Of a DNA stretch of 64,000 nt, positions 1 to 64,000 are shown in pieces; position 1 is the first letter of the stretch, and the number at the start of each line of letters is the position of its first letter. The notes beneath the pieces were generated by a model, which was not told the DNA's origin, ran no database searches, and was given only the letters and a program-made list of their open reading frames with translations. A program made the position numbers and the translations under genes. Where the stretch lies: positions 1-64,000 of the forward strand of contig QOCQ01000021.1 of NCBI GenBank assembly GCA_003574685.1, read 5' to 3'. This DNA comes from Rhodospirillaceae bacterium SYSU D60007. Its GTDB lineage: Bacteria; Pseudomonadota; Alphaproteobacteria; Reyranellales; Reyranellaceae.

Positions 1-51
1 TCGCCAGTTTCGTCGTCGCCCGGCTCGACCTCACCCAACCGGGCTGACAGG

Positions 52-96
52 TGTCCACCATGTCTCCGTACACCCGTCCACCATGTCCCCGGACAA
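52..96. mobile_element. Tandem imperfect direct repeats, possible IS end
   Basis: Two adjacent units of about 22 bp share the core GTCCACCATGTCYCCG (units at 52-73 and 75-96). Tandem terminal repeats like this resemble the multi-repeat ends of IS21-type elements, which I know only as a general pattern. An open frame enters from the left edge and stops at 45-47, so it could be the tail of a transposase, but it is too short to identify. The assignment is tentative. Confidence 0.3.
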
Positions 97-104
97 AACA
101 CTTG

Positions 105-236
105 TCGAACCATGAAGGTCTCGCGCGAACGGTGGTGCGGCGCTTCATGGTTCGACAAGCTCACCATGAAGCGATTCTCTGACACCAACATTCGCCCGGC
201 GGAGCCAGCCGGGTAATCAGGATTGCGAATGCCTTG
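105..236. repeat. Intergenic repeat family C, copy 1
   Basis: TCGAACCATGAAG (105-117) is inverted as CTTCATGGTTCGA (143-155), followed by a GGAGCCAGCCGGG...ATCAGG block (201-221). The same modules recur near 34.25-34.48 kb and 44.31-44.34 kb, with a partial form near 53.40 kb. No coding potential is visible. It lies downstream of the DUF3576 gene. Confidence 0.7.
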
Positions 237-261
237 CCGCAGAGGGGGAAAATAGTAGTCG

Positions 262-825
262 CTACTGCCCGAGCTGGGCGATGCGGAGCTGGCGGGCGCG
301 GGTGAGGATCTGGTTTTCCAGCTCGACGTTTGTGCGGGGATCGACGGTGGCATCAACCCAGCCGCGATTGCCGGCGAGCGTCTGGCGGAACACCGAGGCC
401 CGCACGCCATCGGCCCGCAGCTCGCGATCCAGAATGGTGATCTGCACCTTCATCCGCTCGTTGGGGCTCTCCGGCGGGCTGTACCAGTCGGTGATGATCG
501 TGCCGCCGAACGGATCGGCCGAGGCCAGAGGCATGAAAGAGACCGTGTCCAGCGAAGCCCGCCAGAGGAAGGCGTTGACCGCGACCCCCGGCTCGTCGAG
601 GCCCTTGCGCTTGTCATCCTTCGAGCCGAACAGGCCACCGGGACCGAACAGGCCTTCATCGGAGGGCTGGGTCCGGCCACCGATACCCCGCTGGATGTCC
701 GTCCGCCGCCGGTCCAGCGTGCCGGTATCGGGCCCCTGATTCTGGCCGCAGGCGGCCAATCCGATGGTTTCGGCCATCAGCAAACCTGCAAGCAGCACTG
801 CGCCTGGGCGGAATTTTGCAATCAT
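262..825 (-). CDS. DUF3576 domain lipoprotein
   Basis: This 187-residue protein has a hydrophobic N-terminal segment ending in a lipobox-like LAAC (Cys about residue 26). It is probably exported and lipid-anchored after signal peptidase II cleavage. The rest matches the alphaproteobacterial DUF3576 family as I remember it: a linker rich in Gly, Arg and Asp, then a region containing SADPFGG and a TDWY motif. Members of this family are usually annotated only as hypothetical, so no biochemical role is proposed. It stands alone, divergent from the porin gene, with repeat debris at its 3' side. Confidence 0.75.
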   Translation of the reverse strand: MIAKFRPGAVLLAGLLMAETIGLAACGQNQGPDTGTLDRRRTDIQRGIGGRTQPSDEGLFGPGGLFGSKDDKRKGLDEPGVAVNAFLWRASLDTVSFMPLASADPFGGTIITDWYSPPESPNERMKVQITILDRELRADGVRASVFRQTLAGNRGWVDATVDPRTNVELENQILTRARQLRIAQLGQ

Positions 826-1280
826 CTGAGCAGTCTCCCGCGCCGCCCGTCCCTTTGGGCCGGCCGCCGGTATTGGTGGGGCAATCGCGGCTGCCCGGTG
901 CCGGCAGCCGCCTTATAGGGGGAGTCCCGCGGGCCGGGCAAGCCACGAGCGCCCCACTGACTGCACGGCGGCGCGAAATCTGTCCGCCGCCTGCGTCTTC
1001 CTCGGCAACTGCGCCCCGGTTCAGAACTGATCGCTCGCTTCCACTTGGCATACCACTTCAAGAGCGTCTGTCTGTTGCCGAATGGCCACACCTTTTTAAA
1101 GAATCAAGTCAAACACCTTTGGTTTCTTGACCCTAACAATACCCCGATGGTTACATGCCGCGTCGTCCGTTCGTGGCGGGGGCGGTTTGTTGGCCGGCTC
1201 AGGCAAGACCCCTCGAACCGGTCACTTAAACGGTCCGACGTGCGTAGCGTAATTTTGAGGATCCACGAGAGAGGGAGAAC
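826..1280. other. Intergenic region, divergent promoters of lipoprotein and porin
   Basis: There are 455 bases without a credible gene; overlapping open frames lack conserved features. The right part is less GC-rich than its surroundings and should hold the porin promoter and leader. A purine-rich ribosome-binding stretch (GAGAGAGGGAGAAC) lies just before the porin ATG. Confidence 0.6.
1127..1156 (+). promoter_or_regulatory. Candidate sigma-70 promoter of the porin gene
   Basis: TTGACC (1127-1132) and TTACAT (1151-1156) are spaced by 18 bases in the AT-richer part of the gap. The predicted leader would be about 115 bases. The match is modest and unsupported by any second copy. Confidence 0.3.
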
Positions 1281-2483
1281 ATGAAAAAAGCACTGCTGGG
1301 CACGACCGCGCTGGTCGCCGGCGGTCTCCTCGCCACCCCGGCGATGGCGGCTGACCCGATCAAGCTCGAGCTTCGTGGCTACTTCCAGGCGATGATCGTC
1401 CTGGGCAAGATCGACAAGGACTTCCCCGCTGGAATTGGCGGACCGAGCCAGAAGTATGAGCCCGAGAACCTGAAGTACGAGGGCGAAATCTGGTTCACCG
1501 GCACCACCAAGCTCGACAACGGCACGTCGATCGGTATCCGCGTGGAGCTGGAAGCGTGGTCGCAGGCCGCTGGCGGCGATCAGATGGACCACGAGTTCAT
1601 CTTCGCGTTCGGTGACTGGGGCCGCATCGAGTTCGGCGGCCACGACTCGGCGTCGTACATCATGCAGTACTCGTCGCCGTCGGCCCTCAACGGCTGGGGC
1701 TTCAACGACCACAACTTCAACTACTTCGGCAACGGCTTCAACGGCGCACAGAACGCCGGCCGTGGTGGCAACATTCTCGGCACCGGTGCGGCACACAACG
1801 CCGGCTTCAGCGGTGACGCGAACAAGATCACCTACTTCACGCCGCGCTTTGCCGGGTTCCAGGTCGGCTTCTCGTACACCCCGTCGTTCGGCGCGATCGG
1901 TGCCCTGCACACGATCACGAACTGCGCCTCGCGTACGGGTGGCGGCAATTTCAGCAACTGCGCCAAGGACAACGACGCCTGGAAGCGCGGCATCGATATC
2001 TCGGCGAACTACCTGAACAAGTTCGGCGATTTCTCGGTGGCCCTGTACGGTGCCTATGCGACGGCAGCGTTCGACCGTGGCGCCTCGGGCCTCGGCAACA
2101 ACTTCCGCCGTTACAAGACCTGGGCGGCTGGCGCCCAGCTCGGCATCGCCGGCTTCACGCTGGGCGGCGGTCTGGGCCGCGACAACATGGGTCTGGTCGG
2201 CAACAACGCCGTCCGCTGGTACACAGCCTCGCTGATGTACGAAACCGGCCCGTGGCAGATGTCGGTCGGCTGGTGGGGCGGTCGCAACAAAGACACCCTC
2301 GGCGGCGCGCTGGGCACACCCGGCAAGGACGAGCTCAACTACTTCGAGCTGGGCGTGAACTACGCGCTGGCGCCGGGTGTCAAGCTCACCGCCGGTGCCT
2401 TCACCTACCAAGGCAAGGGCCAGGACAGGAACGAGAACGCCGACTCCTGGGCCGTCGTCTTCGGTACGGCTCTGACCTTCTGA
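1281..2483 (+). CDS. Outer-membrane porin
   Basis: The 400-residue product has a classic Sec signal peptide (two Lys after Met, an Ala/Leu/Gly-rich core, cleavage after AMA near residue 24). The mature chain is rich in Gly, aromatic and alternating residues and ends in Phe, as expected for a trimeric general porin of the Gram-negative porin (Porin_4-like) family. Segments such as YEGEIWFTG and the terminal VVFGTALTF look like barrel strands, and FGDWGRIEFGG is typical of these porins. It should let small solutes cross the outer membrane. It has a strong ribosome-binding site and its own terminator, which suits high expression as a single-gene unit. Substrate preference cannot be read from sequence. 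Confidence 0.9.
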   Translation: MKKALLGTTALVAGGLLATPAMAADPIKLELRGYFQAMIVLGKIDKDFPAGIGGPSQKYEPENLKYEGEIWFTGTTKLDNGTSIGIRVELEAWSQAAGGDQMDHEFIFAFGDWGRIEFGGHDSASYIMQYSSPSALNGWGFNDHNFNYFGNGFNGAQNAGRGGNILGTGAAHNAGFSGDANKITYFTPRFAGFQVGFSYTPSFGAIGALHTITNCASRTGGGNFSNCAKDNDAWKRGIDISANYLNKFGDFSVALYGAYATAAFDRGASGLGNNFRRYKTWAAGAQLGIAGFTLGGGLGRDNMGLVGNNAVRWYTASLMYETGPWQMSVGWWGGRNKDTLGGALGTPGKDELNYFELGVNYALAPGVKLTAGAFTYQGKGQDRNENADSWAVVFGTALTF

Positions 2484-2506
2484 TCCAGCCGGATCGGCTC
2501 ACACCG

Positions 2507-2538
2507 GAAGGCGGGCTCTTCAGCCCGCCTTCTTTTTT
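2507..2538 (+). terminator. Rho-independent terminator of the porin gene
   Basis: A perfect GC-rich stem (GAAGGCGGGCT / AGCCCGCCTTC) with a four-base loop is followed by a run of T residues. It starts 24 bases after the porin stop codon. It is one of the clearest intrinsic terminators in the window. Confidence 0.9.
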
Positions 2539-2548
2539 GGCCGAAGTT

Positions 2549-2688
2549 CCCTTCCCCCGGAGGGGGAAGGTGCCCGAAGGGCGGAAGGGGGATGGTGCAA
2601 CGCATTCGGCTTCTCGCCCTTGAAGCCCGTGCTTGCGGAGGCATCCCCCTTCCGGCGCTTCGCGCCACCTTCCCCCTCCGGGGGAAGG
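2549..2688. repeat. Palindromic intergenic repeat family A, copy 1
   Basis: The arms are about 45 bases: the left begins CCTTCCCCCGGAGGGGGAAG and the right is its near-complement. Each arm is itself palindromic, and a variable centre of about 50 bases separates them. Copies occur at 23.4, 35.7 and 44.1 kb, with a longer variant at 5.5 kb. The right end abuts the hemW stop codon. It should fold into a cruciform or long hairpin; no transposase is attached. Confidence 0.85.
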
Positions 2689-2691
2689 CGT

Positions 2692-3858
2692 TCAATCGCC
2701 GGCGAGCTGCGCCAAAACCGCGTTCAGCCGCTGGCGGCCGGCGGCTGTGGCCCTGATGCGGGCGTCGTCCACGACGAGGAAACCGCCCTCAACCAGTCGC
2801 CGCAGCCCATCGGGATCGCAGGCTGCGACCGGATCCGTGCCGGTAGCCTGTCGGAAGGTGGCGCGGTCTATCCCGTTGGTCAGCCGCAGCCCCATCATCA
2901 AGGCCTCCGCAACAAGATCGTCGCCGCCCAGCAGCGTTTCCTCGGCGGTGGCGTGCCCGCGCACCTCAACCTGCTCCAGCCACGCCTCGGGACCGCTGGC
3001 CTGACGCGTGGCGCGCTTGCGCAAGGTGCCGTCGCCGCCGCGCATCGACAGCCGGCCATGCGCGCCAGGGCCAACCCCGACATAGTCCTCGTAGCGCCAA
3101 TAGGTGAGATTGTGCCGGCATTCGCTGCCGGGCGCGGCGTGGTTGGAGATTTCGTAAGCCGGCAGCCCTGCCGCCTGCAGTCGCGCTTGCGTGGCCTCGA
3201 ACAAGCTTGCCTGCGTGTCCTCATCGGGGACCGTGAATTGACCGCGCGCGTGGGCCTGCCAGAACCGCGTGCCGCGCTCCAGGGTGAGCTGATAGAGCGA
3301 GAGATGCCCGCGCGCGAACGCCAGCGCCCTGTCCAGCTCGGCCAGCCACGCGTCCACGGTGTGGCCGGGGCGGGCATAGATCAGATCGAACGAGTATCGC
3401 TCGAAGGTCTGGCGCGCCAGCTCCAGCGCCGTGATCGCCTCGGCCACGCCGTGTGCCCGACCGAGGAAGCGCAGCGCGCCGGCATCAAACGCCTGCACGC
3501 CCAGCGACACGCGGTTGACCCCGGCATCGCGCATTGCCTGGAATTTCCCGGCCTCCACCGAAGTGGGGTTGGCCTCCAGCGTGATCTCGACGTCGGGCGC
3601 CACTGGCCACAGGTTGCGGATGGTCTCGATCACGGCCGCTGCGGTTTCCGGCGGCATCAGCGAGGGCGTGCCACCGCCGAAGAAGACGCTGGTGACGGCC
3701 CGGCCGGAGGTCTGCGTCGCGTAGTGCCACAACTCGGCCTGCAGGGCGTTGCGCCAGCGCCGCTGATCGACGCTCTCGCGCACATGGCTGTTGAAGTCGC
3801 AATACGGGCATTTGGACGTGCAGAACGGCCAGTGCACGTAAATGCCGAACAGCGTCAT
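2692..3858 (-). CDS. hemW: Radical SAM haem chaperone HemW
   Basis: This 388-residue protein belongs to the coproporphyrinogen-dehydrogenase-like radical SAM family. The iron-sulfur motif near residue 16 is CTSKCPYCDF, that is CxxxCxxCxF. The fourth Cys found in true HemN is missing, which marks it as HemW, a haem-binding protein that delivers haem to respiratory enzymes. FFGGGTPSLM and the ITLEANPTS segment (SAM-binding strands) follow, then a C-terminal HemN-like domain. It lies downstream of rdgB and rph on the same strand, an arrangement common in alphaproteobacteria, but a repeat separates it from rdgB. A family-A repeat touches its 3' end. Confidence 0.93.
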   Translation of the reverse strand: MTLFGIYVHWPFCTSKCPYCDFNSHVRESVDQRRWRNALQAELWHYATQTSGRAVTSVFFGGGTPSLMPPETAAAVIETIRNLWPVAPDVEITLEANPTSVEAGKFQAMRDAGVNRVSLGVQAFDAGALRFLGRAHGVAEAITALELARQTFERYSFDLIYARPGHTVDAWLAELDRALAFARGHLSLYQLTLERGTRFWQAHARGQFTVPDEDTQASLFEATQARLQAAGLPAYEISNHAAPGSECRHNLTYWRYEDYVGVGPGAHGRLSMRGGDGTLRKRATRQASGPEAWLEQVEVRGHATAEETLLGGDDLVAEALMMGLRLTNGIDRATFRQATGTDPVAACDPDGLRRLVEGGFLVVDDARIRATAAGRQRLNAVLAQLAGD

Positions 3859-3878
3859 TCAACCCCCTGATGCCATCC

Positions 3879-3985
3879 GCTGGGAGCGCGCCACTCCAGT
3901 GGCGCCATGGCGGAGCGCCAGCGAAGCCAAATTATGAGCCACTACAGCGAACGGCAGGGCGCCACTGGAGTGGCGCGCTCCCAGC
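3879..3985. repeat. Palindromic intergenic repeat family B, copy 1
   Basis: The element starts GCTGGGAGCGCGCCACTCCA and ends with its reverse complement, so the outer arms are perfect over roughly 27 bases. The centre is unrelated to the arms. A second copy at 31.94-32.04 kb has the same ends with a different centre. It separates rdgB from hemW. Confidence 0.8.
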
Positions 3986-4020
3986 AATGCCGCCTGCATC
4001 GGAAGGTCCCGCTCCATGCC

Positions 4021-4635
4021 CTACCGAAAGCACAGCTCGATCAGGCGGCGGAAGGCCTTGCCGCGATGGCTGACGGCGTTCTTGGCCTCGGGCGTCATCT
4101 CGGCGCATGTCAGCGCCGAACCCTCGGGCTGGAATACCGGATCATAGCCGTGCCCGCCCGTACCGCGCGGCGGCCAGACGATGCCACCCGGCATCTCGCC
4201 GCGGACGACTTCGCAGTGCCCGTCGGGCCAGGCCAGCGCCAGCACGCAGACAAAGACAGCGCGGCGCGCTTCGGGCGACTCGCCCAGCCCGCGCGCCTGA
4301 AGCTCGGCCTGGATGCGCTGCATGCCCATCATGGCGTCGCGCGATGGGCCTTCCCAGTCGGCCGTGGCGACACCGGGCTGGCCATCCAGCCCGGCGACGC
4401 ACAAGCCGGAATCGTCCGCCAGCGCCGGCAGGCCGCAGCCGTGCGCCGCGGCATGCGCCTTCAGTGTCGCGTTCTCCTCGAACGTCGCGCCTGTCTCCGC
4501 CGGCGCCGCCAGATCCAGCTCTGCGGCCGATATCATCTCGACGTTCAGCCCCTGCAGCATCTGGCCGATCTCGCCGGCCTTGCCGCGATTGTGGGTGGCG
4601 ATGACCAGCCGCCCGCCGCTGAACCGCCGCGCCAT
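4021..4635 (-). CDS. rdgB: XTP/dITP pyrophosphatase RdgB
   Basis: This 204-residue enzyme of the HAM1/RdgB family hydrolyses non-canonical purine triphosphates (ITP, dITP, XTP) to monophosphates, keeping inosine and xanthosine out of nucleic acids. The start is set by ATHNRGK (the family's T/SxNxxK substrate motif) near residue 14. Other landmarks are FEENATLKA, LADDSGLCV (metal-binding acidic pair) and GGHGYDPVF with SHRGKA near the end. An upstream in-frame extension overlaps rph and lacks homology, so the ATG at 4635 is preferred. That ATG overlaps the rph stop as TAATG, implying translational coupling. Confidence 0.95.
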   Translation of the reverse strand: MARRFSGGRLVIATHNRGKAGEIGQMLQGLNVEMISAAELDLAAPAETGATFEENATLKAHAAAHGCGLPALADDSGLCVAGLDGQPGVATADWEGPSRDAMMGMQRIQAELQARGLGESPEARRAVFVCVLALAWPDGHCEVVRGEMPGGIVWPPRGTGGHGYDPVFQPEGSALTCAEMTPEAKNAVSHRGKAFRRLIELCFR

Positions 4636-5366
4636 TACGATCCTGTTCCCGCCAGCCCCAGCGCCGCGCGCTGGGCGGCACACAGCTCGGCGATGCCCTT
4701 GCGCGCCAGCGCCAGCAACGCCAGGAACTCGGCCTCGCTGAAAGGCGCCTGCTCGGCCGTGCCCTGCACCTCGACGATGCCGCCCGCCCCTGTCAGCACG
4801 AAATTGGCGTCGGCCTGGGCGGTCGAGTCTTCGGGATAGTCGAGGTCGAGCACCGCCGTGCCCTCGAAAATACCGCAGGAGACAGCCGCGACCTGCCCGG
4901 TCAGCGGATCGCGGCCCAGCTTGCCGGCGCGCAGCAGCCCGCTGGTCGCCTGCCGCAGGGCCACCCATGCGCCCGTGACGCCGGCGGTGCGCGTGCCACC
5001 GTCGGCCTGCAGCACGTCGCAATCGATCTTGATGGTGGTGTCGGGCATCGCCTCGAGGTCGATCACCGCACGCAGCGCACGGCCGATCAGGCGTTGGATT
5101 TCAAGGGTGCGCCCCGATTGCTTGCCGCGCGCCGCCTCGCGGTCGGTGCGGGTATGGGTCGAACGCGGCAGCATGCCGTACTCTGCAGTGACCCAGCCGC
5201 GGCCGGTGTTGCGCAGGAAGGGCGGCACCTTGTCCTCGATGCTGGCGGTGCACAGCACGTGCGTATCGCCGAACCTCGCCAGGCACGAGCCTTCGGCATG
5301 ACGCGAGAAGCCGGGAATGAGCTCGATGCGGCGGAGCTGGTCGGGGGCACGGCCGGAAGGGCGCAT
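4635..5366 (-). CDS. rph: Ribonuclease PH
   Basis: The 243-residue product is a 3'-to-5' phosphorolytic exoribonuclease that trims tRNA 3' ends and rRNA precursors and works as a hexamer. The start at [12 protein letters not shown] is the family's conserved N terminus; a longer frame with 19 extra residues is not supported. Visible signatures are GDTHVLC, a [14 protein letters not shown] block, [16 protein letters not shown] (catalytic core) and the [17 protein letters not shown] stretch. Length matches the family. It overlaps rdgB by one base, so both are probably one transcript, divergent from hrcA. Confidence 0.96.
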
Positions 5367-5440
5367 GGTGGTGTCTTTCCTGTTGTCCGGGGCGCACCAA
5401 CACCGGAACGCGCGGGCCCGCAACCGGAAAGTGGCGCGCG

Positions 5441-5469
5441 TTGACGCAGGCCCCCGTCCGACCTAACTC
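5441..5469 (+). promoter_or_regulatory. Candidate promoter of hrcA
   Basis: TTGACG (5441-5446) is followed after 17 bases by TAACTC (5464-5469). The -35 is good and the -10 weak. If used, the transcript would carry the whole family-A palindrome in its leader. Other promoters cannot be excluded. Confidence 0.3.
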
Positions 5470-5473
5470 TTAT

Positions 5474-5667
5474 CCCTTCTCCCCGCGAAGGCGGGGAGAA
5501 GGTGCCCGAAGGGCGGATGAGGGGCTTCGCGACCTTGCAACCAACAAGGTGCTGGCTTGCTGGCAGAATAGTCCCGCCATTGTTGCACTGTATCCGTTGC
5601 GCCGCCGCAAAGCCCCTCATCCGGCGCTGCGCGCCACCTTCTCCCCGCCTTCGCGGGGAGAAGGGAA
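5474..5667. repeat. Palindromic repeat family A, long variant, in the hrcA leader
   Basis: Two arms of almost 60 bases, nearly perfect inverted copies, flank about 75 bases of unrelated DNA. The outer sequence is CCCTTCTCCCCGCGAAGGCG, a variant of the CCTTCCCCC end of the other copies, and the inner GTGCCCGAAGGGCGGA module is shared. It occupies the rph-hrcA divergent promoter region and ends 25 bases before the hrcA start codon. Confidence 0.85.
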
Positions 5668-5692
5668 TGCGAATACGCCTGGAGGGCCCACG

Positions 5693-6805
5693 ATGAGCCG
5701 CGTCACCCGCGTTGTTGAAACGCCCGCCCCTGCCTCGCGGCGCGAGAGCCGCTCGCTGGCCGGGCCGGGGGCGCCGGTGGCGGAGCTCAACGAGCGGGCA
5801 CGCGAGGTCTTCCGGCGCATCGTCGAGGCCTACGTTGAGAGTGGCGAGCCCGTAGGGTCGCGCACGCTCACCCGCCGGCTGAGCGAGCATCTCTCGCCCG
5901 CCACCATCCGCAATGTCATGGCCGACCTCCAGGATGCCGGGCTGCTGTTCGCACCCCATACATCGGCAGGGCGGGTGCCGACCGATGCCGGCCTGCGCCT
6001 GTTCGTCGACGGGTTGCTTGAGATCGGCAACCTCTCGCAGGAGGAGCGCGACAGCATTGATGGCCGGTGCGCCGCGGTCGGGCGCAGCGTACAGGACGTG
6101 CTCAGCGAAGCATCCAGCCTGCTGTCCGGCCTTTCCCGCTGTGCCGGCGTGGTGATCGCGCCACGGGTCGAGCAGCCGCTGAAGCATATCGAATTCGTCA
6201 ATCTCGGTCCGGGACGGGCCCTGGTCGTGATCGTGACGGAGAACGGCACGGTCGAGAACCGCATCATCGAGACGCCGCTCGGCCTGCCACCCTCCGCCCT
6301 GATCGAGGCCTCCAACTATCTCTCGGCCCGCCTGGTCGGCCGCACGCTGGAGGAGGCGCGCGACGCCATCGAGGCGGAGCTGCGCGCCCAGCGCGCGCAG
6401 CTCGATGAGCTCACCCGCCGCATTGTGGAGGCAGGGCTCGCGACGTGGAGCGGCGATCCCGGCTCGGCGCTGATCGTGCGGGGACAGGCCCGTCTGCTGG
6501 AGGACGTGACCGCGCTGGAGGACCTTGAGAACGTCCGCCGCCTGTTCGAGGCGCTGGAGCGCGGAGAATCCTTCATGCGCCTGCTGGAGCTTGCCGGCGG
6601 CGCCGAAGGGGTCAAGATCTTCATCGGGGCCGAGAACCCGCTGTTCGGCCATGCCGGCTGTTCGGTCATCGTGGCGCCGTTCCGCAACAGCCAGGAGCGC
6701 ATCGTCGGCGCCCTGGGCGTGGTCGGACCCACCCGGATCAACTACGCCCGCATCGTGCCCATGGTCGATTACACGGCAAGAGTCGTGGGGCGGCTGGTCG
6801 GGTAG
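5693..6805 (+). CDS. hrcA: Heat-inducible transcription repressor HrcA
   Basis: This 370-residue repressor binds CIRCE operators (TTAGCACTC-N9-GAGTGCTAA) and is kept active by GroEL. The N-terminal winged helix is visible: REVFRRIVEAYVESGEPVGS, then SPATIRNVMADLQDAGLL and HTSAGRVPTD. The central and C-terminal parts include the dimerisation GAF-like domain and IVGPTRINYARIVPMVDY. The ATG at 5693 follows a GGAGG site, and its first residues align with family N termini better than the longer frame through the repeat. It heads the hrcA-grpE pair. A perfect CIRCE element before the Hsp20 operon at 38.2 kb is a likely target. Confidence 0.96.
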   Translation: MSRVTRVVETPAPASRRESRSLAGPGAPVAELNERAREVFRRIVEAYVESGEPVGSRTLTRRLSEHLSPATIRNVMADLQDAGLLFAPHTSAGRVPTDAGLRLFVDGLLEIGNLSQEERDSIDGRCAAVGRSVQDVLSEASSLLSGLSRCAGVVIAPRVEQPLKHIEFVNLGPGRALVVIVTENGTVENRIIETPLGLPPSALIEASNYLSARLVGRTLEEARDAIEAELRAQRAQLDELTRRIVEAGLATWSGDPGSALIVRGQARLLEDVTALEDLENVRRLFEALERGESFMRLLELAGGAEGVKIFIGAENPLFGHAGCSVIVAPFRNSQERIVGALGVVGPTRINYARIVPMVDYTARVVGRLVG

Positions 6806-6923
6806 GCCCCGGCCCCGGAAGCGTTGGCGCCGCACCGCCTTGACCCGCACGCCCCCAGCGCCTAAGTCCGGAGCGTGCGGCGGGGCCAGGTCTCGCCGCA
6901 ACGATTTTCCGCGTCATTTGAAG

Positions 6924-7631
6924 ATGATCAGAGCCGACATGCCGACCGATCCTGCGAAGTTCAAGCCATCCGGTGCGAATACCAGCCCCGGGGACGAGCC
7001 CGAGACAGACTTCGAGGGTAGCCTGGATATACCCGAAGTGCCGCGCGCCGATGCCGGCGACCCGGCGCAGGTGATCAAGGCGGCGGCCGAAGCCCGGATC
7101 GAGCAGCTCGAGGGTGAGCTGGCCTCGATGCGCGAGCAATGGATGCGCGCCGCCGCCGACGCACAGAATGCACGCCGGCGTGCCAAGCTCGATGTCGAAG
7201 AGGCCCACAAGTTTGCGGTTTCGCGCTTCGCCAAGGACCTGCTGTCGGTGGCCGACAATCTGGCCCGCGCGCTGGCGGCCCTGTCCGCCGACATCGACGG
7301 GGTCGACGACCGGCTGAAGAACGTCATCGCCGGCGTGCAGGCGACCGAGCGGGAGTTGCAGGCGATCTTCGAGCGGCATGGCATCAGGAAGATCGCGGCC
7401 CAGGATGCGCCCTTCGATCCGCAGCTTCATCAGGCGGTCAGCCAGGTCGAGGACCCCTCGCGGCCCAACAGCTCGGTCGCGCAGGTGTTCATGGATGGCT
7501 ACACACTGAATGACAGGCTGCTGCGCCCGGCCATGGTGGTCGTTGCCAAGGGAGGTCCTGCTGGACCCCGGCCCGCGGCCCGGTCGCAACCCGAGTCGGC
7601 CAACGCCGGCATGGACGCCGACGGCGCCTGA
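6924..7631 (+). CDS. grpE: Nucleotide exchange factor GrpE
   Basis: The 235-residue co-chaperone releases ADP from DnaK. A charged, low-conservation N terminus leads into the long paired helix (EARIEQLEGELASMREQWMRA, then ADAQNARRR) and a C-terminal beta domain with FDPQLHQAVSQVED and VFMDGYTLNDRLLRPAMVVV. Two ATGs are possible, 6924 and 6939, and neither has a strong ribosome-binding site; I kept the longer one. It sits 118 bases after hrcA and upstream of dnaK, completing the hrcA-grpE-dnaK-dnaJ heat-shock cluster. Confidence 0.94.
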   Translation: MIRADMPTDPAKFKPSGANTSPGDEPETDFEGSLDIPEVPRADAGDPAQVIKAAAEARIEQLEGELASMREQWMRAAADAQNARRRAKLDVEEAHKFAVSRFAKDLLSVADNLARALAALSADIDGVDDRLKNVIAGVQATERELQAIFERHGIRKIAAQDAPFDPQLHQAVSQVEDPSRPNSSVAQVFMDGYTLNDRLLRPAMVVVAKGGPAGPRPAARSQPESANAGMDADGA

Positions 7632-7690
7632 TCGGGACGCCGCAAGGTTGTCGGACGACAAAAATGCCACGCTGGCGGTCCAAACCACCC

Positions 7691-7718
7691 GTTGCAGCGC
7701 CAAGCCCGCACCCTATAT
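7691..7718 (+). promoter_or_regulatory. Candidate heat-shock (sigma-32-type) promoter of dnaK
   Basis: GTTG (7691-7694) and CCTATAT (7712-7718) are separated by 17 bases. The alphaproteobacterial sigma-32 consensus, as I recall it, is CTTG-N17/18-CYTATNT, so the -10 is perfect and the -35 has one mismatch. It would give a leader of about 110 bases ahead of dnaK. This is inference from a consensus. Confidence 0.4.
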
Positions 7719-7834
7719 AGCCCTTGTCGCGCACGGGTTTATTTGCCCGGCGCAGGTATAGTCCACCTCCAGGGGGCCGCCCCGGCGCCGTCAGGGCCGG
7801 CCCGGCCCGCCGCAGAAGAGAGAGAGGGCAAGAA

Positions 7835-9769
<1,935 letters not shown>

Positions 9770-9797
9770 ACGGCCGGGCAGAAGGTATGAAGCTACA

Positions 9798-9825
9798 GGG
9801 CGGTTCCGCAGTCGCGGGACCGCCC
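9798..9825 (+). other. Stem-loop between dnaK and dnaJ
   Basis: GGGCGGT and ACCGCCC form a perfect 7-bp stem with a 14-base loop in the 140-base dnaK-dnaJ gap. No T-run follows, so it is not a standard terminator. It could partly reduce read-through or protect the dnaK message from 3' exonucleases. The function is inferred. Confidence 0.35.
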
Positions 9826-9909
9826 GCGACAAGACAGGGCGGTTAACTAGAGCACTCCTGGGGGAGACGCGGTGGCAGGCAAGAAAGCCGCCGTTTGAGG
9901 ACGGTCCGC

Positions 9910-11037
9910 ATGGCGCAGGATTTCTACGAACTGCTGGGCGTCGGTCGCGGCGCGAACGCGGACGAGATCAAGAAGGCGTATCGCAAGCTCGCCATGCAGT
10001 TCCACCCGGACCGCAACCCGGGAGACAAGGCGGCCGAGAAGAAGTTCAAGGAAATCAATCACGCCTACGACATTCTGAAGGACGACCAGAAGCGCGCGGC
10101 CTATGACCGCTACGGTGCCGCCGCCTTCGAGGGCGGCGCCAACGGGCCGGGCGCGGGGCCTTTCGGCGGCGCCGCCGGCTTCGATTTCAGCGACATCTTC
10201 GAGCAGATGTTCGGCGGCGACATGGCCGGCCGCGCCCGCAGCTCCGGCCCGGCACGCGGCAACGACCTGCGCTACAATCTCGAGATCTCGCTGGAGGAGG
10301 CCTTCAGCGGCAGCGACGCCAGCATCCGGGTCCCCAGCTCCGTCACCTGCGACGCCTGCCACGGCAGCGGCGCCGAGCCCGGCTCGCGGCCGGTCAACTG
10401 CCCGACATGCCACGGCCGCGGCCGCGTGCGCATGCAGCAGGGCTTCTTCACCATCGAGCGCACCTGCCCCGCCTGCCACGGCGCCGGGCAAAAGATCGAG
10501 AAGCCGTGCCGCACCTGTCACGGCGCCGGCCGCGTGCGCAAGGACAAGACGCTCAACGTCAAGATTCCGTCCGGCGTCGAGGACGGTACGCGAATCCGTC
10601 TGGCCGGCGAGGGTGAGGCCGGTGCACGCAGCGGACCGCCGGGCGATCTCTACGTCTTCCTGTCGGTGCGCAAGCACCGGCTCTACGAGCGCGACGGCGC
10701 TGACCTGCTGTGTCGGGTGCCGATCAGCATGGTGCAGGCGGCCCTGGGCGGCGCCGTCGAGGTGCCGACGCTCGATGGCAAGATGGCGCGCGTCTCCATT
10801 CCCGCCGGCACCCAGGCCGGCCATCAGTTCCGCCTGCGGGGCAAGGGCATGCCGGTGCTGCGCAGCGCCCAGAAGGGCGACCTATATATCGAGGTGCTGG
10901 TGGAGACGCCGGTCAATCTCACGGCGCGCCAGAAGGAGCTGCTCAAGGAGTTCGAGGCCGCCGGCAAGGGCAACGGCACCTCGCCCGAATCCGAGGGCTT
11001 CTTCAACAAGGTCAAGGAGATGTTTGGCGGCGACTGA
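9910..11037 (+). CDS. dnaJ: Co-chaperone DnaJ (Hsp40)
   Basis: This 375-residue type I J-protein stimulates DnaK ATPase and delivers substrates. The J domain has HPD at residues 32-34 and is followed by a Gly/Phe-rich stretch ([20 protein letters not shown]). Four CxxCHGxG zinc repeats follow: [24 protein letters not shown] and CRTCHGAG. The C-terminal substrate domains contain FRLRGKGMP. The start at [11 protein letters not shown] is preferred over a frame five residues longer, because J proteins begin at this position. It lies two bases before tag, so the two are probably cotranscribed. Confidence 0.98.
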
Positions 11038-11039
11038 CC

Positions 11040-11642
11040 ATGGCGCGCGCCAATCTCGTCACCCTGGCAGACGGCACCCCGCGCTGCGGCTGGGTCAGCG
11101 ACGATCCCCTTTACATCCCCTACCACGATCACGAGTGGGGCCGGCCCCACCGCGACGCTAACGCGCTCTTTGAGCTTCTGATCCTCGAGGGTTGCCAGGC
11201 CGGGCTGTCGTGGCTGACGGTGCTGCGCAAGCGCGCGCACTACCGCAAGGTCTATGACGGTTTCGACCCGGCCAGGATCGCCCGCTATACGCCAGCGAAG
11301 CAGGCGCGCTTGCTGGCCGATCCCGGCATCGTGCGTCATCGCGGCAAGATCGAAGCCAGCGTATCCAACGCACGCGCCTGGCTCACGCTGGCCGAACGCG
11401 AGGACCCCGTCGCCTTCCTGTGGTCCTTTGTCGGCGGCCAGCCGCGCATCAACCGCCCGCCCAGCCTCAGCCAGGTGCCGGCCCGCACCCCCGAGAGCGA
11501 GGCCATGTCCAAAGCGCTGGGAAAGCTGGGTTTTCGCTTCGTGGGCCCGACAATCTGCTACGCTTTCATGCAAGCCAGCGGCATGGTGGATGATCACGTC
11601 GCGGGGTGCAGATGCGCCGATAGCGGGCGGAGGGTACGATGA
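11040..11642 (+). CDS. tag: DNA-3-methyladenine glycosylase I (Tag)
   Basis: The 200-residue base-excision enzyme removes 3-methyladenine from alkylated DNA. It has the family N terminus (CGWVSDDPLYIPYHDHEWG), the FELLILEGCQAGLSW core, the KIEASVSNARAWL helix and the GFRFVGPTICYAFMQASGMV motif followed by the C-terminal zinc-binding His/Cys cluster (DDH...CRC). Length is slightly above the Escherichia coli protein. Its stop overlaps the dapB start by four bases (ATGA), so the two are translationally coupled. The dnaJ-tag-dapB run suggests one transcript. Confidence 0.94.
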   Translation: MARANLVTLADGTPRCGWVSDDPLYIPYHDHEWGRPHRDANALFELLILEGCQAGLSWLTVLRKRAHYRKVYDGFDPARIARYTPAKQARLLADPGIVRHRGKIEASVSNARAWLTLAEREDPVAFLWSFVGGQPRINRPPSLSQVPARTPESEAMSKALGKLGFRFVGPTICYAFMQASGMVDDHVAGCRCADSGRRVR

Positions 11643-12439
11643 ACATCACCATCACCGGCGCCGGCGGGCGCATGGGCCAGATGCTTGTTCGGCAGGTGGC
11701 CAAGACGGCGGGCGCAAGGCTGGTCGGTGCGGTGGAGGCCGCCGGAAGCAAGTCGCTGGGCCGCGACTCGGGCGAAGCCGCCGGCCTGGAGCCGCTGGGC
11801 GTGAAGATCACGGACAATGCCGCGGCGGCGATTGGCGCCGCCCAGGTGGCGATCGACTTCACCATCCCCGCCGCCACCGTCGCCCACGCCGAAATCGCGG
11901 CTGGCAAGGGCGTGGCGATGGTGATCGGCACCACGGGCCTCTCCCCGGCCGAGGCCGAGCGGATCCAGAAGGCGGCGACCCGCACCCCCATCGTGTGGGC
12001 CGCAAACATGTCGCTGGGCGTTAACATCCTGCTGGCGCTGGTCGAGCGCACCGCGGCCCTGCTCGATGCCGACTACGACATCGACATCCTCGAGATGCAC
12101 CACCGGCACAAGATCGACGCGCCCTCGGGCACCGCGCTGGCCCTGGGACGCGCCGCCGCCGCCGGCCGAAAGGTCGGCCTGGAGGCGGTCTGGCGCAAGA
12201 CCCGTGACGGCCATACCGGCGCCCGGCCTACGGGCGAGATCGGCTTCGCCACGCTGCGCGGCGGCGACGAGGTCGGCTTCCACACGGTGATGTACGCCGG
12301 CACCGGCGAGCGGCTGGAGCTGACGCACCGCGCCTTCAGCCGGGAGATTTACGCCAGCGGCGCCCTGAAGGCGGCGCGCTGGACCCTCGGCCAGAAGCCC
12401 GGTCTCTATACGATGAAGGATGTGCTGGGGCTGGCGTAG
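11639..12439 (+). CDS. dapB: 4-hydroxy-tetrahydrodipicolinate reductase
   Basis: This 266-residue enzyme uses NAD(P)H to reduce the DapA product to tetrahydrodipicolinate, in the diaminopimelate and lysine pathway that supplies peptidoglycan. The Rossmann motif is GAGGRMGQ (residues 7-14). VAIDFTIPAAT and IGTTGLS follow; the catalytic HHRHKIDAPSGTA block lies near residue 155, and the C terminus has the usual helix and MKDVLGL end. It starts inside the last codons of tag. There is no sign of other lysine genes nearby. Confidence 0.97.
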   Translation: MNITITGAGGRMGQMLVRQVAKTAGARLVGAVEAAGSKSLGRDSGEAAGLEPLGVKITDNAAAAIGAAQVAIDFTIPAATVAHAEIAAGKGVAMVIGTTGLSPAEAERIQKAATRTPIVWAANMSLGVNILLALVERTAALLDADYDIDILEMHHRHKIDAPSGTALALGRAAAAGRKVGLEAVWRKTRDGHTGARPTGEIGFATLRGGDEVGFHTVMYAGTGERLELTHRAFSREIYASGALKAARWTLGQKPGLYTMKDVLGLA

Positions 12440-12445
12440 GCAACT

Positions 12446-12808
12446 TTATTTCGTCTGCACTGTCGCTTGTGTGGCACTTGGGGCCACGATACAGGGCTTG
12501 ATCTTGTCGTAGATCGCTTCCTTCAGGACCTTGCGGCGCACCAGATCTTCGGGCGCTGCGTAGGGCCGTGCCCGGATGATCAGCTTGCTGCGCAGGCTGC
12601 CGATCTGCGGCAGGGTCCTGAGCTCATCCCGTGAAGCGGTGTTGATGTCCACCTTCTCCGCCGGACAGGTCGCCACCGCCGCCCGTTTGGGCTTGCTGGT
12701 GAGCGGCGTCGGCGTTCTTGCCGGCTCGGCCGACTGCAATGGTGCCGGCAGCGCCAGCATGACTGCGCCGGCAAGCGCCAGCGTCCCCAACCTGACAGGA
12801 ACGGACAT
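12446..12808 (-). CDS. Secreted helix-hairpin-helix (ComEA-like) protein
   Basis: The 120-residue protein has a signal peptide (MSVPVRLGTLALAGAVMLAL, cleavage near QSA) and a proline/lysine-rich linker. One helix-hairpin-helix domain follows: KVDINTASRDELRTLPQIGS, then an arginine-rich stretch ending DKIKP. ComEA-type proteins bind incoming DNA in the periplasm, but many single-domain members have no proven role. The start at 12808 gives a clean signal peptide, so the 22 extra upstream residues of the longer frame are dropped. It lies between dapB and glnD, convergent with dapB. Confidence 0.8.
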   Translation of the reverse strand: MSVPVRLGTLALAGAVMLALPAPLQSAEPARTPTPLTSKPKRAAVATCPAEKVDINTASRDELRTLPQIGSLRSKLIIRARPYAAPEDLVRRKVLKEAIYDKIKPCIVAPSATQATVQTK

Positions 12809-12928
12809 TTCTTCTTCTCCAGAACCACCCCGCGCCCCTCCTAGCGCAATCTGCAGCGTAACAGAAGTCCCCATCGAGCTGCTGTCGCCGACCCACTGGC
12901 GGCTCTATATGATGGCATCAGGAGCTCC

Positions 12929-15769
12929 ATGCCCACAGGCCTATACGACCATATTCCGCGCCGCCGCGAGATCATCGATCGCCGCAAGCTGACCGCGGCC
13001 CTTGACCTGCTGCTGGACGACTCGCCTCCCGGCACCGAGCCGCCGCGCCCTGCCACGCTGACACTGTTCAAGGAAGCGCTCGCCAGCGGCCGCGCCGTGA
13101 TCCGGCGCCGCTTCACCGGGGAGGGCAACGGCGAGCGGCCGATCGCCGGCTCCGGCGGCCTCAACGACGGCCCCGGCGTGCTGGCCGCCACTTCCTTCCT
13201 GATGGACCAGTTGCTGCGGGTGTTGTTCGACCTCGCCAACGACCGTGTGTTCCCTGCCGCCAACCCCAGCATGGCCGAGCAGATCGCGCTTGTCGCCACC
13301 GGCGGCTATGGCCGCGCCGAGCTGGCGCCGCAATCCGACATCGACCTGTTGTTTCTGCTGCCCTACAAGCAGACGCCGCGCGGCGAGCAGATCGTCGAGT
13401 ACATTCTCTACATGCTCTGGGATCTCGGCCTGAAGGTCGGGCACGCGACCCGCTCGGTCGAGGAGTCCCTGCGCCAGTCCGACAAGGACTTCACCATCCG
13501 CACCGCGCTCCTGGAAGCGCGCTATCTCTGGGGCGAGCGGGTGTTGTTCGAAACGCTGCGCCGCGACTTCGCCCAGAAGTTCCTGGCAGGCGACGGCCGC
13601 GATTTCGTCGAGGCCAAGCTCGCCGAGCGCGACGCGCGCCACCAGCGCATGGGCGATTCACGCTACGTGGTCGAGCCCAACGTCAAGGAAGGCAAGGGCG
13701 GCCTGCGCGACCTGCAGACGCTGTACTGGATTGCCAAGTATCTCTATCGCGTCGATGACGTGGCCGGCATGGTCGACAAGGGCGTGCTGACCGCAGGCGA
13801 AGCGCGCCAGTTCCGCCGCGCCGAGCAGTTCCTCGTCACCGTGCGCTGCCACATCCACTATCTCACCGGCCGCCCCGACGACCGCCTGCCGTTCGATCTC
13901 CAGCGCGCCATCGCCGGCCGGCTGGGCTATGCCGACCGGCCCGGCTCAAGCGGTGTCGAGCGGTTCATGAAGCACTACTACCTGCATGCCAAGACGGTGG
14001 GCGACCTGACGCGCATCTTCGTGGCGGCGCTGGAGGATTCGCGCCGCCGCAAGCCGAAGCTGCGCGCGCTATGGGAGACGCTGCGGCCGCGCCAGCTCGA
14101 GGGCTTCCGCATTGACGGCCAGCGGCTGGCCGTGGCCGGCATCGACGATTTCGCGCGCGATCCCGTGCGCTTCCTGCGCCTCTTCCATGTCGCGCAGGAG
14201 AATGATCTCGATATCCACCCCGCGACGCTGCGGCTGATCACGCAGAACATCAAGCTCGTGGACGCGAAGCTGCGCAGCGACGCGGAGGCCAACCGCCTGT
14301 TCATGGCGATGCTGACCTCGCGGAAGGATCCGGAAACCACCTTGCGGCGCCTCAACGAGGCCGGCGTGTTTGGCCGTTTCATTCCTGATTTCGGCCGGGT
14401 GGTGGCGCAGACCCAGCACGACATGTACCACACCTACACGGTGGACGAGCACACCATCCGCGCCATCGGCATTCTCTCGCGCATCGAATCCGGCAAGCTG
14501 AAGGAAGACCATCCCGTTACGTCCGAAGTCGTGCACAAGATCGCCTCGCGGGAGACGCTCTATCTCGCCGTGCTGCTGCACGACATCGCCAAGGGCCGTG
14601 GCGGCGATCACTCGGTGATTGGCGCCGAGGTGGCCAACCAGCTTTGCCCGCGTCTGGGTCTGGACAGCGCCGAAACGGAAACCGTGGCCTGGCTTGTGCG
14701 CTATCACCTGGCGATGTCGGCCACGGCGTTCTCGCGCGACCTGCAGGACCCCAAGACGATCACCGACTTCGCCAGCCTCGTGCAATCGCCCGAGCGGTTG
14801 CGGCTCTTGCTGGCGCTGACGGTCTGCGACATCCGCGCCGTCGGGCCCAATGTCTGGAACGGCTGGAAATCAGCCCTGCTGCGGCAGCTCTACTTCGCCA
14901 CCGAGCAGGTGCTTTCGGGTGGCACGCTCCAGGGCGGACGCCGTGGCCGTGTGCAATGGGCGCAGGAGGAAACCGCGAAGCTGCTGGCGGACTGGAGCGA
15001 GGCTGACCGGGAGGCGGCGTTCTCGCGTGCCGGCGCCGCCTACTGGCTCTCCTTCGAGCCTGCGGCGCTGGCGCGTCACGCGCGGCTGCTGCGCGCGGCA
15101 GAGCGCGACGGCACGCATCTCAGCATCGCGCATCGCGTCGATCCGGAACGCTCGGCCACCGAGCTCACTGTCTACACCGTTGATACGCACGGCCTGTTCG
15201 CGCGCCTGGCCGGCGCCATGGCGGTCTCGGGCGCCAACATCGTCGACGCCAAGATCTTCACCCTCAACGACGGCATGGCGCTGGATACGTTCTGGGTCCA
15301 GGACCTCGAGGGCCGGCCGTTCGAGCAGCCCGAGCGGCTGGCGCGATTGCAGGCGCGCATCGAACTTGCCCTCGTCAACCGGCTCGACATCGCGGCCGAG
15401 CTGGAACGGCAGCGGCCGAACTATCCGACCCGCGACGGCGTCTTTACCGTCGAGCCGCGGGTGCTGATCGATAACAACGCCTCCAACGAGCTCACCGTGC
15501 TGGAGGTCAACGGCCGCGACCGGCCGGGCTTCCTGCACATCGTGACGCGGGCGCTGACCGGCCTCAATCTTCAGATCGCCTCGGCCCACATCACGACCTA
15601 CGGTGAACGGGCCGTGGACGTCTTCTACGTCAAGGACCTGTTCGGCCTGAAGGTTGTGAACCCGCGCAAGCTCACTGAAATCGAATCCACCGTCGAGGAC
15701 GCCATCCGCGCCTTCGACGCCCGCTTCCAGCACCCCCGCTCCCCTTCCCGCTCCGCCGCCGCCGAATAG
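12929..15769 (+). CDS. glnD: PII uridylyltransferase / uridylyl-removing enzyme GlnD
   Basis: A 946-residue bifunctional nitrogen sensor that uridylylates PII when glutamine is low and de-uridylylates it when high. Domains in order: nucleotidyltransferase with GGYGRAELAPQSDIDLL (residues 125-141, catalytic Asp137/Asp139), a GlnD linker domain with VEPNVKEGKGGLRDLQTL, an HD domain with HTYTVDEHTI and LHDIAKGRGGDHS, and two C-terminal ACT domains (ELTVYTVDTHGLFARLAGAM and LTVLEVNGRDRPGFLH). Length is typical for alphaproteobacteria. The ACT domains are the glutamine-sensing parts. Neighbours are unrelated to nitrogen metabolism. Confidence 0.98.
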   Translation: MPTGLYDHIPRRREIIDRRKLTAALDLLLDDSPPGTEPPRPATLTLFKEALASGRAVIRRRFTGEGNGERPIAGSGGLNDGPGVLAATSFLMDQLLRVLFDLANDRVFPAANPSMAEQIALVATGGYGRAELAPQSDIDLLFLLPYKQTPRGEQIVEYILYMLWDLGLKVGHATRSVEESLRQSDKDFTIRTALLEARYLWGERVLFETLRRDFAQKFLAGDGRDFVEAKLAERDARHQRMGDSRYVVEPNVKEGKGGLRDLQTLYWIAKYLYRVDDVAGMVDKGVLTAGEARQFRRAEQFLVTVRCHIHYLTGRPDDRLPFDLQRAIAGRLGYADRPGSSGVERFMKHYYLHAKTVGDLTRIFVAALEDSRRRKPKLRALWETLRPRQLEGFRIDGQRLAVAGIDDFARDPVRFLRLFHVAQENDLDIHPATLRLITQNIKLVDAKLRSDAEANRLFMAMLTSRKDPETTLRRLNEAGVFGRFIPDFGRVVAQTQHDMYHTYTVDEHTIRAIGILSRIESGKLKEDHPVTSEVVHKIASRETLYLAVLLHDIAKGRGGDHSVIGAEVANQLCPRLGLDSAETETVAWLVRYHLAMSATAFSRDLQDPKTITDFASLVQSPERLRLLLALTVCDIRAVGPNVWNGWKSALLRQLYFATEQVLSGGTLQGGRRGRVQWAQEETAKLLADWSEADREAAFSRAGAAYWLSFEPAALARHARLLRAAERDGTHLSIAHRVDPERSATELTVYTVDTHGLFARLAGAMAVSGANIVDAKIFTLNDGMALDTFWVQDLEGRPFEQPERLARLQARIELALVNRLDIAAELERQRPNYPTRDGVFTVEPRVLIDNNASNELTVLEVNGRDRPGFLHIVTRALTGLNLQIASAHITTYGERAVDVFYVKDLFGLKVVNPRKLTEIESTVEDAIRAFDARFQHPRSPSRSAAAE

Positions 15770-15804
15770 CCCGCGCTTTCAGTCGTGCAGTCCCGGTGTT
15801 GTTC

Positions 15805-16416
15805 TCAGGCTGTGCCGAGCACAGCGTGGCGGAAGCGGTCCTTGAGGTAGGCGCCGTCCTTGGGCGGCATGGTCTGGGGCAGCACTTCCGTCATCACCTT
15901 GACGGTGCGGAAGATTGGGCCTGGCTTTGTGCGGGCGTCTTTGGCGAGCTGCGGCACGTCGGAGTCGTGCGCGATGACAGCGCTGTCGGCGATGCCGCAG
16001 CCACGGGCAACGGCGGCAAGATCGGTGCCCGCGCCGCGCTCCGTGGGTGCGCCTGTCGCGGGCGCCGTATGAGTGGCTTGATTGCCGGTTTCGCCGAACT
16101 TCTCGTTGTCGAGCACGATCACCGCGAGATTGGTGGGCCGCTGTGCCGCGATGGTAGCGAGCGAGCCCAGCCCCATCAGCATGTCGCCATCGCCGGTGAT
16201 CACAAGCACCCGCTTGCGGGGCTGTGCCAGCGCCAGACCAAGCCCGACCATGGCAGCACCGCCCATGCCGCCCCAGAGCGGCATGTTCTGCGGCCGGTCG
16301 CCGGCGGCGGTGATGTCCCAGGTGCATTGCCCCAACCCGGCGACGACCAGCAGATCGTCTCCCGGATCCTGCATCAGCGCCTTGACGACGGCGCGGCGGT
16401 GAAGCGTGGCGGGCAT
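15805..16416 (-). CDS. Thiamine-diphosphate decarboxylase, C-terminal (PP) subunit
   Basis: The 203-residue protein holds only the pyrophosphate-binding half of a ThDP enzyme: LWGGMGGAAMVGLGLALA, the GDGD motif at residues 75-78 and VLDNEKFGETG at about 102-112. Together with the adjacent PYR-type subunit it resembles split phosphonopyruvate or sulfopyruvate decarboxylases (ComE-like). Those act on 3-carbon 2-oxo acids bearing phosphonate or sulfonate. The substrate cannot be decided from sequence. It begins one base after the partner stop, so both are one operon. It converges with glnD. Confidence 0.82.
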   Translation of the reverse strand: MPATLHRRAVVKALMQDPGDDLLVVAGLGQCTWDITAAGDRPQNMPLWGGMGGAAMVGLGLALAQPRKRVLVITGDGDMLMGLGSLATIAAQRPTNLAVIVLDNEKFGETGNQATHTAPATGAPTERGAGTDLAAVARGCGIADSAVIAHDSDVPQLAKDARTKPGPIFRTVKVMTEVLPQTMPPKDGAYLKDRFRHAVLGTA

Positions 16417-16417
16417 C

Positions 16418-16945
16418 TCAGTCCTTCCCGAAGCTCTTGGCGCCGATCAGCTTCTGGCGCAGCAGCACCGCCACCGCCTGGTTGCCCTCAAACGCCATGT
16501 TGGTCGCCGCATGCACCGTGGGCTGCACTTCCTCGGCACGTTCCACGGAGAACACGATGCAGCCGGCCGCTTCCAGCACCTTCGGCGTTGCCTGGCCCAT
16601 CGCATTCTGCCAGGGATTCATCTCGCCGAAATCGCCGCGCATGGTGATCAGCATCAGCATCGGATAGCGCAGCGTCTTGCTGAGCCCGAGCATGTTGATG
16701 CAGTTGCCCACACCGGAGGACTGCATCAGCGTCACGCTCTTCTCGCCGCCGAGCCAGGCGCCCAGCGTGCCGGCCATGGCCTCTTCCTCGGTGGTGAGCA
16801 CGATGGCGCGCATCGCGTTCGAGGTCTGGCACAGCTCGATCAGCCGCGAATGCCCCGCGTCGGGCACGTAGTAGACCTGACGAATGTCGTGCGCTTTCAG
16901 CGTCTCGAAGATCTGCTCACGCCAGTCGGTGGCTGCTGCGCTCAT
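16418..16945 (-). CDS. Thiamine-diphosphate decarboxylase, N-terminal (PYR) subunit
   Basis: This 175-residue protein is the pyrimidine-binding half of a ThDP enzyme. TTEEEAMAGTLGAWLGG (residues 51-67) carries the Glu that activates the cofactor, and YYVPDAGHSRLIEL and MQSSGVGNCINML follow family patterns (ComD-like). It must combine with the PP subunit encoded directly downstream. The ATG at 16945 is chosen because the longer frame is arginine-rich and overlaps hemJ. No phosphonate or coenzyme M genes are nearby, so a role in degrading some 2-oxo acid is only inferred. Confidence 0.8.
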   Translation of the reverse strand: MSAAATDWREQIFETLKAHDIRQVYYVPDAGHSRLIELCQTSNAMRAIVLTTEEEAMAGTLGAWLGGEKSVTLMQSSGVGNCINMLGLSKTLRYPMLMLITMRGDFGEMNPWQNAMGQATPKVLEAAGCIVFSVERAEEVQPTVHAATNMAFEGNQAVAVLLRQKLIGAKSFGKD

Positions 16946-16971
16946 GCCCTGTCCTCCGAAGCCTTCTTCTC

Positions 16972-17397
16972 TCAGAACGGCTTGAGCACGGCAAGCAGGA
17001 CGATGCCGATCATCAGCACCGTCGGCACTTCGTTCCACATTCGATAGAAGCGCGCCGGACGCACATTGCGATCGGCCTCGAAGTCGCGGCGCCAGCGCGA
17101 GAACAGCCCATGGACGGCCGACAGCAGCGTTACCAGCGCCAGCTTGGCGAGAAACCAGCCCTGCAGCCAATAGTCGCTGATCCATGCCAAAGTCAGGCCC
17201 AGCACCCACACCGCGATCATCGCCGGGTTGATGATGGCGCGCAGCAGGCGCCGCTCCATCACCTTGAAGGTCTCCGACTGCCTTGAACCCTTTTCAGCCT
17301 CGCAGTGATAGACGAACAGCCGCGGCAGATAGAGCATGCCCGCCATCCACGCGATCACGGCAATCAGATGCAGGGCTTTGAGAACGAGGTAGAGCAT
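16972..17397 (-). CDS. hemJ: Protoporphyrinogen IX oxidase HemJ
   Basis: The 141-residue, four-helix membrane protein oxidises protoporphyrinogen to protoporphyrin IX, the penultimate haem step, in bacteria lacking HemG or HemY. The N terminus has the conserved His at residue 10 (LVLKALHLIAVIAWMAGMLY), followed by LPRLFVYH and ERRLLRAI. The C-terminal helix is VLMIGIVLLAVLKPF. It lies three bases after hemH, and the order hemE-hemH-hemJ follows the last steps of the pathway. Expected to be in the inner membrane. Confidence 0.93.
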   Translation of the reverse strand: MLYLVLKALHLIAVIAWMAGMLYLPRLFVYHCEAEKGSRQSETFKVMERRLLRAIINPAMIAVWVLGLTLAWISDYWLQGWFLAKLALVTLLSAVHGLFSRWRRDFEADRNVRPARFYRMWNEVPTVLMIGIVLLAVLKPF

Positions 17398-17400
17398 GGT

Positions 17401-18462
17401 TCACGTCTGTCTCAATCTCGGACAGGCGCTGAACTGCCTGGGGCAGGCCGGCATGGTGCGGTCGTTGCAGACCGGTTCGGCGGGATCGGCCAACGCCTGC
17501 AACACAAGATCCACCAGGCCGTCGATGAAGGCCGGATGCGTGCCGACCGTCGGCACACGGCGCCAGGCGCGCACGCCGGCCCGGTGCGCCAGCTCGCGAT
17601 ACTCGATATCGAGTTCGACCAGCGTTTCTGAATGCTCCGACACGAAGGCGATCGGAAACAGCACCACTGCCTTGCCCTCTGCACCCGCACGATTGATTTC
17701 GCTGTCGGTGGAAGGACCGATCCATTTCAGCGGACCCACGCGGCTCTGGTAGCACACGCGCCAGTCCAGGCCGGGGATCGCCAGCCGCGCCACAATCGCC
17801 TTCGCGGTGCGTTCCACCTGCCATTGATAGGGATCGCCTGACTTGACCACCTTCTCCGGCAAGCCGTGAGCCGAGAACAGCAAACGTGTCGGCCCGCTGG
17901 CCGCGGCCGGCTCATACGCCTCACGCACCAGCGCGGCTGCCGCGGCGATGAAACCGCTTTCGCCCGGATAGCAGCAGATGGCCTGCAGGGGCGCGGCGAT
18001 GCCTTTGGCTTGTACTACACGTTGCCATTCGCCTATCGACGACTCTGTCGTGGTGGTCGAGAGCTGCGGATAGAGTGGCAGCAGGATGATGCGGTCAGGC
18101 GCATACGCCTGTACGGCCGCCGCAGCCTCGCCAATGAAGGGATGCCAATAGCGCATCGCGACAAACGAGCGAAAGGACTGTGTGGAGGACCGTGCCGCCA
18201 GCGCCGTATCCAGCGCCACCGCCTGTGCCCGGGTCTGTTCGAGGATCGGCGAGCGGCCGCCGATACGCGCGTAAATACCTCGGGCCGTGGCGGCGCGCCG
18301 CCGCGCAAGGAAGGGCGCGAGAAAGCGCCGCACCAGCGCCGGCACCCGCAGGATCGCGGGATCGCTGAACAGGTTGCGCAGAAACGGCTCGACAGCCTCC
18401 GGCGAATCCGGTCCACCCAGATTGAACAGCACGACAGCCACCCGTTTCACGACACCGTTCAT
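17401..18462 (-). CDS. hemH: Ferrochelatase
   Basis: This 353-residue enzyme inserts ferrous iron into protoporphyrin IX to give haem. Family landmarks are VVLFNLGGPDSPEAVEPFL at the N terminus, the ARRRAATARGIYARIGGRSP segment, the catalytic LFSAHGLPEKVVKSGDPYQ block (His about residue 199) and VGPLKWIGPSTD with the conserved ELDIEYRELA acidic residues. It begins three bases after the hemE stop and ends three bases before hemJ, so the three are probably one tightly packed operon. Confidence 0.97.
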   Translation of the reverse strand: MNGVVKRVAVVLFNLGGPDSPEAVEPFLRNLFSDPAILRVPALVRRFLAPFLARRRAATARGIYARIGGRSPILEQTRAQAVALDTALAARSSTQSFRSFVAMRYWHPFIGEAAAAVQAYAPDRIILLPLYPQLSTTTTESSIGEWQRVVQAKGIAAPLQAICCYPGESGFIAAAAALVREAYEPAAASGPTRLLFSAHGLPEKVVKSGDPYQWQVERTAKAIVARLAIPGLDWRVCYQSRVGPLKWIGPSTDSEINRAGAEGKAVVLFPIAFVSEHSETLVELDIEYRELAHRAGVRAWRRVPTVGTHPAFIDGLVDLVLQALADPAEPVCNDRTMPACPRQFSACPRLRQT

Positions 18463-18465
18463 TCC

Positions 18466-19545
18466 TCACCGGCTGGACCAGTTGCGTACCACCTCGACCA
18501 GGCGCGCCACGTTGTCGGGCGGGGTTTGCGGCAGGATGCCGTGGCCGAGGTTGAAGATGTGCCGGCCGCCCGCGAGCTTGCCGAGAATGCGCCTGGCCTC
18601 GTGCACCAGTGCGGCGCCACCCGTCACCAGCATGACCGGATCGAGATTGCCCTGCACCGCCAGATGCGGTTGCAACTCCTGCGCGGCCCAGTGCGCGCCA
18701 ATCCCCGTGTCGATGGACAGCGCCGCCAGCTCGGGCATGCGCCGGTACATCAGCGCCGCCGGTCCCACGCCGCGGGGAAAGGCAATGACCGGGACATCGG
18801 GATGGCGTGCTTTCAGCCCGCGGGCGATCGCCTGGATGGGCTGCACCGACCAGCGGAAGAGCTGCTCCTCCGGCAACAGACCTGCCCAACTGTCGAAGAT
18901 CTGCACGGTATCGCAGCCCGCACGGACCTGACCATCGAGATGGGCGATGCAGGCCTGCACCAGCGCGTCGCTCAGGCGGCGGAAACTGTCGGGATGGCCA
19001 TAGGCCCACTGCTTCACCTTCAGGAAATCCCGGCTGCCGCCGCCCTCGATCATGTAGCAGGCCAGCGTAAACGGCGCGCCGCAGAAACCGATCAGCGCCG
19101 TTTCTGCGGGCAATGCCGATCGGGTCTGGCGGATGGCCTGATAGACAGGCTCCAGCGCGTCATGAACATTGTCGGTGGCCAGCGCGGCAATGTCGGCCGG
19201 ACCCGCCAGTGGCTCCAGCCGCGGCCCTTCGCCCTCCTCGAACCATAGCTTCCGGCCCAGTGCCTGCGGCACCACCAGGATATCGGAGAAGATGATCGCG
19301 GCGTCGAAGCCATAGCGCCGGATCGGCTGCAGCGTAACCTCGGCCGCAAGATCGGGATTGTAGCAAAGCTCCAGGAAGGAACCGGCCTTGGCGCGGGCTT
19401 CCCGGTACTCCGGCAAATAGCGCCCGGCCTGACGCATGAGCCAGACAGGCGGAGAAGCCCGGTGCTCGCCTTGCAGGACGCGCAAGAGTGTTCGTTCCAC
19501 GCCAATACCTCGCGTCGTTTCCTTCTCTTCTCTTACCTGAATCAT
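18466..19545 (-). CDS. hemE: Uroporphyrinogen decarboxylase
   Basis: The 359-residue enzyme decarboxylates uroporphyrinogen III to coproporphyrinogen III. The diagnostic PVWLMRQAGRYLPEYREAR (about residues 33-51) and GFCGAPFTLACYMIEGGGS are intact, as is IFDSWAGLL and the C-terminal FNLGHGILP. The first 15 or so residues are extra relative to many homologues, so a start nearer GVERTLLRVLQGE is possible. It is the first gene of hemE-hemH-hemJ and is divergent from the PPDK-regulator gene. Confidence 0.97.
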   Translation of the reverse strand: MIQVREEKETTRGIGVERTLLRVLQGEHRASPPVWLMRQAGRYLPEYREARAKAGSFLELCYNPDLAAEVTLQPIRRYGFDAAIIFSDILVVPQALGRKLWFEEGEGPRLEPLAGPADIAALATDNVHDALEPVYQAIRQTRSALPAETALIGFCGAPFTLACYMIEGGGSRDFLKVKQWAYGHPDSFRRLSDALVQACIAHLDGQVRAGCDTVQIFDSWAGLLPEEQLFRWSVQPIQAIARGLKARHPDVPVIAFPRGVGPAALMYRRMPELAALSIDTGIGAHWAAQELQPHLAVQGNLDPVMLVTGGAALVHEARRILGKLAGGRHIFNLGHGILPQTPPDNVARLVEVVRNWSSR

Positions 19546-19972
19546 AGAATCAAAAAAGGTGGAAGACGCAGAAGGAGTTGTGAGACCAGAGGATCAAATC
19601 CATACAAGCCGGCGCATCCCCTGCCCGTGCAGCAGGTCCATCCGTGTACCGTGTCTGGGGGCAGGTATCGGTCGGAGCTTGCCGAGTCCAGAAAAAGCGC
19701 GCGATTCCAGAAGCATCGTCTGGGCAGGGTTTCGGCAACGCAGAACGGGAATCGCGGGGACAAGCAACAGCCGGCCCCTGACCCTGGAAGTTTATCCCGC
19801 GCCTGTGCCGGCGGAGGCGCACAGGTGGGCAAACGGCCAACGACGGTGTTGTCTTCGGGGGCAGGGTCGTGGAGGGCAGAACCTGGATGGGGGTTTCGGG
19901 GACGGTTCGGCCGGCTTTACCGCTGTTTTCCCCGGCATGCAGTGGGGTACAGTCTGGCGAAAGGTCCTGCCC
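19546..19972. other. Intergenic region between hemE and the dikinase regulator
   Basis: There are 427 bases. The plus-strand frame is open through this stretch into the downstream gene, but it encodes a Pro/Arg/Gly-rich sequence with no conservation that I recognise and no start site. It should hold the two divergent promoters. I see no terminator, repeat or riboswitch. Confidence 0.55.
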
Positions 19973-20824
19973 ATGCCCACCCGCGCCCGCAATTTCCACC
20001 TCCACCTCGTTTCGGACTCCACCGGCGAGACGGTGACCAGCGTGGCGCGCGCCTGCCTGGTGCAGTTCGAGGGGGTGTTCGCGACCGAGCATGTCTGGTC
20101 GCTGATCCGCACGCCCGCGCAGATCGACAAGGTCGCTTCCGCCATCGAGGTGAATCGCGGCCCGGTGCTCTACACGCTGGTCGATCACGAGCTGCGCGAC
20201 CGGCTGCGCGAGCATTGCCGGCGTCTGGGCCTGCCTTGCGTGGGCATTCTCGACCAGGCGATGAGCACGCTGGGCGTGCATTTCCACAGCAAGACGGCGA
20301 TGTGGCCGGGCCGGCAGCATGCGCTGGACGAGGAGTATTTCGGGCGTATCGATGCCATGCACTACACGCTGGCGCATGACGACGGACAGTCGACCCATGA
20401 CCTGGATGACGCCGACGTCGTCCTGGTGGGGCCGTCGCGCACCTCGAAGACACCGACCTGCGTCTATCTCGCCAATCGCGGCATCAAGGCCGCCAATGTG
20501 CCGCTGGTGCCGCGCGTGCCGCCGCCAGAAGAGCTGGAAGCGCTGACGCGGCCCCTCATCGTCGGTCTGGTCACGGATCCCGAGCGCCTGGTGCAGATCC
20601 GCCGCAACCGCCTGCACCTGCTGCAGCAGGAAACCGAAACCGAGTACACCGACCTGGAATGCATCCAGGAGGAGATGCAGGCGGCGCGGCGGCTCTATGC
20701 GCGCAACCGCTGGCCCAGCATCGACGTCACGCGCCGCTCGATCGAGGAAACCGCCGCCGCCATCCTCCAGATGCTGGACCGCCGCCGGGAAGCCAGCGGA
20801 CCGGTCCGGATGGAAACGGCGTGA
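19973..20824 (+). CDS. Bifunctional kinase/pyrophosphorylase (PPDK/PEP synthase regulator)
   Basis: The 283-residue DUF299-family protein reversibly phosphorylates and dephosphorylates pyruvate phosphate dikinase or PEP synthase, switching gluconeogenic flux. It has the FHLHLVSDSTGET N terminus, the P-loop-like GPSRTSKTP at residues 153-161, LANRGIKAANVPLVP and the C-terminal TRRSIEETAAAILQML. The start at 19973 places the conserved HLVSDSTGET correctly. Its partner enzyme is not in the window. The stop overlaps the GTG of the next gene. Placement divergent from hemE is common in alphaproteobacteria. Confidence 0.93.
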   Translation: MPTRARNFHLHLVSDSTGETVTSVARACLVQFEGVFATEHVWSLIRTPAQIDKVASAIEVNRGPVLYTLVDHELRDRLREHCRRLGLPCVGILDQAMSTLGVHFHSKTAMWPGRQHALDEEYFGRIDAMHYTLAHDDGQSTHDLDDADVVLVGPSRTSKTPTCVYLANRGIKAANVPLVPRVPPPEELEALTRPLIVGLVTDPERLVQIRRNRLHLLQQETETEYTDLECIQEEMQAARRLYARNRWPSIDVTRRSIEETAAAILQMLDRRREASGPVRMETA

Positions 20825-21249
20825 GGCGGCGCTTTCCGGCCTTCCCCGTCCTCGCTGCGGTTGCGCTGGCGTCCGAAGCTGCCGCCGGCGCGGAGAACCG
20901 GATCGATATCTGGCGCGGTGCCGATACGGTCGTGCACGGATCGTGCGTGCCCTCACTGAAGGCGGTGAACAACACGGCCGTGGTGATCGACTACCTCGAA
21001 ATCCGCCTCGCCTTCGCGCTGCGCTCGGGCGAAACCCGCATTCTCGAATTCCGCTCGCGCTACCGCGAAGGCATCGAACGCCCGATCCGGCAGGGCATGA
21101 CGGCCGATCTCACTGTGCAACTCGATCTGACAAAACCGCTGGGCGTAGCCTGCGCTGACATCGTCGACGTCCGAGTGGCCGGCGCCGTCTGCGAAGCCGC
21201 GGGCAAGCCCTGCTCGGGGATCATTCTCCTCCACCCCACTACACGGTAG
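20821..21249 (+). CDS. Small secreted protein, unknown function
   Basis: I do not recognise this 142-residue protein. A GTG at 20821 overlaps the preceding TGA (GTGA) and gives a good signal peptide (MRRRFPAFPVLAAVALASEA, cleavage near AAAGA). The mature part has four Cys (SCVPS, GVACAD, GAVCEA, KPCSG) that could form two disulphides, and alternating strand-like residues. A longer frame into the upstream gene is rejected. Coupling to the dikinase regulator and to the MFS gene two bases downstream suggests one transcript, but function does not follow from that. Confidence 0.65.
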   Translation: MRRRFPAFPVLAAVALASEAAAGAENRIDIWRGADTVVHGSCVPSLKAVNNTAVVIDYLEIRLAFALRSGETRILEFRSRYREGIERPIRQGMTADLTVQLDLTKPLGVACADIVDVRVAGAVCEAAGKPCSGIILLHPTTR

Positions 21250-21251
21250 GT

Positions 21252-22445
21252 GTGACGCCTCGATCGATCTTGCGAGTGCTGACGCTGGCGCGGGCCCTGC
21301 GGGCGTTTGCGGACGGGCTGGTGAGCGTGCTCTTGCCGCTGCACCTGCTGACGCTCGGCTATGACGCCTTCGACGTGGGCGTGATCGCCACGGCCACCTT
21401 GCTCGGATCGGCGCTTCTAACGTTGGCAGTCGGTCTGTGGTCGGCGCGCCTGCCGCAGCGTGCCGTGCTGACGGGCGGCAGCGCACTCATGATCGCCACC
21501 GGCCTTGCCTTCTTCAGCCTCGAGGCATTCTGGGCCCTGGTGCTGGCGGCGGTGATTGGCACGCTCAATCCCTCGGTGGGCGATGTCAGCTTGTTCGTGC
21601 CGGCCGAGCAGGCCCACATGGCCGATCTGGCACCGGCCGAGACGCGCACGTCTGTCTTCGCGCGCTACAGCCTGTTTGCCAGCCTTGCCGGCGCCGCCGG
21701 AACGTGGTCGGCCGAGGGTTTCGACCGCCTGGGCTGGCCGCCGGCAACAGGCTTTCTCAGCTATGTCATGGTCGGCCTGGTGCTGGCCGGAATTTACGCG
21801 GTAGCCATGCCCGTGAGGCCGGCCACCGTGGCTGAAACGCCGCGCGCCGGCCTGTCGCCACAAACGCGCCGGCCGATCCTGATTCTGACCGCGCTGTTCT
21901 GCCTTGATGCGTTCGGCGGCGGCTTTGTCCTGCAGTCGCTGATCGCGCTGTGGCTGTTCGATCGCTTCGGCCTGTCGCTGACGGACGCCAGCCGGGTGCT
22001 GTTCGTGATGACCCTGCTGGCGGCGTTCTCCCATCTCGCCGCGCCCTGGGTGGCGCGCCGCATCGGGCTGGTGAACACGATGGTGTTCACGCACCTGCCG
22101 GCCAATTTGTTCCTGCTGGCCGCACCTTTTGCGCCGTCGCTGGAGATCGCGCTGGTGCTGCTGTTCCTGCGCAGCGCGCTTTCCTCCATGGATGTGGCAC
22201 CGCGCACCGCGCTGGTGCTGTCGCTGGTGCCGCCCGAGGAGCGCGCGGCCGCCACCAGCGTTACGGCCGTACCGAGAGCGCTGGCGGCGGCGGGGGCGCC
22301 GATCATTGCCGGCTGGCTGCTGGCCGCCTCCCCCTTCGGCTGGGCCGTGGTGGTGGGCGGGGGGCTGAAGGCGGGCTACGATGTGCTGCTGCTGCTCGTC
22401 GGCCGGCGTCTGGCGCGCCAGCGCGGCGGGACCGATTTCAGATGA
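21252..22445 (+). CDS. MFS transporter
   Basis: The 397-residue membrane protein has about 12 hydrophobic segments and starts with GTG two bases after the preceding stop. The loop between helices 2 and 3 is degenerate (WSARLPQRAVLTGGSALM), and a second charged loop, WVARRIGLVNTMVF, marks the second half. It belongs to the major facilitator superfamily and resembles drug/metabolite exporters. The substrate is unknown. It precedes a CMD-family gene by 18 bases. Confidence 0.85.
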   Translation: MTPRSILRVLTLARALRAFADGLVSVLLPLHLLTLGYDAFDVGVIATATLLGSALLTLAVGLWSARLPQRAVLTGGSALMIATGLAFFSLEAFWALVLAAVIGTLNPSVGDVSLFVPAEQAHMADLAPAETRTSVFARYSLFASLAGAAGTWSAEGFDRLGWPPATGFLSYVMVGLVLAGIYAVAMPVRPATVAETPRAGLSPQTRRPILILTALFCLDAFGGGFVLQSLIALWLFDRFGLSLTDASRVLFVMTLLAAFSHLAAPWVARRIGLVNTMVFTHLPANLFLLAAPFAPSLEIALVLLFLRSALSSMDVAPRTALVLSLVPPEERAAATSVTAVPRALAAAGAPIIAGWLLAASPFGWAVVVGGGLKAGYDVLLLLVGRRLARQRGGTDFR

Positions 22446-22463
22446 TGGCAACAGGAGGAGACG

Positions 22464-22859
22464 ATGGCAAAACCCAATCCCGCAAATCCCCAGGTGTTCG
22501 ACAAGGGGCTGGAAATCCGCAAGGCCGTGCTGGGCAAGGAGTACGTCGAGAAGTCGCTGGCCAGCGCCGATGAATTCATGATGGCCTTTCAGGAGATCAC
22601 CACTGAATACTGCTGGGGCTATGTCTGGGGACGCGACGGGCTGCCGAAGAAGACGCGCAGCATGCTGAACCTCGCGATGCTGGCGGCGCTGAACCGCACG
22701 CCGGAGCTGAAGCTGCACGTCAACGGGGCGCTGAACAACGGCGTCACCAAGGAGGAGATGAAGGAGATCTTCCTCCAGGTCGCGATCTATTGCGGCATTC
22801 CCGCCAGCCTCGATGCCTTCAAGACGGCCAACGAGGTCTTCAAGGAACGGGGCATCTGA
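22464..22859 (+). CDS. Carboxymuconolactone decarboxylase family protein
   Basis: This 131-residue all-helical protein has the family pattern: EITTEYCWGYVWGRDGLPKK, SMLNLAMLAALNR, ELKLHVNGALNNGVTKEEM and AIYCGIPASLDAFKTA. The length fits gamma-carboxymuconolactone decarboxylases of aromatic degradation, but no other beta-ketoadipate gene is present. The AhpD-type CxxC is absent, so a peroxidase role is unlikely. A strong ACAGGAGGAG site precedes the ATG. Its TGA overlaps the next ATG. Confidence 0.85.
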   Translation: MAKPNPANPQVFDKGLEIRKAVLGKEYVEKSLASADEFMMAFQEITTEYCWGYVWGRDGLPKKTRSMLNLAMLAALNRTPELKLHVNGALNNGVTKEEMKEIFLQVAIYCGIPASLDAFKTANEVFKERGI

Positions 22860-23341
22860 TGCGAGACGGCATGGCGATCCGCAAGGCGCAGCCCGGCGAG
22901 GGCGAGGCCTTGAGTGCGCTGTGCCGTCGCTCCAAGCAGCATTGGGGCTATGACGATAGCTTCATGGCCCGCTGCGCTGCGTCCCTGAGCGTGAGCAGGA
23001 CCGCGATCGATGAGGGCCGTGTGTTTGTCGCCAGCACGGCCACGTCACCCGGGAAGCCGCTCGGCATGGCGGAGCTGGCGCGCCTCGAGAACGGCGTGAT
23101 TGACCTGGACAAGCTCTTCGTCGATCCGCCGGCCATCGGCCGCGGCGTCGGCGTCGCGCTGTTTGCCCATGCCGTCAATATAGCCCGGCAATCCGGCGCC
23201 CGCCGCCTGACGATTCTCGCCGACCCCAACGCGACAGCCTTCTACGAAAGGCTGGGCGCCCGCTTCCTGCGCATGGCCCCCTCCGACGCCATCCCCGGCC
23301 GCGAACTGCCGCTCTATGAACTGGATTTGGTCAGCGGGTAG
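22859..23341 (+). CDS. GNAT family N-acetyltransferase
   Basis: The 160-residue protein has the GNAT fold: an N-terminal AIRKAQPGEGEAL strand-helix, the acetyl-CoA motif VDPPAIGRGVGVALFAHAV (a Q/RxxGxG/A variant) and ADPNATAFYERLGARF near the C terminus. It transfers an acyl group from CoA to an unidentified amine. The ATG at 22859 overlaps the preceding stop (TGATG); an ATG at 22871 is an alternative. A family-A repeat follows 21 bases after the stop. Confidence 0.85.
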   Translation: MRDGMAIRKAQPGEGEALSALCRRSKQHWGYDDSFMARCAASLSVSRTAIDEGRVFVASTATSPGKPLGMAELARLENGVIDLDKLFVDPPAIGRGVGVALFAHAVNIARQSGARRLTILADPNATAFYERLGARFLRMAPSDAIPGRELPLYELDLVSG

Positions 23342-23362
23342 TCGCAATGACTCCAAGACAAC

Positions 23363-23499
23363 CTTCCCCCGGAGGGGGAAGGTGCCCGAAGGGCGGAAGG
23401 GGGATGGTGCAACACATTCGGTGTCTCGCGTTTAATACCGTGTCTGTTGAGGCACCCCCTTTCCGGCGCTGGCGCGCCACCTTCCCCCTCCGGGGGAAG
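23363..23499. repeat. Palindromic repeat family A, copy 2
   Basis: It has the same CCTTCCCCCGGAGGGGGAAG arms and AGGGCGGAAGGGGGATGGT inner module as copy 1, with a diverged centre (TGTCTCGCG rather than CTTCTCGCC). It lies between the GNAT gene and the large dehydrogenase, ending 19 bases before the latter's ATG. Confidence 0.85.
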
Positions 23500-23518
23500 A
23501 AGTCGTGAAGGACGGCGC

Positions 23519-26500
23519 ATGACTTCTGTGGCGTCGAAAACTCCCGCCGTTCCCGTGCTGACGCTGGAGCGGGCGTTGCGACGGGAGCTGCGCGGCGAAG
23601 TCATGTTCGATGCCGCCGCGCGCGGGCGCTACAGCACCGATGCCTCGATCTACCAGATCGATCCGGTCGGCGTTGTCGTGCCGCGCGACGAGGCGGACCT
23701 GAAGACGGCCGTCGACGTGGCGCGCGGGCTTGGCGTGCCGATCCTGCCGCGCGGCGCCGGCACCTCGCAATGCGGGCAGACGGTGGGGGCCGCGCTGGTA
23801 ATTGATTGCAGCAAGTACCTGCGCGAGATCGTGGCGTTCGACCGCGGGCGCGCGGAAGTCATCGTGCAGCCGGGCCTGGTTCTGGATCAGCTCAACGCCT
23901 GGCTGAGGCCACACGGCCTCTGGTACCCGGTGGACGTCTCGACCTCGGCGCAGTGCACGCTGGGCGGCATGGCGGGCAACAATTCCTGCGGTTCGCGCTC
24001 CATCCGCTACGGCAACATGGTGCACAATGTCGTGGGCATCGACGCCATCCTCGCCGATGGCAGCGAGGCGTCGTTCGGCCGGCTGGATGGCTCGGAAACC
24101 GGACCGGCGCGGCGTATCGCGGATGCCGTACGGGCGCTGGCCGAACGCGAGCGTGCCGAGATCGAGCAGCAGGTGCCCAAGGTGCTGCGCCGCGTCGGTG
24201 GCTACAACATCGATATCTTCCACCCGCAGAGCGAGCGCCCCTACACCACGGACAACACCGTCAACCTGGCGCATCTGCTGGTGGGCAGCGAGGGCACGCT
24301 GGCGGTCACCAGGCGGCTCACGCTGAAGCTGTCGCCATTGCCAAAGCACAAGACGCTGGGCGTGGTGAATTTCCCGAATTTCCACCGCGCCATGGAGTCG
24401 GCGCAGCACATCGTGCGCCTGAAGCCAGTCACCGTCGAGCTGGTGGATCGCACGATGATCGAGCTGGCGCGCGCCAACCCCGCCTTCCGGCCGGTGATCG
24501 AGGATGCGCTGATCGGCGCGCCCGAGGCGATCCTGCTGGTCGAGTTCACCGGCGATGACGCCGCGGCGCCCCTGCGCGACCTGAAACGGCTGACTGAATT
24601 GATGGGCGATCTCGGCTTGCCGGGCAGCGTCGTGGAGATGAGAAAGGCAAAACGGCAATCGGCGCTGTGGGAGGTGCGCAAGGCGGGGCTCAACATCATG
24701 ATGTCGATGAAGGGCGACGGGAAGCCTGTCTCCTTCATCGAAGATTGCGCGGTGCCGCTGGAGCATCTCGCTGATTACACGGCGCGGCTCACCGATGTCT
24801 TCGCGAAACACGGCACGCGCGGCACCTGGTACGCGCATGCCTCGGTGGGCACGCTGCATGTGCGGCCCATTCTCGACATGCGCCGCCACGGTGCGGCGAA
24901 AATGCGGGCCATTGCCGAGGAAGCCTCGGCGCTGGTGCGCCAGTACAAGGGTGCCTACTCGGGCGAGCATGGCGACGGGCTGGTGCGCAGCGAGTGGGTG
25001 GCCTGGCAGTTCGGGCCGCGCCTGACGCGGGCTTTCGAGGAGATCAAGGACCTGTTCGATCCGACGGGGCTGCTCAACCCCGGCAAGATCGTGCGCACCA
25101 CGAAGATGGATCAGCGCGAGCTCTTCCGTTATCCGCCGGGCTATCGCATCACACCGCTTCAGACGGCGCTCGACTGGTCGGCCTGGAACGTCGACAACGA
25201 TCCCCGCACCGAGGCGCTGACGCCGCCCGGCACTGGCGGCGATTCCGCCGGCGGTTTCGGCAAGGCCGTGGAGATGTGCAACAACAACGGCCATTGCCGC
25301 AAGTTCGACGCCGGCACGATGTGCCCCAGCTATCGCGCCACGCGCGACGAGCAGCATCTGACGCGCGGGCGGGCCAACACCTTGCGGCTGGCACTGTCGG
25401 GTCAGCTTGGTCCGGAGGCGCTGAGCTCTGCCGCATTGTACGAAACCATGGACCTTTGCGTGTCGTGCAAAGGCTGCCGGCGCGACTGTCCGACCGGCGT
25501 CGACATGGCGCGCATGAAGATCGAGTTCCTGCACCACTACAAGACGCGCCATGGCTATACGCTGCGGGACCGGCTGATCGCGCATCTGCCGCGCTATGCG
25601 CCCTGGGGCGCGCGCCTGCCGTGGCTGTTCAACCTGCGCGACCGGTTGCCTGGCGCGGCAGCACTGTCGCAGCGGATTGCGGGCCTGTCGGCGCGGCGTT
25701 CATTGCCGCGATGGCGGCGCGATACTTTCCTCGGCGGTCTCATGTATCCGGTCGGAGCCGACGGCCAGGTCGAGCCGCAGTGCGAAGGCCCGGCCGGCGA
25801 AGTCGTGCTGTTCGCCGACACGTTCAACAACATTTTCGAGGCTGAGAATCTCCACAGCGCACTCCACGTTCTGGAAACCGCTGGCTACACGGTGCATGTC
25901 GCGTTGTCGGCCGACCTCCACCGCCGGCCGCTGTGCTGCGGACGCACGTATCTTGCCACCGGCATGGTGGACGCCGCGAAGGCAGAGGCGCGGCGCATGC
26001 TGGCGGCGCTGGAACCGTTCGCCGGGCGCGGCGTGCCGGTCGTGGGGCTGGAGCCGTCCTGCCTGCTGTCGCTGCGCGATGAGTACCAGGCGATGGGGCT
26101 GGGCGAGGGGGCGCGTGCGCTGGCAGAGCACAGCTTGCTGTTCGAGGAGTTCCTGGTACGCGAGCAACAGGCCGGGCGTCTGAAGCTCGATCTTGGGCCG
26201 CTGCCGCACAGTACTGCGCTGGTGCACGGGCACTGCCATCAGAAGGCGTTCGATGCTTACACGCCGGTCCAGACGGTGCTGGGCTGGATTCCCGGCCTTG
26301 ACGCAAGGCCCGTCGAGTCGAGCTGTTGCGGCATGGCCGGCGCCTTCGGTTACGAGGCGGCGCACCACGACGTGTCGATGGCCATGGCGGAGCTGTCGCT
26401 GCTGCCCGCCATCCGCGCCGCAGACAGGAACACGTTGATCGTCGCCGACGGCACGAGCTGCCGGCACCAGATCCGCGACGGCGCATCGCGCGACGCACTG

Positions 26501-26560
26501 CACGTCGCGCGCGTGCTGGCAATGTCCCTGAACGGGACTAGCGCGTCTCCGACGACGTGA
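23519..26560 (+). CDS. FAD/Fe-S D-2-hydroxyacid dehydrogenase (YdiJ/GlcDF fusion type)
   Basis: The 1013-residue fused oxidoreductase begins with a PCMH-type FAD domain (residues about 40-250, with PILPRGAGTSQCGQTVG and GGMAGNNSCGSRSIRYGNM). A FAD-oxidase C domain follows (GSEGTLAV, then YSGEHGDGLVRSEW). Next is a ferredoxin-like region with CNNNGHC, MCPSY and CVSCKGCRRDCPTG. Two CCG domains end the protein (LCCGRTY and SSCCGMAGAFGYE). Its length and order match YdiJ, a D-2-hydroxyglutarate dehydrogenase, and resemble glycolate or lactate dehydrogenases in fused form. Substrate is not certain. The 3' end overlaps the convergent SDR gene by 23 bases. Confidence 0.9.
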   Translation: MTSVASKTPAVPVLTLERALRRELRGEVMFDAAARGRYSTDASIYQIDPVGVVVPRDEADLKTAVDVARGLGVPILPRGAGTSQCGQTVGAALVIDCSKYLREIVAFDRGRAEVIVQPGLVLDQLNAWLRPHGLWYPVDVSTSAQCTLGGMAGNNSCGSRSIRYGNMVHNVVGIDAILADGSEASFGRLDGSETGPARRIADAVRALAERERAEIEQQVPKVLRRVGGYNIDIFHPQSERPYTTDNTVNLAHLLVGSEGTLAVTRRLTLKLSPLPKHKTLGVVNFPNFHRAMESAQHIVRLKPVTVELVDRTMIELARANPAFRPVIEDALIGAPEAILLVEFTGDDAAAPLRDLKRLTELMGDLGLPGSVVEMRKAKRQSALWEVRKAGLNIMMSMKGDGKPVSFIEDCAVPLEHLADYTARLTDVFAKHGTRGTWYAHASVGTLHVRPILDMRRHGAAKMRAIAEEASALVRQYKGAYSGEHGDGLVRSEWVAWQFGPRLTRAFEEIKDLFDPTGLLNPGKIVRTTKMDQRELFRYPPGYRITPLQTALDWSAWNVDNDPRTEALTPPGTGGDSAGGFGKAVEMCNNNGHCRKFDAGTMCPSYRATRDEQHLTRGRANTLRLALSGQLGPEALSSAALYETMDLCVSCKGCRRDCPTGVDMARMKIEFLHHYKTRHGYTLRDRLIAHLPRYAPWGARLPWLFNLRDRLPGAAALSQRIAGLSARRSLPRWRRDTFLGGLMYPVGADGQVEPQCEGPAGEVVLFADTFNNIFEAENLHSALHVLETAGYTVHVALSADLHRRPLCCGRTYLATGMVDAAKAEARRMLAALEPFAGRGVPVVGLEPSCLLSLRDEYQAMGLGEGARALAEHSLLFEEFLVREQQAGRLKLDLGPLPHSTALVHGHCHQKAFDAYTPVQTVLGWIPGLDARPVESSCCGMAGAFGYEAAHHDVSMAMAELSLLPAIRAADRNTLIVADGTSCRHQIRDGASRDALHVARVLAMSLNGTSASPTT

Positions 26561-27359
26561 AGCCCGGCCGCGGGATCAGGCCCATCAGCGTCTGCGTCAC
26601 GCCGCCGTCGACGATCACTTCCTCGCCATTGACATAGGCTGCGCGGTCGCTGGCCAGCCACGTCACGGCATCGGCGATGTCCTGTGGCAGGCCCACGCGG
26701 CCCACCGGCACCAGCTCGGCGCGCCGGCGTGCGGTTTCCTCGTGCTGATAGAACGCTTCCGACAGTGGCGTGCGGATCAGGCCGGGACTGACGACGTTAC
26801 TGCGCACGCCTGAGGGCCCCCACTCCACCGCGAGCTGGCGCGAGAGCATGGCCACGCCCGCCTTGGTGACGCTGTAGGCGCCGCTCCAGGGTTGCGGCTG
26901 CGAGGCGGCAATCGAGGCGATGTGGACCATGGCGCCGCGCCGGCGTTCCAGCATGGCCCGGCCGAAGATTTGGGCGCAGATAAAGTAGCCGGTGAGATTG
27001 ACGGCGATGTTGGCGTTCCACGCTTCCAGCGGCAGGCTGGCGAGCGCGCCCGGGCTGAGGAAGCCGGCGTTGTTGACCAGCACGTCGCAGGGCCCTAGCG
27101 CGGCGGTCAACCGCTCGCAGGCAGCAGCCACGCTCGCAGGATCGGACGTATCGCAGGGAATGGCGACTGCAGTGGCGCCCTTGTCGACCAGGGCGCCGGT
27201 CGCCGCAGCGCAGGTCTCGGCGTTCTTGTCCAGCAACGCCACCGACGCGCCGGCCGCCGCCAGGGTGGCGGCCGTGGCGGCGCCGATCCCGCCGCCGGCG
27301 CCGGTCACAACGCAGATACGGCCCTTCAGGCCCAGCCAGTCGTCGTGCTGCCCGGTCAT
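26538..27359 (-). CDS. SDR family oxidoreductase
   Basis: This 273-residue short-chain dehydrogenase has the cofactor motif GAGGGIG (residues 20-26), the NNAG strand, catalytic Ser in HIASIAAS and the YSVTK active site, followed by SPGLIRTPL. The C terminus has VIVDGGVTQT. It uses NAD(P) to oxidise or reduce an unknown alcohol or ketone. It is 13 bases from the rho stop on the same strand and may be read from the rho transcript. Confidence 0.88.
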   Translation of the reverse strand: MTGQHDDWLGLKGRICVVTGAGGGIGAATAATLAAAGASVALLDKNAETCAAATGALVDKGATAVAIPCDTSDPASVAAACERLTAALGPCDVLVNNAGFLSPGALASLPLEAWNANIAVNLTGYFICAQIFGRAMLERRRGAMVHIASIAASQPQPWSGAYSVTKAGVAMLSRQLAVEWGPSGVRSNVVSPGLIRTPLSEAFYQHEETARRRAELVPVGRVGLPQDIADAVTWLASDRAAYVNGEEVIVDGGVTQTLMGLIPRPGFTSSETR

Positions 27360-27372
27360 GGCCGTTGCCCCC

Positions 27373-28749
27373 TCACTGGTTCATGGCGGCGAAGAAGTCG
27401 GCGTTGTTCTTGCTGGTCCGCAGCTTGTCGAGCAGGAACTCGATGGCATCCACCGGTCCCATCGGCATCAGGATGCGGCGCAGCACCCACATCTTGCTGA
27501 GCGTGCCGCGGTCGACCAGCAGCTCTTCCTTGCGCGTGCCCGACTTGGTGATGTCGATGGCGGGAAACGTCCGCTTGTCGGCTACCTTGCGGTCGAGAAT
27601 GATCTCGCTGTTGCCGGTGCCCTTGAACTCCTCGAAGATCACCTCGTCCATGCGGCTGCCGGTATCGATCAGCGCCGTCGAGATGATGGTGAGGCTGCCG
27701 CCCTCCTCGATATTGCGGGCCGCGCCGAAGAAGCGCTTCGGCCGCTGCAGTGCGTTGGCATCGACGCCGCCGGTCAGCACCTTGCCCGAGCTGGGCACCA
27801 CGGTGTTATAGGCGCGGCCCAGGCGCGTGATCGAATCCAACAGGATCACCACGTCCTTCTTGTGTTCGACCAGGCGCTTGGCCTTTTCGATCACCATCTC
27901 GGCCACCTGCACGTGGCGCGACGCGGGCTCGTCGAAGGTCGAGGAGATCACCTCGCCCTTCACCGTGCGCTGCATGTCGGTGACCTCCTCAGGCCGCTCG
28001 TCGATCAGCAGCACCATCAGGAAGCACTCGGGATTGTTCTGCGCGATGGCATGCGCGATGTTCTGCAGGATCATGGTCTTGCCGGTACGCGGCGGCGCCA
28101 CGATCAGGGCCCGCTGGCCCTTGCCGATCGGCGCGATCAGGTCGATCACGCGCGTGCTGAGGTCGATCTGCTGTGTGGGGGCCTGCTTCTTGGCGGTGAG
28201 TGTGCCGCGGGCGCGGCCGGCGCTCACGCGTCCGCCAGCCGAGGCGCGCGCCGAGCCCGCTTCCTCGGCCAGGGCGGCCACGGGCACCAGGCCCGCGCCT
28301 TCCATCTCCAGGTTCAGCTTCTCGTCGGGATAGAGCGGCGTCAGGTTGTCGAAATTGATGCGGTGGCGGACCGCTTCGGGGTCCTCGAAGTTGATCAGGT
28401 TGATCTTGGTCAGCGCGAAATAGCGCTCGCCATCCTTGGGCGCACGGATCTCGCCTTCGACCGTATCGCCGGTGCGCAGGCCATGGCGACGGATCTGCGC
28501 CGGGCTGACATAGATGTCGTCCGGGCCGGGCAGGTAGTTCGACTCGATCGAGCGCAGGAAGCCGAAGCCGTCCGACAGCACTTCCACGACGCCGGAGCCG
28601 TAGATTGCCTGGTCGCTGTCCGCCATGCGCTTGAGGATGGCGAACATCAGCTCCTGGCGGCGCAGCGTGGAGGCGCCTTCGATCTGCTGCTCCTCGGCCG
28701 CGGCGAGCAGCTCGGCGGGGGTTTTCTTCTTGAGGTCGTTGAGATTCAT
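27373..28749 (-). CDS. rho: Transcription termination factor Rho
   Basis: The 458-residue hexameric RNA helicase ends transcription at rut sites. The N-terminal helix bundle ([20 protein letters not shown]) and cold-shock RNA-binding fold ([21 protein letters not shown]) are normal. The ATPase has Walker A PPRTGKTM (about residues 219-226), [10 protein letters not shown] and [14 protein letters not shown] with the C-terminal [21 protein letters not shown]. Between the two domains (about residues 150-193) lies an Ala/Gly/Arg-rich insert of roughly 40 residues absent from the Escherichia coli protein, where a short loop joins the domains. The start at 28749 matches the family N terminus. Confidence 0.98.
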
Positions 28750-29106
28750 CTGAGTGTCTGGGTATCTGGGAGGCGGCACCCGGTGCGGGCACAGGCGGCC
28801 GGGACTCGACCATTGCGGCCGAATCACTTGGAACGTCAGGGAGTTAGCCGCGAACGTCCGCCGTCCGGAGACGGCCTACCGAAGGTGTGTGACGCAGCGG
28901 GTATCTGGCGCGACCCGGTGCTGCGCCACATATCTGGCACCCCGGTATCTGCGCCTTAGATAGCGATGCGTTGTGCCGTTGTCAAAGGGCGCCAGTCCGT
29001 TTGGTTCCGCCCCCTCGCTCAAATCACGCATGGCTGACACGCGAGGCTCCGGGTCGATGCCGGCCGGCGCCACGACGATACTGCCGGCAGCGTAGGGAGG
29101 GGTGCC
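28750..29106. other. Intergenic region upstream of rho
   Basis: There are 357 bases without a gene. GGTATCTG or a close variant occurs several times (for example near 28758, 28900 and 28949), giving a loosely repetitive leader for rho. Rho genes are often autoregulated through long leaders; whether this is one cannot be decided. No terminator is visible. Confidence 0.5.
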
Positions 29107-29907
29107 ATGGACTTCACGGGCAAGGTCGCACTGGTTACCGGCGGGGCCAACGGCATTGGCCGGGCCACCGCGCTGGCGTTTGCCGGCCGCGGCGCCAAAG
29201 TGGTTGTCGTGGACCGGGACTCGGCGGCGGGCGAAGGCACGGCCGGCGGCATCCGCCAGCAAGGCGGCGAGGCGCGGTTTGTGACGGCTGACGTCACGAA
29301 GGCAGCAGACGTGCAGGCCTACGTGAAGAGCACGCTCGATGCCTTCGGCCGCATCGACTGCTTCTTCAACAATGCCGGCATCGAAGGCCGGGTGCAGCCC
29401 ACGGCCGAATATGATGAGGCGATGTTCGACGCCGTGATGGGCGTCAACGTCAAGGGCGTCTTTCTGGGCCTGCGGCATGTGTTGCCGGTTATGCTGGCGC
29501 AGAAGGCCGGCACGATCGTGAACACGGCCTCGGTAGCGGGGCTGGTGGGCACGCCTGGCATGCCCGCCTACGTCGCCTCCAAGCATGCCGTGATCGGCCT
29601 CACCAAGACGGTATCGGGAGAGGTCGCCAAACATGGCATCAGGGTCAATGCCGTGTGCCCCGGCCCGGTCGACACCCGCATGATCCATGCGCTCGAGGCG
29701 CAGCTCCGGCCGGACGATCCCGCGGCCGCCAGCGAACGCTACCAGGCCTCCATCCCGTCGGGGCGCTACACGACGCCCGAGGAAATCGCCAACGTGGTGC
29801 TGTTCCTGTCGTCGGACCTGTCGGGCAATGTCACCGGCGCGCAGTGGGTGATTGATGGCGGCCGCACGGCCACCGGTGGCGCCGCCACGCAGGCCATGCA
29901 GAAGTAG
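29107..29907 (+). CDS. SDR family oxidoreductase
   Basis: The 266-residue short-chain dehydrogenase has the GGANGIGRATA cofactor loop (residues 11-21), DRDSAAGE after strand 2 (Asp suggests NAD preference), FNNAGIEG, catalytic NTASVAG and YVASK, and a C-terminal VIDGGRTA. It resembles glucose/3-oxoacyl-type reductases; the exact substrate is unknown. A GGAGGGGTGCC site precedes the ATG. It converges on the luciferase-like gene with three bases between stops, so it is not in that operon, although it could work in the same pathway. Confidence 0.88.
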   Translation: MDFTGKVALVTGGANGIGRATALAFAGRGAKVVVVDRDSAAGEGTAGGIRQQGGEARFVTADVTKAADVQAYVKSTLDAFGRIDCFFNNAGIEGRVQPTAEYDEAMFDAVMGVNVKGVFLGLRHVLPVMLAQKAGTIVNTASVAGLVGTPGMPAYVASKHAVIGLTKTVSGEVAKHGIRVNAVCPGPVDTRMIHALEAQLRPDDPAAASERYQASIPSGRYTTPEEIANVVLFLSSDLSGNVTGAQWVIDGGRTATGGAATQAMQK

Positions 29908-29910
29908 GCC

Positions 29911-31113
29911 TTATTCCGCAGCCACGGTTGCGGATCGTTCCGGCGCAGGGCTCAGCTCGCGCAGGCGGGGCAGCACCTCCCGGGCGAACAGGGTGATATT
30001 CGCGACGGTGTCCTTGTGGTCAAGGAAGCCACCCTGGCCGAAGAACAGCAGGTGGCCGAAGCCGCCGATGCGTTCGTTGAAAGCGCGAATCTGGTTGAAG
30101 ACGTCGTCGGGCGTGCCGGCGAACACCGTATCCGACGCCATGAACTGCTCCACCGTCGCGGTGCGGTGGTCCACGGGCTTGCCCTCGCGGTCGAGCACGA
30201 AGCCGCCCCGCTTCGGCCCCGCCTTCAGCATCGCCACGTTGGCGCCGACGGAATTATAGCCCGGCGGATTGGTGAACGGCTCCAGCACCACAGGCGCCGT
30301 GCGCACATAGCCGGCGGCGAGGTCGGCGCGGCGATAGCCTTCTTGTGTTGTGTTGCCGACGCCGACGACGGCGGCATAGGCGAAGCGGTCGGGCTCGGCC
30401 GTCCAGCCCAGCTCCCGGGCCCGCTGGCGGTAGGCCTCGAACATCGGCCCGGCGACCGCGCCGGACAACAGGGTGCCCACGACATGCCCGCGCTCGGCCG
30501 CCGCGCGCCCGGTCTCGGGGCTCAGCCCCGTCATCCACACCGGCGGGGTCGGCTGCTGCAGCGGCCGCGGCCAGATGTTGACATTGCGGTAATGAAAGAA
30601 CTCGCCCTCCCAGTTGAACGGCCCGTCGGTGGTCGACATCGCCTTCAGGATCAGGTCGTGCGCCTCCCAGTAGCGGCGCATCAGGTTGGCCGGGTTGCTG
30701 TTGGCCGGCGCAATCTCGTAGGGCGCGCCCTTGACCAGCCCCATCTCCAGCCGGCCGCCCGAGAGCACGTCGAGCCACGCCATCTCCTCGGCGACGCGCA
30801 CCGGATCGGGCCGGTTGGCGATCGGCGTGCCCAGCGACAGCAGCCGCGCCCGCTTCGTCTCGCGCGCCAGGATCGCCAGCGCCATCGATACCGACACCGT
30901 GAGGCAGGTCGCGGTGCTGTGGTGCTCGTTGACCATGATGTCGAGCCCGACCTCGTCGCACAGTGCGAACTCGTCGAGGTAGCGGTTCAACAGGCCGTAC
31001 CCCACCTGCGGGTCGAAGTTCCGGTTGGGCAGCACCACGCGCAGCGAGCCGCGGCTGAGACCCTCCTCCCACGCCGGGTGATAGGCCATCTCCGAGAAGT
31101 ACCAGACGCGCAT
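29911..31113 (-). CDS. LLM class flavin-dependent oxidoreductase (module 1)
   Basis: This 400-residue bacterial-luciferase-like monooxygenase uses reduced flavin and O2 to oxidise an unknown substrate. Landmarks: MRVWYFSEMAYHP, the VNEHHSTATCLTVSV strand with the conserved EHH, LLSLGTPIANRPDPVRVAEE, and GGRLEMGLVKGAP. The start at 31113 is the family N terminus; the longer frame enters the upstream hydrolase. It is 16 bases after an alpha/beta hydrolase gene, and a second hydrolase-LLM pair lies just upstream, so this is a tandem duplicate. Confidence 0.88.
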   Translation of the reverse strand: MRVWYFSEMAYHPAWEEGLSRGSLRVVLPNRNFDPQVGYGLLNRYLDEFALCDEVGLDIMVNEHHSTATCLTVSVSMALAILARETKRARLLSLGTPIANRPDPVRVAEEMAWLDVLSGGRLEMGLVKGAPYEIAPANSNPANLMRRYWEAHDLILKAMSTTDGPFNWEGEFFHYRNVNIWPRPLQQPTPPVWMTGLSPETGRAAAERGHVVGTLLSGAVAGPMFEAYRQRARELGWTAEPDRFAYAAVVGVGNTTQEGYRRADLAAGYVRTAPVVLEPFTNPPGYNSVGANVAMLKAGPKRGGFVLDREGKPVDHRTATVEQFMASDTVFAGTPDDVFNQIRAFNERIGGFGHLLFFGQGGFLDHKDTVANITLFAREVLPRLRELSPAPERSATVAAE

Positions 31114-31129
31114 GGCTTGCCCCTTCAGC

Positions 31130-31912
31130 CTATGACGGCCCCTGCCCGTCCACGAACGCGCGCACGCGCGCGACGAACTGTTCCGGCTGCTCCCAATGCG
31201 GGAAATGGCCGGCCTGCGGGATGATCTCCAGCCGCGCACCGGGTATGGCCTCCCGCCAGCCCTCGCCATAGGCCGGCGTCACGATGCCGTCGCATTCGCC
31301 CCACAGCAGCAGGGTCGGCAGATCGATCCGATGCAGCCAGCGCTTGAGCCGGGGGTTGTGCATGTAGGGCTTCCAGCCGAACAGCGTGAACGCATCGCGG
31401 CCGCGGACCCGGCCGGCGATCTCGCTGTCGCTCATGACCGTATAGTCGACCGTGCCGTTCGCCGGGTCGGCCCAGGCCAGCTTCATGTACTCGGCACGCG
31501 GAAGGCCGTGCATGTCGGCGATGTCGCGATCCTGTACGCCACCGTTCTTGATGCCCAGCGGGTCCACCAGCACCAGCCGCGAGAAACGCCTGGTGTCGCG
31601 CACCGCCATCTCGGCCGCGATCCAGCCGCCGAAGCAGGCGCCGGCGACAACGGCGTCCTTGAGCTCCATCCGGGCGGCAAGGTCGAGATAGAGATAGGCG
31701 AGATCATCGACGCTGCTCATCCAGCCCGGCAGTTCGGACTGGCCATAGCCCGGGTGCGCGGGTGCGATGACGCGATAATGCGCGGCCAGCAAATCAAGCC
31801 ACGGCCGCTGCGGTTCCAGCCCTTCTCCGGCATGCAGGAACAGCAGCGCCCGGCCCTCGCCGCGTTCGATGACGTCAAGCGACACGCCGGCTACGGAGAT
31901 GCTTGTCGACAC
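31130..31912 (-). CDS. Alpha/beta hydrolase with Cys nucleophile position (module 1)
   Basis: The 260-residue alpha/beta-fold protein starts with GTG. The nucleophile elbow is GACFGG, placing Cys93 where a Ser is usual. Candidate acid and base are Asp208 (GECDGIV) and His236 (AGHFPHW). A Cys nucleophile is known from dienelactone hydrolases, so it may be a true Cys hydrolase, but overall similarity is to Ser-type C-C or ester hydrolases. It lies immediately upstream of the LLM gene and probably acts on its product or substrate. Its paralogue (module 2) has the same length. Confidence 0.87.
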   Translation of the reverse strand: MSTSISVAGVSLDVIERGEGRALLFLHAGEGLEPQRPWLDLLAAHYRVIAPAHPGYGQSELPGWMSSVDDLAYLYLDLAARMELKDAVVAGACFGGWIAAEMAVRDTRRFSRLVLVDPLGIKNGGVQDRDIADMHGLPRAEYMKLAWADPANGTVDYTVMSDSEIAGRVRGRDAFTLFGWKPYMHNPRLKRWLHRIDLPTLLLWGECDGIVTPAYGEGWREAIPGARLEIIPQAGHFPHWEQPEQFVARVRAFVDGQGPS

Positions 31913-31942
31913 GTTTGTCTCTTGGGCGGCCGTGAGTCACGT

Positions 31943-32041
31943 GCTGGGAGCGCGCCACTCCAGTGGCGCATTGGCGCGCAGCGCCAACTCATGAGCCGGC
32001 CCTTCGGGCCGGTGCGCCACTGGAGTGGCGCGCCCCCGGCG
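31943..32041. repeat. Palindromic repeat family B, copy 2, reaching into a coding 3' end
   Basis: The ends match copy 1: GCTGGGAGCGCGCCACTCCA on the left and the inverted GCGCCACTGGAGTGGCGCG on the right. The centre is different and contains its own small palindrome (GGCCCTTCGGGCC). Roughly the last 17 codons of the module-2 LLM gene lie inside it. Confidence 0.8.
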
Positions 32042-33284
32042 TGACAGACGTTATCGCCGCGGCCTTCTTGAGGTCCTGCGAATAGGCGATGCTGACCGGG
32101 ACGTCGGCTTCGAAGGGGCTCTTCAGGCCCAGCCGGTCGCCGTGCTCACGAAGGGCCGGCAGCACCTCCTGCGCCAGCAGGCGGATACAGGTCTTGGAGT
32201 CTTCGTGCGAGACGGCGCCGTCATTGGCCCACAGCGCCATGATGCTGGGCCGCGTCTCGTCGAGGATACGCTTGAGCTGCGGGATCACCGTTTTCGGCGT
32301 CCCGGCGATGATCTGCATGTCCTTGAGCTGCTGCTCGAAGTCTGGCCGGCCGCGCGGGCTGATGGCGCGGCCCGAGGCGAACTCGACAAAGGCGCGGCGC
32401 TGGGTGGGCGAGAAATAGCCCGACGGGCTGCTCCACACGGGATGCGCCAGGCCGGTGAACTCGCCCTGCATCCACATGAACTGGCGTGCGTTCTCGATCG
32501 CCTTCTCCTCGGTTTCCGCCACATGCACGCGCTGCAGATAGCCGCGGTTCTCGGGCCCGGCCGTGTAGCCGGCCTCGGCGGCGGCCTCGTCATAGGTCTG
32601 CCAGATCTTCTTCGTCGCCTCGATCGAGGTATTGAGCGCGATATAGGGATAGCGCTGGCGCGCCGACCAGATAATCGTCTCGCGGCTCACCACGCCCGGG
32701 ATCCAGACCCGCGGATAGGGCTTCTGCAGCGGCACCGCCCAGGGGTTCACCACGCGATGCTGGTAGTGCGTGCCTTCCCAGCGGAACGGTCCGGGCTGGG
32801 TCCACGCCTTCACGATCAGATCATGCGCCTCCTCGAAGCGCTCGCGATTGAAGGCGGGGTTGACGCCGGTCGCGAGCTGCTCCTGGCCGCCGCCCCGCAC
32901 AAACCCCGACACCAGCCGGCCTTTGGAGATCATGTCGATCATCGCCAGCTCTTCGGCCAGGCGTACCGGATTCTCGGCCAGCGGCAGCGGATTGCCCAGC
33001 AGCACCAGCTTCACCCGTTTCGTGACGCCCGCGAGAACGCTGGCGAACACATTGGCCTTGGCCTGCATGCAGAACGGCGCGTTGTGGTGCTCGTTCAGCA
33101 TGATGCCGTCGAAGCCGGCTTCCTCGGCCACGACGTACTGCTCCAGGTACTCGTTGTAGAGCCGGCTGCCGGCGACGGGATCGAAGTGGCGGTTGGAGAA
33201 CATCAGCGCCGTGGCACCGAACTTGAGCCCCTCCGCCGAGGAATAGGCCGACATCGGCTGCTCGGTGAAAAACATGAAGTGCAT
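31989..33284 (-). CDS. LLM class flavin-dependent oxidoreductase (module 2)
   Basis: The 431-residue luciferase-like monooxygenase is a paralogue of the module-1 enzyme. It has MHFMFFTEQPM, FDGIMLNEHHNAPFC (EHH as in module 1), LVLLGNPLPLAENPVRLAEE and GRLVSGFVRGGGQE. A good ribosome site (GGAGG) precedes ATG 33284. The enzyme domain seems to end near SIAYSQDLKKAAA; the last residues (about ARHSSGAPARRAGS) are translated from the family-B repeat. It lies 45 bases after the module-2 hydrolase. Confidence 0.87.
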   Translation of the reverse strand: MHFMFFTEQPMSAYSSAEGLKFGATALMFSNRHFDPVAGSRLYNEYLEQYVVAEEAGFDGIMLNEHHNAPFCMQAKANVFASVLAGVTKRVKLVLLGNPLPLAENPVRLAEELAMIDMISKGRLVSGFVRGGGQEQLATGVNPAFNRERFEEAHDLIVKAWTQPGPFRWEGTHYQHRVVNPWAVPLQKPYPRVWIPGVVSRETIIWSARQRYPYIALNTSIEATKKIWQTYDEAAAEAGYTAGPENRGYLQRVHVAETEEKAIENARQFMWMQGEFTGLAHPVWSSPSGYFSPTQRRAFVEFASGRAISPRGRPDFEQQLKDMQIIAGTPKTVIPQLKRILDETRPSIMALWANDGAVSHEDSKTCIRLLAQEVLPALREHGDRLGLKSPFEADVPVSIAYSQDLKKAAAITSVTPGARHSSGAPARRAGS

Positions 33285-33329
33285 GGCGGGCCTCCTCTGG
33301 CCGGCGCTGTCAAGCCAGTGGCGGTCGCG

Positions 33330-34112
33330 TCACTTCGTGCCCGCGAACGACCTCACCAGCGACGCAAGCGCCTCCGGTTTCTCCATGTCGACACAGTGTC
33401 CGCAATCCTTGACGATCTCGAGCCGCGCGCCGGGCAATGACGCGGCGTAGACCTTGCCGGCGCTGAGCGGCACCACGCGGTCGTCACTGCCCCACACGAC
33501 CAGTGCCGGCGCCCGCACGCCGCCCAGAAGATGCGGCAGGGTCTGGCTGTACATGTAGGGCTTCCAGGCGATGCGGAAGCTCATCTCGCGGCAGATGTCC
33601 CATTGCTCGAGCTGATCGGTGCTGGGCTCGGCGCCGTAGACGGCGGCGAATGCCTCTGCGGTGTGAAAGCCGGCGCGCGCGTAGTCGATATAGCTCAGCA
33701 GCGCCTGGTCGAGGATGTCGCCCTCCGGCGGCTTCAGGCCCATGGCGCCGACCAGGACCAGGCGCTCGACATCGCGCGGCGCCATCGTCGCCATCTCGGC
33801 CGCGATCCAGCCGCCAAACCCCAGCCCCACCAGCGAGGCGCGTTCGATGCCCAGCCCGGCCAGCAGCCAGCGGTACATGACGGCCACGTCGCGCACGCTG
33901 CGCGCCCATTCCGGCCGCGGCGACTTGCCATAGCCGGGATGGTGCGGCACCAGCACGTCGAAGCGCTGCGCCAGCGCGTCATAAAACGGCAACCGTTCCA
34001 GCGTGCCGATATCGTGATGCAGGACCAGCAGCGGCGCACCCTTGCCCGCACGCGACACATGCAGCTTCACGCCCGCGATTTCGACGGGCCTGTCCGACCA
34101 CGCGACCGTCAT
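33330..34112 (-). CDS. Alpha/beta hydrolase lacking the Ser nucleophile (module 2)
   Basis: This 260-residue alpha/beta-fold protein has the usual HHPGYGKS oxyanion segment, but the nucleophile elbow is GLGFGG: Gly98 (codon GGG) replaces Ser. Asp210 or Asp211 and His239 (CGHCVD) remain. It either lost hydrolysis, or uses a cofactor-independent mechanism, or the residue change is a sequencing artefact. It is paralogous to the module-1 hydrolase, sharing FGGWIAAEMA. The start at 34112 (MTVAWSDRP) is preferred to a longer frame. Confidence 0.85.
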   Translation of the reverse strand: MTVAWSDRPVEIAGVKLHVSRAGKGAPLLVLHHDIGTLERLPFYDALAQRFDVLVPHHPGYGKSPRPEWARSVRDVAVMYRWLLAGLGIERASLVGLGFGGWIAAEMATMAPRDVERLVLVGAMGLKPPEGDILDQALLSYIDYARAGFHTAEAFAAVYGAEPSTDQLEQWDICREMSFRIAWKPYMYSQTLPHLLGGVRAPALVVWGSDDRVVPLSAGKVYAASLPGARLEIVKDCGHCVDMEKPEALASLVRSFAGTK

Positions 34113-34229
34113 GCCGTTTCCCTGTTCTCGTTGGAGAACGACGGTCGCAACGGTGGCACAGCGAGTCAACCGCACCCGCTTGCGGTGAATGCAACCCTGT
34201 CAGTCGCCACCGGTGAGGGGCTGTCCTGC

Positions 34230-34480
34230 ATTGCCCTGCCGGGAGCGCGCATACCTGATCCTGATTACCGGCTGGCTCCGCCGGACGATGTTCGTCGGTA
34301 GAAAACTGCTTCATGGTGAGCCTGTCGAACCATGAAGCAGCCCGCACTGCCGCTGTGCGACGCCTTCATGGTTCGACCCGGTGGATGCGAAGCATCCACC
34401 TGTGCTCACCATGAAGGCTATTTCGACGCCGTACCTCGCCTCCACATGCATCAGCGGAGCCAGCCGGGTCATCAGGTTCA
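34230..34480. repeat. Repeat family C, long composite copy
   Basis: It holds an inverted CCTGATTACCGGCTGGCTCC block (34259-34278), TCGAACCATGAAG (34325-34337), its inverse CTTCATGGTTCGA (34364-34376), and the direct GGAGCCAGCCGGG...ATCAGG block (ending 34476). The same modules make up copy 1 at the left end of the window. It fills most of the 450-base gap between the module-2 hydrolase and the RidA gene; no gene is visible there. Confidence 0.7.
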
Positions 34481-34564
34481 CATACGGCCAATCCGCTCGA
34501 ACCTTCCCCTGCCGTTGCTTCTTGTTAGTGGCGCGCTCCAGGCGAGGGGTTTGAGAAATGCGGG

Positions 34565-34960
34565 CTACTTGCCGTCGGGCAGGACGGCGGTGGCCTCGAT
34601 CTCCACCAGAAGGCCGGGCACGGCGAGCGCGGTGATGCCGATCAGCGCCGAGGCACAGCGCGACTTCTTGAACCAGCGCGCGATCTCGTTGCCGATCAGG
34701 GTGCCGTCACGGATGTCGGTGCAATAGATCGTCAGCCGCGTCACGTCGTCCATTTTCGCGCCGGCGCTGCGAAGGGCGGCGGCGATCTTGCCCATGGTGA
34801 TGCGGGTCTGCGCGCCGGCGTCCTTGCCGCGCACCTTGCCCTTGCTGTCGAGCGATGTCGTGCCGGCGACAAAGACGAACGGTCCGGCTTTCACGGTGCG
34901 CACATACCAGTTGGCGACTTCCGTGCCGTCGGGAAACTCCTGGCGCGTCATGGTCGGCAT
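34565..34960 (-). CDS. RidA family protein
   Basis: The 131-residue member of the RidA/YjgF/UK114 family is a small trimeric enzyme that hydrolyses reactive enamine or imine intermediates. It has GPFVFVAGTTSLDSKGKV, a long helix (AGAQTRITMGKIAAAL), CTDIRDG and the C-terminal LVEIEATAVL. The catalytic Arg common in true RidA is not obvious at the usual place near the C terminus, so it may belong to a divergent Rid subgroup. It is divergent from the LysE gene. Confidence 0.83.
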   Translation of the reverse strand: MPTMTRQEFPDGTEVANWYVRTVKAGPFVFVAGTTSLDSKGKVRGKDAGAQTRITMGKIAAALRSAGAKMDDVTRLTIYCTDIRDGTLIGNEIARWFKKSRCASALIGITALAVPGLLVEIEATAVLPDGK

Positions 34961-35100
34961 CTCCCCCTGTGGCTGATCGGATCGGTGCGAAGAGCATCAC
35001 AATCTCCGACCGAACACCACAACCGATGTTTGACGCGGCTCTTGCCCGTCGCGTCCTTTGCATGGATAGGTTGCCGCCTGTTGGATTGGGGATGCTGCGA

Positions 35101-35718
35101 ATGTCGCTGGAGCTCTATCTCACCTACGTTGTGGCCTGCGTGGTGTTCACCATCGTGCCGGGGCCGGCGGTGGCTCTGGTCGTCGCCAACGGCCTTACGC
35201 ACGGCACACGCGCCGGGCTGCTCAACGTGGCGGGTATGCAGTTGGCGCTGGCGGCGATGATGGCGGTCCTGGTGGTCGGTCTCGCCTCGATCGTCGAAAC
35301 CATGGGCGTGTGGTTCGACTGGCTGCGGCTGGCCGGTGCGGCCTATCTCGTGTGGCTGGGCTGGAAACTGCTGCGCAAGCCTATCGGCAACGTCGAAGCC
35401 TCTGCCGAGGCGCCCCAGCCGGCCGGGGGCTTTTTCCTGCAGGGCTTCCTGGTGATGGCGAGCAATCCCAAGGCGCTGATCTTCTTCGGCGCCTTCATTC
35501 CGCAGTTCATGAGTCCCGGCGCGGACTACCTGGGGCAGATCGTCCTGCTTTGTGCTACGGCGATGCTTGTGGCGCTGGTGACGGACAGTGCCTACGCCGT
35601 CCTCACGGGCCGCGCCCGCAACATGTTCTCGCGCCAGCGCGTGCGGCTGATGTCGCGCATCAGCGGCGTGACGCTGATCGGCGGCGGCATCTGGCTCGCC
35701 TTCTCGCGTGGCCGATGA
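35101..35718 (+). CDS. LysE family translocator
   Basis: The 205-residue inner-membrane protein has about six hydrophobic segments and the family signature TIVPGPAVALVVANGLTHGT near the N terminus, then GAAYLVWLGWKLLRKP and MASNPKALIFFGAFIPQFM. LysE/RhtB proteins export amino acids or similar metabolites. ATG 35101 is chosen; an ATG nine bases upstream is also possible. A family-A repeat follows directly. Confidence 0.88.
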   Translation: MSLELYLTYVVACVVFTIVPGPAVALVVANGLTHGTRAGLLNVAGMQLALAAMMAVLVVGLASIVETMGVWFDWLRLAGAAYLVWLGWKLLRKPIGNVEASAEAPQPAGGFFLQGFLVMASNPKALIFFGAFIPQFMSPGADYLGQIVLLCATAMLVALVTDSAYAVLTGRARNMFSRQRVRLMSRISGVTLIGGGIWLAFSRGR

Positions 35719-35727
35719 CGGGTCTTT

Positions 35728-35867
35728 CCTTCCCCCGGAGGGGGAAGGTGCCCGAAGGGCGGAAGGGGGATGGTTCAACACCTACGGTGTCTGACTATTG
35801 ACGCCGTGCTCGTTGAGGCATCCCCCTTCCGGCGCTGGCGCGCCACCTTCCCCCTCCGGGGTAAGGG
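35728..35867. repeat. Palindromic repeat family A, copy 3
   Basis: CCTTCCCCCGGAGGGGGAAG on the left and CCACCTTCCCCCTCCGGGGT on the right; one base differs from the other copies in the right arm. The centre is most like copy 2. It separates LysE from the convergent dehydrogenase and probably lies in both 3' ends. Confidence 0.85.
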
Positions 35868-35879
35868 ATTTCGCCTATA

Positions 35880-36782
35880 TCAGCCCAGCTCTTCCAGATA
35901 TTTGTAGATCGCCGTGTGGTCGGTGTCCTTGCCGAGCTTGGTCATGGCGTCGGTCCAGATGTCGGCCATGGCGTGCATGGTGTCGGCGCGTACGCCCATC
36001 TGGTCGGCGAGCTCGGCTGCGGTCTTGAGGTCCTTCGACATCAGGGCCATGGCAAAGCCCGCCGCGTAGTTGCGCGGGATCACGAACGGCCGCGCCTTGA
36101 CCTGCGTGCTGTTGCTCATGCCGCTGGAGGTGTTGAGCACGTCGACCATGACGGTGGGATCGAGGCCGAATTTCTCGCCGACCATCAGCGCTTCGCACAT
36201 CGACAGCAGGCTGGTGGCCGAGAGGTAGTTGTTGAGCGCCTTGAGCGCATGGCCCGAACCGATCGGGCCGGTGTGGAAGACGGATTTGCCCATCGCCAGC
36301 AGCAGCGGCCGGCACTGCTCGACGTCCTCGGCGGCGCCGCCGGCCATGATGGCGAGCGAGCCGTCGACGGCGCGGCGCACCCCGCCGGATACGGGTGCAT
36401 CGATGCAGCGCAGGCCGCGCGCGGCGAGATCGGCGGCCAGCGCGCGGGTGCCCATCGGGGCGCTCGATGACATGTCGATCACGATGCGCTCGCGCGCCAG
36501 CCCGCTGGCGGCAGCATCGGGCCCATCAAGAACCGCCTGCCGCACCACCTTGCCGTCCGGCAACATGGCGATCACCGCATCGGCACCTTCCGCCGCCGCC
36601 CTGGCCGACGCGGTCGCCAGGGCGGCGGGATGGGCGCCCACAAAGTCGGACAGGGCCTGCTGCGAGGCGTCGTAGACCCGCAGGCGATAGCCGGCAGCGG
36701 CCAGATGGCCGGCCATGGGCTTGCCCATCATGCCAAGGCCGATGAAGGCAATGGTGGCGGGCGGCGTCAGCGATGCAGGCAT
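35880..36782 (-). CDS. NAD(P)-dependent beta-hydroxyacid dehydrogenase
   Basis: The 300-residue 3-hydroxyisobutyrate dehydrogenase-like enzyme has the N-terminal IGLGMMGKPMAGHL cofactor loop, the substrate motif DAPVSGGVRRAVDGSLAIM and catalytic Lys in GSGHALKALNNYL, followed by the all-helical C-terminal domain. It oxidises a beta-hydroxyacid (hydroxyisobutyrate, tartronate semialdehyde or a related compound). It begins six bases after the CMD gene stop, so both are cotranscribed. Confidence 0.9.
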   Translation of the reverse strand: MPASLTPPATIAFIGLGMMGKPMAGHLAAAGYRLRVYDASQQALSDFVGAHPAALATASARAAAEGADAVIAMLPDGKVVRQAVLDGPDAAASGLARERIVIDMSSSAPMGTRALAADLAARGLRCIDAPVSGGVRRAVDGSLAIMAGGAAEDVEQCRPLLLAMGKSVFHTGPIGSGHALKALNNYLSATSLLSMCEALMVGEKFGLDPTVMVDVLNTSSGMSNSTQVKARPFVIPRNYAAGFAMALMSKDLKTAAELADQMGVRADTMHAMADIWTDAMTKLGKDTDHTAIYKYLEELG

Positions 36783-36788
36783 GGGACG

Positions 36789-37109
36789 TCAGCTTTCCTC
36801 GAACACGCTCTTGGCCACGGTGACGGCCGACATTGCCGTGGGCCAACCGGAGTAGAACGCCAGATGCGTGATCAGCTCGATGAGCTCGTCCTGCGTGACG
36901 CCGTTGTTCTGCGCGCGCACGAGATGGCCCCTGAGTTGCTCGGTGCGGCTCAGGGCAACCAGCGCGGCGCAGGTGATCAGGCTGCGGTCGCGCTTGGAGA
37001 GGCCGGGGCGCTCCCAGACATCGCCGAACAGCACCTTCTCGGTCAGGTCGACCAGCTTGGGCGCGAACGCGCCGATGCGCTCGCGCGCGGAAGGCAGGGG
37101 CTTGGCCAT
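36789..37109 (-). CDS. Carboxymuconolactone decarboxylase family protein
   Basis: This 106-residue protein is the second CMD-family member in the window. It has LFGDVWERPGLSKRDRSLIT, LRGHLVRAQNNGVTQDELIE and the helix AFYSGWPTAMSAVTVAK. The redox CxxC of AhpD is missing. It resembles gamma-carboxymuconolactone decarboxylases, but no aromatic-ring-cleavage gene is near. It lies six bases upstream of the hydroxyacid dehydrogenase, and the pair may serve one catabolic step. Confidence 0.85.
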   Translation of the reverse strand: MAKPLPSARERIGAFAPKLVDLTEKVLFGDVWERPGLSKRDRSLITCAALVALSRTEQLRGHLVRAQNNGVTQDELIELITHLAFYSGWPTAMSAVTVAKSVFEES

Positions 37110-37249
37110 GGCGTTCCTCGATGTCGTTGTCGAAACGCCGGCAGTGTAGCACCTGCCTTCAGCCTGCGAAGGCGATGCACCCGCCGCGCCCATGCATTGC
37201 AGCGCTGCGGTCCGGGGCAACTCCCTTCCCCGCGAGGGGGAAAAGGAAA

Positions 37250-37648
37250 CTAGCTGACAGCAATACGCCGTGGCACGGCTTGCTTTGCCTTGGGCAAGGT
37301 GAGCGTGAGGACGCCGTCTCTCAGGTCGGCGCTGATGCCGTCCTGGTTGACCTTGTCCGACAGCGTAAAGGCCCGCGCGTAGTTGCCGACGTTGTACTCG
37401 GCATACACCGGCTCCATGCCGTCATACTTGGTGAAGTCGATCCTGCCCTCCACCTGAAGGACATCACCCTCGAGCTTCACCTCCACGTCGTCCTTCTCCA
37501 CGCCCGGAAGCTCCATCACCAGCGTAAGGGCCTCGTCCGTCTCGTAGATATCGGTGGTGGGAATGTAGTAGCGGGCGGGAACTGTCTTCTCCTCCTTCGA
37601 GGTCAGCTCCTTCTTCTCCTGGACCGCAAGCTCCTGTGGGGCGACCAT
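37250..37648 (-). CDS. Small heat-shock protein (Hsp20), second gene
   Basis: The 132-residue alpha-crystallin-domain chaperone prevents aggregation of unfolding proteins. The domain spans residues about 30-130 with MELPGVEKDDVEVKLEGDVL and the C-terminal LRDGVLTLTLPKAKQAVPRRI. The N-terminal arm is short and charged. It lies 32 bases after another Hsp20 gene and should share its CIRCE/sigma-32 promoter. Confidence 0.93.
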   Translation of the reverse strand: MVAPQELAVQEKKELTSKEEKTVPARYYIPTTDIYETDEALTLVMELPGVEKDDVEVKLEGDVLQVEGRIDFTKYDGMEPVYAEYNVGNYARAFTLSDKVNQDGISADLRDGVLTLTLPKAKQAVPRRIAVS

Positions 37649-37680
37649 CGTAGCCTCCTCGTGTTCGGCATTGAACCTGG

Positions 37681-38100
37681 TCAGGACAGCTTGATCGAGC
37701 GCGGCTTGTCGCGTTCGGCGCGCGGCAGGAACAGCGCGAGAATCCCGTCGCGGTATTCCGCCCTGACCTTTTCGGCGTCGACTTCCACCGGGATGGTGAT
37801 CGCGCGATCGAAGCGCCCGGCAAGCCGCTCGCGGCGGTGCAGGCCGGCCTTCTCGGGATACTGCACCGACTTGGCGCCGGCGATGCGGATCGTGTTGCCT
37901 TTGACCTGGATGTCGAGCTCGGACTTGCTGATGCCCGGCAGCTCGATGATGACGACGAAGTCTTCCCCCTTCCTGAACACGTTCAGGGGCGGGAAGGTGC
38001 CGCCGGCACTGGGCCCTGAGTTCAGCCAGGGGCTGGCGCGGAACGAGTCCAGCGCGCGCTGCAGATTGAAGAGCGGCTCAAAGGGATCCGGTAACAGCAT
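37681..38100 (-). CDS. Small heat-shock protein (Hsp20), first gene
   Basis: The 139-residue alpha-crystallin-type chaperone has a hydrophobic N-terminal arm (MLLPDPFEPLFNLQRALDSF) and a crystallin domain with VVIIELPGISKSELDIQVKG, ending in YRDGILALFLPRAE. The ATG at 38100 is preferred since the longer frame crosses the CIRCE operator. It is the first gene of a two-gene hsp20 operon whose leader contains CIRCE (38197-38223). Confidence 0.93.
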   Translation of the reverse strand: MLLPDPFEPLFNLQRALDSFRASPWLNSGPSAGGTFPPLNVFRKGEDFVVIIELPGISKSELDIQVKGNTIRIAGAKSVQYPEKAGLHRRERLAGRFDRAITIPVEVDAEKVRAEYRDGILALFLPRAERDKPRSIKLS

Positions 38101-38196
38101 GACATCGAGGCCTCCTCGCCTGTTTGAAGTCGCGAGGCCAGGCGTGCCCAGGAGAAGGCGCACACCCCTGCTGCACCGGAAGCGTGTCCCCGGCCC

Positions 38197-38223
38197 TTGG
38201 CACTCTCTGGCATCGAGTGCCAA
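38197..38223. promoter_or_regulatory. CIRCE operator (HrcA binding site) of the hsp20 operon
   Basis: TTGGCACTC (38197-38205) and GAGTGCCAA (38215-38223) form a perfect 9-bp inverted repeat with a nine-base spacer. The consensus is TTAGCACTC-N9-GAGTGCTAA, so there is one compensated change per arm. It lies 97 bases upstream of the first Hsp20 start and just downstream of a sigma-32-type promoter, the classic operator position. HrcA is encoded at 5.7 kb. Confidence 0.92.
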
Positions 38224-38226
38224 AGT

Positions 38227-38254
38227 ACGTAAAAAGGCGGCGGCGGTTTTCAAG
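38227..38254 (-). promoter_or_regulatory. Sigma-32-type promoter of the hsp20 operon
   Basis: On the minus strand CTTG (38254-38251), part of CTTGAAAA, is followed after 17 bases by TTTACGT (38233-38227), five of seven bases of CYTATNT. The predicted start of transcription falls at the CIRCE operator. Dual control by sigma-32 and HrcA is inferred. Confidence 0.6.
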
Positions 38255-38372
38255 GGCGGCAACGCAGTGCCGGGCATTCAGCAGTGATATGCTGGGTTCC
38301 TCCGGGCGGGCGCCGGCCTGCTCCGGTAGGGTCGGCGGCGGAAAGTTTCGCATCAAGGCTTTGGAGCGCCCC

Positions 38373-39560
38373 ATGGCACGGCTGAACGCACACCCCAGCG
38401 GCCGGCATTTCCTGCAGATCCCGGGCCCCACCAACGTGCCGGACCGCATTCTGCGGGCCATGGATCATCCGACCATCGACCATCGCGGGCCGGAGTTCCA
38501 GGCCCTGGCGCGCCAGGTGCTGGCCGGCCTTCGGCCCATTTTCCAGGCCCGCGGCCCGGTCGTGATCTACCCTGCCTCGGGCACGGGGGCATGGGAAGCG
38601 GCGCTGGTCAACACGCTCTCATCGGGCGATGCCGTGCTGATGGTGGAAACCGGCCATTTCGCCACGCTCTGGAAACGGCTGGCGGAACGCCTGGGACTGA
38701 AGCCCGAGTTCATTGCCGGGGATTGGCGGCGTGGCGTAGATGCCGCCGCCGTCGAGGCGCGCCTGCGCGATGACAAGGCGCACGCGTTCAAGGCTGTGTG
38801 CATCGTGCACAACGAAACCTCGACGGGGGTGACGTCGGACGTGGCGGCAGTCCGCCGCGCCATCGATGCCGCCCGCCATCCGGCGCTCCTGATGGTGGAC
38901 ACCATCTCGTCGCTGGGCTCGATCGACTACCGGCACGACGAGTGGGGTGTCGATGTCACCGTGGCCGGCTCGCAGAAGGGCCTGATGCTGCCGCCGGGCC
39001 TGTCGTTCAACGCAATCAGCGACAGGGCGCTGGCGGCGGCGAAGGCGGCGCGCCTGCCGAAATCCTACTGGGCGTGGGACGAGATGCTGGCGGCGAATGC
39101 CAATGGCTGGTTCCCGTTCACGCCGGCCACCAACCTGCTCTATGGCCTGGCGGAAGCCATCGACATGCTGATGTCGGAAGGCCTGGCGGCTGTCTTCGCA
39201 CGCCACGCCCGCCATGCCGAGGCCACCCGCGCCGCTGTGCGTGCCTGGGGCTTTGAGTTGCTGTGCGTGAACCCGGCGGAGTACAGCAACTCACTCACGG
39301 CCGTGCTGATGCCGGCCGGTCACGATGCCGACGCTTTTCGCAAGATCGTGCTGGATCATTTCAACATGTCGCTGGGACAGGGCCTTACCCGCCTCGCCGG
39401 CAAGGTGTTCCGGATCGGCCATCTCGGCGACTTCAACGATCTGACGCTGGTCGGCACCCTCGGCGGCATCGAGATGGGGCTGGCCCTGGCCGGCGTTCCT
39501 CACCGGGAAGGCGGGGTCCAGGCAGCCATGGCGTCTTTGCGCGCCGCGGCAGGCGGCTGA
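38373..39560 (+). CDS. Class V aminotransferase (serine-glyoxylate / alanine-glyoxylate type)
   Basis: The 395-residue PLP enzyme carries the N-terminal FLQIPGPTNVPDRILRAMDH, the YPASGTGAWEAALVNTL cofactor segment, VHNETSTGV, VDTISSLGSIDYRHDEW and the Schiff-base Lys in VAGSQKGLMLPPG. It matches serine-glyoxylate and alanine-glyoxylate aminotransferases, which transfer amino groups to glyoxylate. ATG 38373 has GGAG about ten bases upstream; the longer frame crosses the heat-shock promoter region. It is divergent from the hsp20 operon. The serine-cycle partners are not in the window. Confidence 0.93.
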   Translation: MARLNAHPSGRHFLQIPGPTNVPDRILRAMDHPTIDHRGPEFQALARQVLAGLRPIFQARGPVVIYPASGTGAWEAALVNTLSSGDAVLMVETGHFATLWKRLAERLGLKPEFIAGDWRRGVDAAAVEARLRDDKAHAFKAVCIVHNETSTGVTSDVAAVRRAIDAARHPALLMVDTISSLGSIDYRHDEWGVDVTVAGSQKGLMLPPGLSFNAISDRALAAAKAARLPKSYWAWDEMLAANANGWFPFTPATNLLYGLAEAIDMLMSEGLAAVFARHARHAEATRAAVRAWGFELLCVNPAEYSNSLTAVLMPAGHDADAFRKIVLDHFNMSLGQGLTRLAGKVFRIGHLGDFNDLTLVGTLGGIEMGLALAGVPHREGGVQAAMASLRAAAGG

Positions 39561-39781
39561 CAGAAGCGTTGCGGCTTCCTATCTCTTGCGGGCATCTGCA
39601 AACGGCAGGCCTCCCCTTCTCGCGGCGCACTATTTCGTAACCCTTTGATGTCAAGGCCAAAAACCACCACGGCGGCACTTTTTCCGTCGCCTCGTTGCTG
39701 GTCCTCATGCCATAAATTGCCTGTCAATTTGGCCATCGCGCCGATGTCGGGGGGCTCGGCAGGGCGGGGGAGATCCAGTTC

Positions 39782-41074
39782 ATGACCGGAATCGACCGGG
39801 CCAAGCGCGTGCTGATCTACAGCCACGACAGCTTTGGACTGGGTCATCTCAGCCGTTGCCGCACCATCGCCAACGCGCTGGTCGGGGCCGACGACGACCT
39901 TTCCGTTCTTATCCTGTCCGGCTCGCCCATTATCGGCAGCTTCGATTTCAAGGCACGGGTGGACTTTGTGCGTGTACCCGGTGTCGTGAAGCGGGGGGAC
40001 GGCGAGTACGAGGCGCTGAACCTCAACATCGGTATCGAGCGCACGCTCGAGATGCGGGCCGCGCTGATTCGCCAGACGGCCGAGATCTTCCAGCCCGATC
40101 TGCTGATCGTCGACAAGGAGCCGCTGGGACTGCGCGGCGAGGTGGCCGCCACCCTGCGGCTGCTGCGCGAGCGCGGCACGCCCCTCGTGCTGGGGCTGCG
40201 CGACGTCATGGACGAGCCGGCGCTGCTGGCGCCGGAGTGGAAACGCAAGAACGTGCTGCCTGCACTGCGCGATCTCTATGACGAGATATGGATTTACGGC
40301 CTGCCGCAGCTCAACGATCCTCTGGCCGGCATCGCACTGCCCAAGTCCGTGCGGCGCAAGGTGGTCTACACTGGCTATCTGCGCCGCGACCTGCCGACTG
40401 AACCGGGCTTGCCGGCGGTCGTGCGCGGGCTGGACCGGCCGTATATCCTGGTTACGCCCGGCGGCGGCGGCGACGGCGAGGTGCTCGTCGACTGGGTGCT
40501 GCGCGCCTACGAGCACGACGCCAGGATTCCCTACGCCGCGGTTATCGTGTTCGGCCCGTTCATGGCGCCCGAGATCCGCGAGGGCTTCCGCCAGCGCGCC
40601 GGACGCCTTTCGGGCATTCGTACGCTCACGTTCGAAACCAGCCTTGGTCCGCTGATGGCCTGCGCCGCCGGCGTCGTCGCCATGGGCGGCTACAACACGT
40701 TCTGCGAGATCCTCAGCTTCGACAAGAAGGCGCTGATCGTGCCGCGCACGCGCCCGCGGCTGGAACAGTTCATCCGTGCCCAGAGTGCGCGCCAGCAGCA
40801 CCTCCTGGAGGTGCTGCCCGAGGATCACCGGCGTGATCCGGCAACCATGGCGACGGCCTTGCGCCAGCTCCCGCAGCAGGGCGTGCCCTCCGATGCGGTC
40901 ATTCCGGGCCTGCTCGACGGGCTGCCCAATGTGGGCAAGCTGGTGGCCAAGCACCTCAAGCGGCCGCTGCGGCGGCCGGTTTCCATGGTGGCGCCCGACG
41001 ACGGTGTCGTCGTGCCGCTACCGGAACCGACCCCGTACGAGCCTGTTCCGATGGATCGGCGCGGCGCCGCGTGA
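39782..41074 (+). CDS. MurG-like glycosyltransferase
   Basis: This 430-residue protein has an N terminus of the GT28/MurG fold: YSHDSFGLGHLSRCRTIANAL (Gly-rich donor loop GHLSRC). A C-terminal GT-B domain follows with VTPGGGGDGEVLVDWVLRAY and ACAAGVVAMGGYNTFCEILS, the sugar-nucleotide region. Acceptor and donor are unknown. Its last codon overlaps the GTG start of a GT4 enzyme, so both are coexpressed and may build one glycan, for example a capsule or surface polysaccharide. The 221-base upstream gap is less GC-rich and should contain the promoter. Confidence 0.82.
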   Translation: MTGIDRAKRVLIYSHDSFGLGHLSRCRTIANALVGADDDLSVLILSGSPIIGSFDFKARVDFVRVPGVVKRGDGEYEALNLNIGIERTLEMRAALIRQTAEIFQPDLLIVDKEPLGLRGEVAATLRLLRERGTPLVLGLRDVMDEPALLAPEWKRKNVLPALRDLYDEIWIYGLPQLNDPLAGIALPKSVRRKVVYTGYLRRDLPTEPGLPAVVRGLDRPYILVTPGGGGDGEVLVDWVLRAYEHDARIPYAAVIVFGPFMAPEIREGFRQRAGRLSGIRTLTFETSLGPLMACAAGVVAMGGYNTFCEILSFDKKALIVPRTRPRLEQFIRAQSARQQHLLEVLPEDHRRDPATMATALRQLPQQGVPSDAVIPGLLDGLPNVGKLVAKHLKRPLRRPVSMVAPDDGVVVPLPEPTPYEPVPMDRRGAA

Positions 41075-42411
41075 GTACCGGGCTCAAGGCCGTGCCGCCG
41101 TTGGTTGCCGCGGCGCGCCATCCTGCGCCTGCGGCCGGTGACGGCACGACGGGAACGCTGGCCATCGTGCTCAAGGGCTACCCGCGGCTGTCGGAAACGT
41201 TCATCGCCCAGGAGATCGAAGGGCTGGAGAAGCGGGGGCTGAACGCCCTGCTGATCTCCCTGCGCCATCCCACGGAGGACCGGCGCCATCCGGTGCATGA
41301 ACGCATCCGTGCCGCCGTTTCGTATCTGCCGGAATACCTCTGGCAGGAACCCCTGCGTGTGCTCCGCGGCTGGTGGGCCGCACGCCGCCTGCCAGGCTAT
41401 CGCGCGGCGCGTGCCCAATGGCTGCGGGACTGGCGGCGCGATCCGACGCCCAATCGCGGCCGGCGCTGGGGGCAGGCGCTGGTGCTGGCGCGGGAGTTGC
41501 CCGGCGACGTTGGCTGGCTGCACGCGCACTTCCTGCATACGCCGGCCTCAGTGGCGCGCTACACCGCGATCATGCGCGGGCTGCCGTGGAGCGGTTCGGC
41601 CCATGCCAAGGATATCTGGACCACGCCGGACTGGGAGATCGCCGAGAAACTGGCGGAGTGCCGCTGGCTGGTCACCTGCACGGCTGCCGGGCGCGACCGG
41701 CTGGCGGCATTGGCGCCCTCGGCGGACACGGTCTCACTGGTCTATCACGGCCTCGACCTTGCGCGATTGCCGCCACCACCACTGACGCGGCCTGCCCGCG
41801 ACGGAAGTCAGCCGACCGACCCCGTCGTGATCGTCTCGGTTGGCCGGCGAGTGGAGAAGAAAGGCTTCGAGGACGTGCTGCAGGCGCTGGCCGTGCTGCC
41901 GAGGGACCTCCACTGGCGCTTCGAGCATATCGGCGGCGGCCCTCTGGGCTCGAAGCTCAAGGCCCGCGCCGCACGGCTGGGGTTGGCGGATCGCTGCGTC
42001 TGGCACGGCGCGCGCGAGCAGCGCTTCGTGTTCGACGCCTATGCGCGGGCCGACATCTTTGTGCTCGCCAGCAAGATTGCCAGCGACGGCGATCGCGACG
42101 GCCTGCCCAACGTGCTCATGGAAGCCCAGGCACAGGGTGTCGCCTGCGTCGCCACGCGCGTCTCGGCCATCCCCGAGCTGATCGCGGACGGCGACAGCGG
42201 AATGCTCGTCCCGCCGGCCGATCCGGCGGCGCTGGCAGCCGCCCTGGAAACGCTGATCCGCGATCCGCAACGGCGCGCCCGACTTGCAGCGCGTGGAAGC
42301 GAAATCGTACGCGGCAGGTTTTCCTTTGATGCCGGCCTTGCCCGCCTCGCGGCGCGGCTGAAGGCTGGTCTTGGTGGTGCGCATGCTCTTCATGCGCCTG
42401 ACGCCGCTTGA
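41071..42411 (+). CDS. Glycosyltransferase family 4
   Basis: The 446-residue GT-B enzyme starts with GTG overlapping the preceding TGA. LAIVLKGYPRLSETFIAQEI is the N-terminal acceptor domain; the C-terminal half has SVGRRVEKKGFEDVLQALAV and the GT4 donor motif DGLPNVLMEAQAQGV (about residues 344-358), followed by VPPADPAALAAAL. It resembles enzymes of colanic acid and exopolysaccharide synthesis. With the MurG-like gene it forms a two-gene glycan unit. No polymerase or flippase is visible in the window. Confidence 0.88.
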   Translation: MSTGLKAVPPLVAAARHPAPAAGDGTTGTLAIVLKGYPRLSETFIAQEIEGLEKRGLNALLISLRHPTEDRRHPVHERIRAAVSYLPEYLWQEPLRVLRGWWAARRLPGYRAARAQWLRDWRRDPTPNRGRRWGQALVLARELPGDVGWLHAHFLHTPASVARYTAIMRGLPWSGSAHAKDIWTTPDWEIAEKLAECRWLVTCTAAGRDRLAALAPSADTVSLVYHGLDLARLPPPPLTRPARDGSQPTDPVVIVSVGRRVEKKGFEDVLQALAVLPRDLHWRFEHIGGGPLGSKLKARAARLGLADRCVWHGAREQRFVFDAYARADIFVLASKIASDGDRDGLPNVLMEAQAQGVACVATRVSAIPELIADGDSGMLVPPADPAALAAALETLIRDPQRRARLAARGSEIVRGRFSFDAGLARLAARLKAGLGGAHALHAPDAA

Positions 42412-42462
42412 GACGCCAGCGATGCGGCGGTATCTTGAGAAGCTATAGCGGGGGAGGTAGCG

Positions 42463-42906
42463 ATGCGTTGGGGTATTGCGCTTTGGGCTGTCGTCATGTC
42501 GCTGACGCTCGCGACGGCAGCGGCACAGGCGCAAGGCGGCCAGTTCAGCAACGTCACGGCGGTTCGCGCCTGCAACCAGAGCAGCAAGGTCATCATGGTT
42601 GCGAAGGCGGCTGCCACGGGCCAGCAGCAGAACGGCAAGAACATATTCCTGTCGCAGGGATGGTACGAGCTCAACCCCTCGCAATGCATCACGCTTTGGA
42701 CGGGGCCGCTGGCCAACCGCTACTATTACGTCTACGCGGAGTCTTCGAGTTCGCACTGGTCCGGCAACTATCCGATGTGCGTCAGCGAGAAGGCCTTCCG
42801 GATTGCCGAGATCCAGTGTGGCCAGGGCTACGTGCGCCGGCAGTTCAACCAGATTGACGTCGGCGGCAAGTCCGGCGTCTTCACCTACTACTTCCAGGGC
42901 AGCTAG
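42463..42906 (+). CDS. DUF1036 family secreted protein
   Basis: The 147-residue protein has a signal peptide (MRWGIALWAVVMSLTLATA, cleavage near AQAQ). The mature part has the DUF1036 pattern: an early VRACNQSSKVIMVA, GWYELNPSQCITLWTGPLAN, RYYYVYAESSSSHWSGN and CVSEKAF, with four Cys available for disulphides. The family has no established function, and some members are lectin- or membrane-related. It follows the glycosyltransferases by 51 bases on the same strand; whether it belongs with them is unclear. Confidence 0.8.
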   Translation: MRWGIALWAVVMSLTLATAAAQAQGGQFSNVTAVRACNQSSKVIMVAKAAATGQQQNGKNIFLSQGWYELNPSQCITLWTGPLANRYYYVYAESSSSHWSGNYPMCVSEKAFRIAEIQCGQGYVRRQFNQIDVGGKSGVFTYYFQGS

Positions 42907-42925
42907 CCGCGCCGCGCTTCGTTCG

Positions 42926-43927
42926 TCAGGTCCTGGACAACGCCTCGGGATTGATGACCCGGATCGGCTTGCCGTCGAGCCAGGCCAGCAGATCGTCCAG
43001 GGCATCGCGGTAGAAGACGCGAAAGATCGCATCGGCGACATAGCCCAGGTGCGGCGTCAGCACTAGGTTGTCCAGCGTGGTCAGCGGGTGCTTCGCGGGC
43101 AGCGGCTCGACGTCATAGACGTCCAGCCCGGCGGCGGCGAGGTGTCCGGATCGCAGCGCCTCGATCAGGGCCTGCTCATCGACGATCGGCCCGCGCGAGG
43201 TGTTGACCAGGATCGCGCCCTTCCTCATGCGCGCAAGTTCGGCGCGCCCGATCAGGCCGCGTGTGCGATCGCTGAGCACCAGGTGGATCGAGACGATGTC
43301 AGAGGTCGCGAGCAACTCGTCCTTCGACAGCCAGGTGGCGCCGCCTTCCCGCGCTTTCTCGGGCGTGAGGTTCTGGCTCCACGCCACCGGTTCCATGTCG
43401 AAGGCCCGGGCATAGTGCGCCATCTTCGATCCGAGTCTGCCCAGCCCCAGGATTCCCAGCCGCTTGCCGGCGAGGATCGTGCCCATCTCGAGTCCGCCAT
43501 GCCAGCCGCCGGCCCGCACCAGGCGATCCGCGCGGGTGACGTGCCGCGCCGCATCCATCAGCAGCGCCCAGGCCAGTTCAGACGTGGAGGCCTGGCTGGG
43601 TCCGGGGCCGGTGTTGCTGATGGGAATGCCGCGCGCCGTGCACGCCGCAACGTCGAGGCTGGGCGCGCGGGCGCCGGTCAGCACCAGGAATTTCAGGTTG
43701 GGCAGACGCTGGATCAGCGTGCCCGGCATGTGCTGCCGCTCGCGCATCAGCAGCAGGGCATCGAACGGCGCCAGCGCGGCGGCCGCCTCATCGGTGGTGC
43801 CGAGGTGGCGATCGAAGACCGTGATCTCGACTCCCCGCTCGCGCGCCCGGTCCCAGTCGGCGTAGCCCAGCGCCAGGTTCTGGTAGTCGTCGAGAATTGC
43901 GAGCTTCACCTGGTTCGTCACAGCCAT
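42926..43927 (-). CDS. D-2-hydroxyacid dehydrogenase
   Basis: The 333-residue NAD-dependent dehydrogenase has the Rossmann loop GILGLGRLGSKMA, the strand VSIHLVLSDRT, the catalytic Arg in NTSRGPIVDEQAL, Glu in DVEPLPAKHPL and the final His in LTPHLGYV. It is of the phosphoglycerate/glyoxylate reductase type, but the substrate is open. The ATG at 43927 follows GGGAGGG closely; a GTG at 43939 is an alternative start. It converges with the DUF1036 gene. Confidence 0.9.
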   Translation of the reverse strand: MAVTNQVKLAILDDYQNLALGYADWDRARERGVEITVFDRHLGTTDEAAAALAPFDALLLMRERQHMPGTLIQRLPNLKFLVLTGARAPSLDVAACTARGIPISNTGPGPSQASTSELAWALLMDAARHVTRADRLVRAGGWHGGLEMGTILAGKRLGILGLGRLGSKMAHYARAFDMEPVAWSQNLTPEKAREGGATWLSKDELLATSDIVSIHLVLSDRTRGLIGRAELARMRKGAILVNTSRGPIVDEQALIEALRSGHLAAAGLDVYDVEPLPAKHPLTTLDNLVLTPHLGYVADAIFRVFYRDALDDLLAWLDGKPIRVINPEALSRT

Positions 43928-44107
43928 CCCTCCCGTCACCGTCAGGTGCCTACAAGGTGCCTACAATAGGTGAAGTAAGGTCCTGCCCCTAGAGGTTGCG
44001 ACTGGTTGAGCATGCCCGCGCTGCCACTACGGCGTGGACACATCTCTCCGTGGTTTGCCCCCTCGTTGCAAAGGCGCAGTGGGCATTCGCAATGCGGCCT
44101 GAAACTT

Positions 44108-44246
44108 CCTTCCCCCGGAGGGGGAAGGTGCCCGAAGGGCGGAAGGGGGATGGCGCAACACCTTCGGCTCCTCGCCCTTGAAGGCCGTGCTTGCGGAGGC
44201 ATCCCCCTTCCGGCGCTTCGCGCCACCTTCTCCCTCCGGGGGAAGG
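44108..44246. repeat. Palindromic repeat family A, copy 4
   Basis: It has the same arms as copy 1, and the centre (CTCCTCGCCCTTGAAGGCCG) is closest to copy 1. It occupies part of the 560-base gap between the hydroxyacid dehydrogenase and the MuiA-like gene; the gap has no gene. Confidence 0.85.
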
Positions 44247-44313
44247 CAAGACCCTCTGGAGATGTGTCCACGCCATAGCGCCTTCGCGGAGAGAAGGGAA
44301 TGTGGTGCATAGG

Positions 44314-44339
44314 CCAGCGGAGCCAGCCGGGTCATCAGG
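44314..44339. repeat. Repeat family C, short copy
   Basis: CCAGCGGAGCCAGCCGGGTC followed by ATCAGG is shared with 34453-34476 and, in near-identical form, with 201-221. Only this block of the composite family-C element is present. It is about 68 bases after the end of the family-A copy. Confidence 0.6.
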
Positions 44340-44487
44340 TTTGCCGATGCGAACGCCCTGCCTGGTCTTTCTGCAATCTGCGGGGGCGCGGCGCTGCCGC
44401 GAGCAGAAACGCCTATAGGGTCAATCAGAAGATCAAATATCATCGGGTCGCGGATCAGTATTAGAAGCCATCCGACCGGAGGAGCTC

Positions 44488-46143
44488 GTGCGCGCCGCTG
44501 CTGTTCTTGCTTGTGCCCTTGCCCTTGTACCGCCGGCGCTGGCCGCTGATATCGCGGCATCGTCACGCGTGGAGAGCGTCACCGTTTATCCGGACGGCGC
44601 CAGTGTCACGCGGCTGACCAGTGTCGATCTGCCGGCCGGCGCCTCGACGGTCGTGCTCAAGGGGCTGCCGGCAGCAATTGACCCGGCCTCGATCCGTGTC
44701 GCGGGCGAAGGTTCATCGGCGTTTGCCATTGGCTCGGTCGAGACGCGCAGCGTCCCGGGTGATCCGCGGCCGGTCATGGACGCGGCCCTTGAGGAGAAGC
44801 TGAAGGCGTTGCGGGAGAAGCGTGACATTACAGCCGCGCGGCTGGAGGCAGGTGAACGGCGGCGCGCCATGGTCAGGCGTTACGCCGAGGCAAGCCCCGA
44901 GAAGCTCGGGCCCGACGCAAAGCCGCTCGATGTTGCACAATGGGCGGGTGCGTGGGACGCCGTCGGCGAGGCGCTGGTGAAGGTAAACGAGGAATTGCGC
45001 GTGCTGGCGGCCGAGCTTCGTACGCTCGATGAGGAGATCGCCGCCCTGGAGCGCGCCCGCCCGCAGCCGCAGAAGCCCGGCGCGCCGGCGTTCGAAGCGG
45101 CGATCGCCGTAGAAACGTCCGCGGCACTGAAGGCGACCCTGACGGTGACGTACCGGGTGAGCGGCGCGCACTGGCGGCCGCTCTATGATGCACGGCTGGA
45201 TACCGGCGGCCCCGACAAGAAGGCGTCGCTGGAACTGGTGCGTCGCGCGGAAATCGTCCAGCGCACCGGCGAACCCTGGGCAGACGTCACGCTGACGGTT
45301 TCGACCGTAAGACTGGCCAAGGGCGCCGGCGCGCCGGATCTGCCGCCAGCTTGGGTGGCCTTCCGCGAACCGGTGCGCCGCCGCGACGTGACGCCATCCG
45401 ATGCGCCGCGCTCCGCCCCTGCTCCGGCACCGACCACGGCCGAGGAGCGGCGGGCGGTGCCGCCTCAGCCGGCGGTCGAGCAACAGGCGAGACTCGATGC
45501 CGGCCCGTTCCAGGCGGCTTTCACCATCCCGGGCCGGGTGACGATCCCGGCGGACGGCTCGCCCAAGGCGTTCCGGATCTCCGGCAAGACGGTCACCCCC
45601 GAATTGTCCCTCAAGACAGTGCCGGTGCTCGATCCGACAGCCTGGCTCGAGGCCGCGTTCGTGAACGAAGAGGACGCGCCGTTGCTGCCGGGCCACGTCG
45701 CCATCCATCGCGACGGCGTGTTTGTCGGGCGCGGGCAGCTCGCGCTCGTGCCGCCGGGCGACAAGGTCACGCTCGCCTTCGGATCCGATGACCGGGTGAA
45801 GGTGGCGCGGGCGCCGGTGAACTTCCGCGACGAGGAGCCCGGATTCCTCGGTTCCAGCCGCACCAGCCTGCGCGAGTTCCGGACGACCGTGAAGAACCTG
45901 CACAGCTTCCCGGTGAAGATCACGGTCATCGACCGCATCCCGGTATCCAACGACGCGGCCATCACCGTCGAGACGCTGACCCAGACCACGGCGCCCACAG
46001 AGAAAATAGTTGAAGAAAAGCGCGGCGTGATGAGCTGGACGTGGGAATACAAGCCCGGCGAGCAGAAGGAGATCCGGCTGGCTTACAGGCTGAAATGGCC
46101 GGCCGACCGCGACATCGTCGAGCGCCCGGGCACCAGCCGCTGA
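44488..46143 (+). CDS. MuiA-like DUF4139 domain protein
   Basis: The 551-residue exported protein of the mucoidy-inhibitor-A family has a GTG start after GGAGGAG and a signal peptide (VLACALALVPPALAADIA). An N-terminal DUF4140-like strand follows (VESVTVYPDGASVTR), then a coiled-coil middle (residues about 90-190, rich in Glu, Arg and Leu) and a C-terminal DUF4139 beta domain with YRVSGAHWRPLYDARLD and EPWADVTLTVSTVR. Its role is unknown beyond an old link to mucoid phenotype. The psuG pseudogene starts 12 bases later. Confidence 0.87.
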   Translation: MRAAAVLACALALVPPALAADIAASSRVESVTVYPDGASVTRLTSVDLPAGASTVVLKGLPAAIDPASIRVAGEGSSAFAIGSVETRSVPGDPRPVMDAALEEKLKALREKRDITAARLEAGERRRAMVRRYAEASPEKLGPDAKPLDVAQWAGAWDAVGEALVKVNEELRVLAAELRTLDEEIAALERARPQPQKPGAPAFEAAIAVETSAALKATLTVTYRVSGAHWRPLYDARLDTGGPDKKASLELVRRAEIVQRTGEPWADVTLTVSTVRLAKGAGAPDLPPAWVAFREPVRRRDVTPSDAPRSAPAPAPTTAEERRAVPPQPAVEQQARLDAGPFQAAFTIPGRVTIPADGSPKAFRISGKTVTPELSLKTVPVLDPTAWLEAAFVNEEDAPLLPGHVAIHRDGVFVGRGQLALVPPGDKVTLAFGSDDRVKVARAPVNFRDEEPGFLGSSRTSLREFRTTVKNLHSFPVKITVIDRIPVSNDAAITVETLTQTTAPTEKIVEEKRGVMSWTWEYKPGEQKEIRLAYRLKWPADRDIVERPGTSR

Positions 46144-46155
46144 CGGAAGCGGCCA

Positions 46156-47090
46156 GTGACGTGCACGCCTGACCACGAGCTGATGGACATCGCGCCCGAA
46201 GTGTCTCGCGCGCTGGCCGAGGACCGACCAGTGGTGGCGCTGGAATCCACGATCATCACGCATGGCATGCCACATCCCGACAACCTCGCCATGGTCATGG
46301 ATGTCGAAGCTATTGTCCGCCGGCACGAGGCGGTGCCGGCAACGATCGCCGTGAGGACGGGCGAATCCGCGTCGGACTGGATGACGACGGGCTGCGCCGG
46401 CTCGCTGAAGGGCGGGATGCCGAGAAGGCGTCGCGGCGCGATCTCGCCGCGCTGATCGCCAGCGGCGCGACCGCGGGCACGACGGTTTCCGCCACCATGC
46501 TGATCACCGCGCGCTGCGGCATTCCGATTTTCGCCACCGGCGGCATCGGCGGCGTGCATCGCCGTGCGGCGGAGACGTTTGATATTTCCGCCGATCTGGC
46601 CGAGCTGGGCCGCACGCCGGTGGCCGTGGTCTGCGCCGGCGCCAAGTCGATCCTCGATATCGGCAAGACACTGGAGGTGCTGGAGACACAGGGCGTGCCG
46701 GTGCTGGGTTACCGCACCGATGCGTTTCCCGCGTTCTTCAGCCGCGACAGCGGCTACAGGGTCGACCGGCGTCTCGGCACGCCGCGCGCACTGGCGCAGG
46801 TGATCCGCGTCCACCGGCAGCTTGGCCTGCAAGGCGGCATCGTGATCGCCAATCCCGTACCCGAAGCGGACGCCTTGCCCGCCGCCGCAATCGAAGCATG
46901 CATCGAGGCGGCCTGCCGCGAGGCTGAAGCCGCGGGCATAACGGGCAAGGCGCTGACGCCATACCTGCTGGCCCGCCTCAACACACTCACCGGCGGGCAA
47001 AGCCTGCGCGCCAACACGGCGCTGATCAGGAACAACGCTGCATTGGCCGCCCAAATCGCCGTCGAATACGCCGCGATGACGAGAGCATAA
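46156..47090 (+). pseudogene. psuG: Pseudouridine-5'-phosphate glycosidase, frameshifted
   Basis: The two halves match PsuG, which splits pseudouridine 5'-phosphate into uracil and ribose 5-phosphate. The first part contains [19 protein letters not shown]; after about 46350 the frame shifts by one base and continues with [20 protein letters not shown], then AGTTVSATML, FATGGIGGVHRRAAE and AGAKSILDIGKTLE. The shift is at GTGAGGACGG near 46351; restoring one base (GTGGAGGAC) repairs the frame. No other defect is visible, so it is either a recent mutation or a base-calling error. No psuK kinase gene is adjacent. Confidence 0.88.
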
Positions 47091-47245
47091 GAACCGTCAG
47101 CGATGACGGGCTCCAGCGTTGCTGTCAGCAAGCTGGCGCAGGGCGGCAGTGAAGCCGGGCTGGGCCGACGCGAGGTTGCGCGGCTCGCCGGGTTCAGAAG
47201 TGAGCGCGTGGGCGCTGTCGGTCGCGACCATGGCAGACGCCACGT

Positions 47246-48103
47246 TCAGTGCGCCATCAGGACGGGGATGGTCGCTTGCCGCAGCACGTCGCTCGTCACC
47301 CCGCCCAGAACGAAGTGCCGCAGACGGCTGTGGGAATAGGCGCCCATGACGATCAGGCCGGCATTTTCGCGTGCCGCCAGCGCCAGCAGATTGCTGCCGG
47401 CGTCGGTGGACGCCTCGCCCACGACAGTGGCCGGCGCATAGCCGCGCCAGGCCAGATGAACCGCCAGCCGCCCGGCCGAGCGGCGCAGGGTCTCGTCGCC
47501 ACCGGCGAAGAGCACGATCCGCTTTGCCCGCCCGATCAGCGACCAAGCCGCTGCCACCGCATGGGCTGCTTCGCGGCTGTCGTTCCAGGCGATGACCACG
47601 GTTGAGAAGGGATCGGCGGGGGCCGGTCCGGGGACCAGCAGCACGGGCCGTCCCGACTGGAACAGCGCGCCTTGCAGCGCCTCGTCGGTGCCCTCGGTGT
47701 AGCTGCGCGCCGAGCGGGCCAGCACGATCAGATCGGCCGTGCGCCCCTGGCGGCCGATCTCCGCCGACACGGGCGCTTCCACATCGCTCCATTCCGCGGT
47801 CAGCCGCGCCGGCGTTCCCGGCGCAGCCGCCATCTCGATGCCGGCGTCTTCCTGCCAGCTGCGGAAGACGCCGCGCGCCTCGGCGGCGCTGGTGCGCCCA
47901 GCCTCCTCCAGGGCGTTGAGCAGGTCGGGCGTCATGTAGGCGCCCTCGAACATGCCGCCCGTAACCGCGATGCTGATGGGGCTGCGCACATGCAATCCCA
48001 CCACATGCGCGCGCAGGCGCCCTGCGATCGCCTGGGTCAGCGCGAGCGCCGCCGGATCAGCCGCATCGCCCATCACGGGCACGAGGATTACGCGATAGGC
48101 CAT
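47246..48103 (-). CDS. Universal stress protein, two-domain
   Basis: The 285-residue protein holds two UspA folds. Domain 1 begins MAYRVILVPVMGDAADPAAL; domain 2 (from about residue 155) has VVIAWNDSREAAHAVAAAWS and the C-terminal nucleotide motif GAYSHSRLRHFVLGGVTSDVL, followed by TIPVLMAH. The second-domain motif fits the G-2x-G-9x-G(S/T) pattern only loosely. The longer frame upstream is rejected. It is the last gene of the low-oxygen island. Start ATG 48103 has a GGAGG site. Confidence 0.88.
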   Translation of the reverse strand: MAYRVILVPVMGDAADPAALALTQAIAGRLRAHVVGLHVRSPISIAVTGGMFEGAYMTPDLLNALEEAGRTSAAEARGVFRSWQEDAGIEMAAAPGTPARLTAEWSDVEAPVSAEIGRQGRTADLIVLARSARSYTEGTDEALQGALFQSGRPVLLVPGPAPADPFSTVVIAWNDSREAAHAVAAAWSLIGRAKRIVLFAGGDETLRRSAGRLAVHLAWRGYAPATVVGEASTDAGSNLLALAARENAGLIVMGAYSHSRLRHFVLGGVTSDVLRQATIPVLMAH

Positions 48104-48218
48104 GACGCACCCTCCTCCATCGGAGCCTGCTCCGCGATGCCAACAGGTCCTCTCCACACCTGTTGACCGTCCGCGCTTCGACCTCGTTCTCGCTATCCTT
48201 CGCCGCGATAGCAGCGCG

Positions 48219-48941
48219 TCAGGCGTTTGCACCGACCGCCAAGGCCCGCAGCCGCTCGGGCTTGACGATGCAAATGCGCTGCGGATGCGGCAGGTCGATA
48301 ACACCCTGCCGCTTGAGCTGGTTGAGCATCCGGCTCACGGTTTCCAGCGTCAGGCCGAGATGGTCGGCGATGTCCAGCCGCGTCATGGCCAGGGAGATGG
48401 TTGCGGCTCCGGGCGTCCTGTCGCCAAGCCGGCGTTGCAGCGTCAGCAGGAACGTGGCGATGCGCTCCATGGCACTCATGCGCCCCAGCAGAAGCATCTG
48501 GTTCTGGGCCGCGGCAAGCCGCCGCAGGGCGAGCTCCAGCAGGCGGTGTCCCGCCTGCGGATTTTCCTCCAGCGCAACGTCCACCCGCAGCCGCGGATAA
48601 CTCACCAGCTCCGACTCGACGATGGCTTCCGCGGTGAACTCGTAGGAGGTCGCGGCATCGAAGCCGATAAAATCCCCGGGCAGGAAGAAATCGACCACGT
48701 AGCGCCGCCCGTCGGCCAGGATCTTCACGATCCGGATGGCGCCGGAGACGACCTTGTACCAGCAGTGCGCATCATCGCCTTCCGAGAACAGCACATCATC
48801 GCGGTCCAGTCTCATGCGCATTCCCTTTGCATGCAGCCAGTTGTCCGGTTCCTGCACGGGCAGAGCGGCGGGAGGCCCGACCGGCACCGGCGGGCGCGGC
48901 GTGCTGGCGGCGTGCGGTGCGGGCATCGAATGACTGAGCAT
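48219..48941 (-). CDS. Crp/Fnr family regulator, FixK-type
   Basis: The 240-residue regulator has a cyclic-nucleotide-like beta barrel (residues about 50-150, with SEGDDAHCWYKVVSGAIRI and GDFIGFD), a dimer helix and a C-terminal winged helix. The recognition helix is LTLETVSRMLNQL; Glu, Ser and Arg spaced as ETVSR are those that contact TTGA in Fnr and FixK. Only one Cys is present, so it lacks the N-terminal Fnr iron-sulfur cluster and resembles FixK. Its probable targets in the window are the boxes at 51.06 and 53.26 kb. A Pro/Ala-rich extension precedes the barrel. Confidence 0.88.
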   Translation of the reverse strand: MLSHSMPAPHAASTPRPPVPVGPPAALPVQEPDNWLHAKGMRMRLDRDDVLFSEGDDAHCWYKVVSGAIRIVKILADGRRYVVDFFLPGDFIGFDAATSYEFTAEAIVESELVSYPRLRVDVALEENPQAGHRLLELALRRLAAAQNQMLLLGRMSAMERIATFLLTLQRRLGDRTPGAATISLAMTRLDIADHLGLTLETVSRMLNQLKRQGVIDLPHPQRICIVKPERLRALAVGANA

Positions 48942-49066
48942 GACGCGGACCTCTCTTCGCTCTCGATGTGCGAAGGATAGGCGCGCCGCGGTGGCTGCTA
49001 AATTCGGGATGAACGCGTACGGGATTCCCCTTACATGTCCGGCGTGCCCGCCCCCGGGGCCCGCTA

Positions 49067-50071
49067 TCACGCCAGCCGCTCGACCGAAACCTCATGAAGC
49101 GCATGCCCGGTACGCTCGAAGGCGGTGATATTGCCGATTGTCGTTTCGGCAATGGCGGCCAGGGCATCCTGCGTGAAGAACGCCTGGTGCCCCGTGATCA
49201 GCACATTGGGGAAGGTCAGCAGGCGCGCGAACTGATCGTCCTGGATGACGCTGTCCGACAGATCGCGGAAAAACAGCTCGGCTTCTTCCTCATAAACATC
49301 AAGACCCAGGCTGCCGATCCGTCCTGACTTGAGGCCATTGATCGCGGCGCGCGTGTCGATGACCGCGCCACGGCTGGTATTGATCAGCATGACGCCTGGC
49401 CGCATTTGCGTCAGCGCCGCGGCATCGATCAGATGGTGCGTCGCCGGTGTCAACGGACAGTGCAGCGAGATGATGTCCGAAGCCGCCAGCAGCTCGGCCA
49501 GTGGCACATAGCGGGCGCCGAGGCTTTCGCATGCGGGATCGGCCCTGAGGTCATGCGCCAGCACGATGCAGCCGAAGCCCCGCATGATCCGGACCAGCGC
49601 CGCACCGGTTTTCCCTGTGCCGATGATGCCGACCGTGCGGCCGAACAGGTCGAAACCCAGCAACCCGTCGAGATCGAAATTGCCCTCCCGTACGCGGGCG
49701 TGCGCCCGGTGGATCTTCCGGTTCAGCGCGAGGATCAGGGCAACGGCATGCTCGGCAACGGCATGCGGCGAATACTCGGGCACGCGGGCCACCGTGACTC
49801 CCAGGGCGCGCGCTGCCACGAGATCAACATTGTTGAAGCCGGCGCAGCGCAGCACGACGAGTTTCGTTCCCTGGCCGGCCAGCGCCTCAAGCACGTTCGC
49901 TCGAAGCTCGTCGTTCACGAAGGCGCAGACCGCGCCTGCACCGGCCGCGGCAACCGCCGTTTCCAGGGCAAGGCGTGATTCCAGATAGATCAGGCCGTGT
50001 CCGGCGCCGGCATTGGCCGCATCGAGAAAGCGCCGGTCATAGGGCTTGGTGCTGTAGACGGCGACCTGCAT
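49067..50071 (-). CDS. ldhA: Fermentative D-lactate dehydrogenase (LdhA-type)
   Basis: The 334-residue 2-hydroxyacid dehydrogenase has MQVAVYSTKPYD at the start, RCAGFNNVDLVAA, the cofactor loop GIIGTGKTGAAL, catalytic NTSRGAVIDT and the LdhA-specific GLDVYEEEAELFF plus LTFPNVLITGHQAFFT. It reduces pyruvate to D-lactate with NADH under oxygen limitation. ATG 50071 is preferred; upstream residues in the longer frame come from another reading of the regulator region. No Fnr box of the TTGA-N6-TCAA type is visible before it. Confidence 0.9.
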   Translation of the reverse strand: MQVAVYSTKPYDRRFLDAANAGAGHGLIYLESRLALETAVAAAGAGAVCAFVNDELRANVLEALAGQGTKLVVLRCAGFNNVDLVAARALGVTVARVPEYSPHAVAEHAVALILALNRKIHRAHARVREGNFDLDGLLGFDLFGRTVGIIGTGKTGAALVRIMRGFGCIVLAHDLRADPACESLGARYVPLAELLAASDIISLHCPLTPATHHLIDAAALTQMRPGVMLINTSRGAVIDTRAAINGLKSGRIGSLGLDVYEEEAELFFRDLSDSVIQDDQFARLLTFPNVLITGHQAFFTQDALAAIAETTIGNITAFERTGHALHEVSVERLA

Positions 50072-50133
50072 GCCGCCCCTCCGTTGATCGAGACCGGATG
50101 ACAAACGGGCCAGGTGCCGTTCGGATGCCTGGC

Positions 50134-50502
50134 TCAGGCCTGGCCGTGCAGGGAGTCCCGCACCAGGCTCATCAGATGGCTGCTGACGAACGGCTTCTGC
50201 ACAAAGCCGGCCGCGCCCGCTTTCATCGCATGCGCGCGCGTCTCGCTGTCGGTCCTCGCCGTCATGAGGATGACCGGGAGCCGGCAGCCCGATTCGGCCA
50301 GTGCCCTCAGGACGTTGAAGCCGTCCATGCCAGGCAGGTTCACGTCCAGCAGCACGCAACCGCGGGCGTGCGATGCGTGGTGCTGCAGGAACTCGGCGCC
50401 GGAGGCGAAATCATGAACCGCGAAGCCATGCGCCTCGAAAAGAGCGCGCAGCGAATCTCGCACCGCCTCGTCATCGTCCACGATATAAATTTCGTCGTCC
50501 AT
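50134..50502 (-). CDS. Single-domain response regulator (orphan receiver)
   Basis: This 122-residue protein consists of a receiver domain only. Acidic pocket Asp9-Asp11 (IVDDDEAVRDSL), phosphoacceptor Asp53 in CVLLDVNLPGMDG, Thr81 in ILMTARTD and Lys103 in AGFVQKPF are intact. It resembles the receiver of FixJ-type regulators but has no output domain, so it probably acts by protein contact. No histidine kinase is nearby. The start at 50502 (MDDEIYIVDD) is the natural one; the longer frame adds 22 non-conserved residues. Confidence 0.9.
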   Translation of the reverse strand: MDDEIYIVDDDEAVRDSLRALFEAHGFAVHDFASGAEFLQHHASHARGCVLLDVNLPGMDGFNVLRALAESGCRLPVILMTARTDSETRAHAMKAGAAGFVQKPFVSSHLMSLVRDSLHGQA

Positions 50503-50569
50503 TGGTTGACAAGGATAGCCGATCTTCGTCGCCGTGACGAAGTCAGGGTCTTTCCGGACGCCCGTCATT

Positions 50570-51007
50570 TCAGCGATACACCAGGACGGGAATCCTGGAG
50601 TGGGTCAGGACCTTCATCGTCTCGCTGCCCGGCAGAACGGCCGAGAGGCCATGCCGGCCGTGCGAGGACATCGCGATCAGGTCGCACCCCTCCCTGAGAG
50701 CAGTGTCGGTGATCGCCCGCCAGGGGTGTTCGTCCATGACATGAAAGGCGGCGCACGGGACGCCCGACGCCGCGGCCTCTTCCCTGGCAACGGAGAGATG
50801 GCGCTCCGCGCGCGCGACCATGACACGCTCATACTGGGCCGGCGTCGCCGTGACGATCTCCGGATCGACGGCGAAGACATGGAATGGCTCGATCGCGGTC
50901 ACGATCGTGATCCGGGCGTGCAGCGCCCTGGCAAGAGCAATGGCCTTGCCCACCGCGCCGGTCGATAGCGGCGTTCCGTCGATGGGGACAAGGATGTGCT
51001 TGTACAT
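50570..51007 (-). CDS. Universal stress protein, single-domain
   Basis: The 145-residue UspA protein begins MYKHILVPIDGTPLSTGAVG and has the ATP-binding GRHGLSAVLPGSETMKVL (G-2x-G-9x-GS) followed by SRIPVLVYR. Such proteins support survival in starvation and low oxygen. A perfect Fnr/FixK box (51059-51072) is 52 bases upstream of its start, so it is likely activated at low oxygen by the Fnr-type regulator at 48.2 kb. The neighbouring receiver gene lies 67 bases downstream and may be cotranscribed. Confidence 0.93.
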   Translation of the reverse strand: MYKHILVPIDGTPLSTGAVGKAIALARALHARITIVTAIEPFHVFAVDPEIVTATPAQYERVMVARAERHLSVAREEAAASGVPCAAFHVMDEHPWRAITDTALREGCDLIAMSSHGRHGLSAVLPGSETMKVLTHSRIPVLVYR

Positions 51008-51058
51008 ATGCCTTTCCTCTCCACACGGAGACGGTGCCGTTAGACGTCACGGCAGGCC

Positions 51059-51072
51059 TTGATGCGGATCAA
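51059..51072. promoter_or_regulatory. Fnr/FixK box upstream of the universal stress gene
   Basis: TTGATGCGGATCAA matches TTGAT-N4-ATCAA exactly. Its centre is about 58 bases from the usp start codon; a class II promoter centred at -41.5 would place the transcript start near 51024. The regulator at 48.2 kb has the matching ETVSR helix. Confidence 0.85.
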
Positions 51073-51160
51073 ACGCGGTTCCGATCCGGGTTGCGATGCG
51101 TCAACGTACGGCGGAAATCCTTCTGCCGCAGGCCATACGGCAGAGTTGTTCGCTTGACCT

Positions 51161-51820
51161 TCACGCCGCGTCGCGCGAGGGCCCGAGGCCGATCGGTGCC
51201 GGGGTGAGGGTGACGATGCGCGTAAACAGTGCACGGAAATCCGTGCCATCCGTGCCGATGCCCCGGAGCGGATCGCGATGGCTCGCGAACGCTGCCTCAA
51301 GCTCTGCCCAGTCGGCGGCGGAAAAGACTTTCTCGGCGAGATGCAGAACCACGTCCTCCTCGATGCGCATGTGCTTCCAGTGGAACTCTGCATAGCTTCG
51401 CGCCGAATCGAGGAATGCCACCGCCTGGACCTGGCAGCCAATGTCGCTCCAGCGCTGGTCGTCGCCGGCGCGTCCATCCGGCTGCGCAGCGCGGGTCTCG
51501 ACGCAGGTCCGGAAATCGGCCAGCGCCTGCTTGAGCTGGGCAAGGCGCCCGTGCCCCTCGCGATGCTGGGCTTCGACATCATCCAGCGTCGCCGCCGCTT
51601 GTGGTGCGCGCTCGCGCAGCAAGCGGAACAGATACGCGTCTTCCTTCGGATGGTGGCATGCCTCGGGAAAGCCCTCGATATAGGCGATCATCGCGTCGAG
51701 CAGGCGGAAATCGGGAGGGGTTCCGTGGCTGGCGATGCCGTCCGCGACATGCAGCAGCCCGTGCAGGACGGCAGCCAGCGAACGGTGTTCGTCCTGGATG
51801 GTGAACGTTGCCTTGTGCAT
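51161..51820 (-). CDS. Hemerythrin domain protein
   Basis: The 219-residue protein is a four-helix hemerythrin-like fold with candidate di-iron ligands in QDEHRSLAAVL, CHHPKEDAYLF, EAQHREGHGRL and EFHWKHMRIEEDVVL. Such proteins bind O2 or NO, or sense oxygen and iron. It starts 19 bases after hemN on the same strand with a GGAGG site, so it probably shares the hemN promoter and its Fnr box. The long C-terminal part is not characterised. Confidence 0.88.
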   Translation of the reverse strand: MHKATFTIQDEHRSLAAVLHGLLHVADGIASHGTPPDFRLLDAMIAYIEGFPEACHHPKEDAYLFRLLRERAPQAAATLDDVEAQHREGHGRLAQLKQALADFRTCVETRAAQPDGRAGDDQRWSDIGCQVQAVAFLDSARSYAEFHWKHMRIEEDVVLHLAEKVFSAADWAELEAAFASHRDPLRGIGTDGTDFRALFTRIVTLTPAPIGLGPSRDAA

Positions 51821-51839
51821 GTGCTCCTCCCGGCGCGGG

Positions 51840-53189
51840 TCAAATGGCGGGCGAATGCCGTCCGTTCGACGTGGGCAGGTGATGGTCGAAGGCGGTGCAG
51901 ATCAGCCGCACGGCAGGGCGCCCCGCATCCGTGACGCACAATTGCCCACCCTCGACCGTGACCAGGCCGTCGTCGGTGAAGGGTTGCAGCCGCGCGAGGT
52001 CATCGTCGAAGATGTGTTCGGGCATGTCATGCCGGCGCGCCACACGCGGCAGGTTGACCTTGAAGTCGCACATCAGGCGTTCGATGACGTCGGCGATCAG
52101 CCGGTCTTCTGGCGTGGCGGCGACGCCGCGGGCGGTGGCGTAGCGCCGCTCGCGAATGGCCGCCGCATACTGGTCGAGCGCACCTGTGTTCTGGACCAGC
52201 CCCGACGGCAGCCGTGAAATTGCCGTCGCCCCCACGCCGAGGAAGGTAGCGGCGGATACGTCCGTGTAGCCCTGGAAGTTGCGCCGCAACCCGCCGGCGC
52301 GCGCCGCGACAGCCAGCGGATCGTCGGGGAGCGCATAGTGGTCCAGCCCGATGGATCGGTAGCCGGCCTTCGTCAGTTTCTCGCCGATGAGGCGCACCAT
52401 GTCGAGGCGCAGATCCATGCCGGGCAGCGTGGCCTCGTCGATGGCCCGCTGGCGCCTGGCCATCCAGGGCACGTGGGCGTAGCCGAAGACCGCGATCCGG
52501 GACGGCTTCAGGCGCACTGTCGTGGCCAGCGTCGCGGCCAGGCTGTCCAGCGTTTGGCGGGGCAGGCCATAGACCAGATCGATATTGATATGGTCGATGC
52601 CGGCATCCCGCAGCATCTGCATGCAGGCAGCGGTGGTTTCCGCCGGCTGGATGCGGTTGATCGCCCGCTGTACGGCCGGGTCGAAATCCTGCACGCCGAT
52701 GCTGACCCGCGTGACGCCCGCCAGCGCCATCATGTCTACCAGCTCGGCGGTCACGAAGCGCGGGTCTGCCTCCACAGAGATCTCGGCGCCAGGCGCCGGC
52801 GCGAACAGCCGCGTGGCGCGATTCACGACCCGGAACAAAGCCTTGCCGCCCAGTTCCGTTGGCGTGCCGCCGCCAAACTGGAGCGCCGCCAGCGACCGGC
52901 CCTCGCCGACATCGGACGCCAGCAGGTCGAGCTCGCGTTCCAGCAGCTCGGCGTAGGCCTCCAGTTGTGCCGGTCCGCGGGCGCGCTGCGTGTGGCAGGC
53001 GCAGTACCAGCAGATCGAGCGGCAAAAGGGCACATGGGCGTATAGCGCCACCGCTTCGGCAGCGGGCAAGGCCTGCAGCCAGTCCCGGTATGTCGCGCCA
53101 TCGACGCCGGCGTGGAACTGTGCCGCCGTCGGGTAGCTGGTGTAGCGCGGAACCGGGCGTTCGAAACGCTTCAGGATCGGCTGGTCCAT
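51840..53189 (-). CDS. hemN: Oxygen-independent coproporphyrinogen III oxidase HemN
   Basis: The 449-residue radical SAM enzyme oxidises coproporphyrinogen III without O2, needed for haem synthesis at low oxygen. The N-terminal MDQPILKRFERPVPRYTSYP and CRSICWYCACHTQ (CxxxCxxCxC) are those of true HemN, unlike HemW at 2.7 kb. FGGGTPTELG and the SVEADPRFV strand follow, then the HemN C-terminal domain. An Fnr box at 53257-53270 lies 67 bases upstream. The hemerythrin gene follows. The start at 53189 fits the family; its ribosome site is weak. Confidence 0.96.
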   Translation of the reverse strand: MDQPILKRFERPVPRYTSYPTAAQFHAGVDGATYRDWLQALPAAEAVALYAHVPFCRSICWYCACHTQRARGPAQLEAYAELLERELDLLASDVGEGRSLAALQFGGGTPTELGGKALFRVVNRATRLFAPAPGAEISVEADPRFVTAELVDMMALAGVTRVSIGVQDFDPAVQRAINRIQPAETTAACMQMLRDAGIDHINIDLVYGLPRQTLDSLAATLATTVRLKPSRIAVFGYAHVPWMARRQRAIDEATLPGMDLRLDMVRLIGEKLTKAGYRSIGLDHYALPDDPLAVAARAGGLRRNFQGYTDVSAATFLGVGATAISRLPSGLVQNTGALDQYAAAIRERRYATARGVAATPEDRLIADVIERLMCDFKVNLPRVARRHDMPEHIFDDDLARLQPFTDDGLVTVEGGQLCVTDAGRPAVRLICTAFDHHLPTSNGRHSPAI

Positions 53190-53256
53190 GACAACCTGTA
53201 TGTCGGCACCCGACAGGGGCCGCATGGCGAGACTAGGCCCGCTGGCATCCGATACG

Positions 53257-53270
53257 TTGAGCAAGATCAA
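53257..53270. promoter_or_regulatory. Fnr/FixK box upstream of hemN
   Basis: TTGAGCAAGATCAA fits TTGA-N6-TCAA, the FixK consensus, with one mismatch to TTGAT-N4-ATCAA. Its centre is about 74 bases from the hemN start, compatible with activation at a -41.5 promoter and a 33-base leader. hemN is a common Fnr/FixK target in alphaproteobacteria. Confidence 0.85.
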
Positions 53271-53403
53271 TAACAAGGGATGGTCAGGAGACGTCCAGCC
53301 TGCCGAAACTTCCGGGCGGGGCAAATCATTCCTGCCGATCGCCAGGCCGGGCGGGAGCGGGTCCCGCTTCTCGCCTTTCCAAAGCGAGGAAGCGGCATAC
53401 CGG

Positions 53404-53450
53404 TTCCTGATTACCCGGCTGCTGGGAGCGCGGGCATCTTGCCCGCATCG
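53404..53450. repeat. Repeat family C/B fragment with a small hairpin
   Basis: TTCCTGATTACCCGGCT resembles the inverted family-C block and is followed by GCTGGGAGCG, the start of family B, then a GCGGGC-ATCTT-GCCCGC hairpin (53430-53446). It looks like a mosaic of the two families in the hemN to tRNA gap. No gene is visible in this 361-base gap apart from the Fnr box. Confidence 0.5.
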
Positions 53451-53550
53451 GCGCGCAGCGCCGAAGTGTTTTCGCGCCTGCATGGCCTGCGGACCAGCGC
53501 ACCAGGTCGCCGTCCTGATTGCACCCGCCAGCTTTTGAACGTCAGAATTT

Positions 53551-53625
53551 TGGAGCGGGCGAAGGGATTCGAACCCTCGACCCCAACCTTGGCAAGGTTG
53601 TGCTCTACCCCTGAGCTACGCCCGC
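53551..53625 (-). tRNA. tRNA-Gly(GCC)
   Basis: On the minus strand GCGGGCG opens the acceptor stem and CGCCCGC closes it, followed by T and an encoded CCA. The anticodon arm is CAACC-TTGCCAA-GGTTG, so the anticodon is GCC, reading GGC/GGU. D arm (GCTCAGGGGTAGAGC) and T arm (GAGGGTTCGAATCCCTT) are normal. The 75 bases include CCA. It is solitary and decodes Gly. Confidence 0.97.
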
Positions 53626-53740
53626 GCTCCACGCGGTACGCCGTGGATGGCCCGGCGTCAGGCGCGCGGAAATAGCCGCTTTCATGCGCCTTGGCAAGAC
53701 GGTTGCTCCGGCATCACGGTGCCGCTAGGAAGCGCGCCCG

Positions 53741-54292
53741 ATGAACACCGACGCCAGCGCCCATCCGGCCGCCGATCCCGAAGGCAAGGATCTGCCCACC
53801 ACGCCCGCTGCCCTGCTGGCGCGGCTCGATTCGCTGGGCATCGCGCACCAGACGGTGAGCCACGAAGCGGTGTTCACCGTCGAGCAATCCACGGCCGTGC
53901 GCGCCCGCCTGCCCGTGCTGCAGACCGGCACCCACATCAAGAACCTGTTCCTGCGCAACAAGCGCGAGGAGATGTGGCTGGTCACGGCCGAGGCTCACCG
54001 GGTGATCGACCTCAGGCAGCTTGGCGAGCGCATCGGCGCAGGCCGCGTGTCCTTCGGCAGCGCCGAGCGGCTGATGCGCTATCTCGGCGTGCGGCCCGGC
54101 TCGGTGACGCCGCTGGCCCTGATCAACGATCCGGAGAACAGGGTACGGCTGGCGGTCGACCAGGCCGTGCTGGAGGCCGACATCGTTTGGGCGCATCCCC
54201 TGGTCAATACCATGGTGACCCGTCTGTCCGGCAGTGACCTGCAGCTTTTCTTCGCCGCTACCGGCCATTCACCCCAACCCATCGCGTTCTGA
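53741..54292 (+). CDS. Prolyl-tRNA editing (YbaK/ProX-type) protein
   Basis: The 183-residue stand-alone editing-domain protein has LDSLGIAHQTVSHEAVFTVE, TGTHIKNLFLRNKREEMWLV with the conserved Lys, SFGSAERLMRYLGV and GSVTPLALINDPENRVRLAVD. This pattern belongs to the ProXp-ala/PrdX branch, which hydrolyses Ala-tRNA(Pro) mischarged by prolyl-tRNA synthetase. It is preceded by tRNA-Gly on the other strand and followed by the zinc-responsive operon, with no functional link visible. Confidence 0.9.
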   Translation: MNTDASAHPAADPEGKDLPTTPAALLARLDSLGIAHQTVSHEAVFTVEQSTAVRARLPVLQTGTHIKNLFLRNKREEMWLVTAEAHRVIDLRQLGERIGAGRVSFGSAERLMRYLGVRPGSVTPLALINDPENRVRLAVDQAVLEADIVWAHPLVNTMVTRLSGSDLQLFFAATGHSPQPIAF

Positions 54293-54307
54293 TGGTCTTG
54301 ACTTAAC

Positions 54308-54325
54308 GATATAGTATAACATACC
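54308..54325. promoter_or_regulatory. Putative Zur operator of znuA
   Basis: GATATAGTATAACATACC is an 18-base imperfect palindrome (symmetric positions G.TAT..TATA..ATA.C, 14 of 18) in the AT-rich gap before the znuA gene. It resembles the Zur boxes of alphaproteobacterial zinc-uptake genes, as I recall them. Embedded TATA-like hexamers suggest it overlaps the -10. Zur itself is not in the window. Confidence 0.65.
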
Positions 54326-54349
54326 GTCGCCTCATCTATGGGAGGCGAC

Positions 54350-55288
54350 ATGCGGCGGCGGGGATTCGTCTTTTCGGTGCTGGCCGCCTCGGCCTTTCCC
54401 CCGATCTCGCCCGCAGCAGGGCAGACCCGCCTGAAGGTGGTCGCCTCGTTTTCGATCCTGGGCGACATGGTGCGCGAGGTCGGCGGTGAGCGGATTGAGC
54501 TCACCGTGCTGGTGGGCCCCGATCAGGATGCCCACGCTTACCAGCCTACACCCGCAGACGCCCGGGCAGTTGCGGCAGCGCGCGTGTTAGTGGTGAACGG
54601 CCTGGGCTTCGAGGGCTGGATAGACCGGCTGGCGCGCTCGGCACCGTTCAGGGGGAGCCGGGTAGTGGCCAGCCAGGGCGTCGCCGATCCCCTGCGCATG
54701 GCGCAGGAGGCACACGAAGGGCAATCAACGCGTCGCGCACAGCGCCCCGCCCGCGCCGTACCCGATCCGCATTGCTGGCAGGACCTCGCGAACGGCCGGC
54801 TCTATGTGCGCAACATCGCGGCGGGATTGAGCGAGGCCGATCCAGCCAACGCCGCCTTCTATCGTGAACGCGCGGCAGCCTATGACCAGCGTCTGGCCGC
54901 GCTCGACATCTGGGTCCGGCAGCAGATTGCCATCGTGCCGGCCGACAAGCGCAAGGTCATCACCGGGCACGATGCCTTCGGCTATTTCGGTCGTGCTTAC
55001 GGCGTTGCGTTCCATGCACCCACCGGCATCAGCACCGACGAGGAGCCCTCGGCGCGCGAGGTCGCCGCCCTGATCCGTCTGATCCGCAGCGAGCGGATCA
55101 AGGCGATCTTTATCGAGAACATGAGCAATCCAAGGCTCGTGGAACAAATCGCGCGCGATGCAGGCGGTGTCGTGGGTCCCAGGCTGTACGTCGATGCGTT
55201 GTCACGGCCAGGCGGCCCGGCCGGGACCTACGAGGCGATGTTCCGCCACAACGTGCCGGCGCTGGTTGCAGGCATGCTCAGGAACTGA
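54350..55288 (+). CDS. znuA: Zinc/metal ABC transporter substrate-binding protein
   Basis: The 312-residue periplasmic protein (cluster A-I) captures zinc or manganese for an ABC importer. A signal peptide (MRRRGFVFSVLAASAFP) precedes LKVVASFSILGDMVREVGG. Metal ligands are expected at His in DQDAHAYQPTPAD, PDPHCWQDL, VITGHDAFGYFG and the C-terminal acidic pair. ATG 54350 has GGAGG four bases upstream and is preferred over the ATG at 54338, which overlaps that site. No long His-rich loop is present. The permease and ATPase genes are not in the window. Confidence 0.9.
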   Translation: MRRRGFVFSVLAASAFPPISPAAGQTRLKVVASFSILGDMVREVGGERIELTVLVGPDQDAHAYQPTPADARAVAAARVLVVNGLGFEGWIDRLARSAPFRGSRVVASQGVADPLRMAQEAHEGQSTRRAQRPARAVPDPHCWQDLANGRLYVRNIAAGLSEADPANAAFYRERAAAYDQRLAALDIWVRQQIAIVPADKRKVITGHDAFGYFGRAYGVAFHAPTGISTDEEPSAREVAALIRLIRSERIKAIFIENMSNPRLVEQIARDAGGVVGPRLYVDALSRPGGPAGTYEAMFRHNVPALVAGMLRN

Positions 55289-55307
55289 CACAAGGCGGGA
55301 GAAGCGG

Positions 55308-56368
55308 ATGATCGGCGCGTGGGTGACGCGGCTGCTTGCAGCTGCCGCGATGGCGGCAATGTGTCCTCCGGCACAGGCACAGCACCAGCATGGACATGGG
55401 CCGGTCCGGACATTCGACGGTCCTTTCAGGATGTTCTCAAGGGAGACCCGCTGCGCGAGCTGCGTCCCGGCCAGAACGAGGCCTTCCGCGGCTTCGGCAT
55501 ATTCACGGCGGAACTCTACCTGAATGCGGATTTCGACTGGGTGACGCTGTTTGCCGGCAAGATCATGCCGACCTTTGGTCTGCTCTGGGATCATCACCGC
55601 GCCTGGGGGTTGTTCTCGGTCGACTTTACCGAGGACTACGAAACGCTCGATTTCATTGGCGCCGGCTTCGCCCTGCGCGGTGATTTCCAGGATGCCGGCG
55701 CAGGCCGCCACGAACTCACGGTGCAGACCTTTGTCGCCGACACGACCTTTCTGCACCGATCCATCATCACCGCTCCGCGGGCGGGCGGCTCAACGGTCGA
55801 ACGCGCCAGCCGGCTGGACAAGTCCGACGGCGGGCCGGGCAACACTGAGAACCTCAACAATTTTTCGGCCACCCTCGACAGCACCGGGTTCGACCTGCTG
55901 CCCGATCTCGGCGTTCACCTCGGCTATCGCTTCCTGCATCGCGGCAGGACCGAGTCCCGCCATGAACACGGCTTCTCCGTAGCCTTCGATTACACAGCGA
56001 AAGTTCAGGACGTGATCCTGCCCGGTACGACGACCATCCAGCCGGCCGTCGAATGGGTTCGCTCGCGCAATGCCGACGGCCAGCCCGGCAGGGCCACCTG
56101 GTGGGCAGCCAACATCATCGTCAGCAATGGTCCCTGGACCTGGCATTTGACGGGCACGCTGCGCAACCTCGAGGCGCCCGATGCCCCTGATGCGCGCGAC
56201 CGTCTCCTGGCAACATCGCTGTTCTACCGCCTGCATCCGCGGTGGCAGCTTGGCGCCGGCTACAAGTATCAGCGGGTTCGCGATGAGGAGTCGGGCAGGA
56301 GTGCCCACGACCATGTGGTCGGCATCAAGCTCATGTGGAACCATGATTTCGCGTTCGGGTTGAACTGA
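55308..56368 (+). pseudogene. Outer-membrane beta-barrel protein, signal peptide out of frame
   Basis: An ATG at 55308 opens a signal peptide (MIGAWVTRLLAAAAMAAMCP, then AQAQHQHGHG) whose frame ends within about 70 codons. The 300-residue barrel (ELYLNADFDWVTLFAGKIMP, YETLDFIGAGFALRG, ending HDFAFGLN) lies in the frame offset by one base and has no signal peptide. A single missing base near 55395-55440 would join them. The start lies 19 bases after znuA, so the protein probably accompanies zinc uptake through the outer membrane. Either a true frameshift or a sequence error. Confidence 0.7.
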
Positions 56369-56492
56369 CCCCACGACCGCCCGGCTGCAAAATCCCGCGC
56401 GTCCCGGCCTTGCCATCCCGCGGGCCAGCCGCCACATTGGCCGGGACCTATTGCGGCACCGGGCGGCGCCCGACTCAGGCTGTCGAGGACAG

Positions 56493-57410
56493 ATGGACCA
56501 GATCATTGGCGGCACCCCGGGCGGGGATGCCGAACTCGTCAAGGACTCCGACCAGCGGAGTTTCGCGAAGGACGTGCTGGAAGCCAGCCGCACGCGGCCG
56601 GTGATTGTCGATTTCTGGGCACCCTGGTGCGGCCCGTGCAAGACGCTGGGGCCCATCATCGAGAAGGCGGTGAAGAACGCCAAAGGCGCCGTGCAACTGG
56701 TCAAGGTCAATATCGACGAGAACCAGATGCTGGCCCAGCAGCTCCGGATCCAGTCGATCCCCGCGGTATATGCTTTTTTCCAAGGCCGGCCGGTCGACGG
56801 CTTTGTGGGCGCACTGCCCGAATCCCAGATCAAGCAGTTCATCGACCGGCTGGTGCAGGCCACCGGCGGCACGGCCCCGGGCGAACAGCTTGCCGAGCTG
56901 CTCGAGCATGCCAGGGCCGCACTGGAGGGCGGCGATGTCTCGCTTGCCGCGCGGATCTATGGCGAGATCCTGCAGCAGGAGCCCGAGAATCCCACCGCCG
57001 TGGCCGGCATGGCGCGCTGCTATATCGAGAGCGGCGATATGGTCCGGGCGAAGAACCTGCTTGTCAAACTGCCGCCGGCTGTTGCGAATCATGCCGAGAT
57101 TGCTGCCGTGCGCTCGTCCATCGAGCTTGCCGAGCAGGCCGAGCAGGCCGGGCCGGTGGGCGAACTGGAGGCAAAGGTGGCTGCCAACCCGAAGGACCAC
57201 CAGGCCCGTCTTGATCTGGCGACGGCGCTTTATGCTGCCGGCAAGCGCCAGGAAGCCGTCGATCACCTGCTTGAGTCGATCCGGCTTGACCGGAAGTGGA
57301 ACGAAGAGGCTGCACGCAAGCAGCTTCTGAAATATTTCGAAGCGCTGGGTTTCAACGATCCCATTGCGGTGGCCGGTCGCAAGAGGCTGTCCTCGATCCT
57401 GTTCGCCTGA
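56493..57410 (+). CDS. cnoX: Thioredoxin-TPR chaperedoxin (CnoX/YbbN)
   Basis: The 305-residue protein combines an N-terminal thioredoxin domain (residues about 15-120, VIVDFWAPWCGPCKTLGP with a full CGPC) and a C-terminal TPR region from about 130 (LEHARAALEGGDVSLAARIY...). CnoX combines holdase activity and redox protection and hands substrates to GroEL or DnaK. Unlike the Escherichia coli protein, which has SxxC, this one retains the redox pair. The start at 56493 excludes non-conserved upstream codons. The next gene starts nine bases after the stop; the lon-N, Trm112 and DUF971 genes follow closely. Confidence 0.88.
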   Translation: MDQIIGGTPGGDAELVKDSDQRSFAKDVLEASRTRPVIVDFWAPWCGPCKTLGPIIEKAVKNAKGAVQLVKVNIDENQMLAQQLRIQSIPAVYAFFQGRPVDGFVGALPESQIKQFIDRLVQATGGTAPGEQLAELLEHARAALEGGDVSLAARIYGEILQQEPENPTAVAGMARCYIESGDMVRAKNLLVKLPPAVANHAEIAAVRSSIELAEQAEQAGPVGELEAKVAANPKDHQARLDLATALYAAGKRQEAVDHLLESIRLDRKWNEEAARKQLLKYFEALGFNDPIAVAGRKRLSSILFA

Positions 57411-57418
57411 GAAGGAGC

Positions 57419-58129
57419 ATGACCCGGCAGCGCGGCGGCAGGAATCGTTTCGATCCCGCTTTCGAGCAACTGCCGGAGGCGATACCGATCTTTCCGCTGA
57501 CCGGTGCCTTGCTCCTGCCGGGCGGACGGTTGCCCCTCAATGTTTTCGAGCCGCGCTATCTTGCCATGGTCCTCGACACGCTGGCAGGCCATCGCCTCAT
57601 CGGCATGGTGCAGCCGGTCAAACCGGGTGGCTTTGCAGGTGACGGCCTGCCCTCGGGCGAAGGCCTGCCGTCGGTGCAGCCCATAGGCTGCGTCGGGCGT
57701 ATCGTGCAGTTCGCGGAGACGGAGGACGGTCGGCTCCTGATCACGCTGGCCGGCCTGATCCGCTTTGAAGTGGGCCAGGAGCTGGCGCTGCACCATAGCG
57801 GCTATCGGCGGGTGATGACCCATTTCGAGCGCTTCCGCGGCGATCTCGATCATGCCGAGGAGGTGGTCGAGCTCGACCGCAACCGCATGATGGCAGCGCT
57901 GCAGGCCTATTTCCGCGGTCACAAGCTGTCGACCGACTGGAAGGCGGTGCAGGATGCGGGCGATCGCAATCTGATCACGTCGCTGTCGATGGTGCTGCCC
58001 TTCGGGCCGGCAGAAAAGCAGGCGCTGCTGGAGGCCGCCGACAGCACGGCGCGGGCGCGCCTGCTGATTGCGTTGCTGGAAATGGACAGCCGCGGCGAAG
58101 AGGGTGGCGGCAGCACGTCGCGACACTAG
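57419..58129 (+). CDS. LON peptidase N-terminal substrate-binding domain protein
   Basis: This 236-residue protein is the Lon N-domain alone (no AAA or protease part). It has EAIPIFPLTGALLLPGGRLP, LNVFEPRYLAMV, GCVGRIVQFAETEDGRLLIT and the C-terminal helical extension. Such proteins are widespread; their role is unproven, perhaps as adaptors. Start ATG 57419 lies after GGAG. It follows the chaperedoxin gene closely and precedes Trm112, an arrangement seen in other alphaproteobacteria. A perfect ACACTAG/CTAGTGT inverted repeat (58123-58147) spans the stop codon. Confidence 0.9.
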   Translation: MTRQRGGRNRFDPAFEQLPEAIPIFPLTGALLLPGGRLPLNVFEPRYLAMVLDTLAGHRLIGMVQPVKPGGFAGDGLPSGEGLPSVQPIGCVGRIVQFAETEDGRLLITLAGLIRFEVGQELALHHSGYRRVMTHFERFRGDLDHAEEVVELDRNRMMAALQAYFRGHKLSTDWKAVQDAGDRNLITSLSMVLPFGPAEKQALLEAADSTARARLLIALLEMDSRGEEGGGSTSRH

Positions 58130-58174
58130 AGCTGGTCATGCTAGTGTTGCCGCAAGCGTCCGGAGTGTTGCCCG

Positions 58175-58384
58175 ATGAGCCCTTCTGAAGGTCCCGCCCG
58201 GCGGGCCGGCATCGACCCAAGGCTGCTGGAAATCCTCGTGTGTCCGGTCACGCACGGACCGCTGGAGTTCGACCCCGAGCGCAACGAGCTGGTCAGCAAG
58301 AAAGCCGGGCTCGCCTATCCGATCCGCGACGGGATTCCGATCATGCTGCCGGGCGAGGCCCGCCGCCTGGACGACGTGCCGTGA
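58175..58384 (+). CDS. Trm112-like protein
   Basis: The 69-residue protein resembles the small zinc-ribbon-like partner of methyltransferases (Trm112 family): [20 protein letters not shown] then [13 protein letters not shown]. Only one Cys is present, so the zinc site of eukaryotic Trm112 is absent, as is typical in alphaproteobacteria. Its TGA overlaps the GTG of the next gene. The partner methyltransferase cannot be named. Confidence 0.87.
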
Positions 58385-58809
58385 GCGCAAACGAAAATGC
58401 ACCGCCTTTCCCACCCTCGGCGCCGGCCGGCGGCGGCTATGAGGCGCAAGGCGGTGCCCCTTGGCCGGTCGAGGTCCGGCTCTTCCGCGACAAGGCAGAG
58501 GTGGAGATCGAATTCGACAACGGCCGGACGTTCACCTATCCGGCCGAATTCCTGCGGGTGGAAAGTCCCTCGGCCGAGGTGCAGGGGCATGGGCCCGGCC
58601 AGAAGAAAATCGTGGCCGGCCGCCGCCATGTGCGCATCGAGGACATCGAGCCGGTGGGGAACTACGCAATCCGCATCCGCTTCGACGACAGGCACGATAC
58701 CGGCATCTATAGCTGGTCATACCTTTACGAGCTCGGGATGACCCGCAAGGAGAAGTGGGACGCCTATCTCGCAGCCCTGCTCTACAACGGCCTCAGCCGC
58801 GATCCGTAG
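58381..58809 (+). CDS. DUF971 (gamma-butyrobetaine hydroxylase N-domain-like) protein
   Basis: The 142-residue protein starts with GTG overlapping the Trm112 stop (GTGA). The conserved region is [41 protein letters not shown], then [20 protein letters not shown] and [12 protein letters not shown]. This DUF971 domain is found free in bacteria, often linked to iron-sulfur or cofactor insertion genes, but its role is not settled. A longer frame upstream is not supported. Confidence 0.87.
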
Positions 58810-58817
58810 CGGGGGCC

Positions 58818-60020
58818 TCAGGGCGCCCGCCGCAGGCTGACAGCGAGCCAGATGCCGAGCAGCGGCAGGCCCGCCGCAGCCGCCAGGAACACCGGTGCCG
58901 CGCCGATGCGGTCGATCACCGGTGCGGCTACTGCGACGCCCAATGACTGACCCATGAACAGTGCCGTGGCGAAGGCAGCAACGCCCGCGCCCCTTGCGTG
59001 CGGCACCATTTGCGTGCCGCGCGTTTGCAGCGTGTTGTGCAGCATGAAGAAGCCCAGCCCGCCGATGCCGATGGCAATCACCGCCAGCCACAGGGCGGGT
59101 GCCAGCGCGAGCACCACGAAGGTTGCGCCCAGCACCAGCCCGCCGGTGCACGCAAGTCCCCGCTCACCCAGCAGGACAACGAGATGGCGAATGCTGGCGC
59201 TGAACAGCAGGCCGCCGCCGCCATAGGCCGTCATCGTCAGGCCGACACTCGTGTAATCGATGCCGAAGCGATGGCGCAATTCGTTGCCGACGTAGGCAAA
59301 CGCGCCGAAGAATAGGAAGCCCTCGGCGGCGACGATCGCCAGCACGACGCGCACCCAGCGGTCGCGCAGCAGGCCGATCGTGCCGCGCCACGCTCCCAGC
59401 AGCCCGGTCGTTGCCGGCACCTCGCGGCCGCTGCGCATGCGTGTGAGGGGATCGGCCCGCAGGCGCAGCAGCAGCGCGAAGCCGGCCAGCAGATAGGTGC
59501 CGGCCAGTACACCGAACACCCACCGCCAGCCCAGTGCATCGCCAAGAATACCGCCGGCTGCCTGGCCGAAAATCATGCCCATGGTGGCGCCCGAGATGAA
59601 CCGCGCCAGAACCGTCTGCCGCCGCTCATAGGGGATCACGTCGCCGATCCACGCAAAGGCCAGCGGAATGATCGCACAGGACACCGTCGCAGTGAGGAAG
59701 CGCGCCGCCGTCAGTGCCAGCAGCGAGGGTGCAAGCGCGCACGCCAGCGATCCGGCCGAGGCCAGCAGCGTCGTGATGGCGATCAGCCGTACCTTGCCGA
59801 AGCGGTCACCGGCAGCGCCGTAAAATACTTGCATCACTCCGTAGGCCAGCGTGAAGGCGGTGATGATCGCCGATGCCTCGCCGGCGGTGGTGCCGAAAGA
59901 CGCTGCAACCTGTGGCAGCAGCGGATCGGACACGCGTACGCTGGCCGAACTGGAGAACGTCGCTGTCGCCAGGATCGCAAGCGACAGGCTCGGGGTCGGC
60001 GGAACGGTATCGGACGACAT
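58818..60020 (-). CDS. MFS transporter (DHA-type)
   Basis: The 400-residue membrane carrier has about 12 hydrophobic segments. The motif-A-like loop is GAAGDRFGKVRLI (residues about 67-79), and ISGATMGMIFGQAAGGILGD fits the helix 5 motif of drug:proton antiporters. It is a candidate exporter; the substrate is unknown. It begins six bases after the TauE gene stop on the same strand, so they are probably cotranscribed. It converges with the DUF971 gene. Confidence 0.88.
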   Translation of the reverse strand: MSSDTVPPTPSLSLAILATATFSSSASVRVSDPLLPQVAASFGTTAGEASAIITAFTLAYGVMQVFYGAAGDRFGKVRLIAITTLLASAGSLACALAPSLLALTAARFLTATVSCAIIPLAFAWIGDVIPYERRQTVLARFISGATMGMIFGQAAGGILGDALGWRWVFGVLAGTYLLAGFALLLRLRADPLTRMRSGREVPATTGLLGAWRGTIGLLRDRWVRVVLAIVAAEGFLFFGAFAYVGNELRHRFGIDYTSVGLTMTAYGGGGLLFSASIRHLVVLLGERGLACTGGLVLGATFVVLALAPALWLAVIAIGIGGLGFFMLHNTLQTRGTQMVPHARGAGVAAFATALFMGQSLGVAVAAPVIDRIGAAPVFLAAAAGLPLLGIWLAVSLRRAP

Positions 60021-60026
60021 CCAGGG

Positions 60027-60779
60027 TCAACCCGCCGGTGCGATCAGCAGCCACAGGCCGCGTCCCAGGTAGACAGTGCTGATGGCCAGGATCAGCCAGC
60101 GGCTCCACTGACGGAAGCTGGCGTCGGTCATGCGGTGCAGGACGCCCGCAGCCAGGGTCGTTCCCGCCAGCGCCAGCACGACAGCGCCGGCATAGGTCCA
60201 CCATGGCAGGAGATGGTCGTCGGCAATCGCGAAGCTGCCGAAATAGCCGATGCGGCAGGCATGGGCGATGACCTGGGTGATCGCCTTGGTGGCAACGATC
60301 TGCTTGCGATCCAGCGGGCTTCGCTGGAAGAACATGTCCAGCACGCTGCCGGCGGCGCCGGCCATGAGCTGCAACGCCATGATCACGGCACCACAGGCAA
60401 AGGGCATGAAACGGCGCGTGATGTCCGGCCGCCAGCGTGCCGGCAGCAGGTCGCCCGCGATCGGGATGAGTCCCAGGCCGATATAGACCATCGCCTTGTC
60501 CGGCAGGAAGGCCACCACTTTCATCAGCGCGAATACCGCGAGCGCACCAGCGATATAGGGCAGGACCAGCGGCCATGCGACGTGACGCCGCCAGAGCAGG
60601 GCACGCCAACCATTGGCGCCAAGCTGCGTGATGCCGAACAGGATCATGGCCGACGCCACGTCAAGCACGATCAGCAGCACACCCAGCAGGATCAGTCCGC
60701 CTGCCATGCCGAAGATGCCGGAGAGAAAAGAGGTGCAAACAACTGTGAGGGCGACGGCGGCGACGGTCAGGCCGGACAT
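60027..60779 (-). CDS. TauE/SafE family sulfite/anion exporter
   Basis: This 250-residue protein has about eight hydrophobic segments and the family's repeated architecture: FGMAGGLILLGVLLIVLDV in the first half and a repeat-like segment around QLMAGAAGSVLDMFFQRS in the second. TauE/SafE proteins export sulfite, sulfoacetate or other organic anions. It precedes the MFS carrier by six bases. Its start at 60779 is 126 bases from the divergent lactonase gene. Confidence 0.86.
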   Translation of the reverse strand: MSGLTVAAVALTVVCTSFLSGIFGMAGGLILLGVLLIVLDVASAMILFGITQLGANGWRALLWRRHVAWPLVLPYIAGALAVFALMKVVAFLPDKAMVYIGLGLIPIAGDLLPARWRPDITRRFMPFACGAVIMALQLMAGAAGSVLDMFFQRSPLDRKQIVATKAITQVIAHACRIGYFGSFAIADDHLLPWWTYAGAVVLALAGTTLAAGVLHRMTDASFRQWSRWLILAISTVYLGRGLWLLIAPAG

Positions 60780-60905
60780 GCACCCACCTTAGACGACGGC
60801 AATGCCTGGCGCACTATCATCGGCATGCAGCAAGGACGCTTGCCCGGCAGACCTGCGCGTGCATCATTCCGCAACACAGCGATCACAAGACAAAGAGGAA
60901 GCGCC

Positions 60906-61721
60906 ATGGCCAACCCGCCGACCTACGAAGTGCATGCCTGCAAGTACGCCCACCTGCCGCGCAAGGGGCATGAGGTGCAGATCATGGCGGATCCCCACGA
61001 CGCTGATTACCCGATGGACTATTTCGTGTGGGTGGCCATCCCCCTGGGCGAGGACGGCCGGCGCATGATCGGCGGCAAGCCCGTCGTGATTGATACCGGC
61101 TTCAGTGCCGAGGTGGGCGCGAAGCGGGGGCGCAAGATGCTGCGCGATCCGGGCCAGACCCTGCGCGACCTCGGCATTGACCCTGCGCAGGTCGAAGACG
61201 TGATCATCACGCATCTGCACTACGATCACGTCGGCGGCTGGGCACTGTTCCCGAAGGCGCGCTTTCATCTCCAGGACAAGGAGATGAATTTCGCGACCGG
61301 CCGCCACATGGCGCGCAAGACGTTCCGCCACGCCTACGAGGTTGAAGAGGTGGTGGCGATGGTGCGGGCGCTGTATGGCGACCGCGTCGTATTCCACGAT
61401 GGTGACGAGGAGATCGTGCCGGGCCTGTCGGTGCACCATATCGGCGGCCATACCGCGGGCATCCAGTCGGTGCGTGTCTGGACGCGCAACGGCTGGCTGG
61501 TCCTGGCGTCGGACGCCAGCCATTACTATTGGGGCATCAACAACGACAAGCTGTTCGCTATCGTCTTCAGTGTCGCCGACATGCTGTCAGGCTACGACAA
61601 GCTCAAGCGGCTGGCCGATGGCCGCATCGATATGGTCGTGCCCGGTCACGACGCCGAGGTGATGAACCGCTACCCGCCCTCCACCGCCGAACTCGCCGGC
61701 TGGTCCGTGCGGCTGGATTAG
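60906..61721 (+). CDS. Metallo-beta-lactamase-fold N-acyl homoserine lactonase family protein
   Basis: The 271-residue MBL-fold protein carries the metal motif ITHLHYDHVGGW (HxHxDH, about residues 98-109), HHIGGHTAGIQSV for the second metal His and VLASDASHYY for the bridging Asp. It resembles AHL lactonases that open acyl-homoserine lactones, but that family also holds other lactonases and esterases. ATG 60906 is preferred. The very long frame upstream is the complement of the TauE and MFS genes. It converges with nitronate monooxygenase. Confidence 0.87.
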   Translation: MANPPTYEVHACKYAHLPRKGHEVQIMADPHDADYPMDYFVWVAIPLGEDGRRMIGGKPVVIDTGFSAEVGAKRGRKMLRDPGQTLRDLGIDPAQVEDVIITHLHYDHVGGWALFPKARFHLQDKEMNFATGRHMARKTFRHAYEVEEVVAMVRALYGDRVVFHDGDEEIVPGLSVHHIGGHTAGIQSVRVWTRNGWLVLASDASHYYWGINNDKLFAIVFSVADMLSGYDKLKRLADGRIDMVVPGHDAEVMNRYPPSTAELAGWSVRLD

Positions 61722-62693
61722 TCAGCCGGCAACGCGGAAGCGGTTCGAGGCGCCGGCCAGCAGGGTGCCGGCCTCTTTCACCATGCGCGCGATCACCTCG
61801 CCGGCCGGCGGGATGTCGCTGACGAGATCCACGGCCTCGCCGGCAATCACGGCGGCCGTGTCGAAGTCGCCTGCCGCCCTGGCCTCGGCATAGCGCGCGG
61901 CCTCCGCCTGTTGGTGCTGCAGCAACTCGGCTTCCCGGCCGCGCCAGCGCTCGGAGAAGGCGTTTTTGAGTACGCGGCCGGTGTAGGGCGCCGGCCAGAC
62001 GTTGCGCCGTGCAATGTCGAACAGGATGCCGCGCACCGTTTGATCGCCACTGGCGGCCACGATGCGTTGCTTGGCGGCATCGGGTCCGGCGGCTTCCTGC
62101 GTGGCGTAGAAGCGGGTACCCACCAGAACGCCATCGGCACCCAGCATCAGTGCCGCTGCCAGCCCGCGGCCGTCGGCGATGCCACCCGCTGCGGCCACGG
62201 GAATATCGGGCACCGCATCGACTACTGCCGGCACCAGCGCCAGGGTGCCGCGGGACATGCCATGCCCGCCCGCTTCAGCGCCCTGCGCCACGATTGCGTC
62301 CGCGCCATTGGCTGCCGCGTCGCGCGCCTGGGCCACGGTCTGCACCTGGCAGATCAGCCGCGCGCCTGCGTTCTTGATCCGACCGGCATGCGGCTGGAGC
62401 TCGCCGAAGGACAGCATCACTGCTGGCGGCCGGCGCTCAAGCACCAGATCGAGCAGCCGCGGCTGGCGTACGAGGCTCCAGGTGATGAAGCCGACCCCGA
62501 CGCGCGCATCGCCGGCGGCATCCAGCTCGCGCAGCAGCCAGGTCTCATCGCCATAGCCACCGCCGATCAGGCCAAGACCGCCGGCGCCGCTGACCGCAGC
62601 AGCGAGGCGCGCGTCGGCCACGAGATCCATCGGCGCCAGCAGGATCGGGTGCTCAATGTCGAGCACTTGTGTCAGTCGCGTCGCAATCGACAT
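61722..62693 (-). CDS. Nitronate monooxygenase family protein
   Basis: The 323-residue TIM-barrel flavoenzyme oxidises nitronates such as propionate-3-nitronate. It has DIEHPILLAPMDLVADARLA, GAGGLGLIGGG, AIVAQGAEAGGHG (catalytic His region) and PVAAAGGIADGRGLAAALML with the flavin phosphate site. ATG 62693 matches the family's start; a longer frame is not conserved. It begins one base after the lactonase stop on the opposite strand. FMN binding is inferred. Confidence 0.9.
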   Translation of the reverse strand: MSIATRLTQVLDIEHPILLAPMDLVADARLAAAVSGAGGLGLIGGGYGDETWLLRELDAAGDARVGVGFITWSLVRQPRLLDLVLERRPPAVMLSFGELQPHAGRIKNAGARLICQVQTVAQARDAAANGADAIVAQGAEAGGHGMSRGTLALVPAVVDAVPDIPVAAAGGIADGRGLAAALMLGADGVLVGTRFYATQEAAGPDAAKQRIVAASGDQTVRGILFDIARRNVWPAPYTGRVLKNAFSERWRGREAELLQHQQAEAARYAEARAAGDFDTAAVIAGEAVDLVSDIPPAGEVIARMVKEAGTLLAGASNRFRVAG

Positions 62694-62849
62694 TGTCAGC
62701 TCCGCCCGGAACGGTGCCACCATAGCCAGCCGTTGTGCTCGCGAAAAACGCTTTGAACTGATCGCGCCTGCCGCAGGCTCCGTGAATTCCGGATATACCA
62801 CTCTCGCCGGTTTCGGGCGTGAGTTCGTTCCGGCAGCCGGAGATGCACC

Positions 62850-63179
62850 ATGAGCTATGTCTATCTCGGTATCGCGATCCTGAGCGAAGTGATCGCCACG
62901 TCAGCCCTGAAGGCGTCCAACGAATTTTCCCGGCTGCTGCCATCGGTTGCCGTGGTGCTGGGCTACGCGATTGCATTCTACTTCCTGTCCCTGACCTTGC
63001 GGACAATGCCGGTCGGCATCGCCTACGCCATCTGGAGCGGCGTCGGCATTGTCCTGATTGCGCTTGTCGGCGTGCTATGGTTCGGCCAGTCGCTGGATTG
63101 GGCGGCTATTGTCGGCATGGGACTGATTGTCGCCGGCGTGATCGTGGTGAACGGCTTCTCGAAATCCCTGCCGCACTAG
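62850..63179 (+). CDS. SMR family multidrug/cation transporter
   Basis: The 109-residue protein has four transmembrane helices in the EmrE pattern: YLGIAILSEVIATSALKAS with the membrane Glu near residue 12, IAFYFLSLTLRTMPVGIAYA, SGVGIVLIALVGVLWFGQ and VGMGLIVAGVIVVNGFSK. Small multidrug resistance proteins exchange cationic drugs for protons. The GVGIVLIA motif is of the multidrug/quaternary-ammonium or guanidinium-exporter group. It stands alone. Confidence 0.93.
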   Translation: MSYVYLGIAILSEVIATSALKASNEFSRLLPSVAVVLGYAIAFYFLSLTLRTMPVGIAYAIWSGVGIVLIALVGVLWFGQSLDWAAIVGMGLIVAGVIVVNGFSKSLPH

Positions 63180-63283
63180 GGCCGTCTTTCGAACGCGTGG
63201 AATAAATTCCGGCGGCGCGTGTAAATCGCTACCGTTGCGCCGCTTCCCGGCGGCGCGTGCGATTCGCAAGGGGACCCGTCGAC

Positions 63284-64000
63284 ATGACCATCAAAGATGC
63301 CCGCGGCCTTGCCATGTCAGGCGCCGATCAAGCCGCAGCCGACGCCTTCGAGGCGGCGCTGGCCGAGTTCCAGTGCTACGTGGGCAATCCCGTCGGCACC
63401 ATCGAGGCAGCCCTGCAGGCGCAACCCGGGTTCACCATGGGACACGTACTGCGCGGCTATCTTTACGGCTCCAGCAGCGAGGCGCCGGGCATGCGTGAGG
63501 CGGCTGCATCGTTCGAAGCTGCCAGGGCGCTGCCGGCCGATGCGCGCGAGCGACAGCATGTCGCGGCCCTTGCGGCGCTGGCCGCAGGCGACTTCGCTGC
63601 CGCCGCGCAACGCTGGGAAGCGCTGCTGGTCGAATATCCACGCGACATCCTCGCCCTGCAGATAGCGCATCTTGTCGATTTCTTTCGCGGCGATGCGCGC
63701 AACCTGCGCGATCGCATTGCGCGGCGCCTCCATGCCTGGACCAAGGCCGATCCCGGCTACCATGCGGTCCTGAGCATGCACGCCTTCGGCCTGGAGGAGA
63801 TGGGCGAATACGATCGCGCCGAGGAGCGTGGTCGGGAATCGGTATCGATCAATCCGCGCGATGGCTGGGGCTATCACGCGGTCGCGCACGTGCTGGAGAT
63901 GCGTAACCAGCCGGAGGATGGCATCCGGTGGCTGTCCTCGACCAGCGCGAAGTGGGCGCCAGAGTCGTTTTTCAAAGTGCACAACTGGTGGCATCTCGCG
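63284..64000 (+). CDS. TPR repeat protein (TTC38-like), truncated by the window end
   Basis: The frame is open to the edge: 239 residues starting MTIKDARGLAMSGADQAAAD. Helical tetratricopeptide-like repeats are visible, such as MREAAASFEAARALPADARE, AAAQRWEALLVEYPRDILAL and YHAVLSMHAFGLEEMGEYDR, and the order resembles the bacterial homologues of human TTC38. Such proteins are soluble and of unknown role. The C-terminal part is missing, so length and any other domain are unknown. Confidence 0.75.
   Translation, partial: MTIKDARGLAMSGADQAAADAFEAALAEFQCYVGNPVGTIEAALQAQPGFTMGHVLRGYLYGSSSEAPGMREAAASFEAARALPADARERQHVAALAALAAGDFAAAAQRWEALLVEYPRDILALQIAHLVDFFRGDARNLRDRIARRLHAWTKADPGYHAVLSMHAFGLEEMGEYDRAEERGRESVSINPRDGWGYHAVAHVLEMRNQPEDGIRWLSSTSAKWAPESFFKVHNWWHLA

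Follow-up and report, generated by a model that had tools for sequence, protein, structure and literature searches.

A CIRCE operator at the sigma-32-like promoter of an hsp20 gene pair in Rhodospirillaceae bacterium SYSU D60007, and a predicted HrcA link to rpoH

Analysis of a 64,000-nucleotide stretch of the Rhodospirillaceae bacterium SYSU D60007 genome (hereafter the window) has revealed a perfect 9-9-9 CIRCE on the minus strand, just downstream of the sigma-32-like promoter CTTG-N17-TTTACGT and before two small heat-shock genes, hsp20A and hsp20B (hsp20AB), with every element lying where the original prediction had placed it. Taking into account the other CIRCE copies of the genome, it is quite likely, judging from the sequence, that hsp20AB has a sigma-32-type promoter under HrcA/CIRCE control and that HrcA acts also on rpoH, the whole forming a feed-forward loop. 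The features of the hsp20 locus are as follows.

38248..38254, minus strand: -35 element CTTGAAA, sigma-32-like; CTTGAAAA is kept in the same-genus genome G001
38227..38233, minus strand: -10 element TTTACGT, a weak match to CCTAAAT, assigned by position and by the corresponding CCTAACT of G001
38218..38222, minus strand: predicted transcription start in the first CIRCE arm, inferred from the -10 position
38197..38223, minus strand: CIRCE operator, TTGGCACTC-GATGCCAGA-GAGTGCCAA, a perfect 9-9-9 inverted repeat
38101..38196, minus strand: 5' untranslated region from CIRCE to hsp20A, subjected to fold and Rfam checks
37681..38100, minus strand: hsp20A, small heat-shock protein of 139 aa (PF00011, E=1.6e-19)
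37250..37648, minus strand: hsp20B, small heat-shock protein of 132 aa, second of the pair (PF00011, E=9.4e-20)

The operator differs from TTAGCACTC-N9-GAGTGCTAA at two positions, both being the frequent A-to-G/T-to-C variant. No other CIRCE-like match occurs in the window at up to 3 mismatches, none appeared in 100 shuffles, and the site is one of exactly four perfect copies genome-wide: the pattern TTRGCACTC-N9-GAGTGCYAA is matched without mismatch four times in 5.34 Mb, where about 1.2e-4 matches are expected from base composition. The hsp20 pair resembles class I heat-shock genes in having a close variant of the operator near its promoter and an hrcA gene in the same genome (TIGR00331 above cut-off).

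Read along the minus strand from 38254, the sequence is CTTGAAAACCGCCGCCGCCTTTTTACGTACTTTGGCACTCGATGCCAGAGAGTGCCAA. The promoter is made up of CTTGAAA, a spacing of N17 after CTTG and TTTACGT, and since the CIRCE begins 3 nt past the -10 element, the start point is expected within its first arm. A two-block promoter matrix, trained on 17 family groESL promoters and 6 hsp20-orthologue promoters with the window genome excluded, has ranked this promoter 10th among the 128,000 window positions, a score that a random 69-nt stretch reaches with P=0.0019. The match is better than chance, though its -10 element is weak. The two top-scoring sites of the matrix lie before hrcA and grpE, an independent sign that it detects heat-shock-type promoters. 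When compared to the sigma-32 pattern, CTTG-N17/18 followed by a CCTAT/CCCCAT-like -10 element, the -35 element is perfect and the -10 weak, and the G001 orthologue is a strong match. The predicted assignment to sigma-32 follows this resemblance, in a group where sigma-70 and sigma-32 promoters are not firmly separable by sequence. It has to be weighed against an arrangement in which control rests mainly with HrcA at a housekeeping promoter of the sigma-70 type, without direct involvement of sigma-32; both the weakness of TTTACGT as a sigma-32 element and the location of the rpoH CIRCE on a sigma-70-like promoter (TTGCGT-N17-TATATT) would fit such an arrangement, but it is considered unlikely, given that CTTGAAA is the sigma-32 -35 consensus, kept in G001 beside CCTAACT, and that scanning of the hsp20 region for a sigma-70-type promoter found none.

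The CIRCE lies 96 nt from the hsp20A start, and hsp20A and hsp20B are separated by a short intergenic gap. The two genes adjoin in 27 of the 27 loci examined, some of these being the same locus represented in two collections. ROSE elements are RNA thermometers that hide the ribosome-binding site of many rhizobial hsp20 genes, and a similar post-transcriptional control could be envisaged in the 96-nt leader, where the probable ribosome-binding site GAGGAGG is base-paired within a predicted hairpin. This explanation is very improbable, as it finds no support in folding energy or in Rfam: the leader is no more stable than its shuffles (z = -0.05 and +0.66) and matches no Rfam thermometer family.

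As had also been predicted, hrcA is present in the same window, encoded together with grpE, dnaK and dnaJ at about 5.7-11.0 kb.

5440..5468, plus strand: promoter-like site of hrcA, GTTGACG-N18-CCTAACT, without CIRCE; sigma-70 or sigma-32 type; top-scoring in the window
5694..6805, plus strand: hrcA, encoding the repressor that would bind CIRCE (above the TIGR00331 cut-off, with E=1.7e-91); start codon uncertain
6839..6867, plus strand: sigma-32-like promoter before grpE, CTTGACC-N18-CCTAAGT, without CIRCE; second-best in the window
6924..7631, plus strand: grpE (GrpE family models); start inferred
7835..9769, plus strand: dnaK (NF001413, E=0)
9910..11037, plus strand: dnaJ (NF008035)

The window search at up to 3 mismatches bore out the proposed lack of a CIRCE upstream of these four genes. 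The hrcA gene occurs in 30 of 31 family genomes, and a CIRCE at hrcA is absent from all 30 family loci examined (best candidates with at least 6 mismatches). A strong site of the form [GA]TTGAC[CG]-N18 with a CCTA-type -10 element precedes hrcA in 29 of the 30, and the promoter-like site of grpE is the same in G001 and in G002, a second genome of the genus. The site before hrcA does not have the C of CTTG and may therefore be of the sigma-70 rather than the sigma-32 type; were it a sigma-32 promoter, sigma-32 would in addition boost HrcA, the factor predicted to repress it. Window positions 5470-5668, between this site and hrcA, contain an intergenic repeat of near-palindromic form, with CCTTCTCCCCGCGAAGGCGGGGAGAAGG and one more copy; it lengthens the hrcA leader, so that the site lies at -349, compared to about -120 to -167 in most relatives.

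Besides the hsp20 copy, the genome has three perfect CIRCEs, 37 nt ahead of groESL, 90 nt ahead of rpoH and 29 nt ahead of a DUF1178 gene, which places all four 29-96 nt from start codons. The rpoH copy (G000:C4:56481-56507; locus L001:520-1410) directly follows its TTGCGT-N17-TATATT element, and the encoded RpoH scores above the TIGR02392 cut-off; it is unique in the genome, where the second match falls below that cut-off. The DUF1178 copy is located at G000:C45:168735-168761 (locus L004:1001-1471). No CIRCE was found at the second groES of the genome (C23) or at its other two hsp20 genes.

All family CIRCE sites examined lie on groESL, rpoH or DUF1178, with the addition of hsp20 in the source genome (G000) and G001. 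An rpoH-adjacent copy, in most cases immediately behind a promoter-like TTGnnn...TA element, occurs in at least 24 family genomes, with further sites of the same form among those listed. In most members its upstream half-site is GCAGTC, not GCACTC, a constant deviation which may weaken the operator. For DUF1178, 15 loci of the family have a CIRCE, which in most cases follows a CTTG-N17-CCCCAT-like promoter. Outside the family (apparently Reyranellaceae), a CIRCE at rpoH is rare in alphaproteobacteria, with two genomes found: G089, the one positive among 28 rpoH loci drawn from other genera of the class, and G047. In a survey of the class, a perfect CIRCE was detected in 29 of 105 genomes, with groESL as the usual target; two copies lie by dnaK, one overlapping its apparent start, and hsp20 cases are among the remainder. 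These figures agree with the earlier contention that a CIRCE on hsp20 is uncommon. Perfect CIRCEs also precede an apparent enoyl-ACP reductase-type gene (L160, G116:C8) and an apparent glycerophosphodiester phosphodiesterase-type gene (L161, G136:C7), both identified by eye.

At the hsp20 pair, the arrangement is recurrent but patchy. In G001, CTTGAAA-N17-CCTAACTCCG, with the -10 element CCTAACT, is followed by TTGGCATTC-N9-GAGTGCCAA at a spacing identical to that of the window, the operator having one change relative to the window copy. Within the family, a CIRCE at the pair has been seen only in the source genome and G001. The pair occurs without a CIRCE in G002 and in the Reyranella-branch members, and G003 has no hsp20 gene; the missing operators indicate that HrcA control of hsp20 is dispensable. 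The 14 closest orthologue loci in the contig collection (L040-L052 and L063) are nearly all alphaproteobacterial or proteobacterial, with one binned as Nitrospira, and four of them, the alphaproteobacterial loci L040, L045, L051 and L052, have a CIRCE within 250 nt upstream. L040 shows the same layout as the window, with CTTG-N18-CCTAACTGGC and then the CIRCE. In L051 the CTTG element is inside the CIRCE spacer and CCTACAT lies downstream, so the operator there covers the -35 element and not the start point. Together with the identical spacing in G001, these orthologous pairs lend support to the suggested function of the hsp20 CIRCE. That it is a relic or chance palindrome unused by HrcA is scarcely credible despite its lack in G002 and the other family pairs except G001, as about 1e-4 perfect copies were expected, all four lie before heat-shock genes or genes with a CIRCE family-wide, and the hsp20 copy is conserved in G001.

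On a tree of concatenated hsp20AB, in which many forks are weakly supported, the CIRCE label requires 5 changes compared to 5.3 for shuffled labels. It is thus scattered, which may speak against a single origin of a CIRCE-bearing hsp20 lineage; the pattern could have arisen through gain and loss or through loss from an ancestral state. The grouping of L049, an hsp20 locus of Reyranella, with members of the family is the basis for naming the family as probably Reyranellaceae. In the class, only 4 of 385 genomes have an hsp20A orthologue, a rarity that suggests horizontal spread. In another alphaproteobacterium, an hsp20 judged by eye to be of the IbpA type is preceded at 85 nt by a perfect CIRCE (L164, G150:C6:725-751), which again follows a CTTGAC element. 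G150 constitutes an independent case, its hsp20 being unrelated to the window pair.

From the sites, positions and conservation observed here, we infer that HrcA binds, which sigma factor is used, that heat induces the genes and how the system behaves over time. Transcription of hsp20AB would proceed from the sigma-32-type promoter with its start point within the CIRCE. In unstressed cells HrcA, folded with the help of GroEL, would occupy the CIRCE and block initiation. By analogy with HrcA proteins already characterised, HrcA would unfold upon heat shock, face competition for GroEL and so lose its activity, as sigma-32 increases. Since an HrcA operator is also present on the sole rpoH, sigma-32 would increase and its targets would be unblocked together: loss of HrcA would yield more sigma-32 and simultaneously release hsp20AB, groESL and DUF1178. 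HrcA is thus a probable repressor of sigma-32 as well as of its targets, in a coherent feed-forward loop. During recovery, new GroESL would refold HrcA. For the family as a whole, a reading with somewhat better than even prospects places HrcA above sigma-32, controlling rpoH via the GCAGTC-bearing operator as a form of affinity tuning and repressing sigma-32 targets too, with DUF1178 as a core heat-shock gene of unknown function.

The usual view is of HrcA and sigma-32 as two heat-shock controls that run in parallel and converge on groESL. In the organism described here, one operator would connect them serially as well as in parallel, a network design testable by a single repressor deletion. 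The arrangement also offers a clue to what DUF1178 does, a family whose annotation says no more than unknown. In the titles, abstracts and passages covered in the open literature, no report was found of a CIRCE on rpoH, hsp20 or DUF1178 in alphaproteobacteria; novelty is provisional, as the search was limited to open papers.

Among known systems, negative CIRCE/HrcA regulation has been described for Caulobacter groESL, with GroESL keeping HrcA in its folded, binding form (review, PMC8119881). The same operator at a sigma-32-type promoter and the same negative HrcA loop with GroESL are found in Caulobacter crescentus (PMC8119881), whereas here it is an hsp20 pair that is targeted, and rpoH and DUF1178 belong to the regulon as well. 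Small heat-shock genes under predicted HrcA control are known from lactobacilli, namely Lactobacillus acidophilus hsp16, with a CIRCE upstream (PMC3179173), and L. plantarum hsp3 (PMC6503756). These resemble the hsp20 pair in that respect, but the organisms are Firmicutes, where the promoter is of the sigma-A type and sigma-32 is uninvolved. In Geobacter sulfurreducens, a CIRCE has been predicted before rpoH, at -51 from the start (Rodionov 2004, PMC545781); that case concerns one deltaproteobacterial genome, in which the hrcA-grpE-dnaK-dnaJ operon also has a CIRCE (PMC545781). Unlike in G. sulfurreducens, the rpoH CIRCE described here is shared across an alphaproteobacterial family, in which hrcA and dnaK are CIRCE-free.
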